Shown: in pieces, positions 1 to 64,000 of the stretch
Numbering within the stretch: position 1 is the stretch's first letter
Layout of the letters: each line of letters starts with the position of its first letter
NCBI GenBank assembly: GCA_944390795.1
Contig: CALXRI010000002.1
Coordinates: 186,001-250,000, forward strand
Length of the DNA stretch: 64,000 bases
Reading direction: 5' to 3'
Source: an uncultured Victivallales bacterium
Lineage (GTDB): Bacteria; Verrucomicrobiota; Lentisphaeria; Victivallales; UBA1829
Notes under the pieces: generated by a model
Database searches by the model: none
The model's input: the letters and a program-made list of their open reading frames with translations, nothing else
What the model was told of the DNA's origin: nothing
Translations under genes and position numbers: made by a program

Positions 1-683
1 CCTTCTGGGAAAACTATGATGATGTGGAAACCATTCAAAGGGCGCTTGACATGCTTCTGTCACGGGGCGTTGACGGAATCATAACCGGACAGCTTTCCGG
101 CATTCATCTGGAAAAGTGCAATGTGCCCGTGATCCGCTGGCAGGAACCCGGCGATTATGATTCGTTCAGCAGCTTTCCCGATATGGAATGCGCGTATGAA
201 CGTCTTCTGGCAATTCTTCGGGAAAAAAACTGCCGGAACTATGCGATCATGACCAATGCCCTGGACCAGGGCCGGGCTGCGATTCTGATCAAACTCTTCG
301 CCAGGCACCGGATCCCGCTCCGGAAAGATTTTCTGGTGGACGGCATCCGGTCGCCTTATCAGGCCTCCGAGGCGATGCGGAAGCTTCTGCGGAACAAGAC
401 TCTCCCGGATGTGCTGATCGCCAATAACGACTATCTGGCGCTGGCGGCAATGGCACAGGCCGTGAAAAACGGGATTCGCGTTCCGGAACAGATGAAATTT
501 GTCGGATTTGACGGAATTCCCGAAAGCGGATATCTCCATCCGAGCCTGACCACATTCTTCGTGCCTCCGGAAGCCATCGCGGAAAAACTGATTTTTCTGC
601 TTTTCCGCCGTCTGGAAAATCCGAATGCCGATTTCATGAGTCTTTCTCTGATGCCCGAACTCCTGATCCGCGATTCCATCTGA
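1..683 (+). CDS. LacI-type transcriptional regulator, C-terminal part (5' end outside window)
   Basis: The reading frame is open from the first bases of the window (first complete codon at 3), so the gene begins upstream. About 226 residues are visible, matching the effector-binding (periplasmic-binding-protein-like) domain of LacI/GalR regulators: an SRGVDGIITG segment near the left edge and a KFVGFDGIPESGYLHPSLTTF segment near the end, the usual C-terminal signature. The DNA-binding domain is not in view, so a GntR-LacI hybrid, as at 10983, cannot be excluded. It ends 213 bases before a promoter whose spacer is a perfect palindrome, so it probably represses the operon starting at 957 by sensing a glycan-derived sugar. 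The family call is firm; effector and target are inferred. Confidence 0.8.
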   Translation, partial: FWENYDDVETIQRALDMLLSRGVDGIITGQLSGIHLEKCNVPVIRWQEPGDYDSFSSFPDMECAYERLLAILREKNCRNYAIMTNALDQGRAAILIKLFARHRIPLRKDFLVDGIRSPYQASEAMRKLLRNKTLPDVLIANNDYLALAAMAQAVKNGIRVPEQMKFVGFDGIPESGYLHPSLTTFFVPPEAIAEKLIFLLFRRLENPNADFMSLSLMPELLIRDSI

Positions 684-895
684 TTGCGCACCCCCGGAAG
701 CATTTGACTTTTCAGACCCGTCACCTCCGAGCGCAATGCGCCGTTCCCGCGGAAATATGGAGACAGCGCGCCGCATCCGGCTGCATCCGGTCTTTTCCCC
801 GCATCGGAGCATGAACCGTCCATCCCCGCCGTTGCTCCGACGAGCCCTATTGTCCGGACAGAACGGAGAAAAATAAAATTTTTCCACTTTTGATC

Positions 896-924
896 TTGAC
901 AAATCGGAACGTTCCGATTATAAT
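896..924 (+). promoter_or_regulatory. Sigma-70 promoter of the first glycosidase operon
   Basis: Consensus TTGACA (896-901), a 17-base spacer and consensus TATAAT (919-924). Transcription should start near 931. The first gene has AGAAAGG at 941-947 and ATG at 957. Both hexamers match the consensus perfectly, so strong transcription is expected unless repressed, which fits the operator in its spacer. Confidence 0.85.
902..919. promoter_or_regulatory. Palindromic operator in the promoter spacer
   Basis: The 18 bases form a perfect inverted repeat with a central CG (core CGGAACGTTCCG). They fill the whole spacer between the -35 and -10 hexamers and share one base with the -10. A CG-centred even palindrome is the classic LacI/GalR operator shape, and this position would block RNA polymerase. 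The obvious candidate ligand is the LacI-type protein ending at 683. Confidence 0.8.
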
Positions 925-956
925 GTGTCATACAGAATTCAGAAAGGTTGCTCCTC

Positions 957-1793
957 ATGCATATGAACAGAAAAAATACCGCCGCGTCAGGAAAAATGCG
1001 CCGGGACCTCCGATCCGGGAGAGTGCCCCTGCAGCACGGGGAGGCCAAAACAGGGAAAGCGGAAGAAAGTTACGCATCCGATGTTCCTTCCTCTCTTTCC
1101 CGCAGGACAACCGGAAATCAATCTTTTACATTGATAGAACTCTTAGTCGTAGTTGCCATCATTGCGGTTCTTGCGGCGATGCTTCTGCCGGCCCTGAACA
1201 AGGCAAAGGAAAAAGCGCATGCGATCTCCTGCCTCGGACGACTCAGCCAGTGGGGAAAGGCCCTGGCAGTCTATGAGAGCGATTACCGGGAACTCCCATT
1301 CTGTTATTACAAGCCGCCGGATGCCGCAGCGACTGTCCGCTGGCATGACATGCTGATCAGCGATTATCTGCGCATTTCCGTGAAAGACAGGCCGCAGATC
1401 CGCAGAATCGACCCGAATTCCCCGAAATGGAAAATCTACCGCTGCCCCGCAGCCGTCATGATTGACGGAGCCTACATGAACGAGGAGACGGACTGGACAG
1501 CCAATATGAGCGTGTTTCCGCGCATCAACGGCACGGTGGACAACGCCACGACAAGAACTCCGCTGCGACGTCTGCTGTTTCCGTCCAGAACCTTTCTTCT
1601 GCTGGAATGTCACTCCTGCAGCAATTCCGCCAGCGGAATCAGCTCAATCAACCAGACCCGGATCGGAGAACTGCGGATTCCCTATACGCGGCACGGCAAC
1701 AGCGTGACAATCTTCTTCGCGGATTTCCATGGTGCGCTCGTGACAAGACCGCCTGCGGGAAAAACGCTTGACATTCTCATAAAGAACCCTTGA
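957..1793 (+). CDS. Pseudopilin-like protein with long N-terminal leader
   Basis: 278 residues. A type IV prepilin / type II pseudopilin signature, [13 protein letters not shown], lies at residues 57-69 and is followed by a hydrophobic helix ending [12 protein letters not shown], as in many Lentisphaerota secreted proteins. The glutamate at +5 and the site for the prepilin peptidase are present, with Ser rather than Gly before the Phe. Near the C-terminus [14 protein letters not shown] matches the H-x9-D motif of this group. The ATG at 957 fits AGAAAGG (941-947); an in-frame ATG at 963 is possible. The preceding 56-residue basic, hydrophilic leader is far longer than the usual 5-25 residues. 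It is the first gene of the operon, directly before the DUF4838 genes. Its role in surface display or secretion is inferred. Confidence 0.82.
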
Positions 1794-1816
1794 TCCGACA
1801 GAAACCGAGGACAGCA

Positions 1817-4228
1817 ATGCAGAACTTGAAAAACATCCTTCTTCCGGTCGTTCTTCTTTCCGCCGGCGCTCTTTCCGCGGACGCCTGGCTGGCAAAGGAT
1901 TCCCGCAGCGACGGAAAGATCTTCCTGCCGGCGGAGTACGGGAGAGCGCTCCATCTGGCCTCCCTGGAACTTCAGAGCTTTCTGGAACGCGTCTCCGGCG
2001 CGCGCCTGCCGATTGCGTGGGGTCCGCGCGGACGCGGCGAATGCGGAATTGTCCTGGAAATCCGCCCGGAAACTCAATGGAAAGGCAAGGAGTCTCCCCA
2101 GGCATTCACCATTGCAATGCGGGAACGCCCCCTCCCCCTCGTGACGATCAGGGGCAATACCGCCCTGGCGGTTCTCTACGGCGTCTACCAGTATCTGGAA
2201 GAACTCGGAATCCGGTTTCTGGCGCCCGGCGAGATCGGAACAAATATTCCCCGAAGCGGTCAGATCAAAGTGACTGCGCAAAACAGAAAATACACTCCGT
2301 CCTTCGAGATGCGGACGTTTTCCCTGTCTTCGACGGCAGACAACCATTTTTCCGGAAACGATCCCGCGGCACTGCGGGACTACCAGCTCTGGCTGCTTCG
2401 GAACAAGGCGCACCTTTCCCGTTTTGCCGCAAAAGGTTTCGATTTCGGCATATCCCCTTATATTGCGGGACATTACATCAAACCGATGACCGGTCTGACC
2501 AGTCAGGCCGTCAGACAGGGCCTGATGGAGAAGGCGCCCGAACGCTTTGCGCTCGTGACAGGAACGGATTTCATCCGGAAACGCCGCTATCACGACGGGC
2601 AGATCTGTTTCACGAACCGGAAAAATCTGGAAACGGCAGTCGAAAACGCACTGGCCGCCTGTACGCGGTATGAAAAAGACAAAAGCGACCTGGCATCTCT
2701 GCTCACAGTTCCCATGGGGCTCTCGGACACGGAAGGGATCTGCGAGTGTCCGGAATGCGCAAAAGCCGCCGGGGAAGGAACTTACCGCAAGGACCGCCTC
2801 GTCTGGACTTTCTACAATCGTGTGGCGGATGCGGTTGCGGAAAAATATCCGGGGCGTTTCCTGACCGTTCACTCCCCGTATCTGGAGCTCCGGTGTCCTC
2901 CTGACGGATTCCGTACGGCACGGAACATCTACTGCATGGCCTGTTTTGTCTACAGTCATGAAAAAAGCTCCCTGGGGGAACCGTGCTATCCTTTTTCCAG
3001 AACCTTTGCGCAGGAACTCGGACAGATCAGGAAAGCCGGTGCGAAACTGACCTTCTACTGTTACACGAACTTTCCATGGAGCCCGACGGGAACGCAGATT
3101 CTGAACGCGGCGGCCCGGTGCCAGGAAATGGGCATGTCGATGTTCGAAGTGGAAGCGATGAACCGGGCGGAATACATCTGGCCTCTGCTGCGCAGCCTGG
3201 CGCAGTATACATGGGATTCCGCTCTGACGCCGGAAGACCGCCTGAAAAATTTCTGCCGCGAATACTTCGGAAAAGATGCGGGAGACTCCATTTTCCGTTT
3301 TTATGCCGGCATGACACGCAATTCCCTCCGCATGGAACGGATCAATTTCGGGAGCGCGGCGGACACGGCATACATGCTCCCGGATTCCTTTATTGCGGAA
3401 TACCGCCCGCTGCTGCGCAAACTGGCAGGAGCCGCTTCAGGCAAGGAAAAAGTCCGTCTGGAACGTTTCAACCGCGCAATGGAAGCCATGTTCCGGATGG
3501 CGGAAACCTACCGGAGTTATGCCGGGGCGCTCAATACGCGGAAGGCCGATGCCATTGCCGATTTCAGGCGGCGTGCGGAGGGGGTCCGGAAATACTGGGT
3601 CAAGGAAAGACTTGATGAGATTTCTTCCGGAAACAGAACGGTTTACGATCTGGCGGGAATGCTGCTTGCGACGGATTTCAGCAAGCTTTCGCCACGCCCG
3701 GGAAAAGAACTGGCAGGAAAAACTCCTGAAGATATGCGCTACCGGCAGGAACTTTTCGCCGGGACCCCGGTGCCGGAAAAAGTGGAAAATCTCTTTCCCC
3801 TGCCGGAAAACTGGAAATTCCATCTTGACGCGGACGGCTCCGGAGAGAAGCGCGGACTGGAAAAGCCGGAATATGACGATTCCCGGGATTTTCAGGTGCT
3901 CTCCTCCTGGAACATGCCGAGCGCGCAGGGATATTCCAGTCAGATCGGCGGATATTTCTACTACCGGCTCCGCTTCAAGGCGCCGGATTTCCCGGCAGGG
4001 AAAAAAATCTTTCTCCGGATCGGGTCGCTGGATGACTCCGGGGTTGTGTTCCTGAACGGCAAAGAGGTCGGACGCCAGGAGGATCCGCGAAACTGGAACA
4101 GGTCCTTCGAGATGGACGTTTCGGAAGCGGTCAGGCCGGGAGCGGAAAATCTTCTGGCCGTCCGCGGATATGATTCCGGCGGCGGAGAAGGCGTATGGCG
4201 TCCCTCCGCGCTTTACACAAAAGAATGA
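1817..4228 (+). CDS. Secreted DUF4838 glycosidase-like protein with C-terminal beta-sandwich
   Basis: 803 residues. The start at 1817 has GAGGA five bases upstream; an earlier in-frame TTG at 1790 lacks support. Residues 1-21 form a signal peptide (MQNLKNILLPVVLLSAGALSA). Next comes an N-terminal alpha/beta domain like that before GH67 and GH20 barrels (region LHLASLELQSFLERVSGARLP), then a DUF4838 TIM-barrel-like region. A CECPEC cluster (Cys309, 311, 314) follows DTEGI, the characteristic DUF4838 spot. The last ~150 residues resemble the sugar-binding jelly roll of GH2 enzymes (segment FLNGKEVG). DUF4838 proteins are thought to act on complex glycans, but activity is not established. Co-transcribed with the next gene after a 12-base gap. 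Confidence 0.85.
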   Translation: MQNLKNILLPVVLLSAGALSADAWLAKDSRSDGKIFLPAEYGRALHLASLELQSFLERVSGARLPIAWGPRGRGECGIVLEIRPETQWKGKESPQAFTIAMRERPLPLVTIRGNTALAVLYGVYQYLEELGIRFLAPGEIGTNIPRSGQIKVTAQNRKYTPSFEMRTFSLSSTADNHFSGNDPAALRDYQLWLLRNKAHLSRFAAKGFDFGISPYIAGHYIKPMTGLTSQAVRQGLMEKAPERFALVTGTDFIRKRRYHDGQICFTNRKNLETAVENALAACTRYEKDKSDLASLLTVPMGLSDTEGICECPECAKAAGEGTYRKDRLVWTFYNRVADAVAEKYPGRFLTVHSPYLELRCPPDGFRTARNIYCMACFVYSHEKSSLGEPCYPFSRTFAQELGQIRKAGAKLTFYCYTNFPWSPTGTQILNAAARCQEMGMSMFEVEAMNRAEYIWPLLRSLAQYTWDSALTPEDRLKNFCREYFGKDAGDSIFRFYAGMTRNSLRMERINFGSAADTAYMLPDSFIAEYRPLLRKLAGAASGKEKVRLERFNRAMEAMFRMAETYRSYAGALNTRKADAIADFRRRAEGVRKYWVKERLDEISSGNRTVYDLAGMLLATDFSKLSPRPGKELAGKTPEDMRYRQELFAGTPVPEKVENLFPLPENWKFHLDADGSGEKRGLEKPEYDDSRDFQVLSSWNMPSAQGYSSQIGGYFYYRLRFKAPDFPAGKKIFLRIGSLDDSGVVFLNGKEVGRQEDPRNWNRSFEMDVSEAVRPGAENLLAVRGYDSGGGEGVWRPSALYTKE

Positions 4229-4240
4229 CGGAGGATGCCG

Positions 4241-6529
4241 ATGAAATGCCGTTTTCTGCTTCCGTTGCTCGGATTCTGTCTTTACTTTTCCGCAGGAGCG
4301 CTGGAAATCACCCGGGACGGGAAACCCCGCGCAAACATTGCGGTCGCACGGAACGCGCCTGACGCGGAACAGTTTGCCGCACGGGACCTCAGACACTGGA
4401 TCCGGGAAATTTCCGGCGCGGAACTTCCCGTCGTCCATGAAATGAAGCATGACATGCCCGTCACGATTTTCATCGGCAAAAAGTTTGCGGAGCAAGTCTG
4501 GAAAAAGGAAATCGCGGACTTGCGCGGAGGCGACGGCTTCGCGATCCGCTCAAAGGGGAAGCATATTTATCTGTTCGGCGATGTCCCGCGCGCCTCAGCC
4601 TATGCCGCGGCTGCGCTTCTGGAAAAGAACACGGACATCATCTGGGCGCGTCCCGACGAAAAAACCGGATGCGTCTTCTCCAGAAATCCCAGTCTGAACT
4701 TCCGGGTTCTTTCCATGCTGGAAAAGCCCGCCTTCCTGCTTCACGGCTGGAACGTCGTGGCGGTCCGGCGAGACCGTCCGACAGGAATCTGGGCGCTGCG
4801 CAACCGGGGGAACTGGGCGGATCAGACCTCGCCCGTCCGCGCAGGAAACGAGTTTGATTTTCTGAACTGCGAGGGAGGACATATTTACTGGTGGATGGCA
4901 CATCCGGACCGCTATTTCAAAAACAGCCCGGAATTTTTCGGATATTCCAGGCTGACGGGGAAACGCGAGCCGGAAACCCTGTGTCTGACCAATCCGGAAC
5001 TTCTGGAAACCGCTGTCGGAAATCTGAAGAAGAGACTCAAGGCGTTCCGGGAAACTCCCGATCTCTTCACCATCGGATTCCGCGATTCCTGGACCATGTG
5101 CCAGTGTGAAAAATGCCTTGCTCCGATTCCGCTCCCCGGCGGAGGAACCCTGATCCGGAAAAGCGATGATCCGCAGGTCGATCCCCTTTACTTCTCCACC
5201 CGCTACTGGATCTTCGTGAATCAGATTGCGCGGCGCATGAAACGCGATTTCCCGGAAACTCTCTTTGCGGGATACGGATACTTCTATGGCGCGGAACCGC
5301 CGATGTGCGAGCTGGATCCGGCCGTTATCGTTTCCTTCTGCCCGATCGGCGGAGTCAATGCCAGGTATCCTCTGTTGGACAAACGGCAGTCTCCGGTCTG
5401 GAGACGCCGTCTGAAAGAGTGGAACAGACGTTTCCCCGGGCGCATTTTCCTTTACGAATACTACCGCTCCTATGCCAGCTCCTTTGCGGAAATCAGCGGT
5501 GTTTCCGTCATTGAACGGAAAATCGTTCATGATCTGCGCGCCCTGAAAGCAATGAACGGTCCCGGCATTCTTTCCGAACTGACGCCGGACAGTGAAAAAA
5601 AATTCAGCGACCACACCATGAAATCGGAGTGGGACGCCAACAGCGTTTCCGCCTGGATCCTGGCGCGCCTCTTCTGGAATCCGGCGCAGGATCCGCGCGC
5701 CCTCCGGGACTATTATCTGGAGCGGACTTTCCGGGAGGCTGCCGCGCCGATGAAAGAATTCTATGACCTTCTGGACAAGGGGTTCCGGAAAAGCGACGGG
5801 AAAAGACCGAATTTCGTCAATACCGTGATTCATACCGGAATGGAAAAGAAATGTTTTGACGCGCTTTGCCGCGCGGAGCGTGCGGCGAAACATCCGAATT
5901 CGCTCTCCATGATCCGGGCGCTCAAAACACAGTGGCAGCTTGTCCGCGGCAGACTGGGAATGAATTCCGTTCCCCGGATGGATCAGGAGGAAAAGTTCAC
6001 GGATTTCCATGCCACATGCTACGAAAGCGCCCTGATTGTTGACGATTTCAGGATTCCGGGATATTTCAACTGGGGAAAGACTCCGCCTGCCCCCCATAAA
6101 ACGGAAGCGCGCCTGCTCACGGACGGAACAACGCTTTATATCAGAATCACGGCGGAGCACCCGTCACCCGTTTTCATGGCGGAATCCGGATCCGAGGCAT
6201 GGCCGCTTGGCGACCATGTTGAAATCCGCTTTGAAAAAGGTGCGCGCACCTATTGCTTTGCCGTCGACGGAAACGGCAACCATTATGACTCCCTCAACTC
6301 GGACAGACGCTGGAGCTCCGGCTGGAAAGTGCTGGCCTCGGACAGCGGCGGAGGCGCATGGAGAGCGCTGCTGGCGATTCCCCTGAAGGCGCTTGAAATC
6401 GAACCGGAAAACCGGAAGACCTTTCCCTCCTTCCTGATCATCCGGCGCGAGAAATACGGAGCGGGGACGCCGGGAAGCACGCCGGGAGGAGTCTTTCCGG
6501 GAAAACGTCAGGCTGCGCTGGCATTCTGA
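4241..6529 (+). CDS. Secreted DUF4838 protein with CBM9-like C-terminus
   Basis: 762 residues. Two ATGs lie close together. The one at 4241 has GGAGG (4230-4234) six bases upstream, while that at 4235 directly abuts the GGAGG, so 4241 is preferred. Residues 1-20 form a signal peptide. The N-terminal alpha/beta domain (region APDAEQFAARDLRHWIREIS) leads into the DUF4838 region, with CQCEKC at Cys287, 289 and 292 after DSWTM. From about residue 595 (DDFRIPGYFNWGKTPPAP) the sequence resembles family 9 carbohydrate-binding / DOMON-like modules, with the typical LYIRITAEHP and GDHVEIRF strands. It differs from its upstream paralogue in this C-terminal module, suggesting a different ligand. Probably extracytoplasmic; catalytic activity is inferred from the family. 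Confidence 0.85.
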   Translation: MKCRFLLPLLGFCLYFSAGALEITRDGKPRANIAVARNAPDAEQFAARDLRHWIREISGAELPVVHEMKHDMPVTIFIGKKFAEQVWKKEIADLRGGDGFAIRSKGKHIYLFGDVPRASAYAAAALLEKNTDIIWARPDEKTGCVFSRNPSLNFRVLSMLEKPAFLLHGWNVVAVRRDRPTGIWALRNRGNWADQTSPVRAGNEFDFLNCEGGHIYWWMAHPDRYFKNSPEFFGYSRLTGKREPETLCLTNPELLETAVGNLKKRLKAFRETPDLFTIGFRDSWTMCQCEKCLAPIPLPGGGTLIRKSDDPQVDPLYFSTRYWIFVNQIARRMKRDFPETLFAGYGYFYGAEPPMCELDPAVIVSFCPIGGVNARYPLLDKRQSPVWRRRLKEWNRRFPGRIFLYEYYRSYASSFAEISGVSVIERKIVHDLRALKAMNGPGILSELTPDSEKKFSDHTMKSEWDANSVSAWILARLFWNPAQDPRALRDYYLERTFREAAAPMKEFYDLLDKGFRKSDGKRPNFVNTVIHTGMEKKCFDALCRAERAAKHPNSLSMIRALKTQWQLVRGRLGMNSVPRMDQEEKFTDFHATCYESALIVDDFRIPGYFNWGKTPPAPHKTEARLLTDGTTLYIRITAEHPSPVFMAESGSEAWPLGDHVEIRFEKGARTYCFAVDGNGNHYDSLNSDRRWSSGWKVLASDSGGGAWRALLAIPLKALEIEPENRKTFPSFLIIRREKYGAGTPGSTPGGVFPGKRQAALAF

Positions 6530-6576
6530 GGCGGGAAACGGCAATGGAATTTCACTGTAAGGAGAAGGGACAAAAC

Positions 6577-7533
6577 ATGCTTCGGAGATTGTTGATCCTG
6601 CTGCTTTTTCTCTGCGGATGCGCCGGAGACGCAACGGAAATCTCCGACATTTACGGGGACGGCTTCCGGAAGAAGGATCCGGACGCGTATTTCATCAATG
6701 CGGGAGGATTGAAAAAGCGTTCGGTCTTTCTTGAAAAGGACACGGGAGGAGTTGTATTCCGCTCCCCGCTGTCCTTCCTGTTTCGGGAGGTTCCGGTCAA
6801 GACGGACACAAAATACCGCCTCTCCTTTTCCGCCTGTCAGGAGGGGGCGGAAAGCCTGGAGGAGAATCCGGGAATGGGGGGGAAAATTTTTGCGCATCGC
6901 GAAAACGTCTTTCCCGTCTGCCGCCTTCAGTTTTTCAACCGAGGGAAGAAGCGCGTACCCTCCGATGCGGCATTCTTTGCCATTCCGTTCGGAAAGATGA
7001 AGGAGCATGTGTTTCTCTTCCGCGCTCCTCCGGGCGCGGAATCCATGCGTCTGAGTTTCAGCGTGCCGAAAGGGGTCAGGCTCTCCCTTTCCGACGTCTG
7101 TCTGCGGGAGGAAACGGAGGGAAAGACCTTGAACATCAATCCCCGGTTTGAACTCGGACCATATAATTATTCCGGAATTTCGGCTTTCAACGACAAATCC
7201 GGGCGTCTGATCGCGGACAGAAACGGCAGGACACACCTGTTTACCGGCTTTTACGCCGTGACAAACCGCTTTCCCCTGAAAAGCGAAGGGCCTTATCTGC
7301 TGAAAGTCCGCGGAAGCGGCTATTACAAAAAACGCGTGGACTCCATTCTGACATTTTATGACGCGGCATGGAAAAAAACCGGAACGTCCCCGGTCATCCG
7401 CCTCACACCGCAGAATCAGGAAACGCTTGTGTTCCGTTTTGTCCGGCCGCCGCAGGCGGCTTACGCCTCGGTGACAATCTACCACGCCACGATATCTGAA
7501 ATCAGTATAGTCCGGGAAGAAGAGGAGAAATGA
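6577..7533 (+). CDS. Putative lipoprotein, function unknown
   Basis: 318 residues from ATG 6577, which has AGGGA six bases upstream; the in-frame ATG at 6544 has no ribosome site. The N-terminus MLRRLLILLLFLCGC gives a short hydrophobic signal ending in a lipobox-like LCGC, so it is probably a lipoprotein. The rest appears all-beta: there are two similar stretches rich in aromatic residues and short strands (around RLSFSVPKGVRLSLSDVCL and VRPPQAAYASVTIYHATISEI), like two carbohydrate-binding-type beta-sandwiches in tandem. No catalytic signature is visible. The stop overlaps the next start, so translation is coupled to the CapA-like gene. A sugar-binding accessory of the operon is the best guess. 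Confidence 0.7.
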   Translation: MLRRLLILLLFLCGCAGDATEISDIYGDGFRKKDPDAYFINAGGLKKRSVFLEKDTGGVVFRSPLSFLFREVPVKTDTKYRLSFSACQEGAESLEENPGMGGKIFAHRENVFPVCRLQFFNRGKKRVPSDAAFFAIPFGKMKEHVFLFRAPPGAESMRLSFSVPKGVRLSLSDVCLREETEGKTLNINPRFELGPYNYSGISAFNDKSGRLIADRNGRTHLFTGFYAVTNRFPLKSEGPYLLKVRGSGYYKKRVDSILTFYDAAWKKTGTSPVIRLTPQNQETLVFRFVRPPQAAYASVTIYHATISEISIVREEEEK

Positions 7534-8771
7534 TGAGTCCGGAAAATGTGAATGCGATGTGCCTGCGGAAAGCGAAAACGCCGTTTCCGGTTTCCTCTCC
7601 CCATGCGAAGATCCTGATTGGAGGCGATTTCTGCCCGCTGCGGCGCTATGAGGCGAAACTTCTGCGCGGAGAAAAGATTTTTCCGGATTCTCTGATCGAA
7701 CTCTTCCGGAGCCATGAGTTTGCCCTGGTCAACCTGGAGGCGCCTCTCTGCAGCGCATCTCTGCCGGCGCTGAGCCGTCTGGGATTCGGGCTCCGATGCG
7801 ATCCCCGGATCGCAGGCGCCCTGAAGTCTCACGGAATCACGGCTGTGGGACTGGCGAACAATCATATTCTCGACTTTCAGGCGGAAGGACTCTTTCAGAC
7901 GCTGGATGCTCTGAAGAAGGCCTCCATTCCCCATGCGGGGGCGGGAAAGGATCTGGTGGAAGCGGAAACGCCGCTTGAGATCTGCCGCGGAAATCTGCGG
8001 ATCGGGATCTGGATTCTGGCGGAAAAGGAGTTGAACTGCGCGGACGGAAACCATCCGGGGTCTTCATTTTTCTCTCCGGAAAGAAATCTGCCGCGGATTG
8101 CGGAACTCCGCTCCCGTTATGACTTTCTCATGATTTATCTTCATGCGGGGCATGAGTTCACACGTGTTCCGTCTCCGCGCATCCGGTCCGCCTGCCGCGC
8201 ATTGATTGATGCCGGAGCGGATCTGGTGATCGGGCATCACCCGCATCTGTTTCAAGGGGTGGAGCAGTATGGGAACGGATGGATCGCCTACAGCCTGGGA
8301 AATCTGGTTTTCGACTCCGATTATGTCGCGGCGTATCAGGGAACGGAGCAGAGCTTTCTGCTCTCCGGATCGATCACTCCGCACTGTGTCCGGGAACTGA
8401 GTCTGATCCCATGCGAAATGACTTCCGACTGCATGGTGGAGACCCTGAATGAGGATGATTTCCGGGATTTTCAAAATGTCATGGAAAAAATTTCGTCAGT
8501 CCTGAAAGAGGACAAGGCGCATAAAACGGCATGGGAACAGGATGTCCGCTTCCGCTGGGAAACGGAATACCGGCAGATTTTACGGGATTTCTCGCGGAAT
8601 TTCTTCAATCCGGAAAATCTGGATTACGCGCTCCGGACCGGCAATCTCTTTACCTGTCCGACCCATCTGGAAATGTTTCAGGAAATCTGCCGGATGCTGC
8701 AGGAGGGAAAACTCAGCAGAAATCCGGAGGGAATCGCCGCACCCGCATCCGCGCCCCCTTTCCCGCAGTGA
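7530..8771 (+). CDS. CapA-family metallophosphatase-like protein
   Basis: 413 residues. The conserved blocks of the CapA / PgsA family are all present in order: ILIGGDFCP (residues 28-36), FALVNLEAPLC, GLANNHILDF, YLHAGHEF, VIGHHPHLFQGVE and GWIAYSLGNLVF. This is a calcineurin-like phosphoesterase fold whose Asp, Asn and His residues bind metal. CapA proteins are known from poly-gamma-glutamate synthesis, but many homologues sit in unrelated loci and their reaction is unknown. No signal peptide is evident. The start overlaps the previous stop. ATG 7533 (GAGGAG five bases upstream) is an equally good start three bases in. Its place between a lipoprotein and a glycosidase suggests a job on a phosphorylated or charged glycan fragment, which is inference. 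Confidence 0.85.
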   Translation: MMSPENVNAMCLRKAKTPFPVSSPHAKILIGGDFCPLRRYEAKLLRGEKIFPDSLIELFRSHEFALVNLEAPLCSASLPALSRLGFGLRCDPRIAGALKSHGITAVGLANNHILDFQAEGLFQTLDALKKASIPHAGAGKDLVEAETPLEICRGNLRIGIWILAEKELNCADGNHPGSSFFSPERNLPRIAELRSRYDFLMIYLHAGHEFTRVPSPRIRSACRALIDAGADLVIGHHPHLFQGVEQYGNGWIAYSLGNLVFDSDYVAAYQGTEQSFLLSGSITPHCVRELSLIPCEMTSDCMVETLNEDDFRDFQNVMEKISSVLKEDKAHKTAWEQDVRFRWETEYRQILRDFSRNFFNPENLDYALRTGNLFTCPTHLEMFQEICRMLQEGKLSRNPEGIAAPASAPPFPQ

Positions 8772-8856
8772 ACTTGAAATTCATGGAGACCGGGTGCGGG
8801 CGTTCCCTGAGAGAATGTCTTCATGCCGGAATTTTTTGTAAGAAGGAGAAACGAAC

Positions 8857-10212
8857 ATGCGCCCGCTCCACCTGGATCTGAAGGGAATCATTCCATCCGG
8901 AAAAAAGTTTCTGAAGTGGCTGAACTGGTTCAGAACCCGCGGGTTCGACGCTCTGGTTCTGGAATATGACTGCCGCGTTCCATGGGAGGTCTGGAAAGGA
9001 GCGGGAAGTCCGCTTCTGACGAAAAATGCGGTGAAACGTCTTGTCGGATATGCGGAAAGACTCGGATTTGAAGTAATCCCGCTGATCCAGATCCATGGAC
9101 ATCTGGAGTGGATTCTGAAAAACCGCCGATACGGCTTTCTGAGAGAAAATGGAAATCTGAATGAGCTGTGCCCCTGCCATGCGGAGAGTTTCACGAGAAT
9201 GAGTCAGTGGATCGACGAAGTCGCCGAACTGCATCCCCATGCGGAGAAGATTCATCTGGGCGGAGATGAAACATGGCACCTCGGCAGCTGTCCGCGCTGC
9301 GGAAAAGCCATGGAAAATGATCCCGCGCAGCGCGGGCGCATGGGGCTGTTTCTGGACCATGCCGCGGCGCTCTGCCGTTATGCATGGGAGGAAAAGCATC
9401 TCCGTCCGATGCTCTGGGATGACATGTTCTGCAGCGCCGCTTCCCTGCCCTCTCCCGCCGCATTTCCGGAAGAAACCGTTTTTGTTCACTGGAAATACGG
9501 CGGAGAGGTAACGGACCGCCTTGATCTGATCCGGGCAGCAGGATTTGAAGTATGGGGCGCGTCCGCAATCCGCTGCGCCTGGCGGGGACATCACTGGAAG
9601 GCGTTGAATCCGATCGGAGAGCGTCTTGAAAACATCGCGAACTGGGAAAAAACCGGACTTCCGGTTCTCCATACCACCTGGGGCCGTCCGAACAACCTGT
9701 GGAATCTCTACGGCCCCTGGGAGGCGTTGATTCCGGAGTTTACCGCGGCGGGCTCCCCGGAGAAGTGGAGCGTTCATCCCTGGCGGTCTTTTGCACGGAG
9801 ACTGGACGCGGCACTGCTTCATGACAAGCGCGAAGCGCTGAAAACTCTGGCGGATGAAGCCTTGTCACTCCCCGGAGCGGATGCGGTGGAGGAGGAGGCG
9901 AAGAACTGGTTCCATCTCGGAATCCGTTATGAACTGCTCCATCAGGAATCTCTGGATCTGCTCCAGACAAGACGCTGTCTGAGCGTTCTGAACAGATACG
10001 GATGCCGCGACAGGACGCGTACCGCAGATTACGACGCATTGTCGCGGGAATGCCGGAGGAAAACTGAACTCTGGGCACGGGATCTCCTTGATTTCTGGCG
10101 GAGAAATGAATTGAGCGACGCGGCGGAATATCTGGACACCCGCCTGGCGGGGATTTACGGCTGCGTCGCCCGGAAAAATCCGGAAAGATCAGGCTTCTCC
10201 TCTGCGGAGTGA
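8857..10212 (+). CDS. GH20-like glycoside hydrolase, probably cytoplasmic
   Basis: 451 residues from ATG 8857 with AAGGAG upstream. The N-terminal half is a TIM barrel of the GH20 (beta-N-acetylhexosaminidase) type. The segment KIHLGGDETW at residues 131-140 contains the Asp137-Glu138 pair that in GH20 polarises the N-acetyl group and acts as acid/base. The strand QIHGHLEW near residue 78 fits the barrel order. There is no signal peptide and no N-terminal GH20b domain, so it should act on imported oligosaccharides. A CPRC pair follows the catalytic motif. Last gene of the operon. The exact sugar (hexosaminide or other) cannot be told. Confidence 0.8.
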   Translation: MRPLHLDLKGIIPSGKKFLKWLNWFRTRGFDALVLEYDCRVPWEVWKGAGSPLLTKNAVKRLVGYAERLGFEVIPLIQIHGHLEWILKNRRYGFLRENGNLNELCPCHAESFTRMSQWIDEVAELHPHAEKIHLGGDETWHLGSCPRCGKAMENDPAQRGRMGLFLDHAAALCRYAWEEKHLRPMLWDDMFCSAASLPSPAAFPEETVFVHWKYGGEVTDRLDLIRAAGFEVWGASAIRCAWRGHHWKALNPIGERLENIANWEKTGLPVLHTTWGRPNNLWNLYGPWEALIPEFTAAGSPEKWSVHPWRSFARRLDAALLHDKREALKTLADEALSLPGADAVEEEAKNWFHLGIRYELLHQESLDLLQTRRCLSVLNRYGCRDRTRTADYDALSRECRRKTELWARDLLDFWRRNELSDAAEYLDTRLAGIYGCVARKNPERSGFSSAE

Positions 10213-10374
10213 GCAGAAATCGTCCGGAATGGAGATTTCAATCCGCAGCGGACTATGGCGCCGCATGCTTCCGTTTCTTTTCATCAGCCATGCCTGAATC
10301 CGATGTCATCCGGGACCGCATGCCGCACAAGACTTCAGTCAGCCGGCACACGTTCCGCTTCGCGCAGAGACACG
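10213..10374. other. Intergenic stretch with no recognised feature
   Basis: This lies between the end of the first operon and the end of the decayed gene at 10375-10871. Short open frames exist on both strands, but none has a ribosome site or a recognisable protein. No T-tailed hairpin was found to end the upstream operon. Confidence 0.5.
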
Positions 10375-10871
10375 TCAGTTCCCGGGTCTTGAAATCTCGA
10401 CCTTGAAACTTCGTATTTGCGTTTCGAGGCGGCTTTTTTCCGGGCTTCCCCAGTTCCAGTTCGGCATCATCATGGGAGCGACATAGGCGGTTCCTCCCCG
10501 GAACGGATTGTTTTTCACGGAATTTTCCGAAATTCCCTTGACGCTTTTGACGAATGCACGCCACTGATCCCCGGGAGTCAGGTCGTCAATGTAGAAATAC
10601 CCCCGGCAGCCTGGATCCTGACTTTTGTGCCTGCCGGACCGGCCTCTGCATCCTCCGCCAGGACTGCGGACGTGTCGCGGACCACTTCGGAATGCTGATG
10701 CAGGATTGCTTTCCTATCCTTGTCATAGAGGATAAATCCCGAAAGAAAACGTGCCGGCGGAGCACCGGGCGCTTTTCGAACTTCGCCGCTACCGGATGCA
10801 GAAAGGGGCTCGGGGAAATCAGTCCGCGAAGGTCCGCTTCCCGCATTTTTTCCCGTTTTTTTGCTTCTCCT
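10375..10871 (-). pseudogene. Decayed paralogue of the secreted protein at 58675-59505
   Basis: Reading the minus strand, one frame from 10871 gives a coherent stretch including PARFLSGFILYDKDRKAI and then PAGTKVRIQAAGG. At a run of five Gs (plus strand near 10600-10605) the frame must shift by one to continue as YFYIDDLTPGDQWRAF, a block with NPFRGGTAYVAPMMMPNWNW, and SFKVEISRPGN, ending at a TGA (10375-10377). The same order of blocks occurs in the intact protein at 58675-59505: FGLILLTAKKS, PAGTPVRAHRASWTYFYAG, GNDWKKIEVVIPPGA, FRNLILTEL. Compared with it, about 65 residues are missing before PAGT and there is no start or signal peptide. It is therefore a remnant carrying a frameshift, an internal deletion and a lost 5' end. 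The promoter of the next operon overlaps its truncated end. Confidence 0.65.
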
Positions 10872-10874
10872 CTA

Positions 10875-10902
10875 TTGACAATTATGGAAAAGTGCATATA
10901 AT
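10875..10902 (+). promoter_or_regulatory. Promoter of the GntR-led operon
   Basis: TTGACA (10875-10880), a 16-base spacer and TATAAT (10897-10902). The expected start is near 10909, giving a leader of about 75 bases, AT-rich around 10903-10950, before the ATG at 10983. Imperfect repeats of ATAATTA at about 10898 and 10915 could be a regulator site, possibly for the GntR-type protein encoded next. Confidence 0.7.
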
Positions 10903-10982
10903 TACCCTTGTGACATAATTAAAATAGTAATTTTTTTATTTTTTTATATGTCAGCAGAAAAACAGAAGACACGAGGTTCAAA

Positions 10983-12005
10983 ATGGTCAGCAGCATTCCG
11001 CTGAATAAAACGATCTACGCGCCGCAATGCCAGATTGTCGCGACACATCTGACACGGATGATTCGTGACGGGAAATTCAGGCAGGGGGAGAAAATCCCGT
11101 CCGTACGCTCGCTTGCGGAAATGTTGGGCGTGGGACGCCAGGTGGTGCTTTCCGCCATTGCCATCCTGAGCCGTGCGGGGCTGGTCTATACCGATACGAA
11201 ACAGGGAACCTTCGTCAGTTCAAATCTGAAGAGCGGCCTCTGCTACCAGATAGGGTTCTTCAACAACCGGGAAAATCCGATGATGCAGGGGGCCATGATG
11301 GAAAAAATCTACCGCATTGCCCGTCACGAGGGATTTCAGGTGCTCCCGGGAAGCAATTACAATGAAGACTGGGGACTTGGAGAATGGCTTGACCGCAATC
11401 CGGAAATCGACGGGCTGCTGATTACCGGAATCGTCGATGACAGGCTCCTGGAGACAATGAAAGGACGCGGCATCCCCTATTTCGTATTGGGAAATTATGA
11501 CATTGCCCCGCATCATCCGCAGTCGCTTCCGCGCAAGAGCCGTCACGCCGTGAAACTCATGGCCGAAGCTTTTCAGCGCTCCGGCGGCGAACGGATCGCC
11601 GCCATCACCGGAGTAGAGTATTTCCTCTCCCACAGGGAATCACTCCGGGAAGTCCGGGAAGCATTGGTGAAAGCAGGGAAAAAAGTGGATGAGTCCCTTC
11701 TTTACTACTGCAACGACGACGGATATTCCGTCGCAAAGGAACTGCTGGAACGCCGGCATCCCGACGTGATATTCTTCCGTCTCGACCACTGGATCGGATA
11801 TCTCAAATATCTGGAGCAGCACCCGGGAGTCGGAAAGCCCTACGTCATCGTGCACAATCTGAGCACGGACGAAGCCCCCTGCCGTTTCTATGACGACATG
11901 ATCGCGGGCGATAAGAATGACAAGGCCGTCAAATACGGAACATTGAAACTCATCAATATGGTAAAAAACAGCTATGCGGGACTCTGCGGGGAGAGGAGGA
12001 TGTGA
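10983..12005 (+). CDS. GntR-type regulator with LacI-like effector domain
   Basis: 340 residues. Residues ~15-80 form a GntR-family winged helix: the helices around [47 protein letters not shown], and a wing ending TKQGTFV. From about residue 85 ([13 protein letters not shown]) the protein continues as a periplasmic-binding-protein-like effector domain, the arrangement of Bacillus AraR. It heads a plus-strand operon of pseudopilin, DUF4091, CBM9-like and DUF4838 genes, with its own promoter 80 bases upstream. It probably controls that operon and itself. The effector should be a sugar; its identity is unknown. The next gene begins five bases after the stop. Confidence 0.88.
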
Positions 12006-12009
12006 AAAC

Positions 12010-12720
12010 ATGAAAGGAAAATATTTCACGCTGATCGAACTTCTGGTAGTTATATCGATCATCACAATTCTTGCGGGCCTTCTTCTTCCCGCTCTCGGAA
12101 AAGCCAGAAGCAAGGCCCTGCGGACGGCCTGCACGGGCAACCTGCGGCAGGTCGGACTCGGTCTGCTGAACTACGCCAATGACTGGAACGACTATTTTCC
12201 GAATCCCGGCGCAACGGCAAACGATCCCTGCGACTGGCGGAGGGGAAACAGCGGCGAACCCATGAGCGGCCTTTATTATTTCGTCAGAAACTATCTTCAT
12301 TACAGCATCGCCTATTCCATGAAGGAGGCGCGGGAAGGGCTTCTGAAATGCCCAGCCTTCCACATGCCGGACGGAGCAAGCGAACATGAAAAGGGAAACC
12401 GGACCTGCTATATGCTTCTCGCTGGAATCGGCTCCACCTCCAACTGGGACCGCTGGAACGTCACCAATCCCCTGAAACGGAACCGCCCGCAATGGAACAG
12501 CTTCTCGAAAAAATTCGACGTTGTGCCGCTTGCGGGAGATCAGTATATTCTGAATACCGGAGGACCTCACTTCGTCAATCATCCGGACGGGTCCGGCTGG
12601 GTCATGCCGGACTTCAGCGTAAAATGGCACAGTTTCAAAGACCTGAACGGGAAAACCACCGTCGGCTCGAAAATATTCTACTGGACGACAGGTGACGCGG
12701 TTCCGCTGCAGATCCCGTAA
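12010..12720 (+). CDS. Pseudopilin-like protein
   Basis: 236 residues from ATG 12010, with AGGAGG at 11994-11999. A very short leader (MKGKY) precedes [24 protein letters not shown], the prepilin-peptidase signature plus hydrophobic helix. This is followed by an alpha-helical [29 protein letters not shown] segment conserved in the group. Tyr instead of Gly precedes the processing site. The C-terminal [12 protein letters not shown] keeps the H-x9-D spacing but has Phe instead of Gly after the Asp. It sits between a GntR regulator and a DUF4091 lipoprotein, in the same slot as the pseudopilins at 957 and 55086. Confidence 0.85.
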
Positions 12721-12739
12721 AACAGAAATGGAGGAATTC

Positions 12740-15019
12740 ATGAGATCGCCGGAAAAAGAGAGGATGAAATTTTTCGTGTCACGCCTTGCGTGGAGCAAAA
12801 CGGCGCTTCTTTTATGCGCTGCCGCACTCTGCGGCGTCTCCGCATGCAGCGTCCCGCCCCGCCAGGAGGGCGGAATCCTGCCTTGTCTTGACGGAAAAAG
12901 CTCCGCATGGGAGTTCCGGAGCACTCCCCCGCTCGCGGCGGAACGTTCCATTGCGGAAGGGGAACTTGCGATTCAGACAGAAAACCGGGGGCGCGGCACG
13001 GTCGCCACAACGGGGAAAATCTCCGTCCGGGAGCTGACGCCTTATGCCTTGCGCTTCACCTATCGCACAAGCGGAGAGGTCAACCGCTTTCATGACAAGG
13101 CGCTGCGTGTCACAGTCATCTTTCACGGGAATCGGGAAGCCATGAGCGCGGCGGGCGGCGAATCTGTGCGGACCTTCGATTTTGAGCCATCCGGAAAAGC
13201 AAGGGAAATCACCATCGGAGGACTGAAGCTCCTCACGCCGCTCACGACGGAATCCGTATCGGTATCCTTCTCCTTTTCGGGAAACGGCGAACTGAAACTC
13301 TCCTCTCCGTCCATGCGGGAGATCCCTTTCCCCGACGGGATTCTGCGTGCGGGAAAACGCATCTGGAAACGGACGCGCGTGCTCGAAGACCCGCCCGCGG
13401 ATTATACGCCGGAAGAACGGAAACGGGGCTGGGTCGTCTACCGCAGGGAACCATCCCGGATCGCGCCGGAAAGCCGTCCGGGACGCGGCGAAATCATTGA
13501 TACGCTCCGGAAATTCACCGTGCCGGGCGAATACTGCAATCTCCATTTCGTTCTGCACACCTTCCGCGGGATCACGCTGGATTCCTTTCAAGTTTCCATG
13601 CTGAGAAGCGCGGACGGGAAGCATGAGATCGCGCCGGAAGCATGGGAACTCTTCCACGTTCCCTTCCGCAACAAGCCGGCGTGGAGCAGCACGGAATATT
13701 TTACAATTCCGGAGGTGCTCTACCCGTTTGAGCCTCTCTCCGCCGGAAAAGACGCCAATGCCTTTCTCTGGATGCAGGCGCGCCTTCCGGAAGACACGCC
13801 CGCGGGATTCTACCGCGGCTCGGTCCGTCTGACGGGGAAAAATCTGGAGTGCCGTCTTCCCGTTGTGCTCCGCGTGCTGCCGTTCACGCTGCGGAAGCCG
13901 CCGGCGGACTGGATCATGTACGGCGGAAGTTTCTGGGCCGGAGGATACAAAAACAACAGCCGCGCCGACATTCAGAAAAAACATTTTGAGGAGATTGCCT
14001 CCTACGGGCAGACCGGCATGATCCATCACGGCGGGATCTATACGGAACAGGCGGCGCGCATTCTCTGCGAACGTCTGGACGCGGCGGGGATGCGCGGACC
14101 GCTTGTCATTGACTTCGGCTGGGGACTGGAGGGAACCATGTACCGGAACCTTTACGGAAAAAACCTCTCCGATCACCGCAGATTCCCCTACCCCGAATGC
14201 AAAGATCCGAAACTCGCGGACGCCTTCGTGGAGCACCTGCGGAAACTGGACTCCTGGATGAAGAAACACTTCAGAGGTTCCGCCTGGTACTATCAGGGAC
14301 TGGACGAACCGCATATTTACGGCGGACTCTCCCAGGCGGCATGGGAATATCCGCTCGCGAAAAAGGCCGGAGTCAGGACCTCCTCCACCGTGTATCCTTA
14401 TCGTGAGTTCGTGGAATTCGGAAAATGGGGACTGGATGTTTCCGTAAATGGCAACGTAAAATTCTCGAAGGAGTATTATGACCGCCTTTCCGCAGCGGCA
14501 AAGCGCCAGCGCACGAAACTCTGGCTCCTCGGGCCGGGAAGCTATGTGCCAGGAACCGGCATCACCAACCGTTATCAGAGCGGTTTTCTCTTCTACCGGA
14601 CCGGATTGCCCGCCTGTGTGGCATGGACGTATGGGGCAGGTCCCGACCGCGACGAACTGGAATTCGGCAGGATGAGTTATTACATGGTTTACGCGCGAAA
14701 GGAATTCGGCGGCTCCAGGAAGATCGAAACGCCGGTGAAGCGGGTCTCCAACACGACCCTGGCGGGGGAAGGACTCCGCGAAGGCGTGACGGACTACAAA
14801 TATGCGTATACGCTGGAGCGGATGATCCGGAGTGCGCGGGAACAGGGCAGAAACAGTGAGGCGGACCGGGCGGAAAAATTCCTCAGACAGCTGAAAGGGG
14901 AGATGATTCCGTTCTGGAATGAAGTCGATAAAAACGGCGTGATGGACGAACCCGCCATGGAAAAACTCCGCTGGGCGGCGGCGCAGGAAATCATGCTTCT
15001 CCGGAAGGTATGCAAATGA
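12740..15019 (+). CDS. DUF4091 glycosidase-like lipoprotein
   Basis: 759 residues from ATG 12740, with GGAGGA just upstream. The N-terminus is basic, then hydrophobic (TALLLCAAALCGVSAC), ending in a lipobox VSAC, so it should be membrane-anchored. Residues ~40-220 look like a beta-sandwich. The segment WIMYGGSFWAGGY begins a TIM-barrel-like region, with YYQGLDEPHIYGG, whose Asp-Glu at a strand end are candidate catalytic residues. The C-terminal block LREGVTDYKYAYTLERMI is the hallmark of DUF4091, a domain found with glycoside hydrolase folds. The substrate is unknown. Its stop overlaps the start of the next gene by one ATGA, indicating tight coupling. Confidence 0.85.
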   Translation: MRSPEKERMKFFVSRLAWSKTALLLCAAALCGVSACSVPPRQEGGILPCLDGKSSAWEFRSTPPLAAERSIAEGELAIQTENRGRGTVATTGKISVRELTPYALRFTYRTSGEVNRFHDKALRVTVIFHGNREAMSAAGGESVRTFDFEPSGKAREITIGGLKLLTPLTTESVSVSFSFSGNGELKLSSPSMREIPFPDGILRAGKRIWKRTRVLEDPPADYTPEERKRGWVVYRREPSRIAPESRPGRGEIIDTLRKFTVPGEYCNLHFVLHTFRGITLDSFQVSMLRSADGKHEIAPEAWELFHVPFRNKPAWSSTEYFTIPEVLYPFEPLSAGKDANAFLWMQARLPEDTPAGFYRGSVRLTGKNLECRLPVVLRVLPFTLRKPPADWIMYGGSFWAGGYKNNSRADIQKKHFEEIASYGQTGMIHHGGIYTEQAARILCERLDAAGMRGPLVIDFGWGLEGTMYRNLYGKNLSDHRRFPYPECKDPKLADAFVEHLRKLDSWMKKHFRGSAWYYQGLDEPHIYGGLSQAAWEYPLAKKAGVRTSSTVYPYREFVEFGKWGLDVSVNGNVKFSKEYYDRLSAAAKRQRTKLWLLGPGSYVPGTGITNRYQSGFLFYRTGLPACVAWTYGAGPDRDELEFGRMSYYMVYARKEFGGSRKIETPVKRVSNTTLAGEGLREGVTDYKYAYTLERMIRSAREQGRNSEADRAEKFLRQLKGEMIPFWNEVDKNGVMDEPAMEKLRWAAAQEIMLLRKVCK

Positions 15020-16314
15020 AAACGGCAATGAAAACACTTCTGATTCTTCTCCTGCTCGCCGCAGGATCCGCTGCGGAACTCTCCGGAACGGAGAAAAAAA
15101 TTCCCGTTCCCCGCATGAAGCTCGTCCGGTGCGCGGAAGCTCCGCGCATCGACGGGAAACTGGATGATCCTGTCTGGAAGAACGCGGCGCGCACCCCGCC
15201 CTTCGTGCTCTTCAACACACCGAAAAAGCCGCTCTTCCATACACATGCGATGGCTGCCTTCGACGACGTCAATCTCTATGTCGCGTTCGACGCGCGGGAC
15301 AGGGACATTCAGAAATGGTTCACCCCCAGCGGACGCAAATTCGACGGCAAGGTCTGGATGGACGACTGTCTGGAAGTTTACATTGCCGATCCGGCGGATC
15401 CGGAAAAACTCTATCAGTTTGTCGTGAACTACGACGGCGTCGGTTTCGACCGCTCCACCCGGAACGGCGACGAGAAATGGAACGGCGTCTGGCGGTATGC
15501 GGTTCATGTCGGGAAAACAGGATATTCGGCGGAGTTCGCCATTCCCTTCTATACGCTCGGCATCACGCCCGGAAAGACCGCCTTCGCCATGAACCTCTGC
15601 CGGGAGAAGTATGTGCTTCCGAGCGAACTTTCCAGCTGGAGCTGCGCATACGGGGATTTCCATTTCACGGAGCGGTTCGGAAAAGTGGAAGGACTCAGCC
15701 TCACCCCCTGGAAGGTTTTTCTTGACGACGTCCGCTTTCCCGAACGTCTGAAAAGGGGCGAAAACACAATCCGCTGCACGGTCGCCAACAACACCCGGGC
15801 GCCATGGGAGGGGAGCGTCATCGCGGAAGATTTCCGGAACGGAAAACATCTCGTCCTCGCCGAACAGAAAATCGTTCTGCAAAGCGGGGAAAAGAAGGAA
15901 ATTCCGCTGCGTCCGCGCCTTCTGTCCGGCGCGAAGCATCTTCTGACGCTCGCTGTGAAAACAGCCGGAGGAAAAACGGTGCGGCAGATCTTCCGCAATC
16001 TGGACGTCCCGAATGCGCTGAAGGTCGCGGCGCATCCGTTCATCCAGTATCAGGGCGAAGCGCCCGGGGCCGCGCTTGAAGTCGCCTTTCCCGAAGATGC
16101 GCGCGCCCTGGAATGCCGGATCACGGGGAAAAACGGAAATGCCGGAAGGATTTCGCCGGTCCGCTCCCGTTCCATGAGCATAACTCTGCCTTCGGAACGT
16201 CTGAAACCCGGAGACTACCGCGTGGAATATACGCTGCACGACCGTTCCGGCACACTGACGGAAACACGTCCGCTGAAGATCACAACCTCCCCCTGGAAGG
16301 AAAATGAAAAATGA
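15016..16314 (+). CDS. Secreted CBM9-like carbohydrate-binding protein
   Basis: 432 residues. ATG 15016 has GGAAGG seven bases upstream; ATG 15010 is too close to that site. A signal peptide (MKTAMKTLLILLLLAAGSAA) is followed by a family 9 carbohydrate-binding (DOMON-like) module at about residues 35-240. It shows the typical start RIDGKLDDPVWKNA, the DVNLYVAFDARD strand, and a VWMDDCLEVYIADP block with ligand-side acidic residues. Residues ~245-432 form one or two immunoglobulin-like beta domains. No catalytic domain is present, so it is probably a glycan-binding partner of the flanking DUF4091 and DUF4838 proteins, with which it overlaps at both ends. Confidence 0.85.
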   Translation: MKTAMKTLLILLLLAAGSAAELSGTEKKIPVPRMKLVRCAEAPRIDGKLDDPVWKNAARTPPFVLFNTPKKPLFHTHAMAAFDDVNLYVAFDARDRDIQKWFTPSGRKFDGKVWMDDCLEVYIADPADPEKLYQFVVNYDGVGFDRSTRNGDEKWNGVWRYAVHVGKTGYSAEFAIPFYTLGITPGKTAFAMNLCREKYVLPSELSSWSCAYGDFHFTERFGKVEGLSLTPWKVFLDDVRFPERLKRGENTIRCTVANNTRAPWEGSVIAEDFRNGKHLVLAEQKIVLQSGEKKEIPLRPRLLSGAKHLLTLAVKTAGGKTVRQIFRNLDVPNALKVAAHPFIQYQGEAPGAALEVAFPEDARALECRITGKNGNAGRISPVRSRSMSITLPSERLKPGDYRVEYTLHDRSGTLTETRPLKITTSPWKENEK

Positions 16315-18755
16315 AAATCCGCCTCTCTTTTCTTGCTCTGATTCCGGCCTTGACCGTCTTTGCGGGAGAACTGCCGCCCGAAGCGGGAAACGGACTGATT
16401 GAAATCAACGGGAAACGGATGAATCTTGCGCTGGATCCGCAAGGCGACATCACCTGCCGCAGCCTTCTCGCCGACATTCTGAGACGCGCCGCAGGCCAAA
16501 AACTGCCCATTTACCGGAAAATTGACCCGAAGCTCGACAATTACGTGATCCGTTTTCTCTCCCCGCGGGAATCCGCGGAAATGAACCGGACGGACAAGGA
16601 TGCTGTTTACTTTCTGCTCTGCGAAGACGGGAAAACCCTGAACATCGGCGGCAACATCCGGTACGGTCTCTACGACTTTCTGAAACGCTTCACGCCTTAC
16701 CGGCAGTTCGGAGGAATGCCGTCGGAGGAGGTCGTCCCGGAACTGAAATCGATCAAACTGCCGGAAAACATTCGCATCTTTGAAAAACCGGACATCGCAT
16801 CCTATCTGGCGGGAGGCACGCCGAATCCTTATTTCTCCCGGGCGGACCGCATGAGAAGCAAGGGAACCCATGCCTTCTGGGAGGTCATCCCCCCGGAGGT
16901 CTACGGGAAAACGCATCCGGAATTCTATCCGCTGATCGACGGGAAGCGGAGGGTTCCGCCTCCCCGTTCGCGCGCAGGCTGGCAGCCCTGTCTCGCCAAT
17001 CCGGAACTGCTCAAGCTCACCATGGAATACGCGGACCGTTATTTCAAAAGGAATCCGCGGATGATCTCGCTGCCCCTCGGCGTGAATGATTCCGCCGGAG
17101 ACTGTCTCTGTTCCTTCTGCAACGGAGAATATGAAAAATACGGCAATCAGTATGCGGGCTTCTACAACAAGGCGGCAAAGGCGCTCGAGAAACGGCATCC
17201 GGGCAAGCTCCTCTCCTTCATCGCCTACGGAAAAAGATCCTCGGCTGTGCCGAAAAACATCCGGATGGAACCGAACATCCTGGTCGAAACCATAGGCATC
17301 AACGAGTCCCTGATGCGGGAGTGGAAGAAAACCGGCATCCGGCATTTCGGCGTTTACGACTATCTCTACACCGCAGGAGGCGGTTTCCTCATCCCCCGCC
17401 ACTTCCCGCACAAGCAGCTGGAACGCTGGAGAAAACTGCACAGGGAATTCGGATTGAGCGTCCTTTTCAACGAATATTTCCCCTGTGAAACCGTAATCGA
17501 AGGCGCGCGCCAGTATGTTCTGGACGAAGGGGCTTGGAATCTGAACGCCGACGCGGACGCTCTCCTGAAAGACTATTTCGACTCCATGTACGGGAAAAGT
17601 TCCGCGGCGGTTTCCCGCTTCTTCCGCCGCATCGAGGAAGTCGCGGAACGCGATCCCGATCTCTTTTCGACCTTCCGCTACTGGCGTTCGCCCGATCAGA
17701 TGAAATTCTACACGAGAAACGATCTGACGTATCTGGACGCACAGCTTGCCTCCGCGGAACGGACGGCGCAGGCGGAACCCTTCAAACGACGGCTTCTGCG
17801 CCTGAAAGAGTTCTACGCGCTCTTCCGCTCCTGTCTGGATCTTTACCTGACCTCCCGCGAGATCGCGGATCAGAAGATCGGGAACGATGCGGACCTGGAA
17901 AACCTGCTGCGGAAACTGCGCCGGGGGTATGCCGGACTGGAACACATCCGGAATTTCCGGTTCAGCCCGGGCATTGAAGATGAGATTTTCTACAAAAAGC
18001 GCATGAGTCTGGAGAAATTCCGCTCGCAGTACAATCTTCTTCCCCGTCCGATTCTGGAACGCACGGCGGATCCGGCCCTCTCCCGCGCGACAGCCTATCT
18101 GAAACGAAAACATGCCGCTGATCCGGATCAGACAAGGCAATTCTGGAAGACGCAGGCGGAAAAGAGCGCCGATCCCGAACTGAAAGCGCTCTTCCTGACC
18201 CAGAACTACACCGATCCGGAAAACCGGGAATATATCGTGAACGGCGGCTTTGAACCGGAACCGGGACAGACACAGAGGGAAAGCGATCCTTCCGGGATCA
18301 GAGGCTGGGGCGTATGGCGCTCCAGCAGAATGGAAACGGACGTCTTCTGGAACGGAGAGGAAAAGTTCTCCGGAGAACGCGCTCTGGCATTCGGAAAGAA
18401 TCTGAACGACATGCTGGCATACACCTGGGGAATCGTGCCCGCGAAAGGCGGACGCTACCGCGTCACATGCCGCGTGAAGCGGAACGATGCGACGGCGCAC
18501 GGCGATCTCGGCTCGGTCTCCATCCGGAAGGACTGGACGAACGGTTCCTGGCTCGCCAGCGCGGCGGTTCCGGCGGAAGCCGTCGGGAAATGGGTCCAGC
18601 TGGAATTCTGCTTCACCATGCCGCAGGATGCGAAACGCGTCGTCTTCGCCGTCCGCCCGCCGCTCCAGTCCGCCGACTCGCGCCTTTACATCGACGACGT
18701 CTCCATGCGGAAAATCTACGATCCGGTCCCGCCCTCCGCACAGCTGGAAAAATAG
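16311..18755 (+). CDS. Secreted DUF4838 protein with C-terminal carbohydrate-binding domain
   Basis: 814 residues, start overlapping the previous stop (ATGA at 16311). A signal peptide of ~18 residues (ending TVFAG) is followed by an N-terminal alpha/beta domain and a DUF4838 barrel region containing CLCSFC (Cys265, 267, 270) after NDSAGD. The last ~180 residues start at YIVNGGFEPEPGQTQ and end YIDDVSMRKIYDP, the pattern of CBM4/9-type carbohydrate-binding modules. It is more distant from the two DUF4838 proteins at 1817 and 4241 than those are from each other. Last gene of the second operon. Probably acts on a polymer outside the cytoplasm. Confidence 0.85.
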   Translation: MKIRLSFLALIPALTVFAGELPPEAGNGLIEINGKRMNLALDPQGDITCRSLLADILRRAAGQKLPIYRKIDPKLDNYVIRFLSPRESAEMNRTDKDAVYFLLCEDGKTLNIGGNIRYGLYDFLKRFTPYRQFGGMPSEEVVPELKSIKLPENIRIFEKPDIASYLAGGTPNPYFSRADRMRSKGTHAFWEVIPPEVYGKTHPEFYPLIDGKRRVPPPRSRAGWQPCLANPELLKLTMEYADRYFKRNPRMISLPLGVNDSAGDCLCSFCNGEYEKYGNQYAGFYNKAAKALEKRHPGKLLSFIAYGKRSSAVPKNIRMEPNILVETIGINESLMREWKKTGIRHFGVYDYLYTAGGGFLIPRHFPHKQLERWRKLHREFGLSVLFNEYFPCETVIEGARQYVLDEGAWNLNADADALLKDYFDSMYGKSSAAVSRFFRRIEEVAERDPDLFSTFRYWRSPDQMKFYTRNDLTYLDAQLASAERTAQAEPFKRRLLRLKEFYALFRSCLDLYLTSREIADQKIGNDADLENLLRKLRRGYAGLEHIRNFRFSPGIEDEIFYKKRMSLEKFRSQYNLLPRPILERTADPALSRATAYLKRKHAADPDQTRQFWKTQAEKSADPELKALFLTQNYTDPENREYIVNGGFEPEPGQTQRESDPSGIRGWGVWRSSRMETDVFWNGEEKFSGERALAFGKNLNDMLAYTWGIVPAKGGRYRVTCRVKRNDATAHGDLGSVSIRKDWTNGSWLASAAVPAEAVGKWVQLEFCFTMPQDAKRVVFAVRPPLQSADSRLYIDDVSMRKIYDPVPPSAQLEK

Positions 18756-18832
18756 AGCGCATGCGCAGACGCTCCGATCCTTCCCGGAGAAGCCGGAGGA
18801 AAACTCCCTCCCGATATTTTTGCCGCCGGGAA

Positions 18833-18860
18833 TTGGTTTTTTCCGGGAATGAAGTATATT
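18833..18860 (+). promoter_or_regulatory. Possible recN promoter
   Basis: TTGGTT (18833-18838), a 16-base spacer and TATATT (18855-18860), 38 bases before the recN ATG. The -35 is a weak match. No LexA-type palindrome was recognised near it. Confidence 0.35.
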
Positions 18861-18898
18861 ACCAGCGAAACTTCATTCAGAGACAGGATATCGGGAAC

Positions 18899-20575
18899 AT
18901 GCTCAAATGGATGCGCTTGAAAAACCTTGCCCTCGTTGACAGGGCGGATCTGGAATTCGGGCCCGGATTCAATGTGATAACCGGAGAAACGGGAGCCGGA
19001 AAATCGGTCATCATGGGCGGAGTCGGACTCCTTCTCGGCGGCCGGGCGGACAAGTCCGCCATCCGGATCGGCACCGACCGCTGCGAAGTCTCCGGCGAAT
19101 TCGTCCTTGACAAAAATTCCGCGCCGCGCGTCGGGGCCATCCTGGAGGAAGCCGGAATCGAACCGGATTCCATGGAAAGCCTGCTGGTCCGGCGCGTCAT
19201 CACGGCCTCCTCCAGCCGTAATTTCATCAACGAGTCCCCCGTGACCCTTCAGATTCTGCACAGGATCGGGGAACTCCTGGTGGACATTCACGGCGCGAAC
19301 GGTTCCCACCAGCTTCTGAAAAACCGCACGCAGCTGGAAACGCTCGACCGCTTCGGAAAACTCGACGCGGAACTCGCCCGGGTGCGGGCCGCGTGGAAGG
19401 TCCTGGCGGATTTGCGCGCGGAAAAAAAGGCATTCATGGAAACCATGCCATCCGCGGAGGAAACCGCGCGCTTCCGCCGCGACGCCGCGGAAATAGAAAA
19501 GGCAGCTCCGGCTCCCGGCGAGGATGCCGAGCTGGAAGCAAGGCATTCGATTGCGGCTCACTCCAAAAGCATCATTGAAATCACGCTTTCCGCCGCCAAT
19601 GCGCTTTCCGAATGCGAAGACTCGCTTGCGGACCGCGCGGGGCAGGTCCGCAGAATGCTCGGGGATCTGGAAAAGTTCGATCCGGACCATGCGGAACAGT
19701 TCATCGCGGAAATGGAGGAAATCACCGCACGGATCGTCTCTCTTTCCGGCGATCTTGCCGGACATGCCTCCGACGTCGAAATCGACGAGGGGGAATTCAT
19801 GGCCATGGAGGAACGGATGCGTGTTCTTCAAACGCTGAAACGGCGCTACGGCCCCGCACTGGACGATGTGATTGCACACCTCTCCTTCCTGCGCTCGAAA
19901 ATCGACGCCTATGACAATTCCGAGGCAATCCGGGCTCAGTTCGAACGGAAGGAGCGGGAACTGCAGAAGCGTCTGCACGAGGCTTGTTCCACGCTTTCCG
20001 CCGCCAGAAAGAAGGCGGGCGCGGCAATTGCCAAGGCCATCGCCGCGGAACTGAAGAAACTCGGATTCAAACGCTCCGGATTCGATGTCGCCTTTTCGGA
20101 GACGGAAGAGAGCGGAGACGGGGCGGACCGCGTGGAATTTCTCTTCACCGCCAATCCGGGCGTTCCGCTGATGCCGCTTCGCGAAGTCGCCAGCAGCGGA
20201 GAGCTCTCGCGCGTCATGCTCGCCGTCAAAACGGTTCTGGCGGAGGCGGACTCCATTCCGATTCTGATTTTCGATGAAATCGACGCCAACATCGGCGGGG
20301 AGACGGCTTCGCGCGTCGGCCAGGAGATCGCGGCTCTGGCGGACCGCAAGCAGATCCTCTGCATCTCCCATCTGCCGCAGGTGGCCTGCTGCGCCTCCGT
20401 TCACTTCATGGTAAGCAAGGAATCCGCCGCGGATGTGACAACCACCTCCGTCTCCAGGCTGGACACGAAATCCAGAATCGGCGAGATCGCCCGGATGCTC
20501 GGAGGCGGAGAACTTGCGGAAAAACACGCGGCGGCAATGCTGCGCCGGACCGCCCCGCGCAATACAGGCGTTTGA
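18899..20575 (+). CDS. recN: DNA repair protein RecN
   Basis: 558 residues, the usual length for RecN, an SMC-like ATPase that acts at DNA double-strand breaks in the cytoplasm. The ATG at 18899 is chosen because the RecN N-terminus MLKWMRLKNLALVDRADLEF starts there; upstream codons in the same frame overlap the previous gene. Walker A GETGAGKS is at residues 29-36. A helical, probably coiled-coil middle follows. The C-terminal ATPase part has SSGELSRVMLA (ABC signature), ILIFDEIDANIGGETA (Walker B) and ICISHLPQVA (His switch). It stands alone, convergent with the terminase-like gene. Confidence 0.95.
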   Translation: MLKWMRLKNLALVDRADLEFGPGFNVITGETGAGKSVIMGGVGLLLGGRADKSAIRIGTDRCEVSGEFVLDKNSAPRVGAILEEAGIEPDSMESLLVRRVITASSSRNFINESPVTLQILHRIGELLVDIHGANGSHQLLKNRTQLETLDRFGKLDAELARVRAAWKVLADLRAEKKAFMETMPSAEETARFRRDAAEIEKAAPAPGEDAELEARHSIAAHSKSIIEITLSAANALSECEDSLADRAGQVRRMLGDLEKFDPDHAEQFIAEMEEITARIVSLSGDLAGHASDVEIDEGEFMAMEERMRVLQTLKRRYGPALDDVIAHLSFLRSKIDAYDNSEAIRAQFERKERELQKRLHEACSTLSAARKKAGAAIAKAIAAELKKLGFKRSGFDVAFSETEESGDGADRVEFLFTANPGVPLMPLREVASSGELSRVMLAVKTVLAEADSIPILIFDEIDANIGGETASRVGQEIAALADRKQILCISHLPQVACCASVHFMVSKESAADVTTTSVSRLDTKSRIGEIARMLGGGELAEKHAAAMLRRTAPRNTGV

Positions 20576-20664
20576 ACGCCGTCCGACTGTTTCAGAATGG
20601 AAACGGGAAACCGGGAGAAACGGCTCCCGGAAAAGAAAAAAAAGATCGCAACACCGTCCCTGCG

Positions 20665-21096
20665 TCAGGCTTCTCCGCCGTCCTCGGCCCCTTCGAACAG
20701 GGAGAGGAAGGAATCATCCGTTTCCTCCTTCCGCCTTCCGTCCGGATTTCTCCCGGAGACAAGCGCGCGGTGCAGCGTGGCAAGCGCCCGGATTTTATCG
20801 GAGGACTTGTCGGCGTTCAGAATGATGTCGATGAAATTTTCGCGTATCCACGCATCATCCGCAATGGACTGATCCGCAAGACATTCCCGCAGGTAGCGGA
20901 TCCGGTTCCTGACATCCGGATTCTCGAAAAGGGCGCGGACCGTTTTCTGTCCCGGGCGGTAACCGGCCTTTCCCGCGGCTTCCGCGGGACGTCCCCAGAG
21001 TTCGCGGGCGTAAATATTGCAGAATTGCTCCTGGCGTCTGTTCCGCAGCGGTTTTTCCGGCCGGAACTCATCTTTTTCTGTTTTCTTTCTGTGCAT
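20665..21096 (-). CDS. Terminase small-subunit-like DNA-binding protein, orphan
   Basis: 143 residues from ATG 21096, with GGAG eight bases upstream. The core RQEQFCNIYARELWGRPAEAAGKAGYRPGQKTVRALFENPDVRNRI matches the helix-turn-helix of phage terminase small subunits (Terminase_2 type): a helix, a KAGY-like loop and an N-P-x-V/I-R-x-R-I end. The C-terminal half is helical and ends in an acidic tail. No large subunit, portal or other phage gene is nearby. It lies between recN and a PVC conserved protein, so it is either a phage relic or a domesticated DNA-binding protein. Confidence 0.65.
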   Translation of the reverse strand: MHRKKTEKDEFRPEKPLRNRRQEQFCNIYARELWGRPAEAAGKAGYRPGQKTVRALFENPDVRNRIRYLRECLADQSIADDAWIRENFIDIILNADKSSDKIRALATLHRALVSGRNPDGRRKEETDDSFLSLFEGAEDGGEA

Positions 21097-21218
21097 ACGA
21101 CACTCCTCTCTATACCCATCGGGAAGCGTCAAATGAAAAAGAGACAGGAAAAGAAAAATCCGCACTGAAAAACAAGCCGGAGAAAGAACGTGCAATCCCT
21201 GCGGAAGGGAAAGCGGAA

Positions 21219-21722
21219 TCAGCCGAGCGCCTTCTGAAGTTCGATCTGGAACTCCTTGATATCCTGTTCCGTGGGCTTTCCGGTCGGCTTGTCAAGTCCG
21301 AGACGGCCGTACTGATCCAGCATCCACTCGGCGGTCACGCCGGAACCGAATTTCACGGAGCCGCTGGCGACAGCTCCCGGACGCGCAATCGGACTGACTT
21401 CCACGGTGGTTTTTCCGGTCAGAGCCTGATCCGCGCCGGCGGGCGGAAGTTCCGCGTCGGCATCCGCATCCGGCGGAAACGCATCCTCCGCTTCCGCATC
21501 CGGAAGCGCGGCGGACGGCGCGGGCGCGTCTTTTTTCCGGGCTGCCTCCGCCTTCGCCTCGGTCGTCGCCCAGACTCCGCTCTCAATTTCGGAAGCGAGC
21601 AGGCGCAGCTCCATGAATGTGATATTCACATTCTGTTCCTTGAGCATGTCCTGTATTTTGGAAAGACTGTATCCCTGCGGCACTTTTTCCGCAATGAACT
21701 TTTTGATTGCGTCAGAATCCAT
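21219..21722 (-). CDS. Conserved protein of unknown function (PVC-type)
   Basis: 167 residues from ATG 21722, with AAGGAG upstream. There is a helical N-terminal part (residues 1-60, IKKFIAEKVPQGYSLSKIQDMLKEQNVNITFMELRLL) and a low-complexity linker of Ala, Pro, Asp and Glu (~62-105). A compact C-terminal domain holds TVEVSPIARPGAVASGSVKFGSG, then EWMLDQYGRLGLD and a final helix. I recall similar proteins from Verrucomicrobia and related phyla, function unknown. It follows gcvH after 70 bases on the same strand. Not a recognised enzyme; a small adaptor or structural role is possible. Confidence 0.7.
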   Translation of the reverse strand: MDSDAIKKFIAEKVPQGYSLSKIQDMLKEQNVNITFMELRLLASEIESGVWATTEAKAEAARKKDAPAPSAALPDAEAEDAFPPDADADAELPPAGADQALTGKTTVEVSPIARPGAVASGSVKFGSGVTAEWMLDQYGRLGLDKPTGKPTEQDIKEFQIELQKALG

Positions 21723-21792
21723 TCAAACACTCCTTGGTAAAAGACAAGGACGGCGCGGAGGCCGTCCGGAACATGCGGGATTTCTCAGAGCT

Positions 21793-22167
21793 TCATCCCA
21801 GCGTCTTGAGATATTTCGCATACATTTCTTCCGTCATCAGGTCCTGCAGTTCGTCCAGATCAATATTATCCAGCTTGCAGATCCAGCCTTTGGATTCCGG
21901 ATAATTGGAAACGATGCCGGGATCGTCCTCCAGATTCTTGTTGACGGAGGTCACAGTCCCGCTGATCGGGGAATAAACGTCGGAAGCGGCCTTCACGGAC
22001 TCGACAATGCCGAGGGAGTCGCCGACGATCATATCGGAGCCTTCCCGGGGAAGTTCCACATAGGTAATGTCGCCAAGCTCTTTGGTCGCATAAGCGGAAA
22101 CGCCTACCGTGGCATCGTCGCCGTCGATATCAACCCATTCGTGTGTTTTGGAAAAATACTTGGTCAT
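21793..22167 (-). CDS. gcvH: Glycine cleavage system H protein
   Basis: 124 residues, the normal length. Carries the lipoyl-lysine motif IVESVKAASD with Lys59, and the usual start THEWVDIDGD and end YAKYLKTLG. The H protein shuttles the aminomethyl group of glycine on its lipoyl arm between the P, T and L proteins. GGAG precedes ATG 22167. It lies 80 bases after gcvT on the same strand, so the two are probably co-transcribed. gcvP is not in the window. Confidence 0.96.
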   Translation of the reverse strand: MTKYFSKTHEWVDIDGDDATVGVSAYATKELGDITYVELPREGSDMIVGDSLGIVESVKAASDVYSPISGTVTSVNKNLEDDPGIVSNYPESKGWICKLDNIDLDELQDLMTEEMYAKYLKTLG

Positions 22168-22247
22168 CTTGGACTCCTAAGTTGTTGTTGCTCCTCTTTG
22201 TTTCAGCGGTATAAAAGCATGGATTCCGCTGTCTGTCAAGAAACAAT

Positions 22248-23366
22248 TCAAGTTTTTTCAATTTTTTTTCTTGCCGTTCCGTTCCTGTAGAAGGGGAGTG
22301 TTTCAATTCGGGCGGGAATGCGGACACGTCCGGTATCCACTTCAAATGCGGCGGAAGAAAATGCCGCAGCTTCCGGGGAGAGATATGCCATCGCAACAGC
22401 GCGTTGCAGAGATGGTGCAAACGCGCCGGATGTCACATGACCGACAGCTTTCCCGTCCAGAAGAACCGTGCACCCCTCCCGCGCGGCCCGCCGTCCCTCC
22501 AGGACAAGCCCGGTCAGGATCCGTTTCGGCGCGGCGTTCCGCAGCGCATCCGATCCGGTGAAGCGCCGGGGCTGTCCGTCAAGCTTCAGCATGGCGCCGA
22601 ATCCGGCTTCAACAGGAGTCGTCTCCTCGTTCATCTCATGTCCGTAGAGAGGATATCCCATTTCCAGCCGGAGCGTATCGCGCGCGCCGAGTCCGGCGGG
22701 CTTCACCTCTTCGCATGCAAGAAGAGTGCGCCACAGGAAAACGGCCTTTTCCGCGGGAAAATAAAGTTCATATCCGAGTTCGCCCGTGTAACCGGTGCGG
22801 CTGAGCAGAAGATCGACGCCGGCGATCCGGACCGTCGTAAAATGATAATAAGCGGGAAGCGCATCCGCCGCAACCCCCAGCCGGACAAGCACATCGGCGG
22901 CAAGCGGCCCCTGCAGGTCCAGCTTCGCCGTGGCGGCGGATTCATCCGTGATTCCGCACGCTTCCGGCAGGCGTTTCGACAGTTCGGCAAAATCGTTTTC
23001 CCGCCGTGCGGCGTTCACGACGATGAAAAACTCGTCTCCGGAAATCCGGTAGACAATCAGATCATCCAGCACGCCGCCTTTTTCATTCAACAGGAAATTG
23101 TAGCGGCAGACACCGGTTTTCTGATCCGTCACGGCACGCGCCAGGGCTCCGTCGAGCGCCTCCGCGCTTCCGGGACCTTTCACACGGAACTCGCCCATGT
23201 GACAGATGTCAAAAAGCGACACCGCTTCACGGGTATGCTTGTGTTCGGCAAGAATTCCGGCGGCATACTGCACCGGCATGTTCCAGCCTGCAAACGGCAC
23301 CATTTTCGCGCCGAGCGCGGCATGTTCCGCCGCAAGCGGCGTCTCCAGCAAAACTTCTTCGGACAT
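22248..23366 (-). CDS. gcvT: Aminomethyltransferase (glycine cleavage T protein)
   Basis: 372 residues, the normal length. Conserved blocks: VPFAGWNMPVQY near the N-terminus, SLFDICHMGEFRVKGPGS, GVLDDLIVYR, LSRTGYTGELGYELYFP and GARDTLRLEMGYPLYGHE, which line the folate-binding channel. It transfers the one-carbon unit from aminomethyl-lipoyl-H-protein to tetrahydrofolate and releases ammonia. GGAGG lies before ATG 23366. It starts 32 bases after the AAC(3)-like gene on the same strand, so it may be read from the promoter of that gene pair or from one within that gene. Confidence 0.96.
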   Translation of the reverse strand: MSEEVLLETPLAAEHAALGAKMVPFAGWNMPVQYAAGILAEHKHTREAVSLFDICHMGEFRVKGPGSAEALDGALARAVTDQKTGVCRYNFLLNEKGGVLDDLIVYRISGDEFFIVVNAARRENDFAELSKRLPEACGITDESAATAKLDLQGPLAADVLVRLGVAADALPAYYHFTTVRIAGVDLLLSRTGYTGELGYELYFPAEKAVFLWRTLLACEEVKPAGLGARDTLRLEMGYPLYGHEMNEETTPVEAGFGAMLKLDGQPRRFTGSDALRNAAPKRILTGLVLEGRRAAREGCTVLLDGKAVGHVTSGAFAPSLQRAVAMAYLSPEAAAFSSAAFEVDTGRVRIPARIETLPFYRNGTARKKIEKT

Positions 23367-23398
23367 ACGTTCCTCCTGACTTCATATGATGGAAAGCA

Positions 23399-24145
23399 TC
23401 AATCATGCGTAAAAAGAAGCGGATCGACCTTCAGGCACTCCATGACGACGTCGCGCGCCTCCGCGGCGGAAAGCAGAAAGGAAGCGGCATCGCCGAACAC
23501 GACATGGCGCAGAATGCCGAAACGCCCGAAAAGCCCCTCCATTTTTCCGTAATAGCGGGAGTGCCCCCCCAGATGCCGCCGGGAAGGCACCACGTGCTCG
23601 ATTCCGGAGGCGTCAATCGCAAGCAGGCGTTCCCGGCTTTCCGTCAGCATTCCCGGAACGCCGAACCACTCCTCGACGCCATGCAGAAAGGTGTTGCAGG
23701 ATATGGTTTTCGTTCCGATGAACAGAATTTTCGCATTGCGGTCCGCCAGACGTCCCCATGGGGAATTCCGCGCGCAGGGCGTGCTGAACATTTCGTGTCC
23801 CGCGATAAAAGAGGCGGCATCGCGTCCCCATGCCGCGACGGAATGAGTCGGATGAAGAGAACGCAGCACCCCCGGGCGGCGGCGGAAAAGCTCGGACAGC
23901 AATCCGACCTGCGAAGGAGTGTCCCGGACGGAAAAAACCGGGTTTGCCTGATTCAGGTGATACGTCAGGGTCGGAAACACCAGCAGTCCCTCGTCCCGGA
24001 AGTAATCCATCAAGGCATCCAGAACGGTATCCGCTCCCCCATCCACATCCCCGATGCTTTTCATGGAGGAATGGATCAGCAGCGTGTCCGCCGGCAGGAT
24101 GCCCGCACGCCTCAGATCCGCCGTAAGCGACTCCTTCGTATGCAT
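23399..24145 (-). CDS. AAC(3)-family N-acetyltransferase-like protein
   Basis: 248 residues from ATG 24145. It has the aminoglycoside 3-N-acetyltransferase fold markers: LLIHSSMKSIG near residue 25, GLLVFPTLTYH, SVRDTPSQVGLLSELFRRRPGVLRSLHPTHSVAAWGRDA (the conserved R-S-x-H-P-x-x-S block) and SPWGRLADRNAKILFIG. Members transfer acetyl from acetyl-CoA to an amine. Many genomic ones are not drug resistance genes, and here the context is metabolic, so resistance should not be assumed. It starts 16 bases after the esterase stop and belongs to the same transcript. Confidence 0.82.
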   Translation of the reverse strand: MHTKESLTADLRRAGILPADTLLIHSSMKSIGDVDGGADTVLDALMDYFRDEGLLVFPTLTYHLNQANPVFSVRDTPSQVGLLSELFRRRPGVLRSLHPTHSVAAWGRDAASFIAGHEMFSTPCARNSPWGRLADRNAKILFIGTKTISCNTFLHGVEEWFGVPGMLTESRERLLAIDASGIEHVVPSRRHLGGHSRYYGKMEGLFGRFGILRHVVFGDAASFLLSAAEARDVVMECLKVDPLLFTHD

Positions 24146-24161
24146 GAGTCCGCTCCGGGCG

Positions 24162-24962
24162 TCAGAAACGCTCCATCCAGCGGACCGCCTCCTCCGCCCA
24201 CGGATGGCCGTCGAAAAGCCCGGTGCCGTGCGGACCTTTCTCATAAATATGGAGTTCGAAGGGAACTGCGTTTTTCCGGAGGGCGGCGGCATACATCAGA
24301 CTGTTTTCCACCGGCACGGCTCCGTCCTGTCCCGTATGCCAGATGAAGGCGGGCGGCGTGTCCGCAGTGACGCCTTTTTCACAGCTCAGGCGCGCCAGAA
24401 GTTCCGGCGCGGGAGTTTTCGTTCCCATCAGCATTTCGCCGGAATAGACGTTTCCGAACGGCGGATCGAAGGTAATCACCGGATAGCAGAGAATCATCCA
24501 GTCCGGACGGGAGGATACCGTCCGATCCTCCCCCTCTTCATAGAGCGCCTCGGAATAACAGTTTCCGAGCAATGCGGCCAGATGCCCCCCAGCGGAAGAT
24601 CCCATCACGCCGATCCCGTCCGGCCTGATCCCCAGTTCCGGGGCGAGCGCACGGACAAAGCGGATGCCGCGCGCGGCGTCCGCCAGCTCGGCTGGATGGT
24701 GGTATCCGTTCGAACCGAGGCGGTATTTGACGACAAAACAGCAGTATCCCCTGGAAGCGAGATATTCCGCATATCCCCTCCCCTCGTGGTCGGCGAGATG
24801 CGCATAAGCGCCGCCGGGAAGGATGACAACGGCCTTGCAATTGAATTTCCAGGCGCTCGGATAATAAGGGGTAATGGTGGGAAGATGGTCCGTATCGTTT
24901 TCAATGGCAAGCGGAGCGCGGCTGCTCCACAGCGGTATTTCTTTCCTGTTTTCCGGATTCAT
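24162..24962 (-). CDS. Alpha/beta hydrolase, acetylesterase-like
   Basis: 266 residues from ATG 24962, with AAGGAG upstream. Alpha/beta-hydrolase features: oxyanion loop VVILPGGAYAHL (~45-56), nucleophile elbow GSSAGGH with Ser123, a probable Asp in WHTGQDGAVP, and His in EKGPHGTG near the end. It most resembles BD-FAE / Axe-type esterases that remove acetyl groups from xylan-derived sugars. No signal peptide, so cytoplasmic. First gene of the run esterase, AAC(3)-like, gcvT, gcvH. The acetyl-xylan substrate is a guess from the family. Confidence 0.85.
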   Translation of the reverse strand: MNPENRKEIPLWSSRAPLAIENDTDHLPTITPYYPSAWKFNCKAVVILPGGAYAHLADHEGRGYAEYLASRGYCCFVVKYRLGSNGYHHPAELADAARGIRFVRALAPELGIRPDGIGVMGSSAGGHLAALLGNCYSEALYEEGEDRTVSSRPDWMILCYPVITFDPPFGNVYSGEMLMGTKTPAPELLARLSCEKGVTADTPPAFIWHTGQDGAVPVENSLMYAAALRKNAVPFELHIYEKGPHGTGLFDGHPWAEEAVRWMERF

Positions 24963-24987
24963 GAGGAAACTCCTTGATTTTGCACAC

Positions 24988-25015
24988 AATTTACCATAAT
25001 AGTGATGCAGTGCAA
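24988..25015 (-). promoter_or_regulatory. Possible promoter of the esterase gene
   Basis: On the minus strand TTGCAC (25015-25010), a 16-base spacer and TAAATT (24993-24988), about 25 bases before the ATG at 24962. Both hexamers are imperfect, and the site overlaps the 3' end of the possible small gene at 24991-25371. Confidence 0.35.
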
Positions 25016-25371
25016 ATCCAAAACGTTTTTTTTCCCGGAATTCTTTCCCGCGCGCCCGCTCCCGTCCAGCTTGTTCCGCACTGCTTATTCTGCCTCTCTG
25101 CACACTCGTTATCCCCTGCAGCCTCCTCATAAGCGGCGGCGAAAGAATCGCAGACCGCGCTGAGCGCGACGGTAATATCCGCGCCGCAGTACCGGAAAAT
25201 GCGGCAGGACGCTTCCTCCTCGGAAGGCAAAGCGGAAGCGGCAAGCAGAACAGCCACCGGCAATGCCCCGTAAACATTTACGGCACGCAGGTGTTTCCGA
25301 GATTCCGCAAAAAAAATGCGCTTTCTCGGACGAATCGCGATTCCGTGTTTTGACAAAGGGGAAACACTCAT
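24991..25371 (-). other. Possible small gene or gene remnant (126 codons)
   Basis: This open frame fills most of the 465-base gap between the esterase and icd. Its middle part, about [19 protein letters not shown] to DSFAAAYEEAAGD, uses codons ending in G or C like real genes of the window and reads as a plausible helical protein. The first ~35 codons and the last ~15 look random and overlap the icd promoter and the esterase promoter region. There is no good ribosome site at the ATG 25371. No family is recognised. It could be a short real protein starting inside, or a decayed gene. Confidence 0.3.
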
Positions 25372-25378
25372 GTATATT
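25350..25378 (+). promoter_or_regulatory. icd promoter
   Basis: Consensus TTGACA (25350-25355), a 17-base spacer and TATATT (25373-25378), 49 bases before the icd ATG. TAAGGAG at 25411-25417 is the ribosome site. Confidence 0.75.
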
Positions 25379-25427
25379 TCCCGCCGTCAGATTTCACTCA
25401 TCAATCATTTTAAGGAGTTGGCAGAAG

Positions 25428-26678
25428 ATGGCCTACGACAAGATAAAAGTTCCCGCAGGCGAAAAGATCACGCTGAAATCCGAGGGCGTTCTGGATGTGC
25501 CCGATCATCCGGTCATCACTTATATTGAAGGCGACGGCATCGGTCCGGACATCACGCGCGCCAGCATGCACATCTGGAATTCCGCAGTGGAAAAAGCCTA
25601 CGGCTCCAAACGGAAAATCGCATGGATGGAGGTCTTCGCCGGAGAAAAGGCAAACCGGATTTACGGAGAAGGCACCTGGCTTCCCGACGAGACGGTCGAA
25701 GCGATCCGCGACTATCGGATCTCCATCAAGGGACCGCTGACCACCCCGGTCGGAAAAGGCATCCGTTCGCTGAATGTGGCGCTCCGCCAGACGCTGGATC
25801 TCTACGTGTGCCTGCGCCCCGTGCGCCATTTCGCCGGCGTCCCCTCTCCCGTGAAAAATCCGGAACTGACCGACATGGTCGTGTTCCGGGAGAATACCGA
25901 GGACATCTACGCCGGAATCGAATGGCAGGCCGGTTCCCCCGAGGCGAAGAAGGTCATCAGCTTCCTCCGGAATGAAATGGGCGTGAAGAAAATCCGCTTT
26001 CCCGAAACCAGCGCGATCGGCGTCAAGCCGGTCTCCCGGGAAGGAAGCGAACGGCTCATCCGCGCCGCCATCCGCTACGCGCTGGACAACAACCGGAAAA
26101 GCGTGACGCTGGTCCACAAGGGCAACATCATGAAATTCACCGAGGGCGGCTTCAAGGACTGGGGCTACGAACTGGCAAAACGGGAATTCGCCGACCGCGT
26201 CGCAATCGCATCCGAATGCGACTGGAAGGCGCCGGAAGGCAAAATCCTCATCAAGGACTGCATCTGCGACGCCTTCCTTCAGCAGATCCTGACGCGTCCC
26301 GCGGAATACGACGTGATCGCCACGATGAATCTCAACGGGGATTACGTCTCCGACGCCCTCGCCGCATGCGTGGGCGGAATCGGCATCGCCCCGGGCGCGA
26401 ACATCAACTACACAACCGGCATGGCGGTCTTCGAGGCGACACACGGGACGGCGCCAAAATACGCGGGCATGGACAAGGTGAATCCGTCCTCTCTTGCGCT
26501 TTCCGGCGAAATGCTTCTGCGCCACATCGGCTGGAACGAAGCGGCCGATCTGGTCATCAAGGGCATTGAAAAGGCGATCTCCTCCGGACAGGTGACTTAC
26601 GATTTCGCACGCATGATGGAAGGCGCGACGGAGCTTTCCTGCTCCGGATTCGCAAACGCCGTGGTCGGCAATATGTGA
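25428..26678 (+). CDS. icd: Isocitrate dehydrogenase (NADP-type)
   Basis: 416 residues, the length of the Escherichia coli enzyme. Start at 25428 after TAAGGAG. Motifs: [17 protein letters not shown] (N-terminal), [26 protein letters not shown] (isocitrate-binding Ser and Arg residues), [29 protein letters not shown] and [21 protein letters not shown]. It oxidises isocitrate to 2-oxoglutarate and CO2 in the TCA cycle. The Ser of GIRSLN is the site used by the E. coli kinase, but no kinase gene is visible. Single gene with its own promoter; the GNAT gene follows seven bases on. Confidence 0.95.
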
Positions 26679-26685
26679 AACTCTC

Positions 26686-27102
26686 ATGAACGCCGCGGAA
26701 AAGGGAGAAATCGAATTCCGGATGGAGCGCGATCTGAATCTCGACGAGGTCGCCGCGCTCTATCTGGAGGCCGGCTGGATCGCTGAACCGGTTGACATGG
26801 ATGTGCTCCGGGCAATGCTCGAGGGGTCCTATGCCGTGTCCGCGGCCTTCCGGAACGGACGGCTCGTCGGAATGATGCGCGCATTTTCAGACGGCGTCAG
26901 CGACGCATACATGCTGGATCTCGTGGTTCTAAAGGCCTTCCGCGGACGCGGAATCGGACGGGAGATACTGGAGCGCCTCGCCGCATTCCTGAAAAACAAA
27001 GGATGCGACTGGGTGCTCTGCGTGGGGGCTCCCGGCACCGAGACCTTTTATGCGAAAACCTCCGGGAAAAAAATGGACTCGTTCACACCGATGAGGTTCT
27101 GA
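26686..27102 (+). CDS. GNAT-family N-acetyltransferase
   Basis: 138 residues. The GNAT motif A is seen as YMLDLVVLKAFRGRGIGREILERLAAFL (~75-102): the beta-4 strand and the R-G-x-G-I-G acetyl-CoA pyrophosphate loop. The N-terminal region has the usual Leu/Glu-rich helices and the VGMMRAFSDG strand. The acceptor substrate is unknown. The ATG at 26686 has no clear ribosome site; an internal ATG at 26722 follows AAGGGAG with a long gap of 14 bases. It lies between icd and the DUF2156 gene. Confidence 0.85.
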   Translation: MNAAEKGEIEFRMERDLNLDEVAALYLEAGWIAEPVDMDVLRAMLEGSYAVSAAFRNGRLVGMMRAFSDGVSDAYMLDLVVLKAFRGRGIGREILERLAAFLKNKGCDWVLCVGAPGTETFYAKTSGKKMDSFTPMRF

Positions 27103-27124
27103 ACGCAAAAAGACAAGGATTTTT

Positions 27125-28036
27125 ATGAATACGGAACTCTGCTTCGATTACGAAGCGATGAAACCCGTCTCCATGGACGACATGGAGGAAATTCAGCGCA
27201 GCCTGGCGCTTTCCGCATATCCGAGCTGCGAATACAGTTTTCCGAATCTCTACATCTGGGCGGAAGTCTACGGAACGGTCCGGAGCTTTTTCAACGGCCG
27301 TCTCTACGTGCATATGCCTTCCGTGGACGAGCTGCTGTTCCCGTGCGGGGAAAAACCGGTTCCGGTCCGCGAACTTGCCGCGGTTTCCCGGGAACTCCGC
27401 GCACATTCGTTTTCCGGGACAATCGCGCATGTCCCGCCCTCCTACATTGCGGTGCATCCGGAGCTCCATGAATACTTCGAACCCGTCCCGATGGGCGCCG
27501 AAAACGACGAATACATCTATCTGACAAGATCCCTGGCGGAACTCCCGGGGGGGAAACTCTCCAAAAAGCGCAACCTGATCTCGCAGTTCGAACGCAATTA
27601 CGACAGTTTTGAACTGAAGAGAATCGAAAAGGAGGATTTCCGGACCGTCATCTCCCTGACGGAGCACTGGCGTCTGGAACATCTCGACGACACGCGGGTG
27701 GAAAATGAGCGCAAGGCGATCAACCGCGCCCTGGAACACTACGGGCAGCTCGGATTCGACGGCCTGATGCTGCTCGCGGGAGGGGAACTCAAGGCATATG
27801 CCGTATTCAGCAGAATCAACTTCAACTCCTATACTGTCCAGTTCGAAAAGGCGGATCTGGACTGCAAAGGCGCCTCCCAGGTCATCACGAATCAGACGGC
27901 GAAATATCTTCTGAACCGATGCGAGTTCATCAACCGGGAACAGGATCTCGGCATTCCGGGGCTGCGCCATGCGAAGCAGTCCTACATGCCGGTCCTGATG
28001 CTCCGGGATTACTATCTGCGCCCCCGCGCGGACTGA
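27125..28036 (+). CDS. DUF2156 (phosphatidylglycerol lysyltransferase C-domain-like) protein
   Basis: 303 residues from ATG 27125 with AAGGA upstream. It has the double-GNAT layout of DUF2156 / LPG synthase C-domains: an N-terminal half with CEYSFPNLYIWAEVYG, the KLSKKRNLISQFERNY segment, which matches the conserved K-R-N-x-I-x-x-F signature, and the C-terminal HAKQSYMPVLMLRDYYLRP. No membrane domain, so it is not a full MprF. It may acylate or aminoacylate a small molecule. It follows the GNAT gene by 22 bases in the icd run, and the hairpin at 28067 ends the unit. Confidence 0.85.
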   Translation: MNTELCFDYEAMKPVSMDDMEEIQRSLALSAYPSCEYSFPNLYIWAEVYGTVRSFFNGRLYVHMPSVDELLFPCGEKPVPVRELAAVSRELRAHSFSGTIAHVPPSYIAVHPELHEYFEPVPMGAENDEYIYLTRSLAELPGGKLSKKRNLISQFERNYDSFELKRIEKEDFRTVISLTEHWRLEHLDDTRVENERKAINRALEHYGQLGFDGLMLLAGGELKAYAVFSRINFNSYTVQFEKADLDCKGASQVITNQTAKYLLNRCEFINREQDLGIPGLRHAKQSYMPVLMLRDYYLRPRAD

Positions 28037-28066
28037 CACTGCAGCGTACGGACTTCCGCTGTCACA

Positions 28067-28095
28067 GTTCCGGGGGGGGGAAAGCCCCCCGGAAC
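28067..28095. terminator. Hairpin between convergent genes
   Basis: An 11-bp perfect stem (GTTCCGGGGGG at 28067-28077 with CCCCCCGGAAC at 28085-28095) and a 7-base loop. It lies exactly between the plus-strand DUF2156 gene and the minus-strand dehydrogenase gene. There is no T-run on either side, so termination may need Rho or act in both directions less efficiently. Confidence 0.6.
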
Positions 28096-28099
28096 GTTC

Positions 28100-28852
28100 C
28101 TACAGCTGCATCCCGCCGGCCACGGGAATGTCCGCTCCCGTGATGTAGCTTCCCGCTTCGGAACAGAGCAGAAGCACAATTCCCGCGCAATCGTCGGGAG
28201 TTCCGAAACGCCGGGCGGGAATCTGCTCCAGAATCTTCTGCGCGGCGGCGGGATCGCCGAGCGCCTCGCGGTTCCGGTCCGTGGCGATGACGCCGGGCGC
28301 GATGTTGTTCGCCGTCACGCCGAATTCCGCCGAAGTGCGGGCGCAGTTCATAATCATGTTCGCCTGCGCGGATTTCGTCGCGGCGTAGATGCAGAGACGG
28401 GGCGACTGCTTCCACTGATTGACGCTGCCGATTGTCACAATGCGCCCGAAACGCCGCTCGCGCATGCCCGGCAGAAACGCCTGGACAAGAGCGAACGAGG
28501 CGCGCACATTGGTGTTGAACTCGCGCGCAAACTCCTCCGGATCGAAATCCTCCAGCGTCCGGTAGCTCTGAACGGACGCATTCAGGATCAGGATGTCGCA
28601 TTCGCGCACCGCGTGAACGAGCTGTCCGACCCCATCCGCGGCGGAAAGATCCGCCGTGACGGAGCGGCACGCGATGTTCCGCCGAACCGCCTCGGCGATC
28701 GTCGAATCAAGAACCGCGGAAGGGCAACTGGCATGAAACCAGACCTCCGCTCCGGCCTCCCCGAGCAGCATTGCAATGGAACGGCCGATTCCCCGGCTCG
28801 ATCCGGTGACAAGCGCCGTTTTCCCGCTCAGACTGAAATATTGCTCCAACAT
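28100..28852 (-). CDS. Short-chain dehydrogenase/reductase
   Basis: 250 residues, the classic SDR length. Cofactor motif TGSSRGIG (residues 16-23), ILILNAS (in place of NNAG), catalytic Ser143 in TIGSVNQW, Tyr156 and Lys160 in YAATK, and the C-terminal PVAGGMQL typical of this branch (FabG-like). It oxidises or reduces a hydroxyl group with NAD(P)H. As the last gene of the IclR-led operon with an enolase-superfamily dehydratase and an RraA-like aldolase, a role as a sugar or sugar-acid dehydrogenase is more likely than fatty-acid synthesis. Substrate not determinable. Confidence 0.9.
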   Translation of the reverse strand: MLEQYFSLSGKTALVTGSSRGIGRSIAMLLGEAGAEVWFHASCPSAVLDSTIAEAVRRNIACRSVTADLSAADGVGQLVHAVRECDILILNASVQSYRTLEDFDPEEFAREFNTNVRASFALVQAFLPGMRERRFGRIVTIGSVNQWKQSPRLCIYAATKSAQANMIMNCARTSAEFGVTANNIAPGVIATDRNREALGDPAAAQKILEQIPARRFGTPDDCAGIVLLLCSEAGSYITGADIPVAGGMQL

Positions 28853-28902
28853 GCCTCTTCCTTTCTCTCTTTGGCAGGAATCCGCATCCGCGGACTTTTT
28901 CC

Positions 28903-29658
28903 TCAGAAATAACCGCCCTTGTCGATGATTTCGGAAATGGTGTCGCCCTGCCGGACCCAGGAGAAGATGTCGATCTCGTTGCGTTCGATGCCTTCGGCGC
29001 GCAGGAGAACGTCATAGGCGATTTCGCGCGGGATGCAGAGGACGCCGTCGATGTCGCCGAAGATGATGTCGCCGGGGCGGACCGTGACCTTGCCGATCCG
29101 GACGGGAACCTGATAATGCGTAATCATGCAGCGCCCGAGCGAACCGTTGCTGGTGCGGTATTTGTAAAAGACGGGAAACTTCTGTTCGAGAATCTGCCTG
29201 GTGTCGCGGATGCCGCCGGCGATCACGGCGCCGCGGATGCCCTTGGTGATCGCGGTCGCGGTCATGACGCCGCCCCAGAGGGAGGCCTCGGTATCCTCGG
29301 ATGTGTCCCAGACGACAACGCCCTCGGGCTTGAAGTCGTCAAGCATCTGCGCGCGGAACGTCATTTCGCCTTCGATCATGACGTTGGGGGCGCTTTTCAC
29401 CGTGAACGCCTCGCCGCAGACGGTCATTTCGTCGCGCAGCGGCATGATGTCCGAGGGCAGATTCTGGTTCAGCAGACAGAGTTCGCGCATCACGTCGTTG
29501 ATGCACCCGGTGTAAAGTTTTTCGTAGCGTTCGCAGAGTTCCTTCACCGGAACGGGGAACGTGCAGTCCGGGATGCGCTGGCGCGTCGCAATGAGCTTGT
29601 CCAGTTTCATCAGTCCGGCTTCCTTGGCTTTTCCTCTCATGTCTTTGAGTGACGGCAT
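28903..29658 (-). CDS. RraA-like aldolase family protein
   Basis: 251 residues from ATG 29658 behind AAGGAGG. The core of the RraA / HMG-aldolase fold is clear: SLWGGVMTATAITKGIRGAVIAGGIRD (~126-152), where the Gly-rich loop and Arg151-Asp152 match residues used for substrate and metal binding in the HMG/CHA aldolases. VTVRPGDIIFGDIDGVLCIP is the second conserved block. Aldolases of this family cleave 4-hydroxy-2-oxo acids to pyruvate plus a carbonyl compound. The neighbouring dehydratase and dehydrogenase fit such a role, rather than RNase E inhibition. Confidence 0.88.
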   Translation of the reverse strand: MPSLKDMRGKAKEAGLMKLDKLIATRQRIPDCTFPVPVKELCERYEKLYTGCINDVMRELCLLNQNLPSDIMPLRDEMTVCGEAFTVKSAPNVMIEGEMTFRAQMLDDFKPEGVVVWDTSEDTEASLWGGVMTATAITKGIRGAVIAGGIRDTRQILEQKFPVFYKYRTSNGSLGRCMITHYQVPVRIGKVTVRPGDIIFGDIDGVLCIPREIAYDVLLRAEGIERNEIDIFSWVRQGDTISEIIDKGGYF

Positions 29659-29679
29659 AACATATCCTCCTTCGGTTGT

Positions 29680-31170
29680 TTATTTCAAGTGACAGATCAT
29701 GGACTCTTCACGGCCGTCCGCGCCGGTCCAGGCGAGCCGGTAACGGCCGCGGAACCCACGGAACGCCACGCGCGACTCCGCGTCCGCAGTGCGGACCAGC
29801 CGGGTGCGCCATTCGTGAAGAATCAGTTTTTCGAGTGCAAAGTAGGAGAGTTTCGGTTCCATCTCCCGCGTGAAAAGCCCGGAGGCCGCCGGTTCGCCCG
29901 GAGCGCCGCAGCCGTCCACGACATTCCACCATGTGATTCCCATCATCGGCTCAAGGCTGAACCAGAGACGGTAGAGGTTGCGGGCGATTCCCGCCTGCAC
30001 GATCTGTCCGTGCCGGCCGCTGCCGGGCGAAGTGATCGTGATTTCGGAAAGATGAATCGGCAGTCCCGCGCGGCCGATGCGTTTCATGGTCTCGCGCACT
30101 TTGTCCGGAGACTGCACGAGGCTCCTGCCTTCGGCGATGTCCAGGCAGGTCTGCGGATTGAAGAGATGCATCTGCGCGCCCATGATGTCGATTCGGCACC
30201 CCCGCGCGCGCAGATCGTTCACCTGCTCCGCGTAGGCGTCGCAGAGATTGTAATCGTTGATGTTGAGTTTCGCCTGCGGAGGGAGCACGCTCTCGGCGAA
30301 CTTGAATCCACGGTATGCGTAGTCCCCGGGCATCGGACCGTAAGCGCTTTTGCAGAGTTTCGACCCGGGGACCATCAGGCCCTGCCCGAAATCCGCAGAG
30401 CTCTCATTGACGACATCCCAGCTGTCCACCTTGTCGCCGTAACGCATCGCAATTTCAATGATGCGTTTCGCCATGAGCGTATTGATGAGCGTCGTATATT
30501 CCGGAAGCGCCTCCTCCATTTCCCGGACGCTCATTCCTTCAAACGCATGAGCGGTCGCATTGCCCGGAAGCGTGTGATTCGCCGGATTGCGTTCCAGGTC
30601 CGCCTTTTTCAGATAATCAAACGGAATCCGGTTGATGAGCCAGTCGGGAATCTGCCAGGTGTTGTTTCCCCAGACAAGCGTATGCCCGTGCAGACGGATT
30701 CCTTTCGAGCGGCAGAATTCCACGACGGGATCGACAGCCGGACGCCGCCAGTGCGGCTGCCTGTTCGGTTCCGGGCAGTGATTCCAGAACTCCGCGGTAT
30801 CGCGGTATCCGGCCTGGAAACGGGGATGCCCTTCTTCAGGCTCGAGCGTCTTCCAGTAGAATGCGACCGTCGCGGAATTGAAGAGCGTTCCGTAGAGTTC
30901 CCGGTAGCGGGCGTTGCGTTCGTCGCTGCCGAGCTGGTCGAAGTTGAAGATGTGCGCGCCGAATACGAAGTCGTGCGAAAGCTGTTCGACACGGATTTCG
31001 CGCCCGGCGGCGGAAGCGGGCAGCTGAAATTCGCCGCCCGCCTTGCGGTTCCTTTCGATGTCCGCGTCAATCCTGCGCTGTTCGTCTTCGTTCCAGAGCT
31101 TTCTGTAGGCATCTGAAAATGCCGCATCGATCTCTTCTCCGGAAACCTGCGGCTCCTGATAGGTGCTCAT
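29680..31170 (-). CDS. GH10-like glycosidase, cytoplasmic (third in operon)
   Basis: 496 residues. ATG 31170 has AGGAG at a good distance; the GTG at 31179 overlaps that site. No signal peptide. An N-terminal helical and beta stretch (SHDFVFGAHIFNFDQLG) precedes a GH10 TIM barrel. The barrel has GHTLVWGNNTWQIPDWL, the acid/base in SWDVVNES (Glu256), NINDYNLC and the nucleophile in PIHLSEITI (Glu376), then WFSLEPMMGITWWNVVDG at the eighth strand. GH10 enzymes are mostly endo-beta-1,4-xylanases; inside the cell it should cut short xylo- or related oligosaccharides. It lies 22 bases before the aldolase gene and 196 bases after the second GH10 gene. Confidence 0.88.
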   Translation of the reverse strand: MSTYQEPQVSGEEIDAAFSDAYRKLWNEDEQRRIDADIERNRKAGGEFQLPASAAGREIRVEQLSHDFVFGAHIFNFDQLGSDERNARYRELYGTLFNSATVAFYWKTLEPEEGHPRFQAGYRDTAEFWNHCPEPNRQPHWRRPAVDPVVEFCRSKGIRLHGHTLVWGNNTWQIPDWLINRIPFDYLKKADLERNPANHTLPGNATAHAFEGMSVREMEEALPEYTTLINTLMAKRIIEIAMRYGDKVDSWDVVNESSADFGQGLMVPGSKLCKSAYGPMPGDYAYRGFKFAESVLPPQAKLNINDYNLCDAYAEQVNDLRARGCRIDIMGAQMHLFNPQTCLDIAEGRSLVQSPDKVRETMKRIGRAGLPIHLSEITITSPGSGRHGQIVQAGIARNLYRLWFSLEPMMGITWWNVVDGCGAPGEPAASGLFTREMEPKLSYFALEKLILHEWRTRLVRTADAESRVAFRGFRGRYRLAWTGADGREESMICHLK

Positions 31171-31366
31171 GTCTGTCACTCCTGTCTTAAGAAGAAATTC
31201 AAGCTGCCGAATATGCCGACGCTTCTGCCGGCCGGGGAATTTCCGCGGGATGAACCGGGAAGCCTGTCACCGGCGCAAGGCGGCCGTGCCGGAAAGCGGA
31301 TTCCGACTTCCGGGACATTTCCGTTCCACTCTTTCCGTGACAGCATCTCTCCCGCTCTCCTTCCGT

Positions 31367-32698
31367 TCAGATCACAATATGGAAACAGCTGTTGCTGTCC
31401 CTGTCCAGATGGATTTCACGCCGGGCGGTTTTCCCGTCCGCTTCAATTTCCAGTTCGTAAACGCCGTAAAACCCCTTGAAATCGAGTTCGTCCGTATCGG
31501 TTTCAAGCGTCAGCTCCGTGTGCCAGGTCCTTGTGAAAAGCTCCCGGATCACGCGGTATGCCTCCTTCGGCGTAAAGTCATGACGGACAAGACCGCCGTG
31601 ATAGTAGTTTTCCCCTGCCGTCATATCCCCCTGCGCCGCGCATGCGGCGAATCCGTCCACGAGGTTCCAGTAAATGATCCCCTCCATGGCGGGATGGCTG
31701 AACCACATGCGGTAGAGATTCCGGAGAATTTCGGCCTGAAGCGCCTCATCCTCCGCTTCGCGCGTGTAGGCGGGAATCGTCAGTTCCGTCAGCTGGATCC
31801 TCCTCCCGAGTTTCGCGTACGTGTCAAGCACGTCGTAAATCCGTTCCGGATCATAGTAGACGGCGGTTTGCGCGATCTCCTCCTCCGCGCGGTAGAACAT
31901 GTGGAACTGCATGCCGATGCTGTCGATGCGTCTGCCGGAGCGGAGCGCGCGTTCGATCTGCATGTAATAGGGGCTGCGCGTCCCGTAAAAATAATCCGGC
32001 CCCCAGATGCGGCAGTGCGCCTCGTTGATAATCAGGCGGTTCATGGGGAAATAACGTTCCGCCTCCGCAAAACTCCATTCGATCAGATCGTCCTGCCGGT
32101 ACAGTTCGGAATAGCGGGGAATCCGCATCCCCCAGAACGTTTCGTTCGTGACCTCCCAGCTCGGAATGCGTTCGGAATAACGCGCGGCAAGTTCGCGGAA
32201 ACGCCTGTCGAGGAGCCGCTTCTCCGTCATCACATCCCCTTTTGCCCATTCCGGATGGAAAGCGGCATAGTTCAGACAGTGCGCCTTGGGTTCGATTCCC
32301 CTGGCCTCGCAGTATTCGAGGCAGAGATCGGGAGCGGGCCGCCGGTAGCGTTTCGGGCTGTCTTTGGCAAAGCGCGGCTTCCCCGGCTCGGGCTCAAGAT
32401 CGCTCCAGTAGAACGGAAGGGTCGCGATGTTGAACGCATCCGCGAACAGACTTTCGTATGCCGCGTTCTGTTCGGAGGAATCGAATTCCCCGAGCATGAA
32501 AAGATTCGCGCCGTAGCGGAAGTCATGCGATTTCTGGCGGATGTGCACGCGCACGCCGCGGACGGGACGCTCCATGGCATCCCGGAAACGCAGAAAGGCA
32601 AATCCCTTCCGGTACAGCTCGATCCCGTGTTCGATCCGGTCCTCCATGAACGCCTTTTTGCGTTCAAAGGGCTTCAGCACTTCGCTTCGACTGCTCAT
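31367..32698 (-). CDS. GH10-like glycosidase, cytoplasmic (second in operon)
   Basis: 443 residues from ATG 32698 with AGGA upstream. Same architecture as the product of 34057-35388: a beta domain (VRGVRVHIRQKSHDFRYGANLFML) followed by a GH10-type barrel. Acid/base in SWEVTNETF (Glu186), nucleophile in IQLTELTI (Glu305), and the end strand MEGIIYWNLVDGF. The usual GH10 loop around HGHTLVW is replaced by KAHCLNYAAFHPEW, so the active-site cleft differs and the substrate may not be plain xylan. No signal peptide. Ends with a small C-terminal beta domain (FKGFYGVYELEIEADGK). Confidence 0.85.
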   Translation of the reverse strand: MSSRSEVLKPFERKKAFMEDRIEHGIELYRKGFAFLRFRDAMERPVRGVRVHIRQKSHDFRYGANLFMLGEFDSSEQNAAYESLFADAFNIATLPFYWSDLEPEPGKPRFAKDSPKRYRRPAPDLCLEYCEARGIEPKAHCLNYAAFHPEWAKGDVMTEKRLLDRRFRELAARYSERIPSWEVTNETFWGMRIPRYSELYRQDDLIEWSFAEAERYFPMNRLIINEAHCRIWGPDYFYGTRSPYYMQIERALRSGRRIDSIGMQFHMFYRAEEEIAQTAVYYDPERIYDVLDTYAKLGRRIQLTELTIPAYTREAEDEALQAEILRNLYRMWFSHPAMEGIIYWNLVDGFAACAAQGDMTAGENYYHGGLVRHDFTPKEAYRVIRELFTRTWHTELTLETDTDELDFKGFYGVYELEIEADGKTARREIHLDRDSNSCFHIVI

Positions 32699-32721
32699 AA
32701 ACGCATCCTTTTTTCCTGAAA

Positions 32722-34044
32722 TCATGACCACTGCCGGTCGTTCGCCCATTCCTTGTCCCACTGTTCCGTGGATTCCCAGGCGACGGGGAAATCGCCATGG
32801 AGTTTTTCCGCAATCAGCTCCTCGTTGAGTCCGTCGATTCCCAGTCCGGGCTTGTCCGGCACGGCGATATAGCCGTCCCGGATCTCAAGACGCGGGACCA
32901 CGAGATCCGCCCACCACGGCACATCGACGGAATGCACCTCAAGCGCCATGAAGTTGCGCGTCGCGGCGGCGACGTGAACGGCTGCCATGCAGGCAATCGG
33001 GCTCTCCGCCATGTGAATCGACATCTGGACGCCGCACTCCTCGGCCATGTCGCCGATCTTCTTCGTTTCGAGAATGCCGCCGGCGCTCAGGACGTCGGGA
33101 TGGATCACGGCAAGCGCGCCGGATTCCAGCAGCGGCCGGAACGACTCCTTGAGATACATGTCCTCCCCGGTGCCGACCGGGACCGTCGTGGCGTTCGCGA
33201 GACGCACATACTGATTCGTCATCTGCCACGGAACGGGATCCTCCATCCAGGCGAGATTGAACTTCTCGAGCCGTTTCGCAAGCTTGATGCAGTCCTCCAG
33301 CGGAATATGCCCCAGATGATCGATCGCGATCGGGATTTCATACCCCGTGACGGCGCGGCAGTCGGCCATGTACTGCTCCAGATAGTCCAGCCCCTTTTCC
33401 GTGATGTGGATTCCCGTGAACGGATGCGCGGTATTGAAGAGATCATAGGCCTCGCCCCGCATCGCGCGGGGGTCGATCGAACCGTGCGGCGTCGAAAAGA
33501 CCGTCTTCTTGTATTCGCGCATTTTCTCCAGGAAGCCGAGCGGGGCGGAAAGCGCGCCGGGGACATCCGTCAGGAGTTCAATCCCGAGATCCATTTTCAG
33601 GAAGGTGTAGCCCTGCGCCATGCGTTCCTTGAGGGCTTTTCCCATATCGCGCCCGCCGCCTTCGGAATCCGTGTCGCAGTAAATCCGGATCCGGTCGCGG
33701 AACTTTCCGCCGAGAAGCTGCCAGACGGGAACTCCCCACGCCTTTCCGGCGAGGTCCCACAGCGCGACTTCAATTCCGCAGACGCCGCCAGCCTGCCGCG
33801 AATCACCGCCGAACTGCTTGATCCGCCGGAAGATTTTCTCCACGTTGCAGGGATTCTCCCCGAGAATGCGGCTCTTGAGCATCGCGGCATAAGTCCGGCT
33901 TGACGCGTCGCGGACCTCGCCGTATCCGACAAGTCCCTGGTTGGTGTAGAGCTTGATGAGCGTGCAGCGTTTCGGCGCGCCGTCGATGTCGGCGAACCGC
34001 ATGTCCGTGATTCTGAGTGTGGACGGGTCGATTGTTCCGTTCAT
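32722..34044 (-). CDS. Mandelate racemase / muconate lactonizing enzyme family dehydratase
   Basis: 440 residues. Enolase-superfamily layout: capping domain (1-115), then the barrel with FLKMDLG (K150-x-D152), metal ligands Asp242 (IAIDHLG), Glu268 (AWMEDPV) and Glu294 (GTGEDMY), and His344 or His346 near the barrel end (MSIHMAESP). Sugar-acid dehydratases such as galactonate, gluconate and mannonate dehydratase belong here. They remove water from an aldonate to give a 2-keto-3-deoxy acid, Mg2+-dependently. It sits between two GH10-like genes in the IclR operon. Which acid it uses cannot be read from sequence. Confidence 0.88.
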   Translation of the reverse strand: MNGTIDPSTLRITDMRFADIDGAPKRCTLIKLYTNQGLVGYGEVRDASSRTYAAMLKSRILGENPCNVEKIFRRIKQFGGDSRQAGGVCGIEVALWDLAGKAWGVPVWQLLGGKFRDRIRIYCDTDSEGGGRDMGKALKERMAQGYTFLKMDLGIELLTDVPGALSAPLGFLEKMREYKKTVFSTPHGSIDPRAMRGEAYDLFNTAHPFTGIHITEKGLDYLEQYMADCRAVTGYEIPIAIDHLGHIPLEDCIKLAKRLEKFNLAWMEDPVPWQMTNQYVRLANATTVPVGTGEDMYLKESFRPLLESGALAVIHPDVLSAGGILETKKIGDMAEECGVQMSIHMAESPIACMAAVHVAAATRNFMALEVHSVDVPWWADLVVPRLEIRDGYIAVPDKPGLGIDGLNEELIAEKLHGDFPVAWESTEQWDKEWANDRQWS

Positions 34045-34056
34045 GTTCCGTTTCCT

Positions 34057-35388
34057 TTATTTGACTGCAATCCTGAATTCGTTTTCGGAGAATTTGCTGA
34101 GCGAAACAGGCAGCGTGACTTTTCCGCTCTCCGTTTCGATTTCCGCCTCGTACTGCCCGTAGAAGCCGTGGAAGCGGTTATCCCCGCCCGCCCGGTATTC
34201 CAGCACGCATTCCGTATGCCACTCCTTCCGGATGAGGCGTTCGAGAGCCAGGAAAGCCGCCTTGGGGGTGAAGTCGTAGTTGACCAGACCCGCGCGAAGA
34301 GCGTTTTCCCCTTGCTCGCTTCCGAGCGGCGCATAGGCGCCGGTTCCGTCGACAAGATTCCACCAGATGATGGCCTCGGTTGCGGGATGGCTGAACCAGA
34401 GGCGGTATAGCTTTTCCGCGACCAGCTCCTGAAAGGTGTCGCCGTCGCCGAGATCGCGCCGGCTGATGATGCTGACCTCGGAGAAGTTGACCGGAATGTC
34501 CAGTTTCCGGTACTGGTCCAGACATTTCAGGATGCATCGCGGGGTCAGCGGGCGGTTGACGCCGCAGCAGCGGTCTCCGAGCATGTTTTCAAACATATGA
34601 TACTGAACTCCGATTCCGTCCACGCTGCAGCCGCGCTCCTGAAGGCGGCGGATCAGGCGGTAGGAGGGAGAGTAGTCGCCCTGCCAGTTCCACCAGGTGT
34701 TGTCGTCATTGTACAGTTTCCGGCAGTCCGGCAGGAAGCGCTCCGCCATGCGGAAGACGCGCTCCACGTAATCATCCGGAAACACGGGAATGTCCGTGCG
34801 GCAGGCGGGATGGCGCGACTGCGCCTCGTTGACCACGTCCCAGATCGGAATCCGGTCCTTGTAGCGCGCGGCGATCTGTTCGATGCGCTTCCGCAGAAAA
34901 CGCATGTTGTCAACGGTGTTGTTCGGAATCCATTCCGGCCAGAAAAGATGCCAGCAGAGCGGATGTCCCTTCGGCGTAATGCCGTGTTTTTCACAGAATT
35001 CCAGAACCCGGTCGGGCGCGGGACGGCGGTAGCAGAAGGAACTTTCCCTGGCGAAACGCACTTTTCCCGGCTCCGGTTCCAGATCGCTCCAGTAGAACGG
35101 AACGACGGCAAGATTGAACAGGGAGGCGAACACCTCCTCGTAGCGTTCGTTCTGCTCCTTTTCCGGGAAGGAATCGATCATGAAGGCGTTGCAGCCGAAT
35201 TTGTATTCATGCGTTTTCTGTTTCAGGCGGACCGTCGCGCCGGGCAGCTCCTTTCCCGCCGCGTCCGTAAGCAGAAAATGCCCGAATCCCTTCCGGTACA
35301 TTTCCGTTCCGGTCCGGATCCGGAAATCGATCTCGGAATTTTCCGCGAGAATCTCCCGGGAAAGTCTCTTCGCCTCTTCACTGAACAT
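34057..35388 (-). CDS. GH10-like glycosidase, cytoplasmic (first in operon)
   Basis: 443 residues from ATG 35388 with AAGGAG upstream. Residues ~45-75 form a beta stretch (ATVRLKQKTHEYKFGCNAFM) that precedes the barrel in all three GH10-like proteins here. The acid/base is in IWDVVNEAQ (Glu188) and the nucleophile in NFSEVSI (Glu304). GHPLCWHLFWPEW stands where xylanases have GHTLVW. No signal peptide. It starts 15 bases after the regulator stop and is the first enzyme gene of the operon. Together with the product of 31367-32698 it probably arose by duplication; both differ more from the one at 29680. Confidence 0.86.
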   Translation of the reverse strand: MFSEEAKRLSREILAENSEIDFRIRTGTEMYRKGFGHFLLTDAAGKELPGATVRLKQKTHEYKFGCNAFMIDSFPEKEQNERYEEVFASLFNLAVVPFYWSDLEPEPGKVRFARESSFCYRRPAPDRVLEFCEKHGITPKGHPLCWHLFWPEWIPNNTVDNMRFLRKRIEQIAARYKDRIPIWDVVNEAQSRHPACRTDIPVFPDDYVERVFRMAERFLPDCRKLYNDDNTWWNWQGDYSPSYRLIRRLQERGCSVDGIGVQYHMFENMLGDRCCGVNRPLTPRCILKCLDQYRKLDIPVNFSEVSIISRRDLGDGDTFQELVAEKLYRLWFSHPATEAIIWWNLVDGTGAYAPLGSEQGENALRAGLVNYDFTPKAAFLALERLIRKEWHTECVLEYRAGGDNRFHGFYGQYEAEIETESGKVTLPVSLSKFSENEFRIAVK

Positions 35389-35403
35389 TGCATTCTCCTT
35401 GAT

Positions 35404-36144
35404 TTATGATGAACGATTCATACACTCATGGACTGCTTTTTCCAGAATCGAAAGCTGTTTTTTCCGCCGGCCGGCTGCAAAATCGTCTTCCGTTCCGATC
35501 AGCGTAAGAGCGGCGATGACCGCGCCTCCGGCGTCCCGGACCGGCATCGACATGGCCGCAATGTTCCAGCGGTTTCTGCGGAGATTGAGCGCATAGCCTT
35601 TTTCCCGGACATCCCGGACCGCCCGCAGCACAAGTTCCGGATCCCGTTTCTCCGGCAGATCCGCGCGGCATTCGCCGGCGAGCTCCAGAATTTCACTTTC
35701 GCTTTCCTCGCAGAGCAGCGCCGCCCCCACGGAACCTTCGATCACGGGAAAACTGGAACCGACCTGCCCGGTCAGGGCAAAAGGCCCCGCAGGTTCCGCC
35801 CGGAGGAGCGTCACCTGTTCGGAACCGCGGCGGATGGAGAGCTTGCAGGCGATTTCATGAACGGATGCGACCTTGTCGATGACGCGCTGCGCCTCTTCCA
35901 GAATGTCCATGCTGTCGCGGAAGCGGCAGAGCAGCGGGAGAAGTCCATTGTCGGGCATGTAAACGCCGTCCGCGCTCTTTCTGACCCATTTATGCTTCAG
36001 CAGCGTCTGAAGGATCCGGTAAGCCGTGCTCATCGAAATGCCCAGATCCCGTTTCAGTTCCAACTGCGTCGCGCCTTCCGGCGACTTCGCCAGAAGCTCC
36101 ATCAGGAGAATGGTTTTTTCCACCGCGGGGATCATATTGTTCAT
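35404..36144 (-). CDS. IclR-family transcriptional regulator
   Basis: 246 residues. The N-terminal winged helix runs from AVEKTILLMELLAKSPEGATQLELKRDLGISMSTAYRILQTLLKHKWV, followed by the wing, and the C-terminal IclR effector domain includes SFPVIEGSVGAALL and a NRWNIAAMSMPVRDAGGAVIAALTLIG block. IclR proteins control catabolic operons, often in response to sugar acids or aromatic acids. It leads the minus-strand run of three GH10-like genes, dehydratase, aldolase and dehydrogenase, so it is probably their local regulator. A 14-base inverted repeat overlaps its start codon, which would fit autoregulation. Confidence 0.93.
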   Translation of the reverse strand: MNNMIPAVEKTILLMELLAKSPEGATQLELKRDLGISMSTAYRILQTLLKHKWVRKSADGVYMPDNGLLPLLCRFRDSMDILEEAQRVIDKVASVHEIACKLSIRRGSEQVTLLRAEPAGPFALTGQVGSSFPVIEGSVGAALLCEESESEILELAGECRADLPEKRDPELVLRAVRDVREKGYALNLRRNRWNIAAMSMPVRDAGGAVIAALTLIGTEDDFAAGRRKKQLSILEKAVHECMNRSS

Positions 36145-36152
36145 ATTTGAAC
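36139..36152. promoter_or_regulatory. Inverted repeat at the IclR start; possible operator
   Basis: GTTCA (36139-36143) and TGAAC (36148-36152) flank a 4-base centre, overlapping the ATG at 36144-36142. A TATAAT-like -10 for the minus strand lies at 36168-36163, but no good -35 is present, which suggests a regulated promoter. Confidence 0.4.
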
Positions 36153-36373
36153 ATCCTGTTTTATTATATGAATACTTAAGGTATCGCCCTTTCCGGCATT
36201 TTCAATGCTTCAAAATAAAAAAAAACGGTTTTTTCCGAGAGCTCCGGAGGGAAATATTTGAAACGTGTTCGAAATCTGTTCCGCTTCCGTCAGTTCCGGC
36301 GTTCTCCCCTTGCAGGAAACGGCATCCTGCTGTAATGTTCCGCAACTCCTGAACAAACAGGAAAGGAAACAGG

Positions 36374-37039
36374 ATGATCAACAGAAAAGTGAAAAGAGTG
36401 GCGGTTTACTGCGCCTCGAAAAACGGACTGGACCCGGCATTCGGCAAAGCGGCGGAAGAACTGGGAAGAGAGCTGGCGTGCCGGGAAATCGAACTGGTCT
36501 ACGGCGGTTCCTGCGTCGGTCTCATGAAGCGGGTTGCCGACTCCGTGCTCCGGAACGGCGGCGAGGTCACGGGAGTCTATCCGCGCGGACATTTCCTGGA
36601 GGAACTCCAGACGAATCTCACACGCACCTGCATCGTCGGCAGCATGGCCGAACGGAAGGCGCTGATGCTGGAGCTTTCCGACGCATGGCTTGCGCTGCCC
36701 GGGGGATTCGGAACGCTGGATGAATTCTTCGACGCGCTCTGCCTCCTCCAGATCCGGAATCACCGCAAACCATGCGGACTCCTGAACGTCAACGGATACT
36801 ACGACGACCTGCTGCGCTTTCTACGCAATGCATGCGGTCACGGACTTCTCCGGGACACGGACCTGAAGCTGATTAATGTCCGCAGCTCGCCCGCGGAGCT
36901 TCTCGACGCCCTGTGCGGAGAAGTCGAAGGGCGCGAACCCTTCTTCAGCCGGACACGGACGACCGACGCCTTCGCGCCGGAGTCCGCACACGGGAAAAAC
37001 GCATGGCAGCAGAAGCGCATTCCCGAAACCTGCCTCTGA
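36374..37039 (+). CDS. LOG-family protein (TIGR00730 type, lysine-decarboxylase-like fold)
   Basis: 221 residues. Rossmann-type fold with VAVYCASKNGLDPAF near the N-terminus, LVYGGSCVGLM, MAERKALMLELSDAWLALPGGFGTLDEFFDAL (the PGGxGTxxE motif and its preceding Arg-Lys) and CGLLNVNGYYDDLL. These proteins are cytokinin riboside 5'-monophosphate phosphoribohydrolases (LOG) or related nucleotide hydrolases. In bacteria without cytokinin roles they likely clean up nucleoside monophosphates. AAGGA lies before the ATG at 36374. Single gene, divergent from the IclR operon. Confidence 0.92.
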   Translation: MINRKVKRVAVYCASKNGLDPAFGKAAEELGRELACREIELVYGGSCVGLMKRVADSVLRNGGEVTGVYPRGHFLEELQTNLTRTCIVGSMAERKALMLELSDAWLALPGGFGTLDEFFDALCLLQIRNHRKPCGLLNVNGYYDDLLRFLRNACGHGLLRDTDLKLINVRSSPAELLDALCGEVEGREPFFSRTRTTDAFAPESAHGKNAWQQKRIPETCL

Positions 37040-37296
37040 ACTCCCCGCCGGAACCGGGATGTTGAAGCCTCCGGTCTGCGACCATACATAATCCGTTTCC
37101 GAAGCGGATGAAGCCATCCCTTTCCGGACCGCTCCGGAAAAACATTTGCCGCAAGGGGAGGAAATTCCCCTGCGTTTCCAAGACCTTCCGGAGGAACGCC
37201 GCTTTTCGGGAAAAATCATGCAATCTTTCCCGTTTCACGCTTGAATTGCGCATGAAATGATGTAGAATCTCCATAAAAAACAAGGGAGATGCGGGA

Positions 37297-38052
37297 ATGG
37301 AAACCTACAATTGCGGATGGCTGCTGCAAACACGCCGGTACAGGGTCCGCGACGACGGAATTCTGGAAATTCTGACACGCGATTTCCCCGGCGGAAAAAC
37401 CAGAACCGCCGAACACCCCCTCTCCTCCTCCATTCCGCTGCCGGAAAGGAAACGCATGCGCTGTCTGGATCCGTCCTTCCCGAAGCTTCTCGCCGCGCTT
37501 CTGCTTCTTCCGTATCCGTTCCTGCTTCCGGCATGGTGCGGACTTCTTCCGGAAATTCCGGCGCTTTGCATCCTTCTTTTTTCCCTGCTCGCCGCCGTAT
37601 CCGCGCTTCTCCTGCTGACGGAGGTTGTCTATTTTTTCCCCGCCTTTGAGGGATGTGACGGGCTTTCCGTCCGAATCGGATGGCGCGACACAAAACAAAG
37701 CGCCGCGTTTCTCAGGGAACTGCGCCGGATCATGGCGCGCGTTCTGTGCGAACCGGAACGCGTTTACAGAAATCGCGCGGCCTTCCTCGAGGACCTTGCG
37801 GAAATGCGGGAAAACCGTCTGCTGACGGAAGCGGAACTGGAACTTGTCACGCGCCAGTATGACGAACGCAGCCCCTTCACGCCGCTCCACACCTATGTCG
37901 TTCTCGACGTTCTCCGGATGGACGGCATTCTCACTGAAGAGGAATATCAGGAAATGAAATACGAACGGCTCCTTCACCCGAACCAGAGGAAAGAATCAAA
38001 CTCATGCGAAGTCTTGTCATCAGCGGCGGAGCGGAAATCTCCGGAAATGTAA
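37297..38052 (+). CDS. Membrane protein of unknown function, overlapping murA
   Basis: 251 residues from ATG 37297 with GGGAG upstream. A short cytoplasmic start is followed by two hydrophobic helices (about residues 60-112: LLAALLLLPYPFLLPAWCGLL and ALCILLFSLLAAVSALLLLTEVVYFF). The C-terminal half is a charged helical domain with LTEAELELVTRQYD and LTEEEYQEMKYERLL, which resemble short oligomerisation helices of the SHOCT type. The last 16 codons overlap the murA start (38004) in another frame, so the two genes are transcribed together and perhaps translationally coupled. No family was recognised. Confidence 0.7.
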   Translation: METYNCGWLLQTRRYRVRDDGILEILTRDFPGGKTRTAEHPLSSSIPLPERKRMRCLDPSFPKLLAALLLLPYPFLLPAWCGLLPEIPALCILLFSLLAAVSALLLLTEVVYFFPAFEGCDGLSVRIGWRDTKQSAAFLRELRRIMARVLCEPERVYRNRAAFLEDLAEMRENRLLTEAELELVTRQYDERSPFTPLHTYVVLDVLRMDGILTEEEYQEMKYERLLHPNQRKESNSCEVLSSAAERKSPEM

Positions 38053-39293
38053 CGGTCGGCGGAAACAAAAACGCGGTTCTGCCGATGATCGCGGCCTCCA
38101 TTCTCACGAAGGAGGAAATCGTCATGCACGACGTGCCCGCCATCAGCGACGCGGACGTGATGCTGAAGATCATCCGGCATCTCGGGGCCAAGGTCACGCG
38201 TTCGGGAAAAACGGTCCGGATCAACGCGAAAAACATTACAAAGAGCGAAATTCCGCGTTCACTCTGTTCCGCGCTGCGCACCTCGATCCTGCTTGCGGGT
38301 CCGCTCTCCGTCCGCTGCGGCGAAGCGACGATCTATCCGCCGGGCGGGGACGTGATCGGCCGCCGCCGTCTCGACTCGCATTTCTACGGGCTGAAAAAAC
38401 TCGGCTCGTCCATTCAGGGGGATTCCATCCCGTTTGAATTCCGGACGACGCCGCGCGGCATGCACGGAAGCGAAATCTTTCTCGACGAGGCGAGCGTGAC
38501 CGCGACCGAACACATTCTCATGACCGCCGCCGCCTGCCGGGGCACGACGATCCTCCGCAATGCCGCGTCCGAACCGCATGTGCGGCAGCTTGGCGAGATG
38601 CTGATCAAAATGGGCGCGGAAATCTCGGGACTTGACTCCAACACGCTCGTCATCAAGGGCAATCCGGAACTTCACGGTGCGGAGGTCTCGATCGAGGGCG
38701 ACCACATCGAGGCGGCAAGCTTCATCGCGCTTGCGGCGTGCACGCGCGGATCCGTCAACATCGAAGGCCGTCTCACGCCGCGCGACTACTGGATGACGCG
38801 CCGCGTGTTCGAGCGCATCGGCATCCGTTTCAAACTCCATCCGGACCTGATCGAGGTTCCCGGCGGACAGCGCATGAGAATCCAGCCGGATTTCGGAAAT
38901 GCGATTCCGCAGATCTCCGACGGGCCGTGGCCGCAGTTCCCCAGCGACATGATGAGCTGTCTCATCGTCTGCGCAACGCAGGCGAAGGGATCGGTTCTCT
39001 TTTTCGAAAAAATGTTTGAAAGCCGCATCTACTTTGTGGACCGTCTCATTGCGATGGGAGCGAACGCGGTGGTCTGCGATCCGCACCGCGTCGTGATCTC
39101 CGGGCCGGCGAAACTGCGCGGCATTGAAATGTCCAGTCCGGACATCCGCGCGGGGATGGCGATGGTGCTTGCCGCGATCTGCGCGCGCGGCCGTTCCGTG
39201 GTCAACAACGCCGATACGATCTTCCGCGGCTACGAGGACATCTGCGCAAAACTCACGGGGCTCGGCGTGGAGATTGCCCTGGAACAGCGCTGA
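38004..39293 (+). CDS. murA: UDP-N-acetylglucosamine 1-carboxyvinyltransferase with Asp in place of active-site Cys
   Basis: 429 residues, the normal length. It has the MurA / EPSP-synthase fold, with the catalytic Lys22 in GGNKNAVLP, LRTSILLAGPL, and TPRDYWMTRRVFERIG and RIQPDFGNAIPQISDGPWPQFPSDM in the second half. The loop that usually reads PGGCxIG is PPGGDVIG here: Asp116 replaces the cysteine that fosfomycin alkylates. The same Cys-to-Asp change is known in Chlamydia, Mycobacterium and Borrelia MurA and gives intrinsic fosfomycin resistance with activity kept. The enzyme adds enolpyruvate to UDP-GlcNAc in the first committed step of peptidoglycan synthesis. Confidence 0.94.
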   Translation: MRSLVISGGAEISGNVTVGGNKNAVLPMIAASILTKEEIVMHDVPAISDADVMLKIIRHLGAKVTRSGKTVRINAKNITKSEIPRSLCSALRTSILLAGPLSVRCGEATIYPPGGDVIGRRRLDSHFYGLKKLGSSIQGDSIPFEFRTTPRGMHGSEIFLDEASVTATEHILMTAAACRGTTILRNAASEPHVRQLGEMLIKMGAEISGLDSNTLVIKGNPELHGAEVSIEGDHIEAASFIALAACTRGSVNIEGRLTPRDYWMTRRVFERIGIRFKLHPDLIEVPGGQRMRIQPDFGNAIPQISDGPWPQFPSDMMSCLIVCATQAKGSVLFFEKMFESRIYFVDRLIAMGANAVVCDPHRVVISGPAKLRGIEMSSPDIRAGMAMVLAAICARGRSVVNNADTIFRGYEDICAKLTGLGVEIALEQR

Positions 39294-39310
39294 CGCACAA
39301 ATGCGCGCAG

Positions 39311-40237
39311 TCAGAAGGGATTGCGTTTTTCCACAGGCGTTTCGGCCTTTTCCGAAGCGGGATAGAAGTCGTCTGTCAGACAGCCGTAATAGGTCTTGCC
39401 TTCCAGCAGAGCGGGATCGACGGGAGAGGCCTTCACGGTTTTTCCGTCAAAAGTGAACTCCACGGCGCCGTCGGATTCCGACCGGCCGCGCGAACAAAAT
39501 CCGTGATGCCGATATGGGACGGTATAAAACGTTCCGTCATGCAGGAAAAGATACTCGATCTTCCGGGAGGGGACATCCACAAGATAGTCATGATCCCTGT
39601 CGGAGAAAAGAAGACGGCCGTCTTTCAGACGGTAGAGATTGAAATGCGTCCGTCCGCCCGTGTTGGTCTGGAGCGCATGGTATTCTTCGGAAGAGCCGCT
39701 CCGGAAGCGGAGGCGGTAGTCGTATTCGGCAAGAAACGGGTGAATCGCAGCCTGCTGAAACGCGACACGCACGCCGTTTTCCGGCGGCAGGAGGCTGGTC
39801 CGCCAGTTTCCCCGGAAGCCGGAGGAGTTCCGCATCATAACGGCAAAGGAAATCAGAGTGGAAAGGACAATCGCGGTAACAGCATAAAACACATACACCG
39901 CGACATACGGGAGAAAGGATGTTTTCCGTTCCGGCGGGTGTCTGGAATGCGAAACACGGTTCAGGAAGGCGATCAGGCCCAGACCTGCGAGAATGGAGAA
40001 GACACCAATCCAGAACGGACGCCAGACGCGGCGCAGGACAAACAGTTCTTTTTCATTGCCCAGGAAATCAAGACAGAAATAGGCAAGAACAGGCAGCAGG
40101 AATGTGACAAGACATCCCGGCGGCACGTTCCGGAGCGCCGTCATCCAGTCTCCCGTCATCCGCCGCGTCCGGGGAACAGCCCACAACACGGCGGGCGCCA
40201 GAGCCAGCCACAAAGCCGTGAGAATATTGTCAAGCAT
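39311..40237 (-). CDS. Membrane protein of unknown function
   Basis: 308 residues from ATG 40237 with GAGAGAGG upstream. Four hydrophobic segments occupy the N-terminal ~135 residues: ILTALWLALAPAVLWAV, PPGCLVTFLLPVLAYFCLDF, PFWIGVFSILAGLGLIAFL and VAVYVFYAVTAIVLSTLISFAV. After them comes a ~170-residue soluble domain rich in beta strands (LFSDRDHDYLVDVPSRKIEYLFLHDGTFYTVPYRHHG). No known motif. It is convergent with murA, 17 bases away. Function unknown. Confidence 0.7.
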   Translation of the reverse strand: MLDNILTALWLALAPAVLWAVPRTRRMTGDWMTALRNVPPGCLVTFLLPVLAYFCLDFLGNEKELFVLRRVWRPFWIGVFSILAGLGLIAFLNRVSHSRHPPERKTSFLPYVAVYVFYAVTAIVLSTLISFAVMMRNSSGFRGNWRTSLLPPENGVRVAFQQAAIHPFLAEYDYRLRFRSGSSEEYHALQTNTGGRTHFNLYRLKDGRLLFSDRDHDYLVDVPSRKIEYLFLHDGTFYTVPYRHHGFCSRGRSESDGAVEFTFDGKTVKASPVDPALLEGKTYYGCLTDDFYPASEKAETPVEKRNPF

Positions 40238-40341
40238 CGCCTCTCTCCCTTTTTCGCATGCGTTGAGCTCTCATTCCCCGGTTACTATAAGGGCGGGAAA
40301 CAAAATTTTCAAGCGAATGCCGGATTGAGAGAGGGAAACAT

Positions 40342-40370
40342 GCGGAGCGGACACGGAATTTCCGCCCCGC
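40342..40370 (-). terminator. Hairpin downstream of the M24-like gene
   Basis: Stem GCGGAGCGGA (40342-40351) with TCCGCCCCGC (40361-40370): nine of ten bases pair, and the exception is a G-T wobble on the minus strand. It lies just after the stop at 40382 of the minus-strand gene. The following tail (ATGTTTCCC) is only weakly T-rich. Confidence 0.4.
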
Positions 40371-40381
40371 ACAGAATGAAA

Positions 40382-41560
40382 TCAGAAACGATCCGGATTC
40401 GTGTGGATGCGGTCCATCTTCGCACTGAACGGAACCGCCCCCTTGTCCGTGATTTCGTAACCGGTTTCGATCCGGACGCCGTTGAATTCGGGGTGTCCGA
40501 AGAAGCTCACATCCACGCAGACCGTCATGCCGGGGACGAGCACATCATCGCTGTTCGGACCGAAGAACGGACACTCCGCCTCATTCAGCCCGATCGTGTG
40601 CACGAACGGGCAGACCAGATACTTTTCAAATCCGTGTCTGCGGAAATAGGTCCTCGCGGGCGCGTCGATCTCTCTCCCGGTCCGGCCGACCTTAAGCATC
40701 TCCTTCGTCAGGCAGAACGCCTCGCGGAGACACTTCATGCACTCCTTCTGTTTCGCCGAATAAGTCCCGTTCACGGGAAGCGCGTCGCCGACCACGCCAG
40801 CATAGCCGCGCACTTTCGGCGCAATGCCGATCATGACAAGTTCTCCGTCCTCCATCACCTTCGAGGTCGCGGTCGGGACAACCGCGTTGCCGCGCACACC
40901 GCTGCCGACAATAGCGGAGAATCCGAATCCGGTGGCACCCCGGCTCCGTGCCGCATACTCTCCCGCCGCCGCAACCTGAATTTCCGTGTTGCCGACCCGG
41001 ATCATCTCCTTCATAGCCTCGCAGCCATGATCGGCAAGCTGGAACGCCGCACGGATCTGCTCGATCTCCCAGGAGGACTTGTGACAGCGCAGATTCAGGA
41101 ACTCACCGGTGATATCCGCAATCTCCACGCCGGCAAATCCCCCGATGATTCCCTTCCAACAGCCGTACGGCATCCGGTCGCCGCCGACAATGCCGATGCG
41201 CTTCACCGCGCCCAGATTCGCGTTGAGTTCGGCGAAAAGCTGCGGAAAATCAATGATCGTCGCCGCCGGATATTCCTCGTCCGGCACCATGAACACCGGA
41301 AAGTTCCGCGTTTCCGTGACCGCGCTGTCCTGTTTGGCGAACGGTTCGCTCTCCGGGCCGCCGAGCAGAAGCGGAACGCCTTTCCGCGGAACCAGAACCG
41401 CGCCGCTCTCGAACTGCGGGCACCATCCCGTCAGATACCACCCGTTTGCAATATTGCACTCGTCGTAATAGATCAGCGCAAGGTCGAGATTCCTTTCCTT
41501 CAGAATTCCTCTGACTGCCGCGAGGCGGTTTTCACTTTCACTCTGAATCAGATAACCCAT
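40382..41560 (-). CDS. M24-fold (aminopeptidase P / creatinase-like) protein with degenerate metal site
   Basis: 392 residues from ATG 41560 with AAGGAG eight bases upstream. It has the two-domain creatinase/prolidase layout: N-terminal domain 1-155, then the pita-bread fold with FGFSAIVGSGVRGN, MIGIAPKVRGYAGVVGDALPV, PFVHTIGLNEAECPFFGPN, VPGMTVCVDVSFFG and GVRIETGYEITDKG. Metallopeptidases of the family have Asp where Gly245 stands and Glu where Asp350 stands; His321 and Glu365 are kept. A normal two-metal site is therefore unlikely, and it may be a metal-free amidinohydrolase like creatinase. Divergent from a LacI-type regulator. Confidence 0.85.
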   Translation of the reverse strand: MGYLIQSESENRLAAVRGILKERNLDLALIYYDECNIANGWYLTGWCPQFESGAVLVPRKGVPLLLGGPESEPFAKQDSAVTETRNFPVFMVPDEEYPAATIIDFPQLFAELNANLGAVKRIGIVGGDRMPYGCWKGIIGGFAGVEIADITGEFLNLRCHKSSWEIEQIRAAFQLADHGCEAMKEMIRVGNTEIQVAAAGEYAARSRGATGFGFSAIVGSGVRGNAVVPTATSKVMEDGELVMIGIAPKVRGYAGVVGDALPVNGTYSAKQKECMKCLREAFCLTKEMLKVGRTGREIDAPARTYFRRHGFEKYLVCPFVHTIGLNEAECPFFGPNSDDVLVPGMTVCVDVSFFGHPEFNGVRIETGYEITDKGAVPFSAKMDRIHTNPDRF

Positions 41561-41595
41561 TTTTCCACTCCTTATGATTTCAGTTGATGTTATAT

Positions 41596-41614
41596 TTAAC
41601 AAAGATGATGTTAA
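41596..41614. promoter_or_regulatory. Inverted repeat, probable operator between divergent genes
   Basis: TTAAC (41596-41600), nine bases, GTTAA (41610-41614). It overlaps the last base of the -10 of the minus-strand M24-like gene and lies 85 bases before the LacI-type gene. This is a plausible site for that regulator. Confidence 0.45.
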
Positions 41615-41641
41615 TTATATTACATTCTTTTAAAATAACAA
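41614..41641 (-). promoter_or_regulatory. Promoter of the M24-like gene
   Basis: On the minus strand TTGTTA (41641-41636), a 16-base spacer and TATAAT (41619-41614). The start should fall near 41607, inside the inverted repeat, 47 bases before the ATG at 41560. Confidence 0.6.
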
Positions 41642-41661
41642 CCCCCCGAAGTGAAAAATCA

Positions 41662-41690
41662 TTGATTTTTCCGGAAAGACGTGCTATTTT
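41662..41690 (+). promoter_or_regulatory. Possible promoter of the LacI-type gene
   Basis: TTGATT (41662-41667), a 17-base spacer and TATTTT (41685-41690). It is only eight bases before the ATG at 41699, which would make the message leaderless or nearly so; the true promoter may be further upstream. Confidence 0.3.
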
Positions 41691-41698
41691 TCACCATT

Positions 41699-42727
41699 AT
41701 GAGGAAAGAGAAAAATCACAATATTTCACTGGACAGCATCGCCGCGGAATGCAACGTGAGCTCGATGACGGTCAGCCGCGCCCTGCGGCAGCTTCCGACC
41801 GTTTCTGAGGAGACGCGGAAACGTGTATTTGAAGCGGCTGCGCGTCTCGGCTACCTCCGGACCACCCGCGCCGGACGCAAGGCCGAGCTCCATGAATCCA
41901 TGCACGCCCGTCCGGTCCAGATCATCGCCGGAGAAGGCGGAAGCGGAATGGGACGCTTCCATTCCGAACTCACGCTGTCTCTTGTGCGTCTTCTTGCCGC
42001 AAAACGCTACGAATGCGTCATCCGGGTGTCGGACGGCAATTACCGGGAATTCACGCGTCTGCTCGCAACCGCCGCGAAGGCGGATGTCGAAGCCAGTCTG
42101 ATCATCGGGAACTTCACGGAAAAGGAACGCTGTTCGCTCCTGACCGCCCTGCCCGGGGCAATCCTTCTGGACGACACGGGAAAGGACGTGATCGAATCGG
42201 TCTACAGTTCCTTCTCCTTCGACAATACGCGCGCCGGCGCGCTGGCCGTCCGGCATCTGCTCGGAACGGGACGACGCAGAATCGCCCTGGTTTCCGGACC
42301 GGAGGATCACTTTTTCACACGGGAAATTGAAACGGGCTACCGGGAAACGCTTGCCGATGCGGGAATCGAGCCGGATGAAACCCTGATCTGCCGAACGGAT
42401 TTCACAGCGAATGCCGCCGCGGAGGCAGTGGCATCTCTCCTGAAACGCGATATCCCGTTCGATGCCGTGTTCACAAACGATGAAATGGCGGGAGGGGTGT
42501 ACCGCGCACTGCTCCAGTCCGGGCGGCGGATTCCGGAAGACGTCGCGGTCTGCGGCTGCGACGGACTGCCCGTCGGCGAACAGCTTTATCCGCAGCTGAC
42601 CACGCTCATCCTCGACCACAGGCAGCTTGCGCGCCAGGTCATCGACAAAATCACCAATCAGGATCTGGCGCTCACGCCGGTCAAGGTCCGGCTCCTTCCG
42701 ATCCTGAAAATCCGGGAAAGCGCCTGA
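41699..42727 (+). CDS. LacI-family transcriptional regulator
   Basis: 342 residues from ATG 41699; a TTG 18 bases earlier in frame is less likely. The N-terminal LacI helix-turn-helix is complete: ISLDSIAAECNVSSMTVSRALRQLPTVSEETRKRVFEAAARLGY. The effector domain shows FDNTRAGALAVRHLLGTGRRRIALVSGPEDH, DAVFTNDEMAGGVYRALLQSGRRIPEDVAVCGCDGLPVGEQLYPQLTTL and a C-terminal DHRQLARQVIDKI. Divergent from the M24-like gene, which it probably controls through the inverted repeat at 41596. Effector unknown. Confidence 0.93.
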   Translation: MRKEKNHNISLDSIAAECNVSSMTVSRALRQLPTVSEETRKRVFEAAARLGYLRTTRAGRKAELHESMHARPVQIIAGEGGSGMGRFHSELTLSLVRLLAAKRYECVIRVSDGNYREFTRLLATAAKADVEASLIIGNFTEKERCSLLTALPGAILLDDTGKDVIESVYSSFSFDNTRAGALAVRHLLGTGRRRIALVSGPEDHFFTREIETGYRETLADAGIEPDETLICRTDFTANAAAEAVASLLKRDIPFDAVFTNDEMAGGVYRALLQSGRRIPEDVAVCGCDGLPVGEQLYPQLTTLILDHRQLARQVIDKITNQDLALTPVKVRLLPILKIRESA

Positions 42728-42774
42728 CACCGGAGAATTCCGGGATGGATGAGCGTTTTTCTTTCCCCGAATAT

Positions 42775-42802
42775 TTGTAATCCGCGGACTTTGCAGTATA
42801 TT
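42775..42802 (+). promoter_or_regulatory. Probable valS promoter
   Basis: TTGTAA (42775-42780), a 16-base spacer and TATATT (42797-42802). The leader to the valS ATG is about 40 bases, too short for a T-box, and no T-box sequence is seen. Confidence 0.45.
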
Positions 42803-42851
42803 AAGCATTTTCAAAAATCCGTCTTCAACACAATTATTCTGGAGTGATGTC

Positions 42852-45521
42852 ATGTCGAACGCAGAGATGCCCAAAGCATATGAATCCTCGGCCGTCGAGG
42901 AGAAGTGGTATTCGTGGTGGGAAAGCAACGGGCTGTTCCACGGCAGGCCCGATCCCGCGAAAAAGCCCTATTCCATCGTCATTCCGCCGCCGAACGTCAC
43001 GGGCATCCTGACCATGGGGCATGTGCTCAACAACACGCTTCAGGACATTCTCGCGCGCTGGCACCGGATGGAGGGCGACGAGGTCTGCTGGTTCCCCGGC
43101 ACGGACCACGCCGGAATCGCCACGGAAAGCCGCGTGGAAAAGTATCTGCGCGAAAAGGAGGGCACGAGCCGCGACGAACTCGGACGCGAAGAGTTCGTGA
43201 AGCGTGTCTGGTCCTGGCGCGAGCAGTACGGCGGAACGATCATCCGCCAGCTCCGCAAGCTCGGAACCTCCTGCGACTGGGAACGCGAGCGCTTCACGAT
43301 GGACGAGGGGCTCAGCGACGCGGTCAAACAGGTGTTCGTCCAGCTCTATGAAAAGGGCTACATCAAGCGCGGCAAGCGCATGATCAACTGGTGCCCGGTC
43401 TCCAGAACGGCCCTTTCCGACGAAGAGGTCGTCTACAGGGAGGAGAACGGCAAGTTCTACCACTTCAAATATCCGCTCTCCGACGGCTCCGGATTCCTGA
43501 TCGTCGCGACGACCCGTCCGGAAACCATGCTCGGCGACACCGCCGTGGCGGTTCCGGTCGGCGATCCGCGCTACCGTCACCTCGTCGGAAAAACCGTGGA
43601 CCTCCCGCTGACGGACCGCAAAATCCCGATTATCGAAGACCCCCACGCCGACCCGGAAAAGGGAACCGGCTGCGTGAAAATCACGCCCGCGCACGATCCG
43701 AACGACTTCGAGGTCGGACTGCGGCATGATCTCGATTTCATCAATGTGTTCACAAAAGACGCGAAAATGAACGAGCGCGCCGGAAAATACGCGGGACTCG
43801 ACCGTTTCGAATGCCGCAAGCAGGTCGTGGCGGACATGGAACGGCTCGGACTGCTTGACAAGATCGAGGATCTCGTTCACGCGGTCGGCTACTCCGAGCG
43901 CGGCGGCGTTCCCGTCGAACCGATGCTCAGCGAACAGTGGTTCGTCAAGATGGACGAACTCGCCAAACCGGCCATCGAGGCCGTCCGCAGCGGCACGATC
44001 CGCTTCTATCCGGAACGCTGGACCAAAACCTATTTCCACTGGATGGAAAACATCAAGGACTGGTGCATCAGCCGCCAGATCTGGTGGGGACACCGGATCC
44101 CCGCGTGGTACAACGAGAAGAACGAAGTCTATGTCGGCGTGAATCCCCCCGAAGGAGACAACTGGCATCAGGACGAGGACGTGCTGGACACCTGGTTCAG
44201 CTCGTGGCTGTGGCCGTTCTCGATCATGGGCTGGCCCAAGGACACGCCGGAACAGAAGTATTTCTACCCGACCAACGATCTCGTGACCGGGCCGGACATC
44301 ATCTTCTTCTGGGTCGCGCGCATGATTATGGCGGGCTACGAATTCAAGGGGGCGCCCCCGTTCCGGAACGTCTACTTCACGAGCATCATCCGCGACGACC
44401 TCGGGCGCAAGCTCAGCAAGTCGCTCGGGAACTCGCCTGACCCGCTGGACGTGATCGCACGCTACGGCGCGGACGCGCTGCGCTTCTCGATCATCTACAT
44501 CGCCCCGATCGGCATGGACATCCGCTACGCGAATGAAAAATGTGAAATCGGGCGCAATTTCGCGAACAAGCTCTGGAACGCCTGCCGCTTCCGGAAGATG
44601 CAGGGAGATGTTTCCCCGAACTTCCGGAAACTCGAAGGAATCGATCCGGCGAAGCTCGCCCCGGACGAAAAATGGATTCTCGCCTGGACCGACCGCACGG
44701 TCGGATCGGCGCGAGAGGCGCTGGAGGGATTCAAGTTCCATCAGGCCGCCCATGATATTTATGAGATGGTCTGGAGCACGTTCTGCGACTGGTTCATCGA
44801 ATCGTGCAAGCCGCGTCTCTACGGGGATCCGGAGGAGAAAAAGCAGACGCTCGCCGTGCTGGACTTCGTGCTCTGGAAGCTTCTGCGGCTCCTGCATCCG
44901 TTCATGCCGTTCGTCACGGAGGAACTCGCCCATCAGATGGACTTCCTCAAAGAGAACGAAAGCATCATGTATGCGCACTATCCGGAAACGCTTGAGAAGC
45001 TCGGACTCGGCGCTCTTGCCGACGGACTCGACACGGTCCTCGGACTGGTCGATGACAAGTTCCAGCTTGTCCGTGCGGGCAGAAATCTGCGCATCTCCTA
45101 TGACATCGCGCCGGGAAAGAAACTCAAATACCATGTCAAGGCCGCGACGGAAACCCAGGAAGCCTTCCTCCGCAATGAGATCGGCAATCTCAAATTCCTG
45201 CTCAATGCCGAGGAAGTCACGGTCTCGCAGGAAGACTACCGCGCGGAAGACGGCTCCGGCGCTCCTTCGGCGCTCGTCAACGCAGGCGCGATCTTCCTGC
45301 CGCTCAAGGGCGTCATCGACGTCGAAGCGGAAACCGCCAAGCTCAACAAGCAGAAAAAGGAGCTTCTCGGCTGGATCAAGGGGTCCGAGGCGAAGCTCGG
45401 CAATCCGGGATTCCTCGCCAAAGCGCCTCCGAAAGTCGTCGAAGACGCGAAAACGCACCTGGCGGAGATGAAGGAAAAACTCGCAAGAGTTGAAGAAGCC
45501 CTGAAATCCCTGAACGGATGA
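42852..45521 (+). CDS. valS: Valyl-tRNA synthetase
   Basis: 889 residues, the usual length, from ATG 42852 with GGAG upstream. It has the class I core with IPPPNVTGILTMGH (the HIGH site at residues 54-57, with Thr instead of the first His), the editing domain region (ATTRPETMLGDTAVAVP, CVKITPAHDPNDFEVG), WWGHRIPAWY, and KLSKS (520-524) followed by LGNSPDPLDVIARYGADALR. The C-terminal ~65 residues form the helical coiled-coil arm (LNKQKKELLGWIKGSEAKL). It charges tRNA-Val. A single gene with the alpha/beta hydrolase 30 bases downstream. Confidence 0.96.
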   Translation: MSNAEMPKAYESSAVEEKWYSWWESNGLFHGRPDPAKKPYSIVIPPPNVTGILTMGHVLNNTLQDILARWHRMEGDEVCWFPGTDHAGIATESRVEKYLREKEGTSRDELGREEFVKRVWSWREQYGGTIIRQLRKLGTSCDWERERFTMDEGLSDAVKQVFVQLYEKGYIKRGKRMINWCPVSRTALSDEEVVYREENGKFYHFKYPLSDGSGFLIVATTRPETMLGDTAVAVPVGDPRYRHLVGKTVDLPLTDRKIPIIEDPHADPEKGTGCVKITPAHDPNDFEVGLRHDLDFINVFTKDAKMNERAGKYAGLDRFECRKQVVADMERLGLLDKIEDLVHAVGYSERGGVPVEPMLSEQWFVKMDELAKPAIEAVRSGTIRFYPERWTKTYFHWMENIKDWCISRQIWWGHRIPAWYNEKNEVYVGVNPPEGDNWHQDEDVLDTWFSSWLWPFSIMGWPKDTPEQKYFYPTNDLVTGPDIIFFWVARMIMAGYEFKGAPPFRNVYFTSIIRDDLGRKLSKSLGNSPDPLDVIARYGADALRFSIIYIAPIGMDIRYANEKCEIGRNFANKLWNACRFRKMQGDVSPNFRKLEGIDPAKLAPDEKWILAWTDRTVGSAREALEGFKFHQAAHDIYEMVWSTFCDWFIESCKPRLYGDPEEKKQTLAVLDFVLWKLLRLLHPFMPFVTEELAHQMDFLKENESIMYAHYPETLEKLGLGALADGLDTVLGLVDDKFQLVRAGRNLRISYDIAPGKKLKYHVKAATETQEAFLRNEIGNLKFLLNAEEVTVSQEDYRAEDGSGAPSALVNAGAIFLPLKGVIDVEAETAKLNKQKKELLGWIKGSEAKLGNPGFLAKAPPKVVEDAKTHLAEMKEKLARVEEALKSLNG

Positions 45522-45551
45522 AAATGCGGAATGAACCAGAAGGAGCCGTTC

Positions 45552-46496
45552 ATGATCCGGGAAATTACCTATCCATGCAAATTCGACGGAACGCAGCAGC
45601 CCGCAATGGCATATTTTGCCGGAGGCGATGAGCCGCGTCCGCTTCTTGTCGCACTCCACACATGGAGCGGCGATTACACACAACCCTGCGCGAATTATGC
45701 GGATTTCTGCATTGCCGCCAACTGGAATTTCATCTTTCCGAATTTCCGGGGACCGAACTGGCTGGAAGACGGATGCGGCTCCGAGCTGGTGGTCTCCGAT
45801 CTGGAAGACGCGGTCGCGCACATGAAAAAAACGGCAGATGTCGATCCCGCGCGAATCTATCTCTCCGGCGGTTCCGGCGGGGGACACTGCACGCTTCTGA
45901 TGGCGGGACGCCGTCCCGATCTCTGGACGGCGGTCAGCGCATGGTGCCCGATCTCCGATATCGCGGCATGGCACAGAGAGTGCCTCAACACCCGCTGCAA
46001 AGGATATTCCGAACACATCGAATCCGCCTGCGGAGGCGATCCGGCACGCTCGGAACATGCGGCGAAAGAAGCCCGGAAACGCTCGCCCCTGACCTGGCTG
46101 CCGAACGCGGCGGAACTGACAGTCGACATCGGAACGGGCATTCATGACGGACACACGGGAAGCGTTCCGGTCAGCCAGGCGATCCGCGCCTACAATCTGC
46201 TTGCCGCGCCGGAGGACAGGATTTCCGAAGCGGACATTGCCTTCATTGTCGAACGCGAGCGGATTCCGGAGCATCTTGCCGCGCATGCGGACGATCCCGC
46301 CTTCGCCGGACGCGCCATCCATCTGCGGAAACAGTCCCGGCGCGTGCGCCTGACGATTTTCGAAGGAGGACACGATCTCCTGCCCTGGCCCGCGATGGAG
46401 TGGCTTTCCAGGCAGAGCGCGGGACATGCGCCGGACTGGTCCCCGGGAAAACAACCGGCGCCGGAAGCAGGCGGACAGACGGAACTGGCAAAATAA
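45552..46496 (+). CDS. Alpha/beta hydrolase, prolyl-oligopeptidase-like
   Basis: 314 residues from ATG 45552, with AGGAG six bases upstream; the in-frame ATG at 45531 is less well placed. Alpha/beta-hydrolase fold with a LLVALHTWSGDY strand, the nucleophile elbow SGGSGGGH (Ser108), an acidic region around DIGTGIHDGHTGSVPV and a catalytic His in FEGGHDLLPW. It resembles S9 peptidase or dienelactone-hydrolase-like esterases. No signal peptide. The last ~25 residues are Pro/Gly-rich. Possibly co-transcribed with valS; the terminator at 46544 closes the unit. Substrate unknown. Confidence 0.82.
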   Translation: MIREITYPCKFDGTQQPAMAYFAGGDEPRPLLVALHTWSGDYTQPCANYADFCIAANWNFIFPNFRGPNWLEDGCGSELVVSDLEDAVAHMKKTADVDPARIYLSGGSGGGHCTLLMAGRRPDLWTAVSAWCPISDIAAWHRECLNTRCKGYSEHIESACGGDPARSEHAAKEARKRSPLTWLPNAAELTVDIGTGIHDGHTGSVPVSQAIRAYNLLAAPEDRISEADIAFIVERERIPEHLAAHADDPAFAGRAIHLRKQSRRVRLTIFEGGHDLLPWPAMEWLSRQSAGHAPDWSPGKQPAPEAGGQTELAK

Positions 46497-46543
46497 CGTC
46501 TCCGGATCACTTCTCGGAAAACATCCCCGGAAAACATCCGCAA

Positions 46544-46577
46544 AAAAAGGACGCGCCCTTGCGGGAGCGTCCTTTTT
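46544..46577. terminator. Bidirectional Rho-independent terminator
   Basis: An 11-bp perfect stem: AAAAAGGACGC (46544-46554) pairs with GCGTCCTTTTT (46567-46577), loop 12 bases. The A-run on one side and T-run on the other make it usable in both directions, which fits its place between the convergent hydrolase gene and ilvC. Confidence 0.85.
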
Positions 46578-46598
46578 CCCATTGCAGTTCTGCGGCAA

Positions 46599-47594
46599 TC
46601 AGGCTTTGCGCTCAAAGAGAGCACGGATCTTTCTGCCGGTGACTTCGGCGATATGATCGCCCAGAGCTTTGCGCTTGCCGAGAAGTTCCGGAGAACCGTT
46701 GGCAATCTCGGCCAGGAAGGTTTTGGCGAATTCGCCGTTTTCGATCCTGCGAAGAGATTCCTTCATTCTCTCCTTCACATCGGGAGTGATGATCTTCGGG
46801 CCGTTGTAGTATTCGCCGAATTCCGCGGTGTTGGAAATGACCGAGTTCATCTTCTGAATGCCGCCCTCGTAGATCAGGTCGACGATCAGCTTGAGCTCGT
46901 GAATGCATTCGAAATAGGCCATTTCCGGAGGATATCCGGCTTCGACAAGCACTTCAAACCCGTATTTCATCAGGTCGACGCAGCCGCCGCAGAGGACGTT
47001 CTGTTCGCCGAAGAGGTCTTCATAGGTTTCCTGTTCGAAGGTGCATTCGAGAACGCCGGCGCGTGTGAAGCCCATGGCCTTCGCCATCGCGAGAGCGGTC
47101 TTGGCGGCATGACCGGAGGCATCCTGCTTGACGGCGATCAGTCCGGGAACGCCGAAGCCGGCGAGGAACGCCTTGCGCTCTTCCGTGGCGGGGCTCTTCG
47201 GCGCAACCATGATCACGTCGCAGCCTTCGGGAGGAAGGATCTGCTTGAACACGACATTGAAGCCGTGGGAGCAGGAGAGCGTCTTGCCCGGAGTCATGTG
47301 CTTCTTGATTTCCTTGTCATAGGTCGCCTTGTGGAATTCATCCGGAAGCAGGATGTGAATGATGTCGGCCTTCGCCGCGGCCTCTTCCGCGGACATGACC
47401 TGGAACCCGTCGGCAACCGCTCTTTCGAAGGACGGACCTTTTCTGGAACCGATAATCACATTGACGCCGGAGTCTCTCATGCAGAGAGCCTGCGCGCTTC
47501 CCTGGCTGCCGTAACCGATCACGGCGACTGTTTTCCCATTCAGGATTGATGCATCCGCATCTTTGTCATGAAGGATTTTCACTTCCTGTGCCAT
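46599..47594 (-). CDS. ilvC: Ketol-acid reductoisomerase (class I)
   Basis: 331 residues, the short (class I) form. The N-terminal NADP-binding domain has VAVIGYGSQGSAQALCMRDSGV and the phosphate-contacting IIGSRKG. The C-terminal knotted domain has the Mg2+ ligands in TYEDLFGEQNVLCGG and YFECIHELKLIVDLIYEGG, and SNTAEFGEYYNG. It converts acetolactate or acetohydroxybutyrate to dihydroxy acids in valine and isoleucine synthesis. ATG 47594 has GGAG upstream. No other ilv gene is in the window. It shares its terminator with the convergent gene. Confidence 0.96.
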   Translation of the reverse strand: MAQEVKILHDKDADASILNGKTVAVIGYGSQGSAQALCMRDSGVNVIIGSRKGPSFERAVADGFQVMSAEEAAAKADIIHILLPDEFHKATYDKEIKKHMTPGKTLSCSHGFNVVFKQILPPEGCDVIMVAPKSPATEERKAFLAGFGVPGLIAVKQDASGHAAKTALAMAKAMGFTRAGVLECTFEQETYEDLFGEQNVLCGGCVDLMKYGFEVLVEAGYPPEMAYFECIHELKLIVDLIYEGGIQKMNSVISNTAEFGEYYNGPKIITPDVKERMKESLRRIENGEFAKTFLAEIANGSPELLGKRKALGDHIAEVTGRKIRALFERKA

Positions 47595-47743
47595 TTTTGC
47601 TCCTTCGCGGGACACCCCGCAATTTTGTTTATAAGAAATTGTTTGGGAATTTCCATGTCAAAACTGTAATGTAACACTTTTCTGCGGTGTTTTCAAATAA
47701 ATCCGAACCTTTTCCATGCTTTTTATTCCGCAGGCGCGGCACA

Positions 47744-47778
47744 GAAAAAAAGCCTGAAGACGCATCGGTCTTCAGGCT
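47744..47778 (-). terminator. Rho-independent terminator of the arg genes
   Basis: On the minus strand a perfect 11-bp stem (AGCCTGAAGAC with GTCTTCAGGCT, 47778-47768 and 47761-47751), a 6-base loop and a run of seven Ts (47750-47744). It lies just after the argF stop. Confidence 0.92.
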
Positions 47779-47799
47779 CTCCTCCGAAATCCGCGGCAA

Positions 47800-48708
47800 T
47801 CAGTGAATCAGCAGGGACATGATCGCCTTCTGGACATGCAGACGGTTCTCCGCCTGATCGAAGACAATGGAATTCGGAGACTCCATCACCTCGTCGGTAA
47901 TCTCCTCGCCGCGATGCGCGGGAAGGCAGTGCAGAACCTTGACGGAGGGCTTCGCGAGTCCGAGCACATCCATATTCAGCTGATAGGGCTGGAGAATCGC
48001 CATGCGCCGCTTGGATTCCTCCTCGAACCCCATGCTGACCCAGACGTCGGTATAGACGAAATCGGCATCCTCCATCGCCTCGCGGACGCATTTGGTCCAC
48101 GCGCATTTTCCGGGTCCGAGGTTCTTTTCCATCAGATCCCCGCGCGGCCTGTACTCCTCCGGCGCGGCAATCACCATGTTGACCCCGGCGAGCTGGGAGG
48201 CGAGCATCAGCGAATTCGCCATGTTGCTGGCCCCGTCGCCGAGATAGGCAAGCTTGAGCCCTTCCAGCTTCCCGGCATGCTCGTACATCGTGAACATGTC
48301 CGTCAGCGCCTGGCAGGGATGAAAATCGTCCGTCAGGGCGTTGATGATCGGAATATGCGCATTTGCGGCAAGGTCGATCAGGTCCTGCTGGGCGAAGGTC
48401 CGGATCACGATGCCGGAAAGATAACGTTCCAGAACGCGCGCGGTGTCCGGAACCGTTTCGCCGCGTCCCATCTGCGTGCGGGACTGGTCCAGATACACAG
48501 GATGTCCGCCGAGCTCGAAAATGCCGACTTCAAACGAAACGCGCGTCCGCGTCGAGGATTTTGCAAAAATCATGCCGACGCTTTTTCCTTCGAAAGGCTT
48601 CGGCGCGCCGGGTTTTCCGCGACCGTCCTTCAATTCGGCGGAAAGGCTGAGAATCCGTTCGAAATCCGCCCTGGTGATATCCATGCAGGACAGCAGGTCT
48701 TTTTTCAT
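47800..48708 (-). CDS. argF: Ornithine carbamoyltransferase
   Basis: 302 residues, the normal length. Carbamoyl-phosphate site SSTRTR (51-56), HPCQALTDM, and the ornithine-binding VWVSMGFEEE and HCLPAHRG blocks near the C-terminus. It makes citrulline from ornithine and carbamoyl phosphate in arginine synthesis. AAAGGAG precedes ATG 48708. It is the second gene after argD (33 bases apart) and is followed by a strong terminator. Confidence 0.96.
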   Translation of the reverse strand: MKKDLLSCMDITRADFERILSLSAELKDGRGKPGAPKPFEGKSVGMIFAKSSTRTRVSFEVGIFELGGHPVYLDQSRTQMGRGETVPDTARVLERYLSGIVIRTFAQQDLIDLAANAHIPIINALTDDFHPCQALTDMFTMYEHAGKLEGLKLAYLGDGASNMANSLMLASQLAGVNMVIAAPEEYRPRGDLMEKNLGPGKCAWTKCVREAMEDADFVYTDVWVSMGFEEESKRRMAILQPYQLNMDVLGLAKPSVKVLHCLPAHRGEEITDEVMESPNSIVFDQAENRLHVQKAIMSLLIH

Positions 48709-48741
48709 ATGTTGCAGCTCCTTTGCTTTCAGGAAATTGAA

Positions 48742-49941
48742 TTACTTTGCGCAGAGTTCGGCGAATGCGCCGTCGATCAGTTCCAGCGCGAGGGCGCAGT
48801 CCGCATCGCTCACGTTGAGCGGGGGAACAAGCCGCAGGACATTCTCTCCGGCGGACAGGGCGATCATGCCTTTGGAACGGAGGATCCCAAGAACGGCTCC
48901 CGCCGGCCGGTCGAGCACGGCGCCGACCATCAGGCCGCGTCCGCGGACGCCGCGGATGCACGGATATTTCTTCGAAAGCGCGGAAAGGCCGTCCATCAGC
49001 GTCCCGGACTGCCTCGCGACATTGTCAAGAATCTTTTCATTGTCAATCGCGTCGATCACGGCGCACGCGGCTGCGGAGGCAAGCGCGGTTCCGCCGAAGG
49101 TGCTTGCATGCGTGCCGGGCGTCAGGACATGCGAATATTTGCGCTTTGCCACCATCGCCCCGATCGGATAGCCGTTCCCGAGCGCCTTGGCCATGGAGAG
49201 CGCGTCCGGCTCGATGCCGAAGGACTGCCATGCGAAGAAGGAGCCGGTTCTTCCCATGCCGCACTGGACCTCGTCGAAAAGCAGCATGATGTCATTCCGG
49301 TCGCAGAGCTCGCGGACGGCGGCAAGATACGCGCCGTCGGCGGGAATGATGCCGCCCTCCCCCTGCACGGGTTCGAGCATGACGGCGGCGGTCTTCTCCG
49401 TAATCGCGTTCCGGACGGCTTCGGCGTCATTGAAGTTGACGAATTTGAATCCGGGCATGTCGGGAGCGAATCCCTTCCGGTATTTGGAGCGTCCGGTCGC
49501 CGCGAGGGTCGCAAGGGTCCTTCCGTGGAAGGAGTCGTTCATCACGATGATTTCGTAACGGCCTTTTTCCGCTCCGTTTTTACGTGCGAGCTTGATCAGC
49601 GCCTCGTTGGCTTCGGCTCCGCTGTTGCAGAAGAAGCATGTCCCGTCAAAGCCGTGGCTGATGAGTTTCTGCGCAAGGCGGGGCTGCCATTCGTTGAGAA
49701 AGAGATTCGAGACATGCACCAGCTTTGCCGCCTGTTCCTGAATCGCCTTCGTGACGGCGGGATGGCAGTGGCCGAGACTGCATACCGCGATGCCGGCGGC
49801 GAAATCCAGATACTCCCGGCCGGCGGAATCATACAGGCGGCACCCTTTGCCGCGCACAAAAAGCAGATCCGCGCGCGCATAGGTCTCCATCACATATTTT
49901 TCATACAATGCGCTGATTTCCTCCAGTGTCACAGTAGCCAT
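48742..49941 (-). CDS. argD: Acetylornithine aminotransferase
   Basis: 399 residues. Class III PLP aminotransferase with YLDFAAGIAVCSLGHCHPAV near the start, FFCNSGAEANEALIKLARK (phosphate-binding), LMLFDEVQCGMGRTGSFFAWQ read as LLFDEVQCGMGRTG, and the Schiff-base Lys in ALSMAKALGNGYPIGAM. GTHASTFGGTALA follows. It converts N-acetylglutamate semialdehyde to N-acetylornithine. First gene of an argDF pair behind a good promoter. Confidence 0.94.
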   Translation of the reverse strand: MATVTLEEISALYEKYVMETYARADLLFVRGKGCRLYDSAGREYLDFAAGIAVCSLGHCHPAVTKAIQEQAAKLVHVSNLFLNEWQPRLAQKLISHGFDGTCFFCNSGAEANEALIKLARKNGAEKGRYEIIVMNDSFHGRTLATLAATGRSKYRKGFAPDMPGFKFVNFNDAEAVRNAITEKTAAVMLEPVQGEGGIIPADGAYLAAVRELCDRNDIMLLFDEVQCGMGRTGSFFAWQSFGIEPDALSMAKALGNGYPIGAMVAKRKYSHVLTPGTHASTFGGTALASAAACAVIDAIDNEKILDNVARQSGTLMDGLSALSKKYPCIRGVRGRGLMVGAVLDRPAGAVLGILRSKGMIALSAGENVLRLVPPLNVSDADCALALELIDGAFAELCAK

Positions 49942-49984
49942 TTTTCACGCCCTCGCTGATTGAATTGGTATAAAGCAAACAACT

Positions 49985-50012
49985 ATTGTATCATGAATTT
50001 CGCGATTGTCAA
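49985..50012 (-). promoter_or_regulatory. argDF promoter
   Basis: On the minus strand TTGACA (50012-50007), a 16-base spacer and TACAAT (49990-49985), about 45 bases before the argD ATG. No ARG box could be assigned. Confidence 0.7.
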
Positions 50013-50078
50013 GGGGATATCCGGAAAATCACCTCTTTTTTCCGCCCCGGGAGGATCAGGAACGGTCAACCGGACAGC

Positions 50079-52088
50079 TTATCGGGCGGGATGAAACCGC
50101 AGGAGGAAATAAGGACAGCCGGGCTGAAGGGGAATGGAGCGCAGTTCCTCCATGGAGAGCTCCCGCGGCTCCCGGCGGGAATACGGCTCCAGAAGTTCCA
50201 CGCGGGAAAAACCTTCCGCCATTGTCATGGAAAGCGGCTTCCCATGTTTCGGTGCAATATGGGAAATGATTTTCAGATGGCGGAAGGCAGGAGAATGCGC
50301 GTTCCGCCGTTTTTCAAGCGATTCATTCAAAGCGATGCAATACTCCAGCGCAATGAAATGAACCAGCAGACGCCCCGCCGGATCAACATAGCGTCTGGAC
50401 GCCCAGCCCTCCGCATGAAGACGGGTGCAGCATTCTTCAAGAATTGCGGAGAATCCGGCGGGAACGCCGGAAGAGAAACGCCTCGTGAACCAGTGAAATC
50501 CGGGATACGGCCTGAAAACTCCTTCCGGAGTGCACTCCCCGGGGGGAAGAGCCGCGTTCCGGGGATCGCAGAGCGAGCCTCGGCCTTTCTCCGGAAAGGA
50601 GACAGGCAGGTCGCAGCGGGAGGCAAAAGATTTCTCCGCAGGCGCGCCGGATGCCGTCCGGAACCCGAAAGGACCGAGCACGACGGCCGTTTTCCCCGCA
50701 TCCGTCCAGCGCTTCATCGCAGCATACATCTCTTCCGAAACACAGACAGCGGAAGGAACAAGGAGCACCTTCCAGCGGGATCCGGCATCGGGCACATCCG
50801 TCACGACATCCGCGGAAAATCCGTGTTCCAGCAGATACATGCACAAGGCGGAATAATCTTTTGCGCAGTCTTCTTCCATTCCGCCGAAATTCGCGACGGT
50901 GTCACAAGGAAACAGAACGGCGACATCACCGGCGCCGGCGGCATGGAACCATTCCGCATGCTTCTCCTCAAAACGGAAGATGCCGTCCAGCTGTTCCGGA
51001 TCATCCGGGATCCTCCTCATATCCTGATCGCTCAGGCCGAGGCGGTGAACCAGGGAGGAATACCACGTTCCGGAATTCAGGAATTTGTTGAACGCCCAGA
51101 CCATGAATGCCGCATCGGAGGAAAATCCGTATCCCAGGCCGATGCACGGCAGAGCGGATTTCTCCGCCATGGCAAGATGCAGCAGCTGGGAAGGCAGCTC
51201 CTTCCGGAAAAGGGCGCCGCCTGCATCCGGCGTGTTCCCGCACATCTCCAGCATGACGGTGTTCGCACCCGCCTCGATGAAGGCGCCGTAAGTCAACCCC
51301 CTCTCCAGCAGAGCCGGGTGGATGCTGGAGGCGCAGCAGCTCATCAGGGGAAAGTTCCGCGGCAGACTGGCAGTCACTCCGCGGAAATAGTCGCGGACGG
51401 AATCCAGGCGCATCCGGATCATGGCGCGGTAGTCCGGATTGTCCCGGTTTCTCCAGAAGGAAAAATCCCCGGCCGGGGGATATTCCAATCCGTATTCCCG
51501 GCGGAAGCGGGCGCAACAGAAGGGACAGAAACAGCCGGACAGCGGGAAAATGGCGTCATCGCTCATCAGCCCGTCGATCGCCGTGTCGGCGACAAGCCGT
51601 TTCAGGTAGGCATAATAAGCCTCGCGGAAATCCGGATTGTTCATGCAGAAGGACTGCGCCGCATACTGCGGATAGAAAACGTTCCGCCCGCCGGCATCTT
51701 TCATTTTCCACTCGTCAAGCATCTCCCGGGGAAGGAATCCGTCGGGCGGCGAAATCAGCATCTGGCGGTGGTTGCTGTATGTCTTCCGCGCGTTGAAGCG
51801 CCGGGGATCGGGATTGTAATTGCAGCTCAGAACGGAGGAATGATGATCGAACAGAACGATCCCGTATTGATGCAGCTCGTCCGCGACGAATGCGATCAGT
51901 TCATGAAGCTGCCCGGTCACCGGCATGAAATCCCAGCGGAAATGCGCGCCGAAAACAATCGCCGCATTGACACCCTCGCGCGCCATGCACGCCGCACGGC
52001 GGCGGAATTTCTCCGCACTATTCCGGTTCGGCCACGGAAGGTCGTCCTTCCGCAGCCACCAGCTGACCATGCGGTAATGATCTTTCAT
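50079..52088 (-). CDS. GH42-like glycosidase, no signal peptide
   Basis: 669 residues, starting at an ATGA overlap with the previous gene (52085-52088). The N-terminal barrel has a stretch GLMSDDAIFPLSGCFCPFCCARFRREYG (residues 173-200). Its CFCPFC (Cys186, 188, 191) resembles the zinc-binding cluster of GH42 beta-galactosidases. Asp177-Asp178 stand at the matching strand end. The middle part (YSALCMYLLEHGFSADVVTD, then KVLLVPSAVCVSEEMYAAMKRWTDAGKTAVVLGP) is the flavodoxin-like trimerisation domain of GH42, followed by a beta domain. It lacks a signal peptide, unlike its upstream neighbour. Last gene of the GntR-led operon. Beta-galactosidase activity is not assured. Confidence 0.78.
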   Translation of the reverse strand: MKDHYRMVSWWLRKDDLPWPNRNSAEKFRRRAACMAREGVNAAIVFGAHFRWDFMPVTGQLHELIAFVADELHQYGIVLFDHHSSVLSCNYNPDPRRFNARKTYSNHRQMLISPPDGFLPREMLDEWKMKDAGGRNVFYPQYAAQSFCMNNPDFREAYYAYLKRLVADTAIDGLMSDDAIFPLSGCFCPFCCARFRREYGLEYPPAGDFSFWRNRDNPDYRAMIRMRLDSVRDYFRGVTASLPRNFPLMSCCASSIHPALLERGLTYGAFIEAGANTVMLEMCGNTPDAGGALFRKELPSQLLHLAMAEKSALPCIGLGYGFSSDAAFMVWAFNKFLNSGTWYSSLVHRLGLSDQDMRRIPDDPEQLDGIFRFEEKHAEWFHAAGAGDVAVLFPCDTVANFGGMEEDCAKDYSALCMYLLEHGFSADVVTDVPDAGSRWKVLLVPSAVCVSEEMYAAMKRWTDAGKTAVVLGPFGFRTASGAPAEKSFASRCDLPVSFPEKGRGSLCDPRNAALPPGECTPEGVFRPYPGFHWFTRRFSSGVPAGFSAILEECCTRLHAEGWASRRYVDPAGRLLVHFIALEYCIALNESLEKRRNAHSPAFRHLKIISHIAPKHGKPLSMTMAEGFSRVELLEPYSRREPRELSMEELRSIPLQPGCPYFLLRFHPAR

Positions 52089-54325
52089 TCCGTCATCTCG
52101 ATCCGGCGGAATCCCGCGTCCGGATATTTCCTTGCGAGCCGTTCCATCTGCGGATTGAAGGTTTTCCGGATAAACTCCGCCATTCCGCTCCCGGAACGAT
52201 CCGGAATGCGGAAGCGGATCTCCCTGCCCTGCGCATGGACGGGGAAATCGATCCTTCCTTCCGGAAAGATCCTCTTCCGGGCGATCAGGACTCCCGCAAT
52301 CCCGCCGGCGGGCACGGCAATCATGATTCCCCTGCGCAGTTCCGGAGCGGAATAACTGCGTCCTGATGCGTTTTTCCTGTTGTCGATGCCGACATTCAGG
52401 AAATATCCGTCACCTTCCGGCAGATCTTCCGGAACAAGACGCAGAATCTTCGCCTGTTCATAATCCCAGTTGAAAAGCGTGAAGAGCCGCCAGTCGTTCT
52501 CCCCATGGGCAATGCACTGAAGTGCGCCGTAACGGTCCGTCGCCATCAGAAAGTAATTGCTGAGATATCCCCGCTTCATTTTTTCACGATAGGGAGACGG
52601 TCCGGAAGTGCAGTCATACAGGCGGAAACTCCGTGCGTCGAGGCGCGTCCGGACAGAAAGGAGATCCTCGAAATCCGCGCCGAACTGAATCCCTTCCGCG
52701 ATTCCGGTCAGGGCATCGGCATCCGCGACAAAAGGCGAGGCGGCAATCTCCACGCCGGAAGCGCCCTGGGCGAAATCCGAGGCGATCTCCAGCTTGTGGA
52801 GCTTCCGCCGGAAATCGACTCCCAGCCCCCGGAACCCTTTCCTCCGGGCGAAATCATATCGCCCGTAAATGCAGAAGAATCCCCAGTTGACCCAGTGCAG
52901 GGAGGTTGCCCGGGCGATGACTGGCCGGGAAAGAAGCGCCTTCCCGTCCGGCGTCTTCTGCAGAAACGCGCCGACCGTCATGACGGAGGCAAGACCCGTC
53001 GCCAGCGAATCGGCACTGTGAAAATCAACGCTGCCGTCCAGGATGCGCGGATCCTCCGCAAAGGCGGACCATCCGAAACTCCGCAGGGCGGACAGATACA
53101 CATTCTCATGAACGAGATTGGAATTCCAGCCGATCGTGACCCCGAGCTCCTCCCGGAGCAGTTTGAGCACCTTTCCGAACAGGTTGCACCGGAAGAGATA
53201 CCACTTCCAGGGATATCTCGCGACCAGTTCTCCGGCTTTCAGCTTCAGACATTCCGACTCGTCCGCACCGGCGAAGGCGGCAAAGGCCCGGCGGCATTTG
53301 TCACAGTAGCAGCAGTCGTAAACCGGCGGCTCGTAATCGCTGAAGAAGACGCGGAACCCGCGCCTGATATAACGACGGTAATAACTGCGCATGCAGGCGC
53401 GGACGGGGGAATCCTTTTCCGCCATGGCGCTGAAACAGAACATCTGCTTGGGACAATTGCGCATCTCCCGCATGGAACGCCCGGACGCATTGCGCTTCAC
53501 ATCCCGATCCGTGACACGGAATCCGGCGGCGTTCATCGCTTCCGGCGTAATTCGCTGGGAGTAGGAAAAGCAGTTCATGGCAATTGTCTCGAATCCCAGC
53601 CCGGAGCGGAGTTCCGCCACAGGGCAGACGGCATCCGGGAGCCAGCTTCCCCCGCTCTCGACAATGCCGTTCACCCCCGCATTCCTCATGGTTTTCAGAA
53701 TGGCAAGATAATATTCCTCCGTCCAGGCGCCCGGTCCGGTCTTGTTTCCATACATTCCCATGGCACTCCAGACGGAAAGATGCTTCGGCTTTTTCGTCAG
53801 GACCGGCGCGGGCAGCGTGAAGAGTTTCATCGTGCCGGAAACCGGTTCGAAAGCATCTCCCGTCACCGTCCACGGAACATCGAACCGTTCCGGCCCCCTC
53901 CCCTCCGGCGAAAGGAAAATGACAACCGAACTCTCGGTCCATGGAACGGTGGGACGCCAGGGATGCGCGGACACCCTGTAGACGGACTGATAATTCACGT
54001 TTCCGGCGGAAAGCGTCCATTTCCGCCATCCCTTCCCCGCGGGTGCGGATGAAATGCTTTTTCCCGGACGCGGCCTCCGCCCGATCGAATAATGCCCGAT
54101 CCGGAAATTTTCCGGCAGCTCCAGCGTGACGGCGACACGGCCGGAACGAAACGCCTTTTCCTTCGCCCATGTGTGCAGGATCAGGACGGACGGGGCGTCG
54201 GAAAAAACCGAGCCGGTCCGGTCATCCCGGTAACCGTCGGGAAAAGTTCTGATTTCAAGCTTTTCCGCGCCGTGCAGAAAAAGTCCGGACAGAAGAAACA
54301 GCAGAATCGGCAGGATGGTTCTCAT
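52085..54325 (-). CDS. Secreted glycosidase-like protein with Asp-x-Glu and Cys cluster
   Basis: 746 residues from ATG 54325 with AAGGAG; an ATG at 54352 overlaps the pseudopilin stop and is the alternative start. A signal peptide (MRTILPILLFLLSGLFLHGA) is followed by a beta domain (~25-170) and a TIM-barrel-like region. In the latter, FRVFFSDYEPPVYDCCYCDKCRRAF (residues 324-348) holds Asp330 and Glu332, then Cys338, 339, 341 and 344, reminiscent of GH42-type and DUF4838 barrels. The C-terminus has a beta-sandwich. Family not firmly assigned. Between the pseudopilin and the GH42-like gene on one transcript. Confidence 0.72.
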   Translation of the reverse strand: MRTILPILLFLLSGLFLHGAEKLEIRTFPDGYRDDRTGSVFSDAPSVLILHTWAKEKAFRSGRVAVTLELPENFRIGHYSIGRRPRPGKSISSAPAGKGWRKWTLSAGNVNYQSVYRVSAHPWRPTVPWTESSVVIFLSPEGRGPERFDVPWTVTGDAFEPVSGTMKLFTLPAPVLTKKPKHLSVWSAMGMYGNKTGPGAWTEEYYLAILKTMRNAGVNGIVESGGSWLPDAVCPVAELRSGLGFETIAMNCFSYSQRITPEAMNAAGFRVTDRDVKRNASGRSMREMRNCPKQMFCFSAMAEKDSPVRACMRSYYRRYIRRGFRVFFSDYEPPVYDCCYCDKCRRAFAAFAGADESECLKLKAGELVARYPWKWYLFRCNLFGKVLKLLREELGVTIGWNSNLVHENVYLSALRSFGWSAFAEDPRILDGSVDFHSADSLATGLASVMTVGAFLQKTPDGKALLSRPVIARATSLHWVNWGFFCIYGRYDFARRKGFRGLGVDFRRKLHKLEIASDFAQGASGVEIAASPFVADADALTGIAEGIQFGADFEDLLSVRTRLDARSFRLYDCTSGPSPYREKMKRGYLSNYFLMATDRYGALQCIAHGENDWRLFTLFNWDYEQAKILRLVPEDLPEGDGYFLNVGIDNRKNASGRSYSAPELRRGIMIAVPAGGIAGVLIARKRIFPEGRIDFPVHAQGREIRFRIPDRSGSGMAEFIRKTFNPQMERLARKYPDAGFRRIEMTE

Positions 54326-54348
54326 ATGCGGCTCCTTGTGTAATGCGT

Positions 54349-55086
54349 TCATCGCAGACAGTTGTAGACGCTTGTGGAATCCCCCCCGAACTCCAGAATC
54401 ATTCTTGTCCGGCTTACGGCTTCCGCATGCCCGTCCAGAAAAATCATGTTCGCATTCCGGGAGTGAATGCCGGCGGGCGCCTTGGATGACGCAAGCATGC
54501 AGTACATCTGCAGGCCGTTGACCTTTGTCTGTCCGATCGAGGAGCAGCCGCGGAGGTTGAAGGCGGCAGGACGTCTCGCCTTTGAAAGATCCATCACCCC
54601 GACCGAACGGAGATACAGCAGGGACGTCACATCAAGCCTGTCATCCCCGAATCCGCGGCGGATGTCGGCACGCGTCGCATAACAGTACAGACTCAGATAC
54701 CTGCCGGCATTGTTCGGGAGACTGAAATGTTTCACAAGCCCCGGGCAGCAGTATGCCTTTCCGATGTAAAATGTTCCGGGGGAACCGCTTCCATGTGACG
54801 GCGCCAGATATCCCTGACGCCAGTAAAACTGTGGATAATAGATGCTGTAGGTCGTTCCGTTTCCCGGATGGAAATATTCCATCTGCCCCATCACGCTCCA
54901 GATCCCCCGATTGTCGCTGGTGTAGTTCTGATCGACTACGCCGAGCTGCCTGAGCTGACTCAGACAGGCGATTCCGTCCGCTTTTTCCCCGGCGCGCTTC
55001 AGGGCGGGCAGAAGCAGGGACACAAGAATGGAAATGACGGCGACAACAATCAGCATTTCGATCAATGTGAATTCAAGTCGTTTCAT
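54349..55086 (-). CDS. Pseudopilin-like protein
   Basis: 245 residues from ATG 55086 with AAGGAGG. A leader MKRLE, then FTLIEMLIVVAVISILVSLLLPALKRAGEKADGIACLSQLRQLG: the prepilin signature and helix. Near the C-terminus IHSRNANMIFLDGHAEAV carries the H-x9-D-G motif. In between lie aromatic-rich stretches with paired Cys residues (AYCCPGL, LYCYA). It follows the GntR-type regulator by 19 bases and overlaps or abuts the secreted glycosidase-like gene, the same order as in the operon starting at 10983. Confidence 0.87.
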   Translation of the reverse strand: MKRLEFTLIEMLIVVAVISILVSLLLPALKRAGEKADGIACLSQLRQLGVVDQNYTSDNRGIWSVMGQMEYFHPGNGTTYSIYYPQFYWRQGYLAPSHGSGSPGTFYIGKAYCCPGLVKHFSLPNNAGRYLSLYCYATRADIRRGFGDDRLDVTSLLYLRSVGVMDLSKARRPAAFNLRGCSSIGQTKVNGLQMYCMLASSKAPAGIHSRNANMIFLDGHAEAVSRTRMILEFGGDSTSVYNCLR

Positions 55087-55105
55087 GGAACCTCCTTATT
55101 CAAGA

Positions 55106-56164
55106 TCAGGAAGAGCGTTTTTTCATCGTGCTCCTGCCGATTTTCAGCGTAAAGGGTGCGCAAAGAGTCCGGGGAGGCCCTGCGGAGCCGTCCAGAATGG
55201 CAATCATTCTCCGGACCGCCATCGCGGTCAGCCTCTCCTCATGGGCGACGAGCGTCGTATATCCCGGATTCCGATTCTGGATGCAGGCGACATCCGCAAG
55301 CGACACGTCGCGGGGAACGGAGATGCCCCGTTCCTTCAGGCTCAGAAAAATATGACGGACCAGCGGCGGAACCACAATCACGGCGCTGGGACGTTCCCGG
55401 AGGGCCATCAGACGCTCCACAATCCCGTCGGCGATTTTCTTCGACTTTTCCATCCCGTTGAAACCGGTCCGCAGCCGGCTCCGGGGAATGATGCAGAAGA
55501 GTTCCTCGGAAAAATCATCCCCCATGGCGTTCCGGAAAATCGATTTCAGCTTCGCGATATACTCCGCATATTCCTGCTTCCGTTCATACTCGACAAGGGC
55601 GATTCTCCGGTGTCCGAGCCGTTTCAGATATTTCACAAGAACGCCGTATCCTCCTGCATGATCGTAAGTCACACGGTTCAGCCAGGGAAAGTCGAAAAAC
55701 GGTCCCCCGATGACGGGAATGGAACATTCATGAAGGCGCGATAAAATCCAGCTGGTCGAGTAGGAGCCGAGAAAGATGTAGCCGTCAAAGGGGAAATGCA
55801 GCAGGAGCTCGTAATCCTCCGCCTTCAGGTCCAGCGCGACGACCTTGTATCCGAACTTCCGGCTTCGGCAGTTCAGATAGTCGATCAGTTTTTCCGAACC
55901 GGCAGTCGACGCAATCCCGAGAATGCCGATGGCATGATGTCCGGGAGAGCCGCCGGGACGGGAAACCGGAAATGTGCCCTGCGGACCGTTGACGCGGATC
56001 ACGCCGCGCCGGACAAGGAGACGCATGGCCTTGCCGACGGTCTTTTTATCAACGCCGAACATGGAGGAGAATTTCCGGACGCCCGGCAGACGGCCGTTCG
56101 TCGGATTCTCCCGGATCCAGCTCTCCATCATCCGGGAAAGCGTCTCGTATTTCTGCTCAAACAT
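55106..56164 (-). CDS. GntR-type regulator with LacI-like effector domain
   Basis: 352 residues from ATG 56164 behind GGGAG. The N-terminal winged helix (TLSRMMESWIRENPTNGRLPGVRKFSSMFGVDKKTVGKAMRLLVRRGVI, with wing GPQGTF) is followed by an effector domain of the LacI type: HHAIGILGIASTAGSEKL, YLKRLGHRRIALVEYERKQEY, PSAVIVVPPLVRHIFLSLKERGISVPRDVSLADV and a final block with YTTLVAHEERLTAMAVRRMIAIL. It leads the operon with the pseudopilin and two glycosidase-like genes and has its own consensus promoter. A distant paralogue of the regulator at 10983. Confidence 0.9.
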   Translation of the reverse strand: MFEQKYETLSRMMESWIRENPTNGRLPGVRKFSSMFGVDKKTVGKAMRLLVRRGVIRVNGPQGTFPVSRPGGSPGHHAIGILGIASTAGSEKLIDYLNCRSRKFGYKVVALDLKAEDYELLLHFPFDGYIFLGSYSTSWILSRLHECSIPVIGGPFFDFPWLNRVTYDHAGGYGVLVKYLKRLGHRRIALVEYERKQEYAEYIAKLKSIFRNAMGDDFSEELFCIIPRSRLRTGFNGMEKSKKIADGIVERLMALRERPSAVIVVPPLVRHIFLSLKERGISVPRDVSLADVACIQNRNPGYTTLVAHEERLTAMAVRRMIAILDGSAGPPRTLCAPFTLKIGRSTMKKRSS

Positions 56165-56206
56165 GGGATCTCTATCTCCCCGTCATCCGTTCTGTTTTTT
56201 CGGAAT

Positions 56207-56236
56207 ATTATAGGAAGTGTCCCATATGAATGTCAA
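56207..56236 (-). promoter_or_regulatory. Promoter of the GntR-led glycosidase operon
   Basis: On the minus strand TTGACA (56236-56231), an 18-base spacer containing CATATG, and TATAAT (56212-56207). It lies 43 bases before the ATG at 56164. Confidence 0.75.
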
Positions 56237-56360
56237 TATGCGCGAGACAAAATTCCGGAAAAATGTTTTACACCGGAATGAACATTGCGCCAAAGGCCAC
56301 TTGGAGAGACGCCTGTGCGGGAGGAGATCGCCATTTCGGGGAAGGCCGCGATCCGGGCAG

Positions 56361-58568
56361 TCAGAACTCTCCGTCGCGGCAGGCACGGAAGAGATACACT
56401 CTTGCCGAGGGGTCCCCGTTGCCGGCCAGAACGGTCAGGCGGAAGGCCGAAACGGACATTCGCGCGAATGTGTGCTTCCGGACACGCCGGTAATTGCCGG
56501 AAACCTCCGCAACCGGTATCCATTGTCCGCGGCAGAGCGCCTCGACCTTGTAGTCCCGGACGCATTCGACAGCCGCTCCGCGGGTATGTTTTTTATCGAG
56601 ATTCGTGTCGAAAACTAGTTCGACACGGGAACAGACGGTCTCCTTCGCGCATGTGAGCGTCAATGTCTGGGGAAAGCCCTGCGCAGGATCCGAAATCCAG
56701 AGATTTGCGGAAAGTCCCGGACGCGGCGGCGTTTTCACGGCATTTTCCGGGACGAACACATGCTGCGGCGGCTCCACGGAAAAACAGAAGTTGTCATCGG
56801 AAAAGTAGCAGCCGTCCGGTTTGCAGTAAACGCCGGGCAGATGCCGTCTTTCCGTGAGCGCCGATACGCCCGGAACCTCCTCCAGCAGGAGAAAAACGCT
56901 TTTGCAGGCGAGCGGCACATGGAACTCAAAGACTCCCTCGACATTTTCGCCGGGTGGCACCATGGCCTTTCCGAGAGCGAGTTCCTTTCCTTCGAAGACG
57001 CCGGGGAAGCGCGATTCATGCAGAAACGCCTTCACTTCAGCAGCTCGGCCGGTACGGTTGCGGAAACGAAGCGCGATGCGGTCGATATGATCCGTGGCGA
57101 CGGGAAACATCTGTCCGCGCCGTCGGTCGGTCGGGGGAACGTCGCAGGGATCGTAAATGGCCGGATTGCGGGGTTCCGGGGCCAGCGGCAGTTCTCCGGC
57201 GGGGGAATCAAGGCGCAGAATCATGTCGCTGTCCGCCTCCACGCGGGAAAACATCCCGGACTCCATGGACGGCATCCATGGAAGAATCTGGTCGTTCCGG
57301 TAGAGAACGCTTTGAAGTTCCGGGATATGGCTTTTCCCGAGCTCGCGCGGCGTGCAGGCATATTTCCGGCAGAGTGCGGCGGCGCTTCCGACGGCCTGTC
57401 CGCAGAGCGCGCAGGTCGCCATGACGCGCGTCGAACCGAGTGCCACATGCGTCACGCTGATATTGCGTCCGGCCATCATCAGATTGTCGATGTTGCGCGA
57501 GTAGAGGCAGCGGAACGGAATCGGATAGACGCCGGGGAAAATGAATGGCGGCGTGGTTCCGGGATGTCCCTTTCCGAAGACGCCTTCGGGCGGGTGGATG
57601 TCGATCGGCCAGCCGCCGAAGGCAACCGCGTCCGGGAATTCCGGATGGTTCATGAGATCGTTCTGCGTGAGAATGTAATCGCCTGTCAGACGTCTCGACT
57701 CGCGCTTCGCCGGAATTGCGGAGATCCATTCAATCGCATAGTTTTCCGCTCCGTGGTCGCCGCCGTTTTTCACGTGGTCCCACATGCCGAAGAGGATCGA
57801 GAGAAGTTTCCGGTAGATCTCCTCGTTGTCGTGAATGGTGTCGATCTCTCCTCCGTATTCGAGCCACCAGTAGCCCTGGCGCGGATTGCTGTGCATGCGG
57901 TAGGGCAGATCGTCGTCGGAGCGGATTTTATAAGCCCACTCCGGCGCGTTGAATGGAATCGGGCGTCCCGTGTCAACGGCGCGGAATGCAATCGATGAGC
58001 CCATGGTTTTCCGGTCCGCCTCTTCCGGAGCGAGGGATTCCTGAAATTCGCGGCGCGCCTCGCGTCCGACGCGGTATTCCGCGCCCGCCGAGAAGCCGAC
58101 GAAAGAGTCCCCGGAACAGTCCGCAAAAAGCGGGGCGCGGAGGCGGTATTCCAACTCACTGCCCTGCGTCCGCGCCTTCAGGGATACGATGCGCCTTCCC
58201 TGCGTTTCGACCTCATAAACCTCCGTATTCAGGAGCAGGGTCAGGAGTTTTTCGCGTTCCGCCCATTCGCGCATGACGAGACTCCAGTGCTGTCTCCATC
58301 CGTTTTCCGAGCGGAAAAAGGATTCACGGCGCATCTCTTCTAGGATTCCGGTTTCCATCGCGCCGCGGTTCACATACTCCGGCGCGCCGGTGATAAAGGC
58401 TCCGTCGCTGTTCTGGCAGCATTCCGAGCCGGACGGTCCCCCCAGCACGGGACGGTTCTGGACGAGAAGGGTTTTCGCTCCGAGCCGGGCCGCCGCAATC
58501 GCCGCCACTGTTCCGGCGACACCGCCGCCGACCACAATAAAATCGCAGTTGTGTGATAAGACTTTCAT
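56361..58568 (-). CDS. FAD-dependent oxidoreductase with C-terminal beta domain
   Basis: 735 residues. The N-terminal FAD-binding motif FIVVGGGVAGTVAAIAAARLGAKTLLVQNRPVLGG (10-44) and the FADCSGDSFVGFSAGAEY block define the family often annotated FAD_oxidored, common in Planctomycetes and Lentisphaerota glycan loci. SRNIDNLMMAGRNISVTHVALGSTRVMATCALCGQAVGSAAAL is the second cofactor segment. After about residue 490 comes a region of beta character with discoidin-like features (LWISDPAQGFPQTLTLTCAKETVCSRVELVFDTNLD). No signal peptide. It is the last gene of the minus-strand run from the right edge and may oxidise a sugar in the same pathway. Confidence 0.83.
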   Translation of the reverse strand: MKVLSHNCDFIVVGGGVAGTVAAIAAARLGAKTLLVQNRPVLGGPSGSECCQNSDGAFITGAPEYVNRGAMETGILEEMRRESFFRSENGWRQHWSLVMREWAEREKLLTLLLNTEVYEVETQGRRIVSLKARTQGSELEYRLRAPLFADCSGDSFVGFSAGAEYRVGREARREFQESLAPEEADRKTMGSSIAFRAVDTGRPIPFNAPEWAYKIRSDDDLPYRMHSNPRQGYWWLEYGGEIDTIHDNEEIYRKLLSILFGMWDHVKNGGDHGAENYAIEWISAIPAKRESRRLTGDYILTQNDLMNHPEFPDAVAFGGWPIDIHPPEGVFGKGHPGTTPPFIFPGVYPIPFRCLYSRNIDNLMMAGRNISVTHVALGSTRVMATCALCGQAVGSAAALCRKYACTPRELGKSHIPELQSVLYRNDQILPWMPSMESGMFSRVEADSDMILRLDSPAGELPLAPEPRNPAIYDPCDVPPTDRRRGQMFPVATDHIDRIALRFRNRTGRAAEVKAFLHESRFPGVFEGKELALGKAMVPPGENVEGVFEFHVPLACKSVFLLLEEVPGVSALTERRHLPGVYCKPDGCYFSDDNFCFSVEPPQHVFVPENAVKTPPRPGLSANLWISDPAQGFPQTLTLTCAKETVCSRVELVFDTNLDKKHTRGAAVECVRDYKVEALCRGQWIPVAEVSGNYRRVRKHTFARMSVSAFRLTVLAGNGDPSARVYLFRACRDGEF

Positions 58569-58674
58569 ACTTCAGTTCCTGTTTTTTTCCGGCATTTCGG
58601 CTCTGCTTAAAACAGACCCCAAATACCTGCCACAGGGATCCTGTGTCCCACGAAACAGATGGAGCTGTTCCGGA

Positions 58675-59505
58675 TTACTTTTTCACCGGCAGTTCTGTCA
58701 GTATCAGATTCCGGAACATGACACCTTTTTTCGAATCAATGCTTTCCACTACGATCATGGCATATTCTGTTCCCAACCACCAACGGTTCAGGTTTGCGGC
58801 GGGAACTGCTCCGGGGGGAATTACGACTTCGATTTTCTTCCAGTCATTCCCCAGTGCCGCAGCGGCGGCTCCGGCGTAAAAATAAGTCCAGCTTGCACGG
58901 TGTGCGCGGACCGGTGTTCCTGCCGGATAATTCTGTCCGACCGGCGCATTCAGTTCAAGTTCCACTCCGTCGCTGACCGGGCGGACGGCAGTGATCAGTC
59001 CTTTGGAAAGATGATTGTTCGGCAGATCACGTTGTTTTCCTGTCGGGTCAACATCAAAAGCAATCAGGCTGATGCCATCCTGTTTCCAGTTCGCTCCGTC
59101 TTTGATTTTCACTTTTTTGTCCGCCGCGCGGCAATCTGCCAGCAATACGGTTTCGCTGTTGGGAACGATGTTGATCGAACGGGCATTCAGCGGTGACTTT
59201 TTTGCCGTCAGCAGGATCAGTCCGAAACGAATCAGGTTGCCGCTTTCGCCGCTTACAGATTTGAATTCTCCGCTCAGGCGGTACGGTGAATCCAGATTGA
59301 CGGGAGCCTTTTCCAGATAAAAATATCCGCCGGGGGCCTTGACCTTGCTCTGCGGCTGCATAGTGAAAATCCCGTCAGCGGCAATCAGTTTGTCGCCATT
59401 GTAAAAATTCTTTGCAGAGTCCGCCTTGACCGACACAGGATCCGCTCCCCATACGGTCGCGGCGGCGCACAGCAGGGAAAACGCCTGAATTAAATGTTTA
59501 TTCAT
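58675..59505 (-). CDS. Secreted protein of unknown function, beta-rich
   Basis: 276 residues from ATG 59505, behind AAGGAGG. Residues 1-20 form a signal peptide (MNKHLIQAFSLLCAAATVWG). The rest appears to be beta-sandwich, starting GGYFYLEKAPVNLDSPYRLSGEFKS and ending MFRNLILTELPVKK, like carbohydrate-binding modules. Characteristic blocks FGLILLTAKKS, PAGTPVRAHRASWTYFYAG and GNDWKKIEVVIPPGA recur in the decayed gene at 10375-10871, so this is a lineage-specific family. It sits 17 bases after the large secreted protein gene. Substrate binding is inferred. Confidence 0.7.
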   Translation of the reverse strand: MNKHLIQAFSLLCAAATVWGADPVSVKADSAKNFYNGDKLIAADGIFTMQPQSKVKAPGGYFYLEKAPVNLDSPYRLSGEFKSVSGESGNLIRFGLILLTAKKSPLNARSINIVPNSETVLLADCRAADKKVKIKDGANWKQDGISLIAFDVDPTGKQRDLPNNHLSKGLITAVRPVSDGVELELNAPVGQNYPAGTPVRAHRASWTYFYAGAAAAALGNDWKKIEVVIPPGAVPAANLNRWWLGTEYAMIVVESIDSKKGVMFRNLILTELPVKK

Positions 59506-59521
59506 GATCTTGTCCTCCTTG

Positions 59522-62413
59522 TTAAATGTTGTGATCTATGGATAAGGCTCGCAATGCGCCTTTGAAATACCCGGCGTTTTCAGGCAGTCCGAATTCCGCT
59601 TTGGTGTGACCTCCGAAGACAGCGGGCTTGAAGTAGAGTGTGCGTCCGCCTTCAAAAGGAAAGAACCGTTCCTGTCCGTTGACTTTGATCGTCAGACGGT
59701 GAAGATCATAGCTGATCTGAACGTCCGACCATTTGCCTGGTTCGACAATGAATCCGGACGCGAAGTTATGCGTCTGGAGCTTCCGGTCAGTGAAACTCAC
59801 ATACAGACGGTCGAATTTCACATAGACTGTGGCAGAGCCGAGAATCGAGGAGAAATGACGGAATAGCACATAGGGATTTTCCGTTGCTTCCGGCTTGATT
59901 TCAAAACTCAGCCGGAACGGTCCACGCGGAAATGTCTCCAGTGGAAAATGCAGATAGGTTTTTCCATCGAATTTCAGGATGTCGCGGTTATCCTCTTTCA
60001 TCCGGACGGGTCCGCGTCCGTTTGACGGATCGGCGATGTAATGGAAAGCATCATCATACTTGTAGCCGCCGCCGAGCGTTGCGGTGAAATACGGATGAAA
60101 GCTGTTGAAAAGAACCGCATTGTCCCTGTTGTCGAATTTCCATTTGAGACGAGGAATCAGAGCAGAGCGGACAGGAACGGAAACAACTTTCCCGGAAGTC
60201 TCGGAATTGACATTCAGCATTTCCGTTTTTTCCGGCACTGCGACCGGCATCACGGGCGCAGAACGGTAAATTCTGCCGGATTCGGAGACCGCCCGGAGCT
60301 GATAAACGGGATAACGATTCTGCGATTCGAGAACAATATCAAATTCGGCGGAATCGCGCTCGATGTGGACGGGAATATCTGGAAGACTCAGATAATTTTC
60401 CAGTTGCAGACGGCATTTCGGATAATGCGTATCAATTCTCCGTTGCGCCAGTAGGTCAGCCACTTTGAAAGTTTTGGTTTCGCCGTCCACACTGATTCGG
60501 AATTCCGCTTTGTCAGCCTGTTCTTTCGGCAGGGTCAGAATAAATCCGGAGGGTTCCGTCCAGCAGTAGATGTGACAGTCCGCCCGGTTGCCGTTTTTCT
60601 TGATCGTCCCGAAATTGACGTTGGCCTGCTCCCACGCCCGCATCTTCCAGTCTCCGCCGTTGACCATTTCCAGCGTCATCGGTCTCCAGCCCTTGTTGCG
60701 GGTGGTGAACCAGCCGGTCAGGACCAGCTGCCGGGAGCGGTCAAATTCTCCGACGGGATCGCAGGCATAGACTTCCAGTCCCCGATCCGTGACTTCCAGC
60801 GAGTTCAGTTTCTCTGCGGCTTTGAATTTTCCTTTCAGACGAAAGCGGCCATCTCCGATGGATTCCGCTTCAAACACCACTTGCCCGGCAACGAGCATAT
60901 CCCGCAACGGCTGACGGACAGACTTATAATTGCTGTTCACTGTCGGATTTACCAGAATGTACTGGAAGTTTCTGTAAATCCGCAACTTGCCGTCATATCC
61001 GGTAACTTCCAGTTCTGGTATGAATACAAAGTCCGGCATTAGTTTTTCTGTTGGGACAGTATACGTGACAGCGCGGAGCTGATCTCTGCGGAATTTTTCC
61101 GCTGGGAACGAGATCAGATTTTTGCCGGACAGATTTCGAAGATGCAGCCGGACGCTGTAACTGTCCTTTTTGATTCCGTCCGGAATGTTCAGCAGTTCAA
61201 ATTGCAGCGGTTCGCCGGTTTTCAGACGCGAACGGTGCGACAGAACCAACTGCGGCACAGCCGGGTCATCCCCCGGATTTGGTTCGGGTGTCAGCCCTTT
61301 CAGATGCCGGATGTAAAATTTCAGAAGCCGCTGAAGCGCAAGCGAGTTGGCAAGTGTCGGCTGATAACAGGTGTTTTCGTTGAATTCATTCCATTCAAAG
61401 AAATAGATGAAATCCGGATTGAGCAGCATGATCCGATCCAGTTTGCCGCGGAGTGAAGCCGTTCCGAATTCGCCGTGCGTAACGCCGGACATGTGATTGA
61501 TGTATCCCTGTCTAACACATGCCCCGATCAGTTTCTGCCGGAACTCCGGCATGGCGGTCAGTTTCTGCAGAATAGGCAGCAGATAACGGTCATAGGCTCC
61601 GAATTCCTCATGGGTCATGTATTCTCCATCTGTCCGGTTCCAGCACATCTCGACTTGCAGCCCGTCATACAGACGCAGGGCTTTTTCGATCCGGCGGCGG
61701 TATTTCTGAACCGTGGAGTCCGACCATTTCCCGGTCTGATTGTATTCCTCCTGATCTTTCCAGTCGATTCCATACGATCCGATCAGAGCGAACACATCCC
61801 CATATTTTGCACGCAGAGCTTTGATGAATGCCTCCATGGCATCTTGATTTGCCTGCCAGGCGCAGTACGTGGTGATCGGGATTCTGCCGTTTACTCTGGG
61901 CGTGAACGGACTTTTCAGCGCAATGTCCAGAATCGCACAGGCCGTGGTAAACACAGTGTCTTTCGGGGAAAAATCCCGGAAACTTCCGGAAAAGGCAAAC
62001 TGGGGAAATTCCTTGTGTCCGACAGCCAGCTGCGGGTATTTTTCCAAATATCCCATGACGGTCTTATACAATCCAAAAATCGGCAGTGCCAAACTTCCCG
62101 CGCCGTCAAATCCGTAACGCTTCATAATGGCTATATCTCGGAAATAGGACTCCGGCGTGATATAACTGTACTTGTTCGCCGGATACCGGGTCGCCCGGTC
62201 ATGAAATAGCGGACGGTCAATATATATTCCCAGAAGATTGTGGAACAGTCCGTATTTATACTGGACCTCCGGATAGAAAAACGGTGTCTCGATCCGGGGG
62301 CGTTTCCCGATTTCCATGGTTGCGGTGTATTCCGCGCGGGCAAATTCCTCCGTGCCGGCATTTCCCCAACACAGCAGCAATGCCGCCGCAAGAACAGTCC
62401 TTTTCATTTCCAT
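59522..62413 (-). CDS. Large secreted TIM-barrel glycosidase-like protein with LamG-type end
   Basis: 963 residues from ATG 62413 (AGGA five bases upstream; ATG 62407 also possible). A signal peptide MEMKRTVLAAALLLCWGNAG is followed by a barrel-like domain to about residue 390. This contains FHNLLGIYIDRPLFHDRATRYPANKY, GLQVEMCWNRTDGEYMTHEEFG and PDFIYFFEWNEFNENTCYQP, the last a WNE strand end typical of endo-acting glycosidases such as GH71 and GH99. Several beta domains follow. The final ~190 residues (KWKFDNRDNAV to GYFKGALRALSIDHNI) form a concanavalin-like LamG fold, a usual glycan-binding unit. Exact family not assigned. Confidence 0.75.
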   Translation of the reverse strand: MEMKRTVLAAALLLCWGNAGTEEFARAEYTATMEIGKRPRIETPFFYPEVQYKYGLFHNLLGIYIDRPLFHDRATRYPANKYSYITPESYFRDIAIMKRYGFDGAGSLALPIFGLYKTVMGYLEKYPQLAVGHKEFPQFAFSGSFRDFSPKDTVFTTACAILDIALKSPFTPRVNGRIPITTYCAWQANQDAMEAFIKALRAKYGDVFALIGSYGIDWKDQEEYNQTGKWSDSTVQKYRRRIEKALRLYDGLQVEMCWNRTDGEYMTHEEFGAYDRYLLPILQKLTAMPEFRQKLIGACVRQGYINHMSGVTHGEFGTASLRGKLDRIMLLNPDFIYFFEWNEFNENTCYQPTLANSLALQRLLKFYIRHLKGLTPEPNPGDDPAVPQLVLSHRSRLKTGEPLQFELLNIPDGIKKDSYSVRLHLRNLSGKNLISFPAEKFRRDQLRAVTYTVPTEKLMPDFVFIPELEVTGYDGKLRIYRNFQYILVNPTVNSNYKSVRQPLRDMLVAGQVVFEAESIGDGRFRLKGKFKAAEKLNSLEVTDRGLEVYACDPVGEFDRSRQLVLTGWFTTRNKGWRPMTLEMVNGGDWKMRAWEQANVNFGTIKKNGNRADCHIYCWTEPSGFILTLPKEQADKAEFRISVDGETKTFKVADLLAQRRIDTHYPKCRLQLENYLSLPDIPVHIERDSAEFDIVLESQNRYPVYQLRAVSESGRIYRSAPVMPVAVPEKTEMLNVNSETSGKVVSVPVRSALIPRLKWKFDNRDNAVLFNSFHPYFTATLGGGYKYDDAFHYIADPSNGRGPVRMKEDNRDILKFDGKTYLHFPLETFPRGPFRLSFEIKPEATENPYVLFRHFSSILGSATVYVKFDRLYVSFTDRKLQTHNFASGFIVEPGKWSDVQISYDLHRLTIKVNGQERFFPFEGGRTLYFKPAVFGGHTKAEFGLPENAGYFKGALRALSIDHNI

Positions 62414-62438
62414 CCCTTTCCTTATTTTATCAGATTTT

Positions 62439-63371
62439 TCAAGTAAACAGTACCGGCAGTTCATCGCGCAAAATAAAAAAACCGAATTCCCGGAATTTTC
62501 CTCCGTCATCCAGATATTTTGCCACGGTCCGCTGCATTGAAGTCTCATGCGGGACGGCATGAATGCCGCATTTCTGTCCTTTGAGTCCGAATACGCGCCA
62601 AATCACTTCGTTGGTTTCATCAATTCCCGGCAGCTCGAAAGCATGTCCCAGCGTCTGAAACTCTTTCAGATTGCTTTTCGGATTCAGTTCCGCGAAAATC
62701 GGATCCAATACCCAGGAATAGCAGACAACGGCGCGGAACAGATAATCCGGACGGTATTTCCTGCAGAACTCCACTATTTTCCGGATGGAGTCAATGCAGT
62801 CTTTCCGTTTCAGGGGCCCGGCGGCCGGGATGTGAAGATTAATCACGCGGTCTCCGAAATTCAGCAATGCCGCCGGGTCAGGATTCTTTCCGGGAATCAT
62901 TTGAATTCCGCCGTTCTTTCTGACCACGGAAAACGCCCCGTTGAATTTGTGTGGAATATCACATTGAAGACGTCCCAACTGGAGGATCTGTCCGGAAAGT
63001 ACGCAGCGGCACCAGAAAAATATACGCCAGTCAAGCCCTGCATATCCGAAATCCGCCATGGCTTTGTCTCCCCAGATCCGCAGGTCGTTGCGGATATCAT
63101 CCAGCATGGACTGCGGATATCCTTTTCTCCGGTACAGATCCCGGAGAATATGCCAGCTGGAGGCGATCAGAATGTAGTTGAACTTCCGGTGTTCTCCGCC
63201 AGGATAGTTTTTCTCAATTTCTTCAACAGGGAAATCGCCGAACAGTTGCGCTTTTTTCTCCTTGAAAAAATGCCTGTCGATTTGTGAATAAAAATCTTTC
63301 ACCGTATTCAGCTGCGTTTCAGGAAGCCGGAATTCTTCCGCGGCTGCCAGAAAATCCTGCCAGTTCTCCAT
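62439..63371 (-). CDS. Acyltransferase-domain-like protein (DUF5596 type)
   Basis: 310 residues from ATG 63371; a TTG 27 bases earlier is possible but less likely. The stretch WHILRDLYRRKGYPQSMLDDIRNDLRIWGDKAMADFGYAGLDWRIFFWCRCVLSGQILQLGRLQCDI matches the pattern I know for the DUF5596 / GNAT-like C-terminal pair, with the G-R-L-Q signature. The second half has INLHIPAAGPLKRKDC and CYSWVLDPIFAEL. The reaction is not known. It lies between the pseudopilin at the edge and the large secreted protein, probably in one transcript. Cytoplasmic; no signal. Confidence 0.72.
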   Translation of the reverse strand: MENWQDFLAAAEEFRLPETQLNTVKDFYSQIDRHFFKEKKAQLFGDFPVEEIEKNYPGGEHRKFNYILIASSWHILRDLYRRKGYPQSMLDDIRNDLRIWGDKAMADFGYAGLDWRIFFWCRCVLSGQILQLGRLQCDIPHKFNGAFSVVRKNGGIQMIPGKNPDPAALLNFGDRVINLHIPAAGPLKRKDCIDSIRKIVEFCRKYRPDYLFRAVVCYSWVLDPIFAELNPKSNLKEFQTLGHAFELPGIDETNEVIWRVFGLKGQKCGIHAVPHETSMQRTVAKYLDDGGKFREFGFFILRDELPVLFT

Positions 63372-63431
63372 TTTGCGTTTCTGCCTTTCTGCCGGCAATT
63401 CAAATATTCTGCCACCGTTCCAATGTTATTT

Positions 63432-64000
63432 TCACGGTACCGTGGTGCGTTTGAAATACTTTCCGCCGAGACCGGTTCTCTGAAAACGGGACTGGGCATT
63501 CCTTTCCTGCGAACAGTGCCCGTCCACCCACAGTATGTTGGCGGAAAATCCGGCATGAGCTAAATTGATGCGGTTCACTCCGTTTGCTTCGCATGCCTGC
63601 TGTATTACGCATGAGCTTCTGCTTACGTTCGAACTTTCGCGGGATTCCGCCAGATTGATTTTTCCGGAGGGCGATTTGACCATTTCAACTTTTGCCGGAC
63701 GGAGTGTCCAGTCGCCGGATCCGTTCAATTCGTTGTAGCTCCCTCCGAGATTCATGTAGTTGTAGCCGTACGTGATGTACTGATACCGCGAAGAAGTCTG
63801 CGGATTGTTGATCGCATTGTTTTTGCCGGAAGTATAATCGTTGGTCAGCGTGTTGATCGCGGAAGGACAAAAGTAAACCTTGGGGTCGGGCTGATACTTA
63901 TGTTCTTTCATGAGGTAGGGCCAGAACAGGTAAACATCCTGCAGATACGGTGGATAGTATGAATTGAAATCGCCGTTATAAAGCGAGAAGGCAAGCCCGA
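63432..64000 (-). CDS. Pseudopilin-like protein, C-terminal part (5' end outside window)
   Basis: The frame is open to the right edge, so the gene starts outside. About 189 residues are visible: GLAFSLYNGDFNSYYPPYLQDVYLFWPYLMKEHKY, VYFCPSAIN, and AHAGFSANILWVDGHCSQ near the end, the DGH motif of the pseudopilin group (H-x10-D-G here). The N-terminal FTLIEL signature is not in view, so the call rests on the DGH motif, the YGYNYMNLGGSYN segment and the gene order. It precedes the DUF5596-like gene on the same strand. Confidence 0.7.
   Translation of the reverse strand, partial: GLAFSLYNGDFNSYYPPYLQDVYLFWPYLMKEHKYQPDPKVYFCPSAINTLTNDYTSGKNNAINNPQTSSRYQYITYGYNYMNLGGSYNELNGSGDWTLRPAKVEMVKSPSGKINLAESRESSNVSRSSCVIQQACEANGVNRINLAHAGFSANILWVDGHCSQERNAQSRFQRTGLGGKYFKRTTVP

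Follow-up and report, generated by a model that had tools for sequence, protein, structure and literature searches.

Polysaccharide utilisation loci bring together, in one cluster, a LacI/GntR regulator, secreted glycan enzymes and binding proteins. The locus described here groups a regulator with putative secreted glycan enzymes and binding proteins in the same way, and departs from those loci in carrying a prepilin gene and in having its cargo exchanged between fixed edges. For the individual proteins, the closest described systems are the GH71 alpha-1,3-glucanases, the GH99 endo-alpha-mannosidases/mannanases and the Tei11/Dbv8 N-acyltransferases. GH71 and GH99 have fold and acid pair in common but work by different mechanisms. 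The accessible part of PMC12394665 describes a D/E-x-x-E acid pair in which Asp at first place is almost restricted to GH71 (inverting) and Glu is found in GH99 (acting via a 1,2-anhydro sugar); a Lys stands above the acid pair, and the difference in mechanism between the two families is tied largely to Asp versus Glu at the first place. An excerpt of PMC11025385 gives the GH99 pair motif as EW[H/G]E and also mentions some GH99 proteins with a DYGE motif, so that the letter of the first acid alone does not set the mechanism. Tei11 and Dbv8 acylate the glucosamine freed by the deacetylases Tei2 and Dbv21, as stated in the available portion of PMC8987122.

Gene order and a site of exchanged cargo

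The window, that is, the whole 64,000-nucleotide stretch that was analysed, comprises positions 186001-250000 of a 252-kb contig in a 3.44-Mb draft genome (G000). The acyltransferase, the barrel protein, the small protein and the FAD oxidoreductase are encoded by four real genes, all on the minus strand, and the order of transcription on that strand is regulator, prepilin, acyltransferase, barrel, small protein, FAD oxidoreductase. The GntR/LacI-type regulator lies just outside the window (64248-65432 on the window scale, minus strand) and was named from the domains of its orthologue in G001, which matches Peripla_BP_3 at 1.4e-23 and GntR below threshold. It is followed by a prepilin-type protein of 245 aa, the first gene of the slot, which occupies 63432-64000 of the window and runs on to 64169 (minus strand; full ORF read past the window end). 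The coordinates give gaps of 60, 31, 16 and 106 bases from the prepilin through the FAD gene on a single strand, spacings as in an operon. The FAD-dependent oxidoreductase (56361-58568, minus strand) closes the slot; it matches PF12831 (FAD_oxidored; E 1.7e-87, 294.9 bits against a cut-off of 27) and is conserved at 80-96% (amino acids) in three genus mates. The initial annotation rightly placed such an enzyme after the small protein, but the gene lies outside the interval given there for the group.

Four genomes of the genus, all draft, were compared: the window host and its mates G001, G002 and G003. All three mates have orthologues of the regulator and the prepilin start at one edge and of the FAD gene at the other, and the interior differs. 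The match of G002 to the window is collinear, at 94% over 44-57 kb and at 95% up to 58547, where it breaks; homology returns at 64057, taking in the prepilin start and the regulator, and G003 and G001 lose and regain the match at these same positions. This synteny delimits a variable slot reaching from 58569 to about 64056, of which 58569-64000 is within the window. Nucleotide identity with the mates at the prepilin start, 77-81%, is limited to 64056-64171; in the alignment the first ~40 prepilin codons are orthologous across the genus and the prepilin bodies differ, and the conserved start is a possible recombination edge.

Cargo is present at the slot in all four genomes and is of three kinds. 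G002 carries a prepilin, a DUF4838 protein (PF16126, 2.5e-21) and a TPR protein, while G003 and G001 each carry a prepilin, a protein of 498 or 497 aa (72% identical to each other; one with a weak GH123_cat match, E 0.03) and a second protein of 286 aa (from an inner start) or 347 aa, respectively; the mates' prepilins give sub-threshold N_methyl/DUF1559 matches. The 497-aa protein has no match in G000 or G002 at E 1e-10, and G000 contains nothing close to the DUF4838 protein of G002 (27% at best, over the longest match). Conversely, the window barrel has no close homologue in the genus mates (best 36%), and the window acyltransferase finds there only a conserved 396-aa core paralogue. The slot is thus a cargo site at which the cargo has been swapped, and the cargo of the window is missing from the mates.

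We favour, as probably correct, the reading in which the slot forms the variable section of a regulated locus for glycan use, whose fixed parts are the regulator, the prepilin start and the FAD gene, with exchangeable cargo between them. An ordinary vertically inherited operon, from which the mates lost this cargo and gained others in a region of fast turnover and no special exchange, would also account for a codon usage that is no outlier, for a low GC that is common to the conserved regulator side, and for families that are all widespread in the order. We consider it rather unlikely, as it has to accommodate three kinds of cargo within one pair of conserved edges across four genomes, closest barrel relatives in other Lentisphaeria (45-52%, up to 52% outside the genus) against 36% within it, and an acyltransferase that groups in the tree with family f4 rows and one f1 row (support 99/98), apart from the core copy of the genus.

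The initial annotation had suggested a possible later acquisition on the ground that the region seems more AT-rich than the left part of the window. The base composition bears out the observation, with a GC of 0.509 for 58600-64000 against 0.578 in the remaining window. When the window and 316 kb of sampled genome are divided into half-overlapping 5.4-kb blocks, 6 of the 114 have a GC as low; the genome sample is non-random, since 5 of its 16 stretches were chosen for carrying small-family paralogues. The GC of the FAD gene is 0.605, so the drop begins at the upstream edge of that gene, which is not AT-rich. The codon-usage distance of the stretch is unremarkable (28 of 168 gene runs are equally far or further). 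Composition is insufficient by itself to indicate acquisition, because the conserved-regulator stretch beyond the window also has a GC of only 0.523; together with the ordinary codon usage this led us to reject it as proof. What stands behind later acquisition is the synteny, namely other cargo in all three mates and no close homologue of the barrel or the acyltransferase.

Beyond the FAD gene lie a second GntR/LacI-type regulator (55106-56164) and a second prepilin (54349-55086). The second regulator has a 12/12 match to a sigma-70-like promoter, TTGACA-18-TATAAT, at 56236-56207 on the minus strand. A 755-aa protein (52085-54352, minus strand), which belongs to no Pfam or NCBIfam family, is 92-93% conserved in two genus mates along with its own regulator and prepilin, in contrast to the swapped slot.

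The barrel protein and the small beta protein

The barrel protein (59522-62407, minus strand) has 961 aa, in place of the 963 residues first counted, and both the barrel and the LamG domain of the initial annotation are present. It has a signal-peptide-like start, a (beta/alpha)8 barrel with a beta-sandwich at residues ~41-503, further beta domains and a C-terminal LamG-like lectin domain (residues ~815-961; 59525-59965, minus strand), which is recognised by Pfam at E 5.4e-06 (PF02210, PF13385) and matches the jelly roll of AbnA domain 4 in Foldseek and VIA. No catalytic family of Pfam or NCBIfam is reached over cut-off: the barrel has no match to GH71 (PF03659), for which one of 10 relatives (L151) gives 15.3 bits against a cut-off of 34, and none to GH99 (PF16317), which also finds nothing in G000 at E 0.001.

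The AlphaFold2 model, built from 54 rows, has a pLDDT of 93.9. In VIA, residues 43-503 of the model superpose on the GH71 enzyme Agn1 with Z 21.2 and rmsd 3.4 over 356 residues; AnGH71C follows with Z 20.6 and BtGH99 with 18.6. Among barrel folds both Foldseek and VIA place GH71 first and GH99 next, the overall top Foldseek row for the protein being a multi-domain beta-galactosidase with a TM of 0.26. The model has the features of the GH71 fold, a (beta/alpha)8 barrel and a packed C-terminal beta-sandwich. A profile search of PDB sequences returned LamG matches first, then weak matches to GH71 (E 0.0098) and GH99 (E 0.023); a match to a MutL chain (E 0.16) was dropped as chance. Profile-profile alignment by hhalign gave a probability of 99.4 and E 4.3e-21 over 306 columns against eight GH71-Pfam rows, and a probability of 97.2 and E 3e-11 against eight GH99-Pfam rows.

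Both hhalign alignments put E341 and E344 of the motif E338-W-N-E341-F-N-E344 (61376-61396, minus strand) on the catalytic D/E-x-x-E acid pair. The alternative pair E338-W-N-E341, which looks like EWHE, was dropped, the profile alignments giving the register W-N-E341-x-x-E344. E338, E341 and E344 occur in 19/19 rows of an alignment not chosen by motif (A1: the window protein and 18 of 26 sequence-search matches, after removal of copies of the window gene, fragments and near-duplicates), and K292, which hhalign aligns near the GH71 Lys, occurs in 18/19. The 78 barrel loci discussed below were found by the pattern EW[ND]ExNE[ND], so that motif invariance in the 54-row alignment A2 was not used as evidence. 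The first acid of the pair is Glu in all 19 rows of the barrel family, and the Asp-x-x-Glu pair of GH71 is thereby absent; in both the GH71-Pfam and the GH99-Pfam rows it is Asp (8/8 each). By the hhalign register, then, a Glu-x-x-Glu pair of the GH99 type is present, though the PF16317 rows compared carry Asp.

With the GH71 alpha-1,3-glucanases (AnGH71C, 9fnf; Agn1, 8yfh) the protein has in common a barrel followed by a packed beta-sandwich, the W-N-[D/E]-x-x-E register and a Lys before the pair, whereas its first acid is Glu, it has no Pfam GH71 match, and it possesses extra beta domains and LamG. With the GH99 enzymes it has in common the barrel fold and the Glu-x-x-Glu pair; however, fold and profile matches are weaker than to GH71, its motif reads N-E-F-N-E and PF16317 is not reached. 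On the model and the profile alignments it looks like a secreted protein that belongs to the GH71/GH99 fold group but is unclassified, lying outside the sequence definitions of both families; secretion, substrate and mechanism are inferred. Its long multi-domain beta architecture with a terminal LamG would also suit a protein that uses the same fold for binding or as a scaffold, without catalysis. Conservation of the three motif Glu residues and of K292 across a divergent family, and an hhalign register in which E341 and E344 coincide with the catalytic acids already known, make this very improbable, and we continue to regard the barrel as a putative glycoside hydrolase.

Barrel-related ORFs were found in 27 of 80 relatives and also, among others, in Kiritimatiellae, Planctomycetota and Armatimonadetes records. 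Most of the relatives that carry a name belong to the Lentisphaeria or groups close to them, and the host itself is very probably one of the Lentisphaeria. Three barrel-family genes stand in tandem at L167:1008-9706, and one genome (G076) has 13 matches to the family.

The small protein (58675-59505, minus strand) is, as first annotated, a small beta protein of a lineage family: it has 276 aa, a signal-peptide-like start and a jelly roll with a long insertion, and the genome holds five clear paralogues and one further match at E 0.124. It has no Pfam or NCBIfam match, so no CBM family profile was reached. Its model, built from seven rows, has a pLDDT of 80.6 and resembles CBM4-2 (VIA Z 12.2), CBM22 (12.0) and CBM16 (11.7); it has the jelly-roll fold in common with CBM4, CBM16 and CBM22 and differs from them in its long insertion and the missing Pfam match. 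The family is present in 29 of 80 relatives, often within larger proteins, including three proteins of 993-1014 aa, two of which have heparinase II/III-like domains, and one of 1108 aa that combines LamG with a GH99 match below threshold. To judge from the modelled fold, the protein most likely serves as a binding module.

The acyltransferase and the recurrence of the gene set

The acyltransferase (62439-63371, minus strand; 310 aa from the ATG) was first described as a DUF5596-type protein. The acyltransferase ORF is there, but that name was not met among the matches, and the Pfam domains are GNAT_C (PF18164, E 6.8e-28, 97.8 bits against a cut-off of 22.8) and NAT_N (PF18082, 25.8 bits against a cut-off of 27.8). 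It has no signal peptide and is predicted to be cytosolic. The initial annotation went too far in calling its reaction unknown: the closest solved chains are the glycopeptide N-acyltransferases Dbv8 (4mfz, E 2e-06) and Tcp24 (4q36, E 8.7e-06). His180 (codon 62832-62834, minus strand) is present in 25 of 25 family rows and aligns with the His of the Dbv8 HIPE stretch (HIPxxGPL) and with that of Tcp24; we take the equivalent residue to be catalytic in the glycopeptide N-acyltransferase superfamily. With the Tei11/Dbv8 enzymes the protein has in common the GNAT_C domain and the conserved His and, with NAT_N just under its cut-off, probably the NAT_N plus GNAT_C layout; it differs in belonging to a Lentisphaeria glycan locus. 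These similarities assign it, as a sequence-based prediction, to the superfamily of the teicoplanin/A40926 glucosamine N-acyltransferases, so the reaction is not wholly unknown.

The neighbours of related acyltransferases were surveyed at 74 loci, made up of 60 of 63 newly picked places (the three weakest left out) and 14 earlier ones. A PIG-L deacetylase stands beside the acyltransferase on the same strand in two of them (L294 and L301; Pfam 1.6e-15 and 5.5e-13), and this is the same enzyme pair that tailors the teicoplanin glucosamine according to the available portion of PMC8987122. The two pairs, at L294:4650-6480 and L301:5636-7367, are next to a DUF4838 protein and outside antibiotic clusters. 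Three survey loci have a protein with the small-type domain, 58-62% mutually alike, the Pfam heparinase domain being reached in two, and a prepilin lies within two genes of the acyltransferase, or is fused to it, in 7/74. GntR-like neighbours (16/74) are near the expectation from abundance, and DUF4838-like neighbours (7/74) are at best weakly enriched, both by our own estimate with no control. An L-fucose isomerase was found next to or near the acyltransferase gene in several genera, at seven of the 74 loci by clustering (L275, L281, L286, L305, L307, L327 and L111), of which two were confirmed by Pfam; a stricter motif found only two. The survey neighbours fit an N-acylation of amino sugars during glycan breakdown. 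In the lysosome, a glucosaminide N-acetyltransferase prepares heparan sulfate ends for NAGLU, and a counterpart role for the bacterial acyltransferase may be taken, by analogy, as a lead only.

Two further observations concern the distribution of the acyltransferase. One 733-aa frame in G003 (L104:8314-10512, minus strand) contains both the acyltransferase and a prepilin (GNAT_C 180-393, N_methyl 482-502) and is either a fusion or the product of a lost stop codon. All 13 genomes of genus g5 (G007, G014, G021, G025 and G027-G035) are without an acyltransferase or barrel match at E 0.001, and related genera have several.

The complete set of acyltransferase, barrel, small protein and FAD gene was found nowhere outside the window among 80 relatives per protein, 20 chosen loci and 78 barrel loci, and yet parts of it recur. 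A prepilin lies at most 1.5 kb upstream of the barrel on the same strand in 22 of the 68 barrel genes with enough sequence and on the opposite strand in none, falling to 5/57, 1/50 and 2/42 (same strand) in the bins farther away. The barrel is directly followed by the small protein in four of the 78 barrel loci (L124, L130, L132 and L170) and in one of the 20 chosen loci (L087). Orthologues of the FAD gene are near a barrel gene in 2 of 11 loci, both outside the genus (L257 and L258), with the order prepilin, barrel, phosphoesterase-like ORF (named from its sequence) and FAD gene in L257; others lie next to large proteins that look secreted, several of which have CBM9 domains (L264, L265 and L267).

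The acyltransferase itself occurs in 0/78 barrel loci, and its link to the barrel may therefore be accidental. It may be a passenger unrelated to glycan breakdown, in which case the unit would consist of barrel, small protein, prepilin and FAD gene. Two loci (L130 and L132) have the same order of prepilin, barrel and small protein without it, and its nearest (short-type) relatives share no neighbourhood except for one within-genus set with a LeuA-like protein, a comparison based on crude gene calls in which L085 was garbled by spurious ORFs and the LeuA-like protein was named from its sequence and not by profile. Against this stand the short gaps, of 60 and 31 bases, that separate it from the flanking same-strand genes, and the distant members found in other prepilin, lyase or DUF4838 operons; we find the passenger reading quite plausible but lean somewhat against it. 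The initial annotation saw in the combination of genes a sign that an acylated glycan is processed, which would have all four work together and the acyltransferase act on the substrate of the barrel. Elsewhere in the order, relatives of the acyltransferase do share a glycan operon with a heparinase II/III-like protein, in three genomes, and stand with PIG-L at two loci, whereas the enzyme would be cytosolic and the barrel secreted, and the pair does not recur in the 78 barrel loci; joint action on one substrate is accordingly unlikely.

Proposed function and meaning of the locus

For the reading that we prefer, a regulated glycan-use locus with exchangeable cargo, we propose the following sequence of events. 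The regulator would answer to a sugar, as its sugar-binding-type domain suggests, and the prepilin may take part in a type II-like export system or a surface structure. The secreted barrel, whose fold and alignment point to E341 and E344 as the acid pair, would cut an alpha-linked glycan while the LamG domain and the small CBM-like protein hold it to the substrate. Fragments would be taken up into the cell, where the cytosolic acyltransferase, to judge from its teicoplanin/A40926 relatives, would N-acylate an amino sugar from acyl-CoA and the FAD enzyme would oxidise a product. Recombination at the site would have exchanged the window cargo with other glycan enzymes, in either direction.

A wider proposal joins these elements: Lentisphaeria would possess dedicated docking sites for swappable glycan-degradation cargo, under a fixed regulator and edged by the prepilin start, as one site of recombination, and the FAD gene, at which each cargo would come with a prepilin body of its own that assists in exporting its enzyme, and the window cargo would found a new GH family with a GH99-type Glu-Glu pair on a two-domain scaffold of the GH71 type. 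We put it forward as speculative and on balance improbable. We found no report in the open-licence literature of prepilin-linked cargo in Lentisphaeria, or of a GH71/GH99 relative of the barrel type in that group. If the proposal were true, the Glu-Glu pair on a GH71-type scaffold would be a natural test of an epoxide-type retaining mechanism against an inverting one.

Two results stand out as lasting, the cargo slot and the unclassified family of the GH71/GH99 type. This family, large and carrying Glu on a scaffold like that of GH71, could directly test the Asp/Glu account of mechanism, as given in the accessible part of PMC12394665. The acyltransferase superfamily is known mainly for tailoring antibiotics, and the contexts found here offer it a candidate acceptor in the amino sugars that glycan fragments contain. 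The cargo slot suggests that poorly known gut-type bacteria may change their diet by swapping the enzyme set under a standing regulator.
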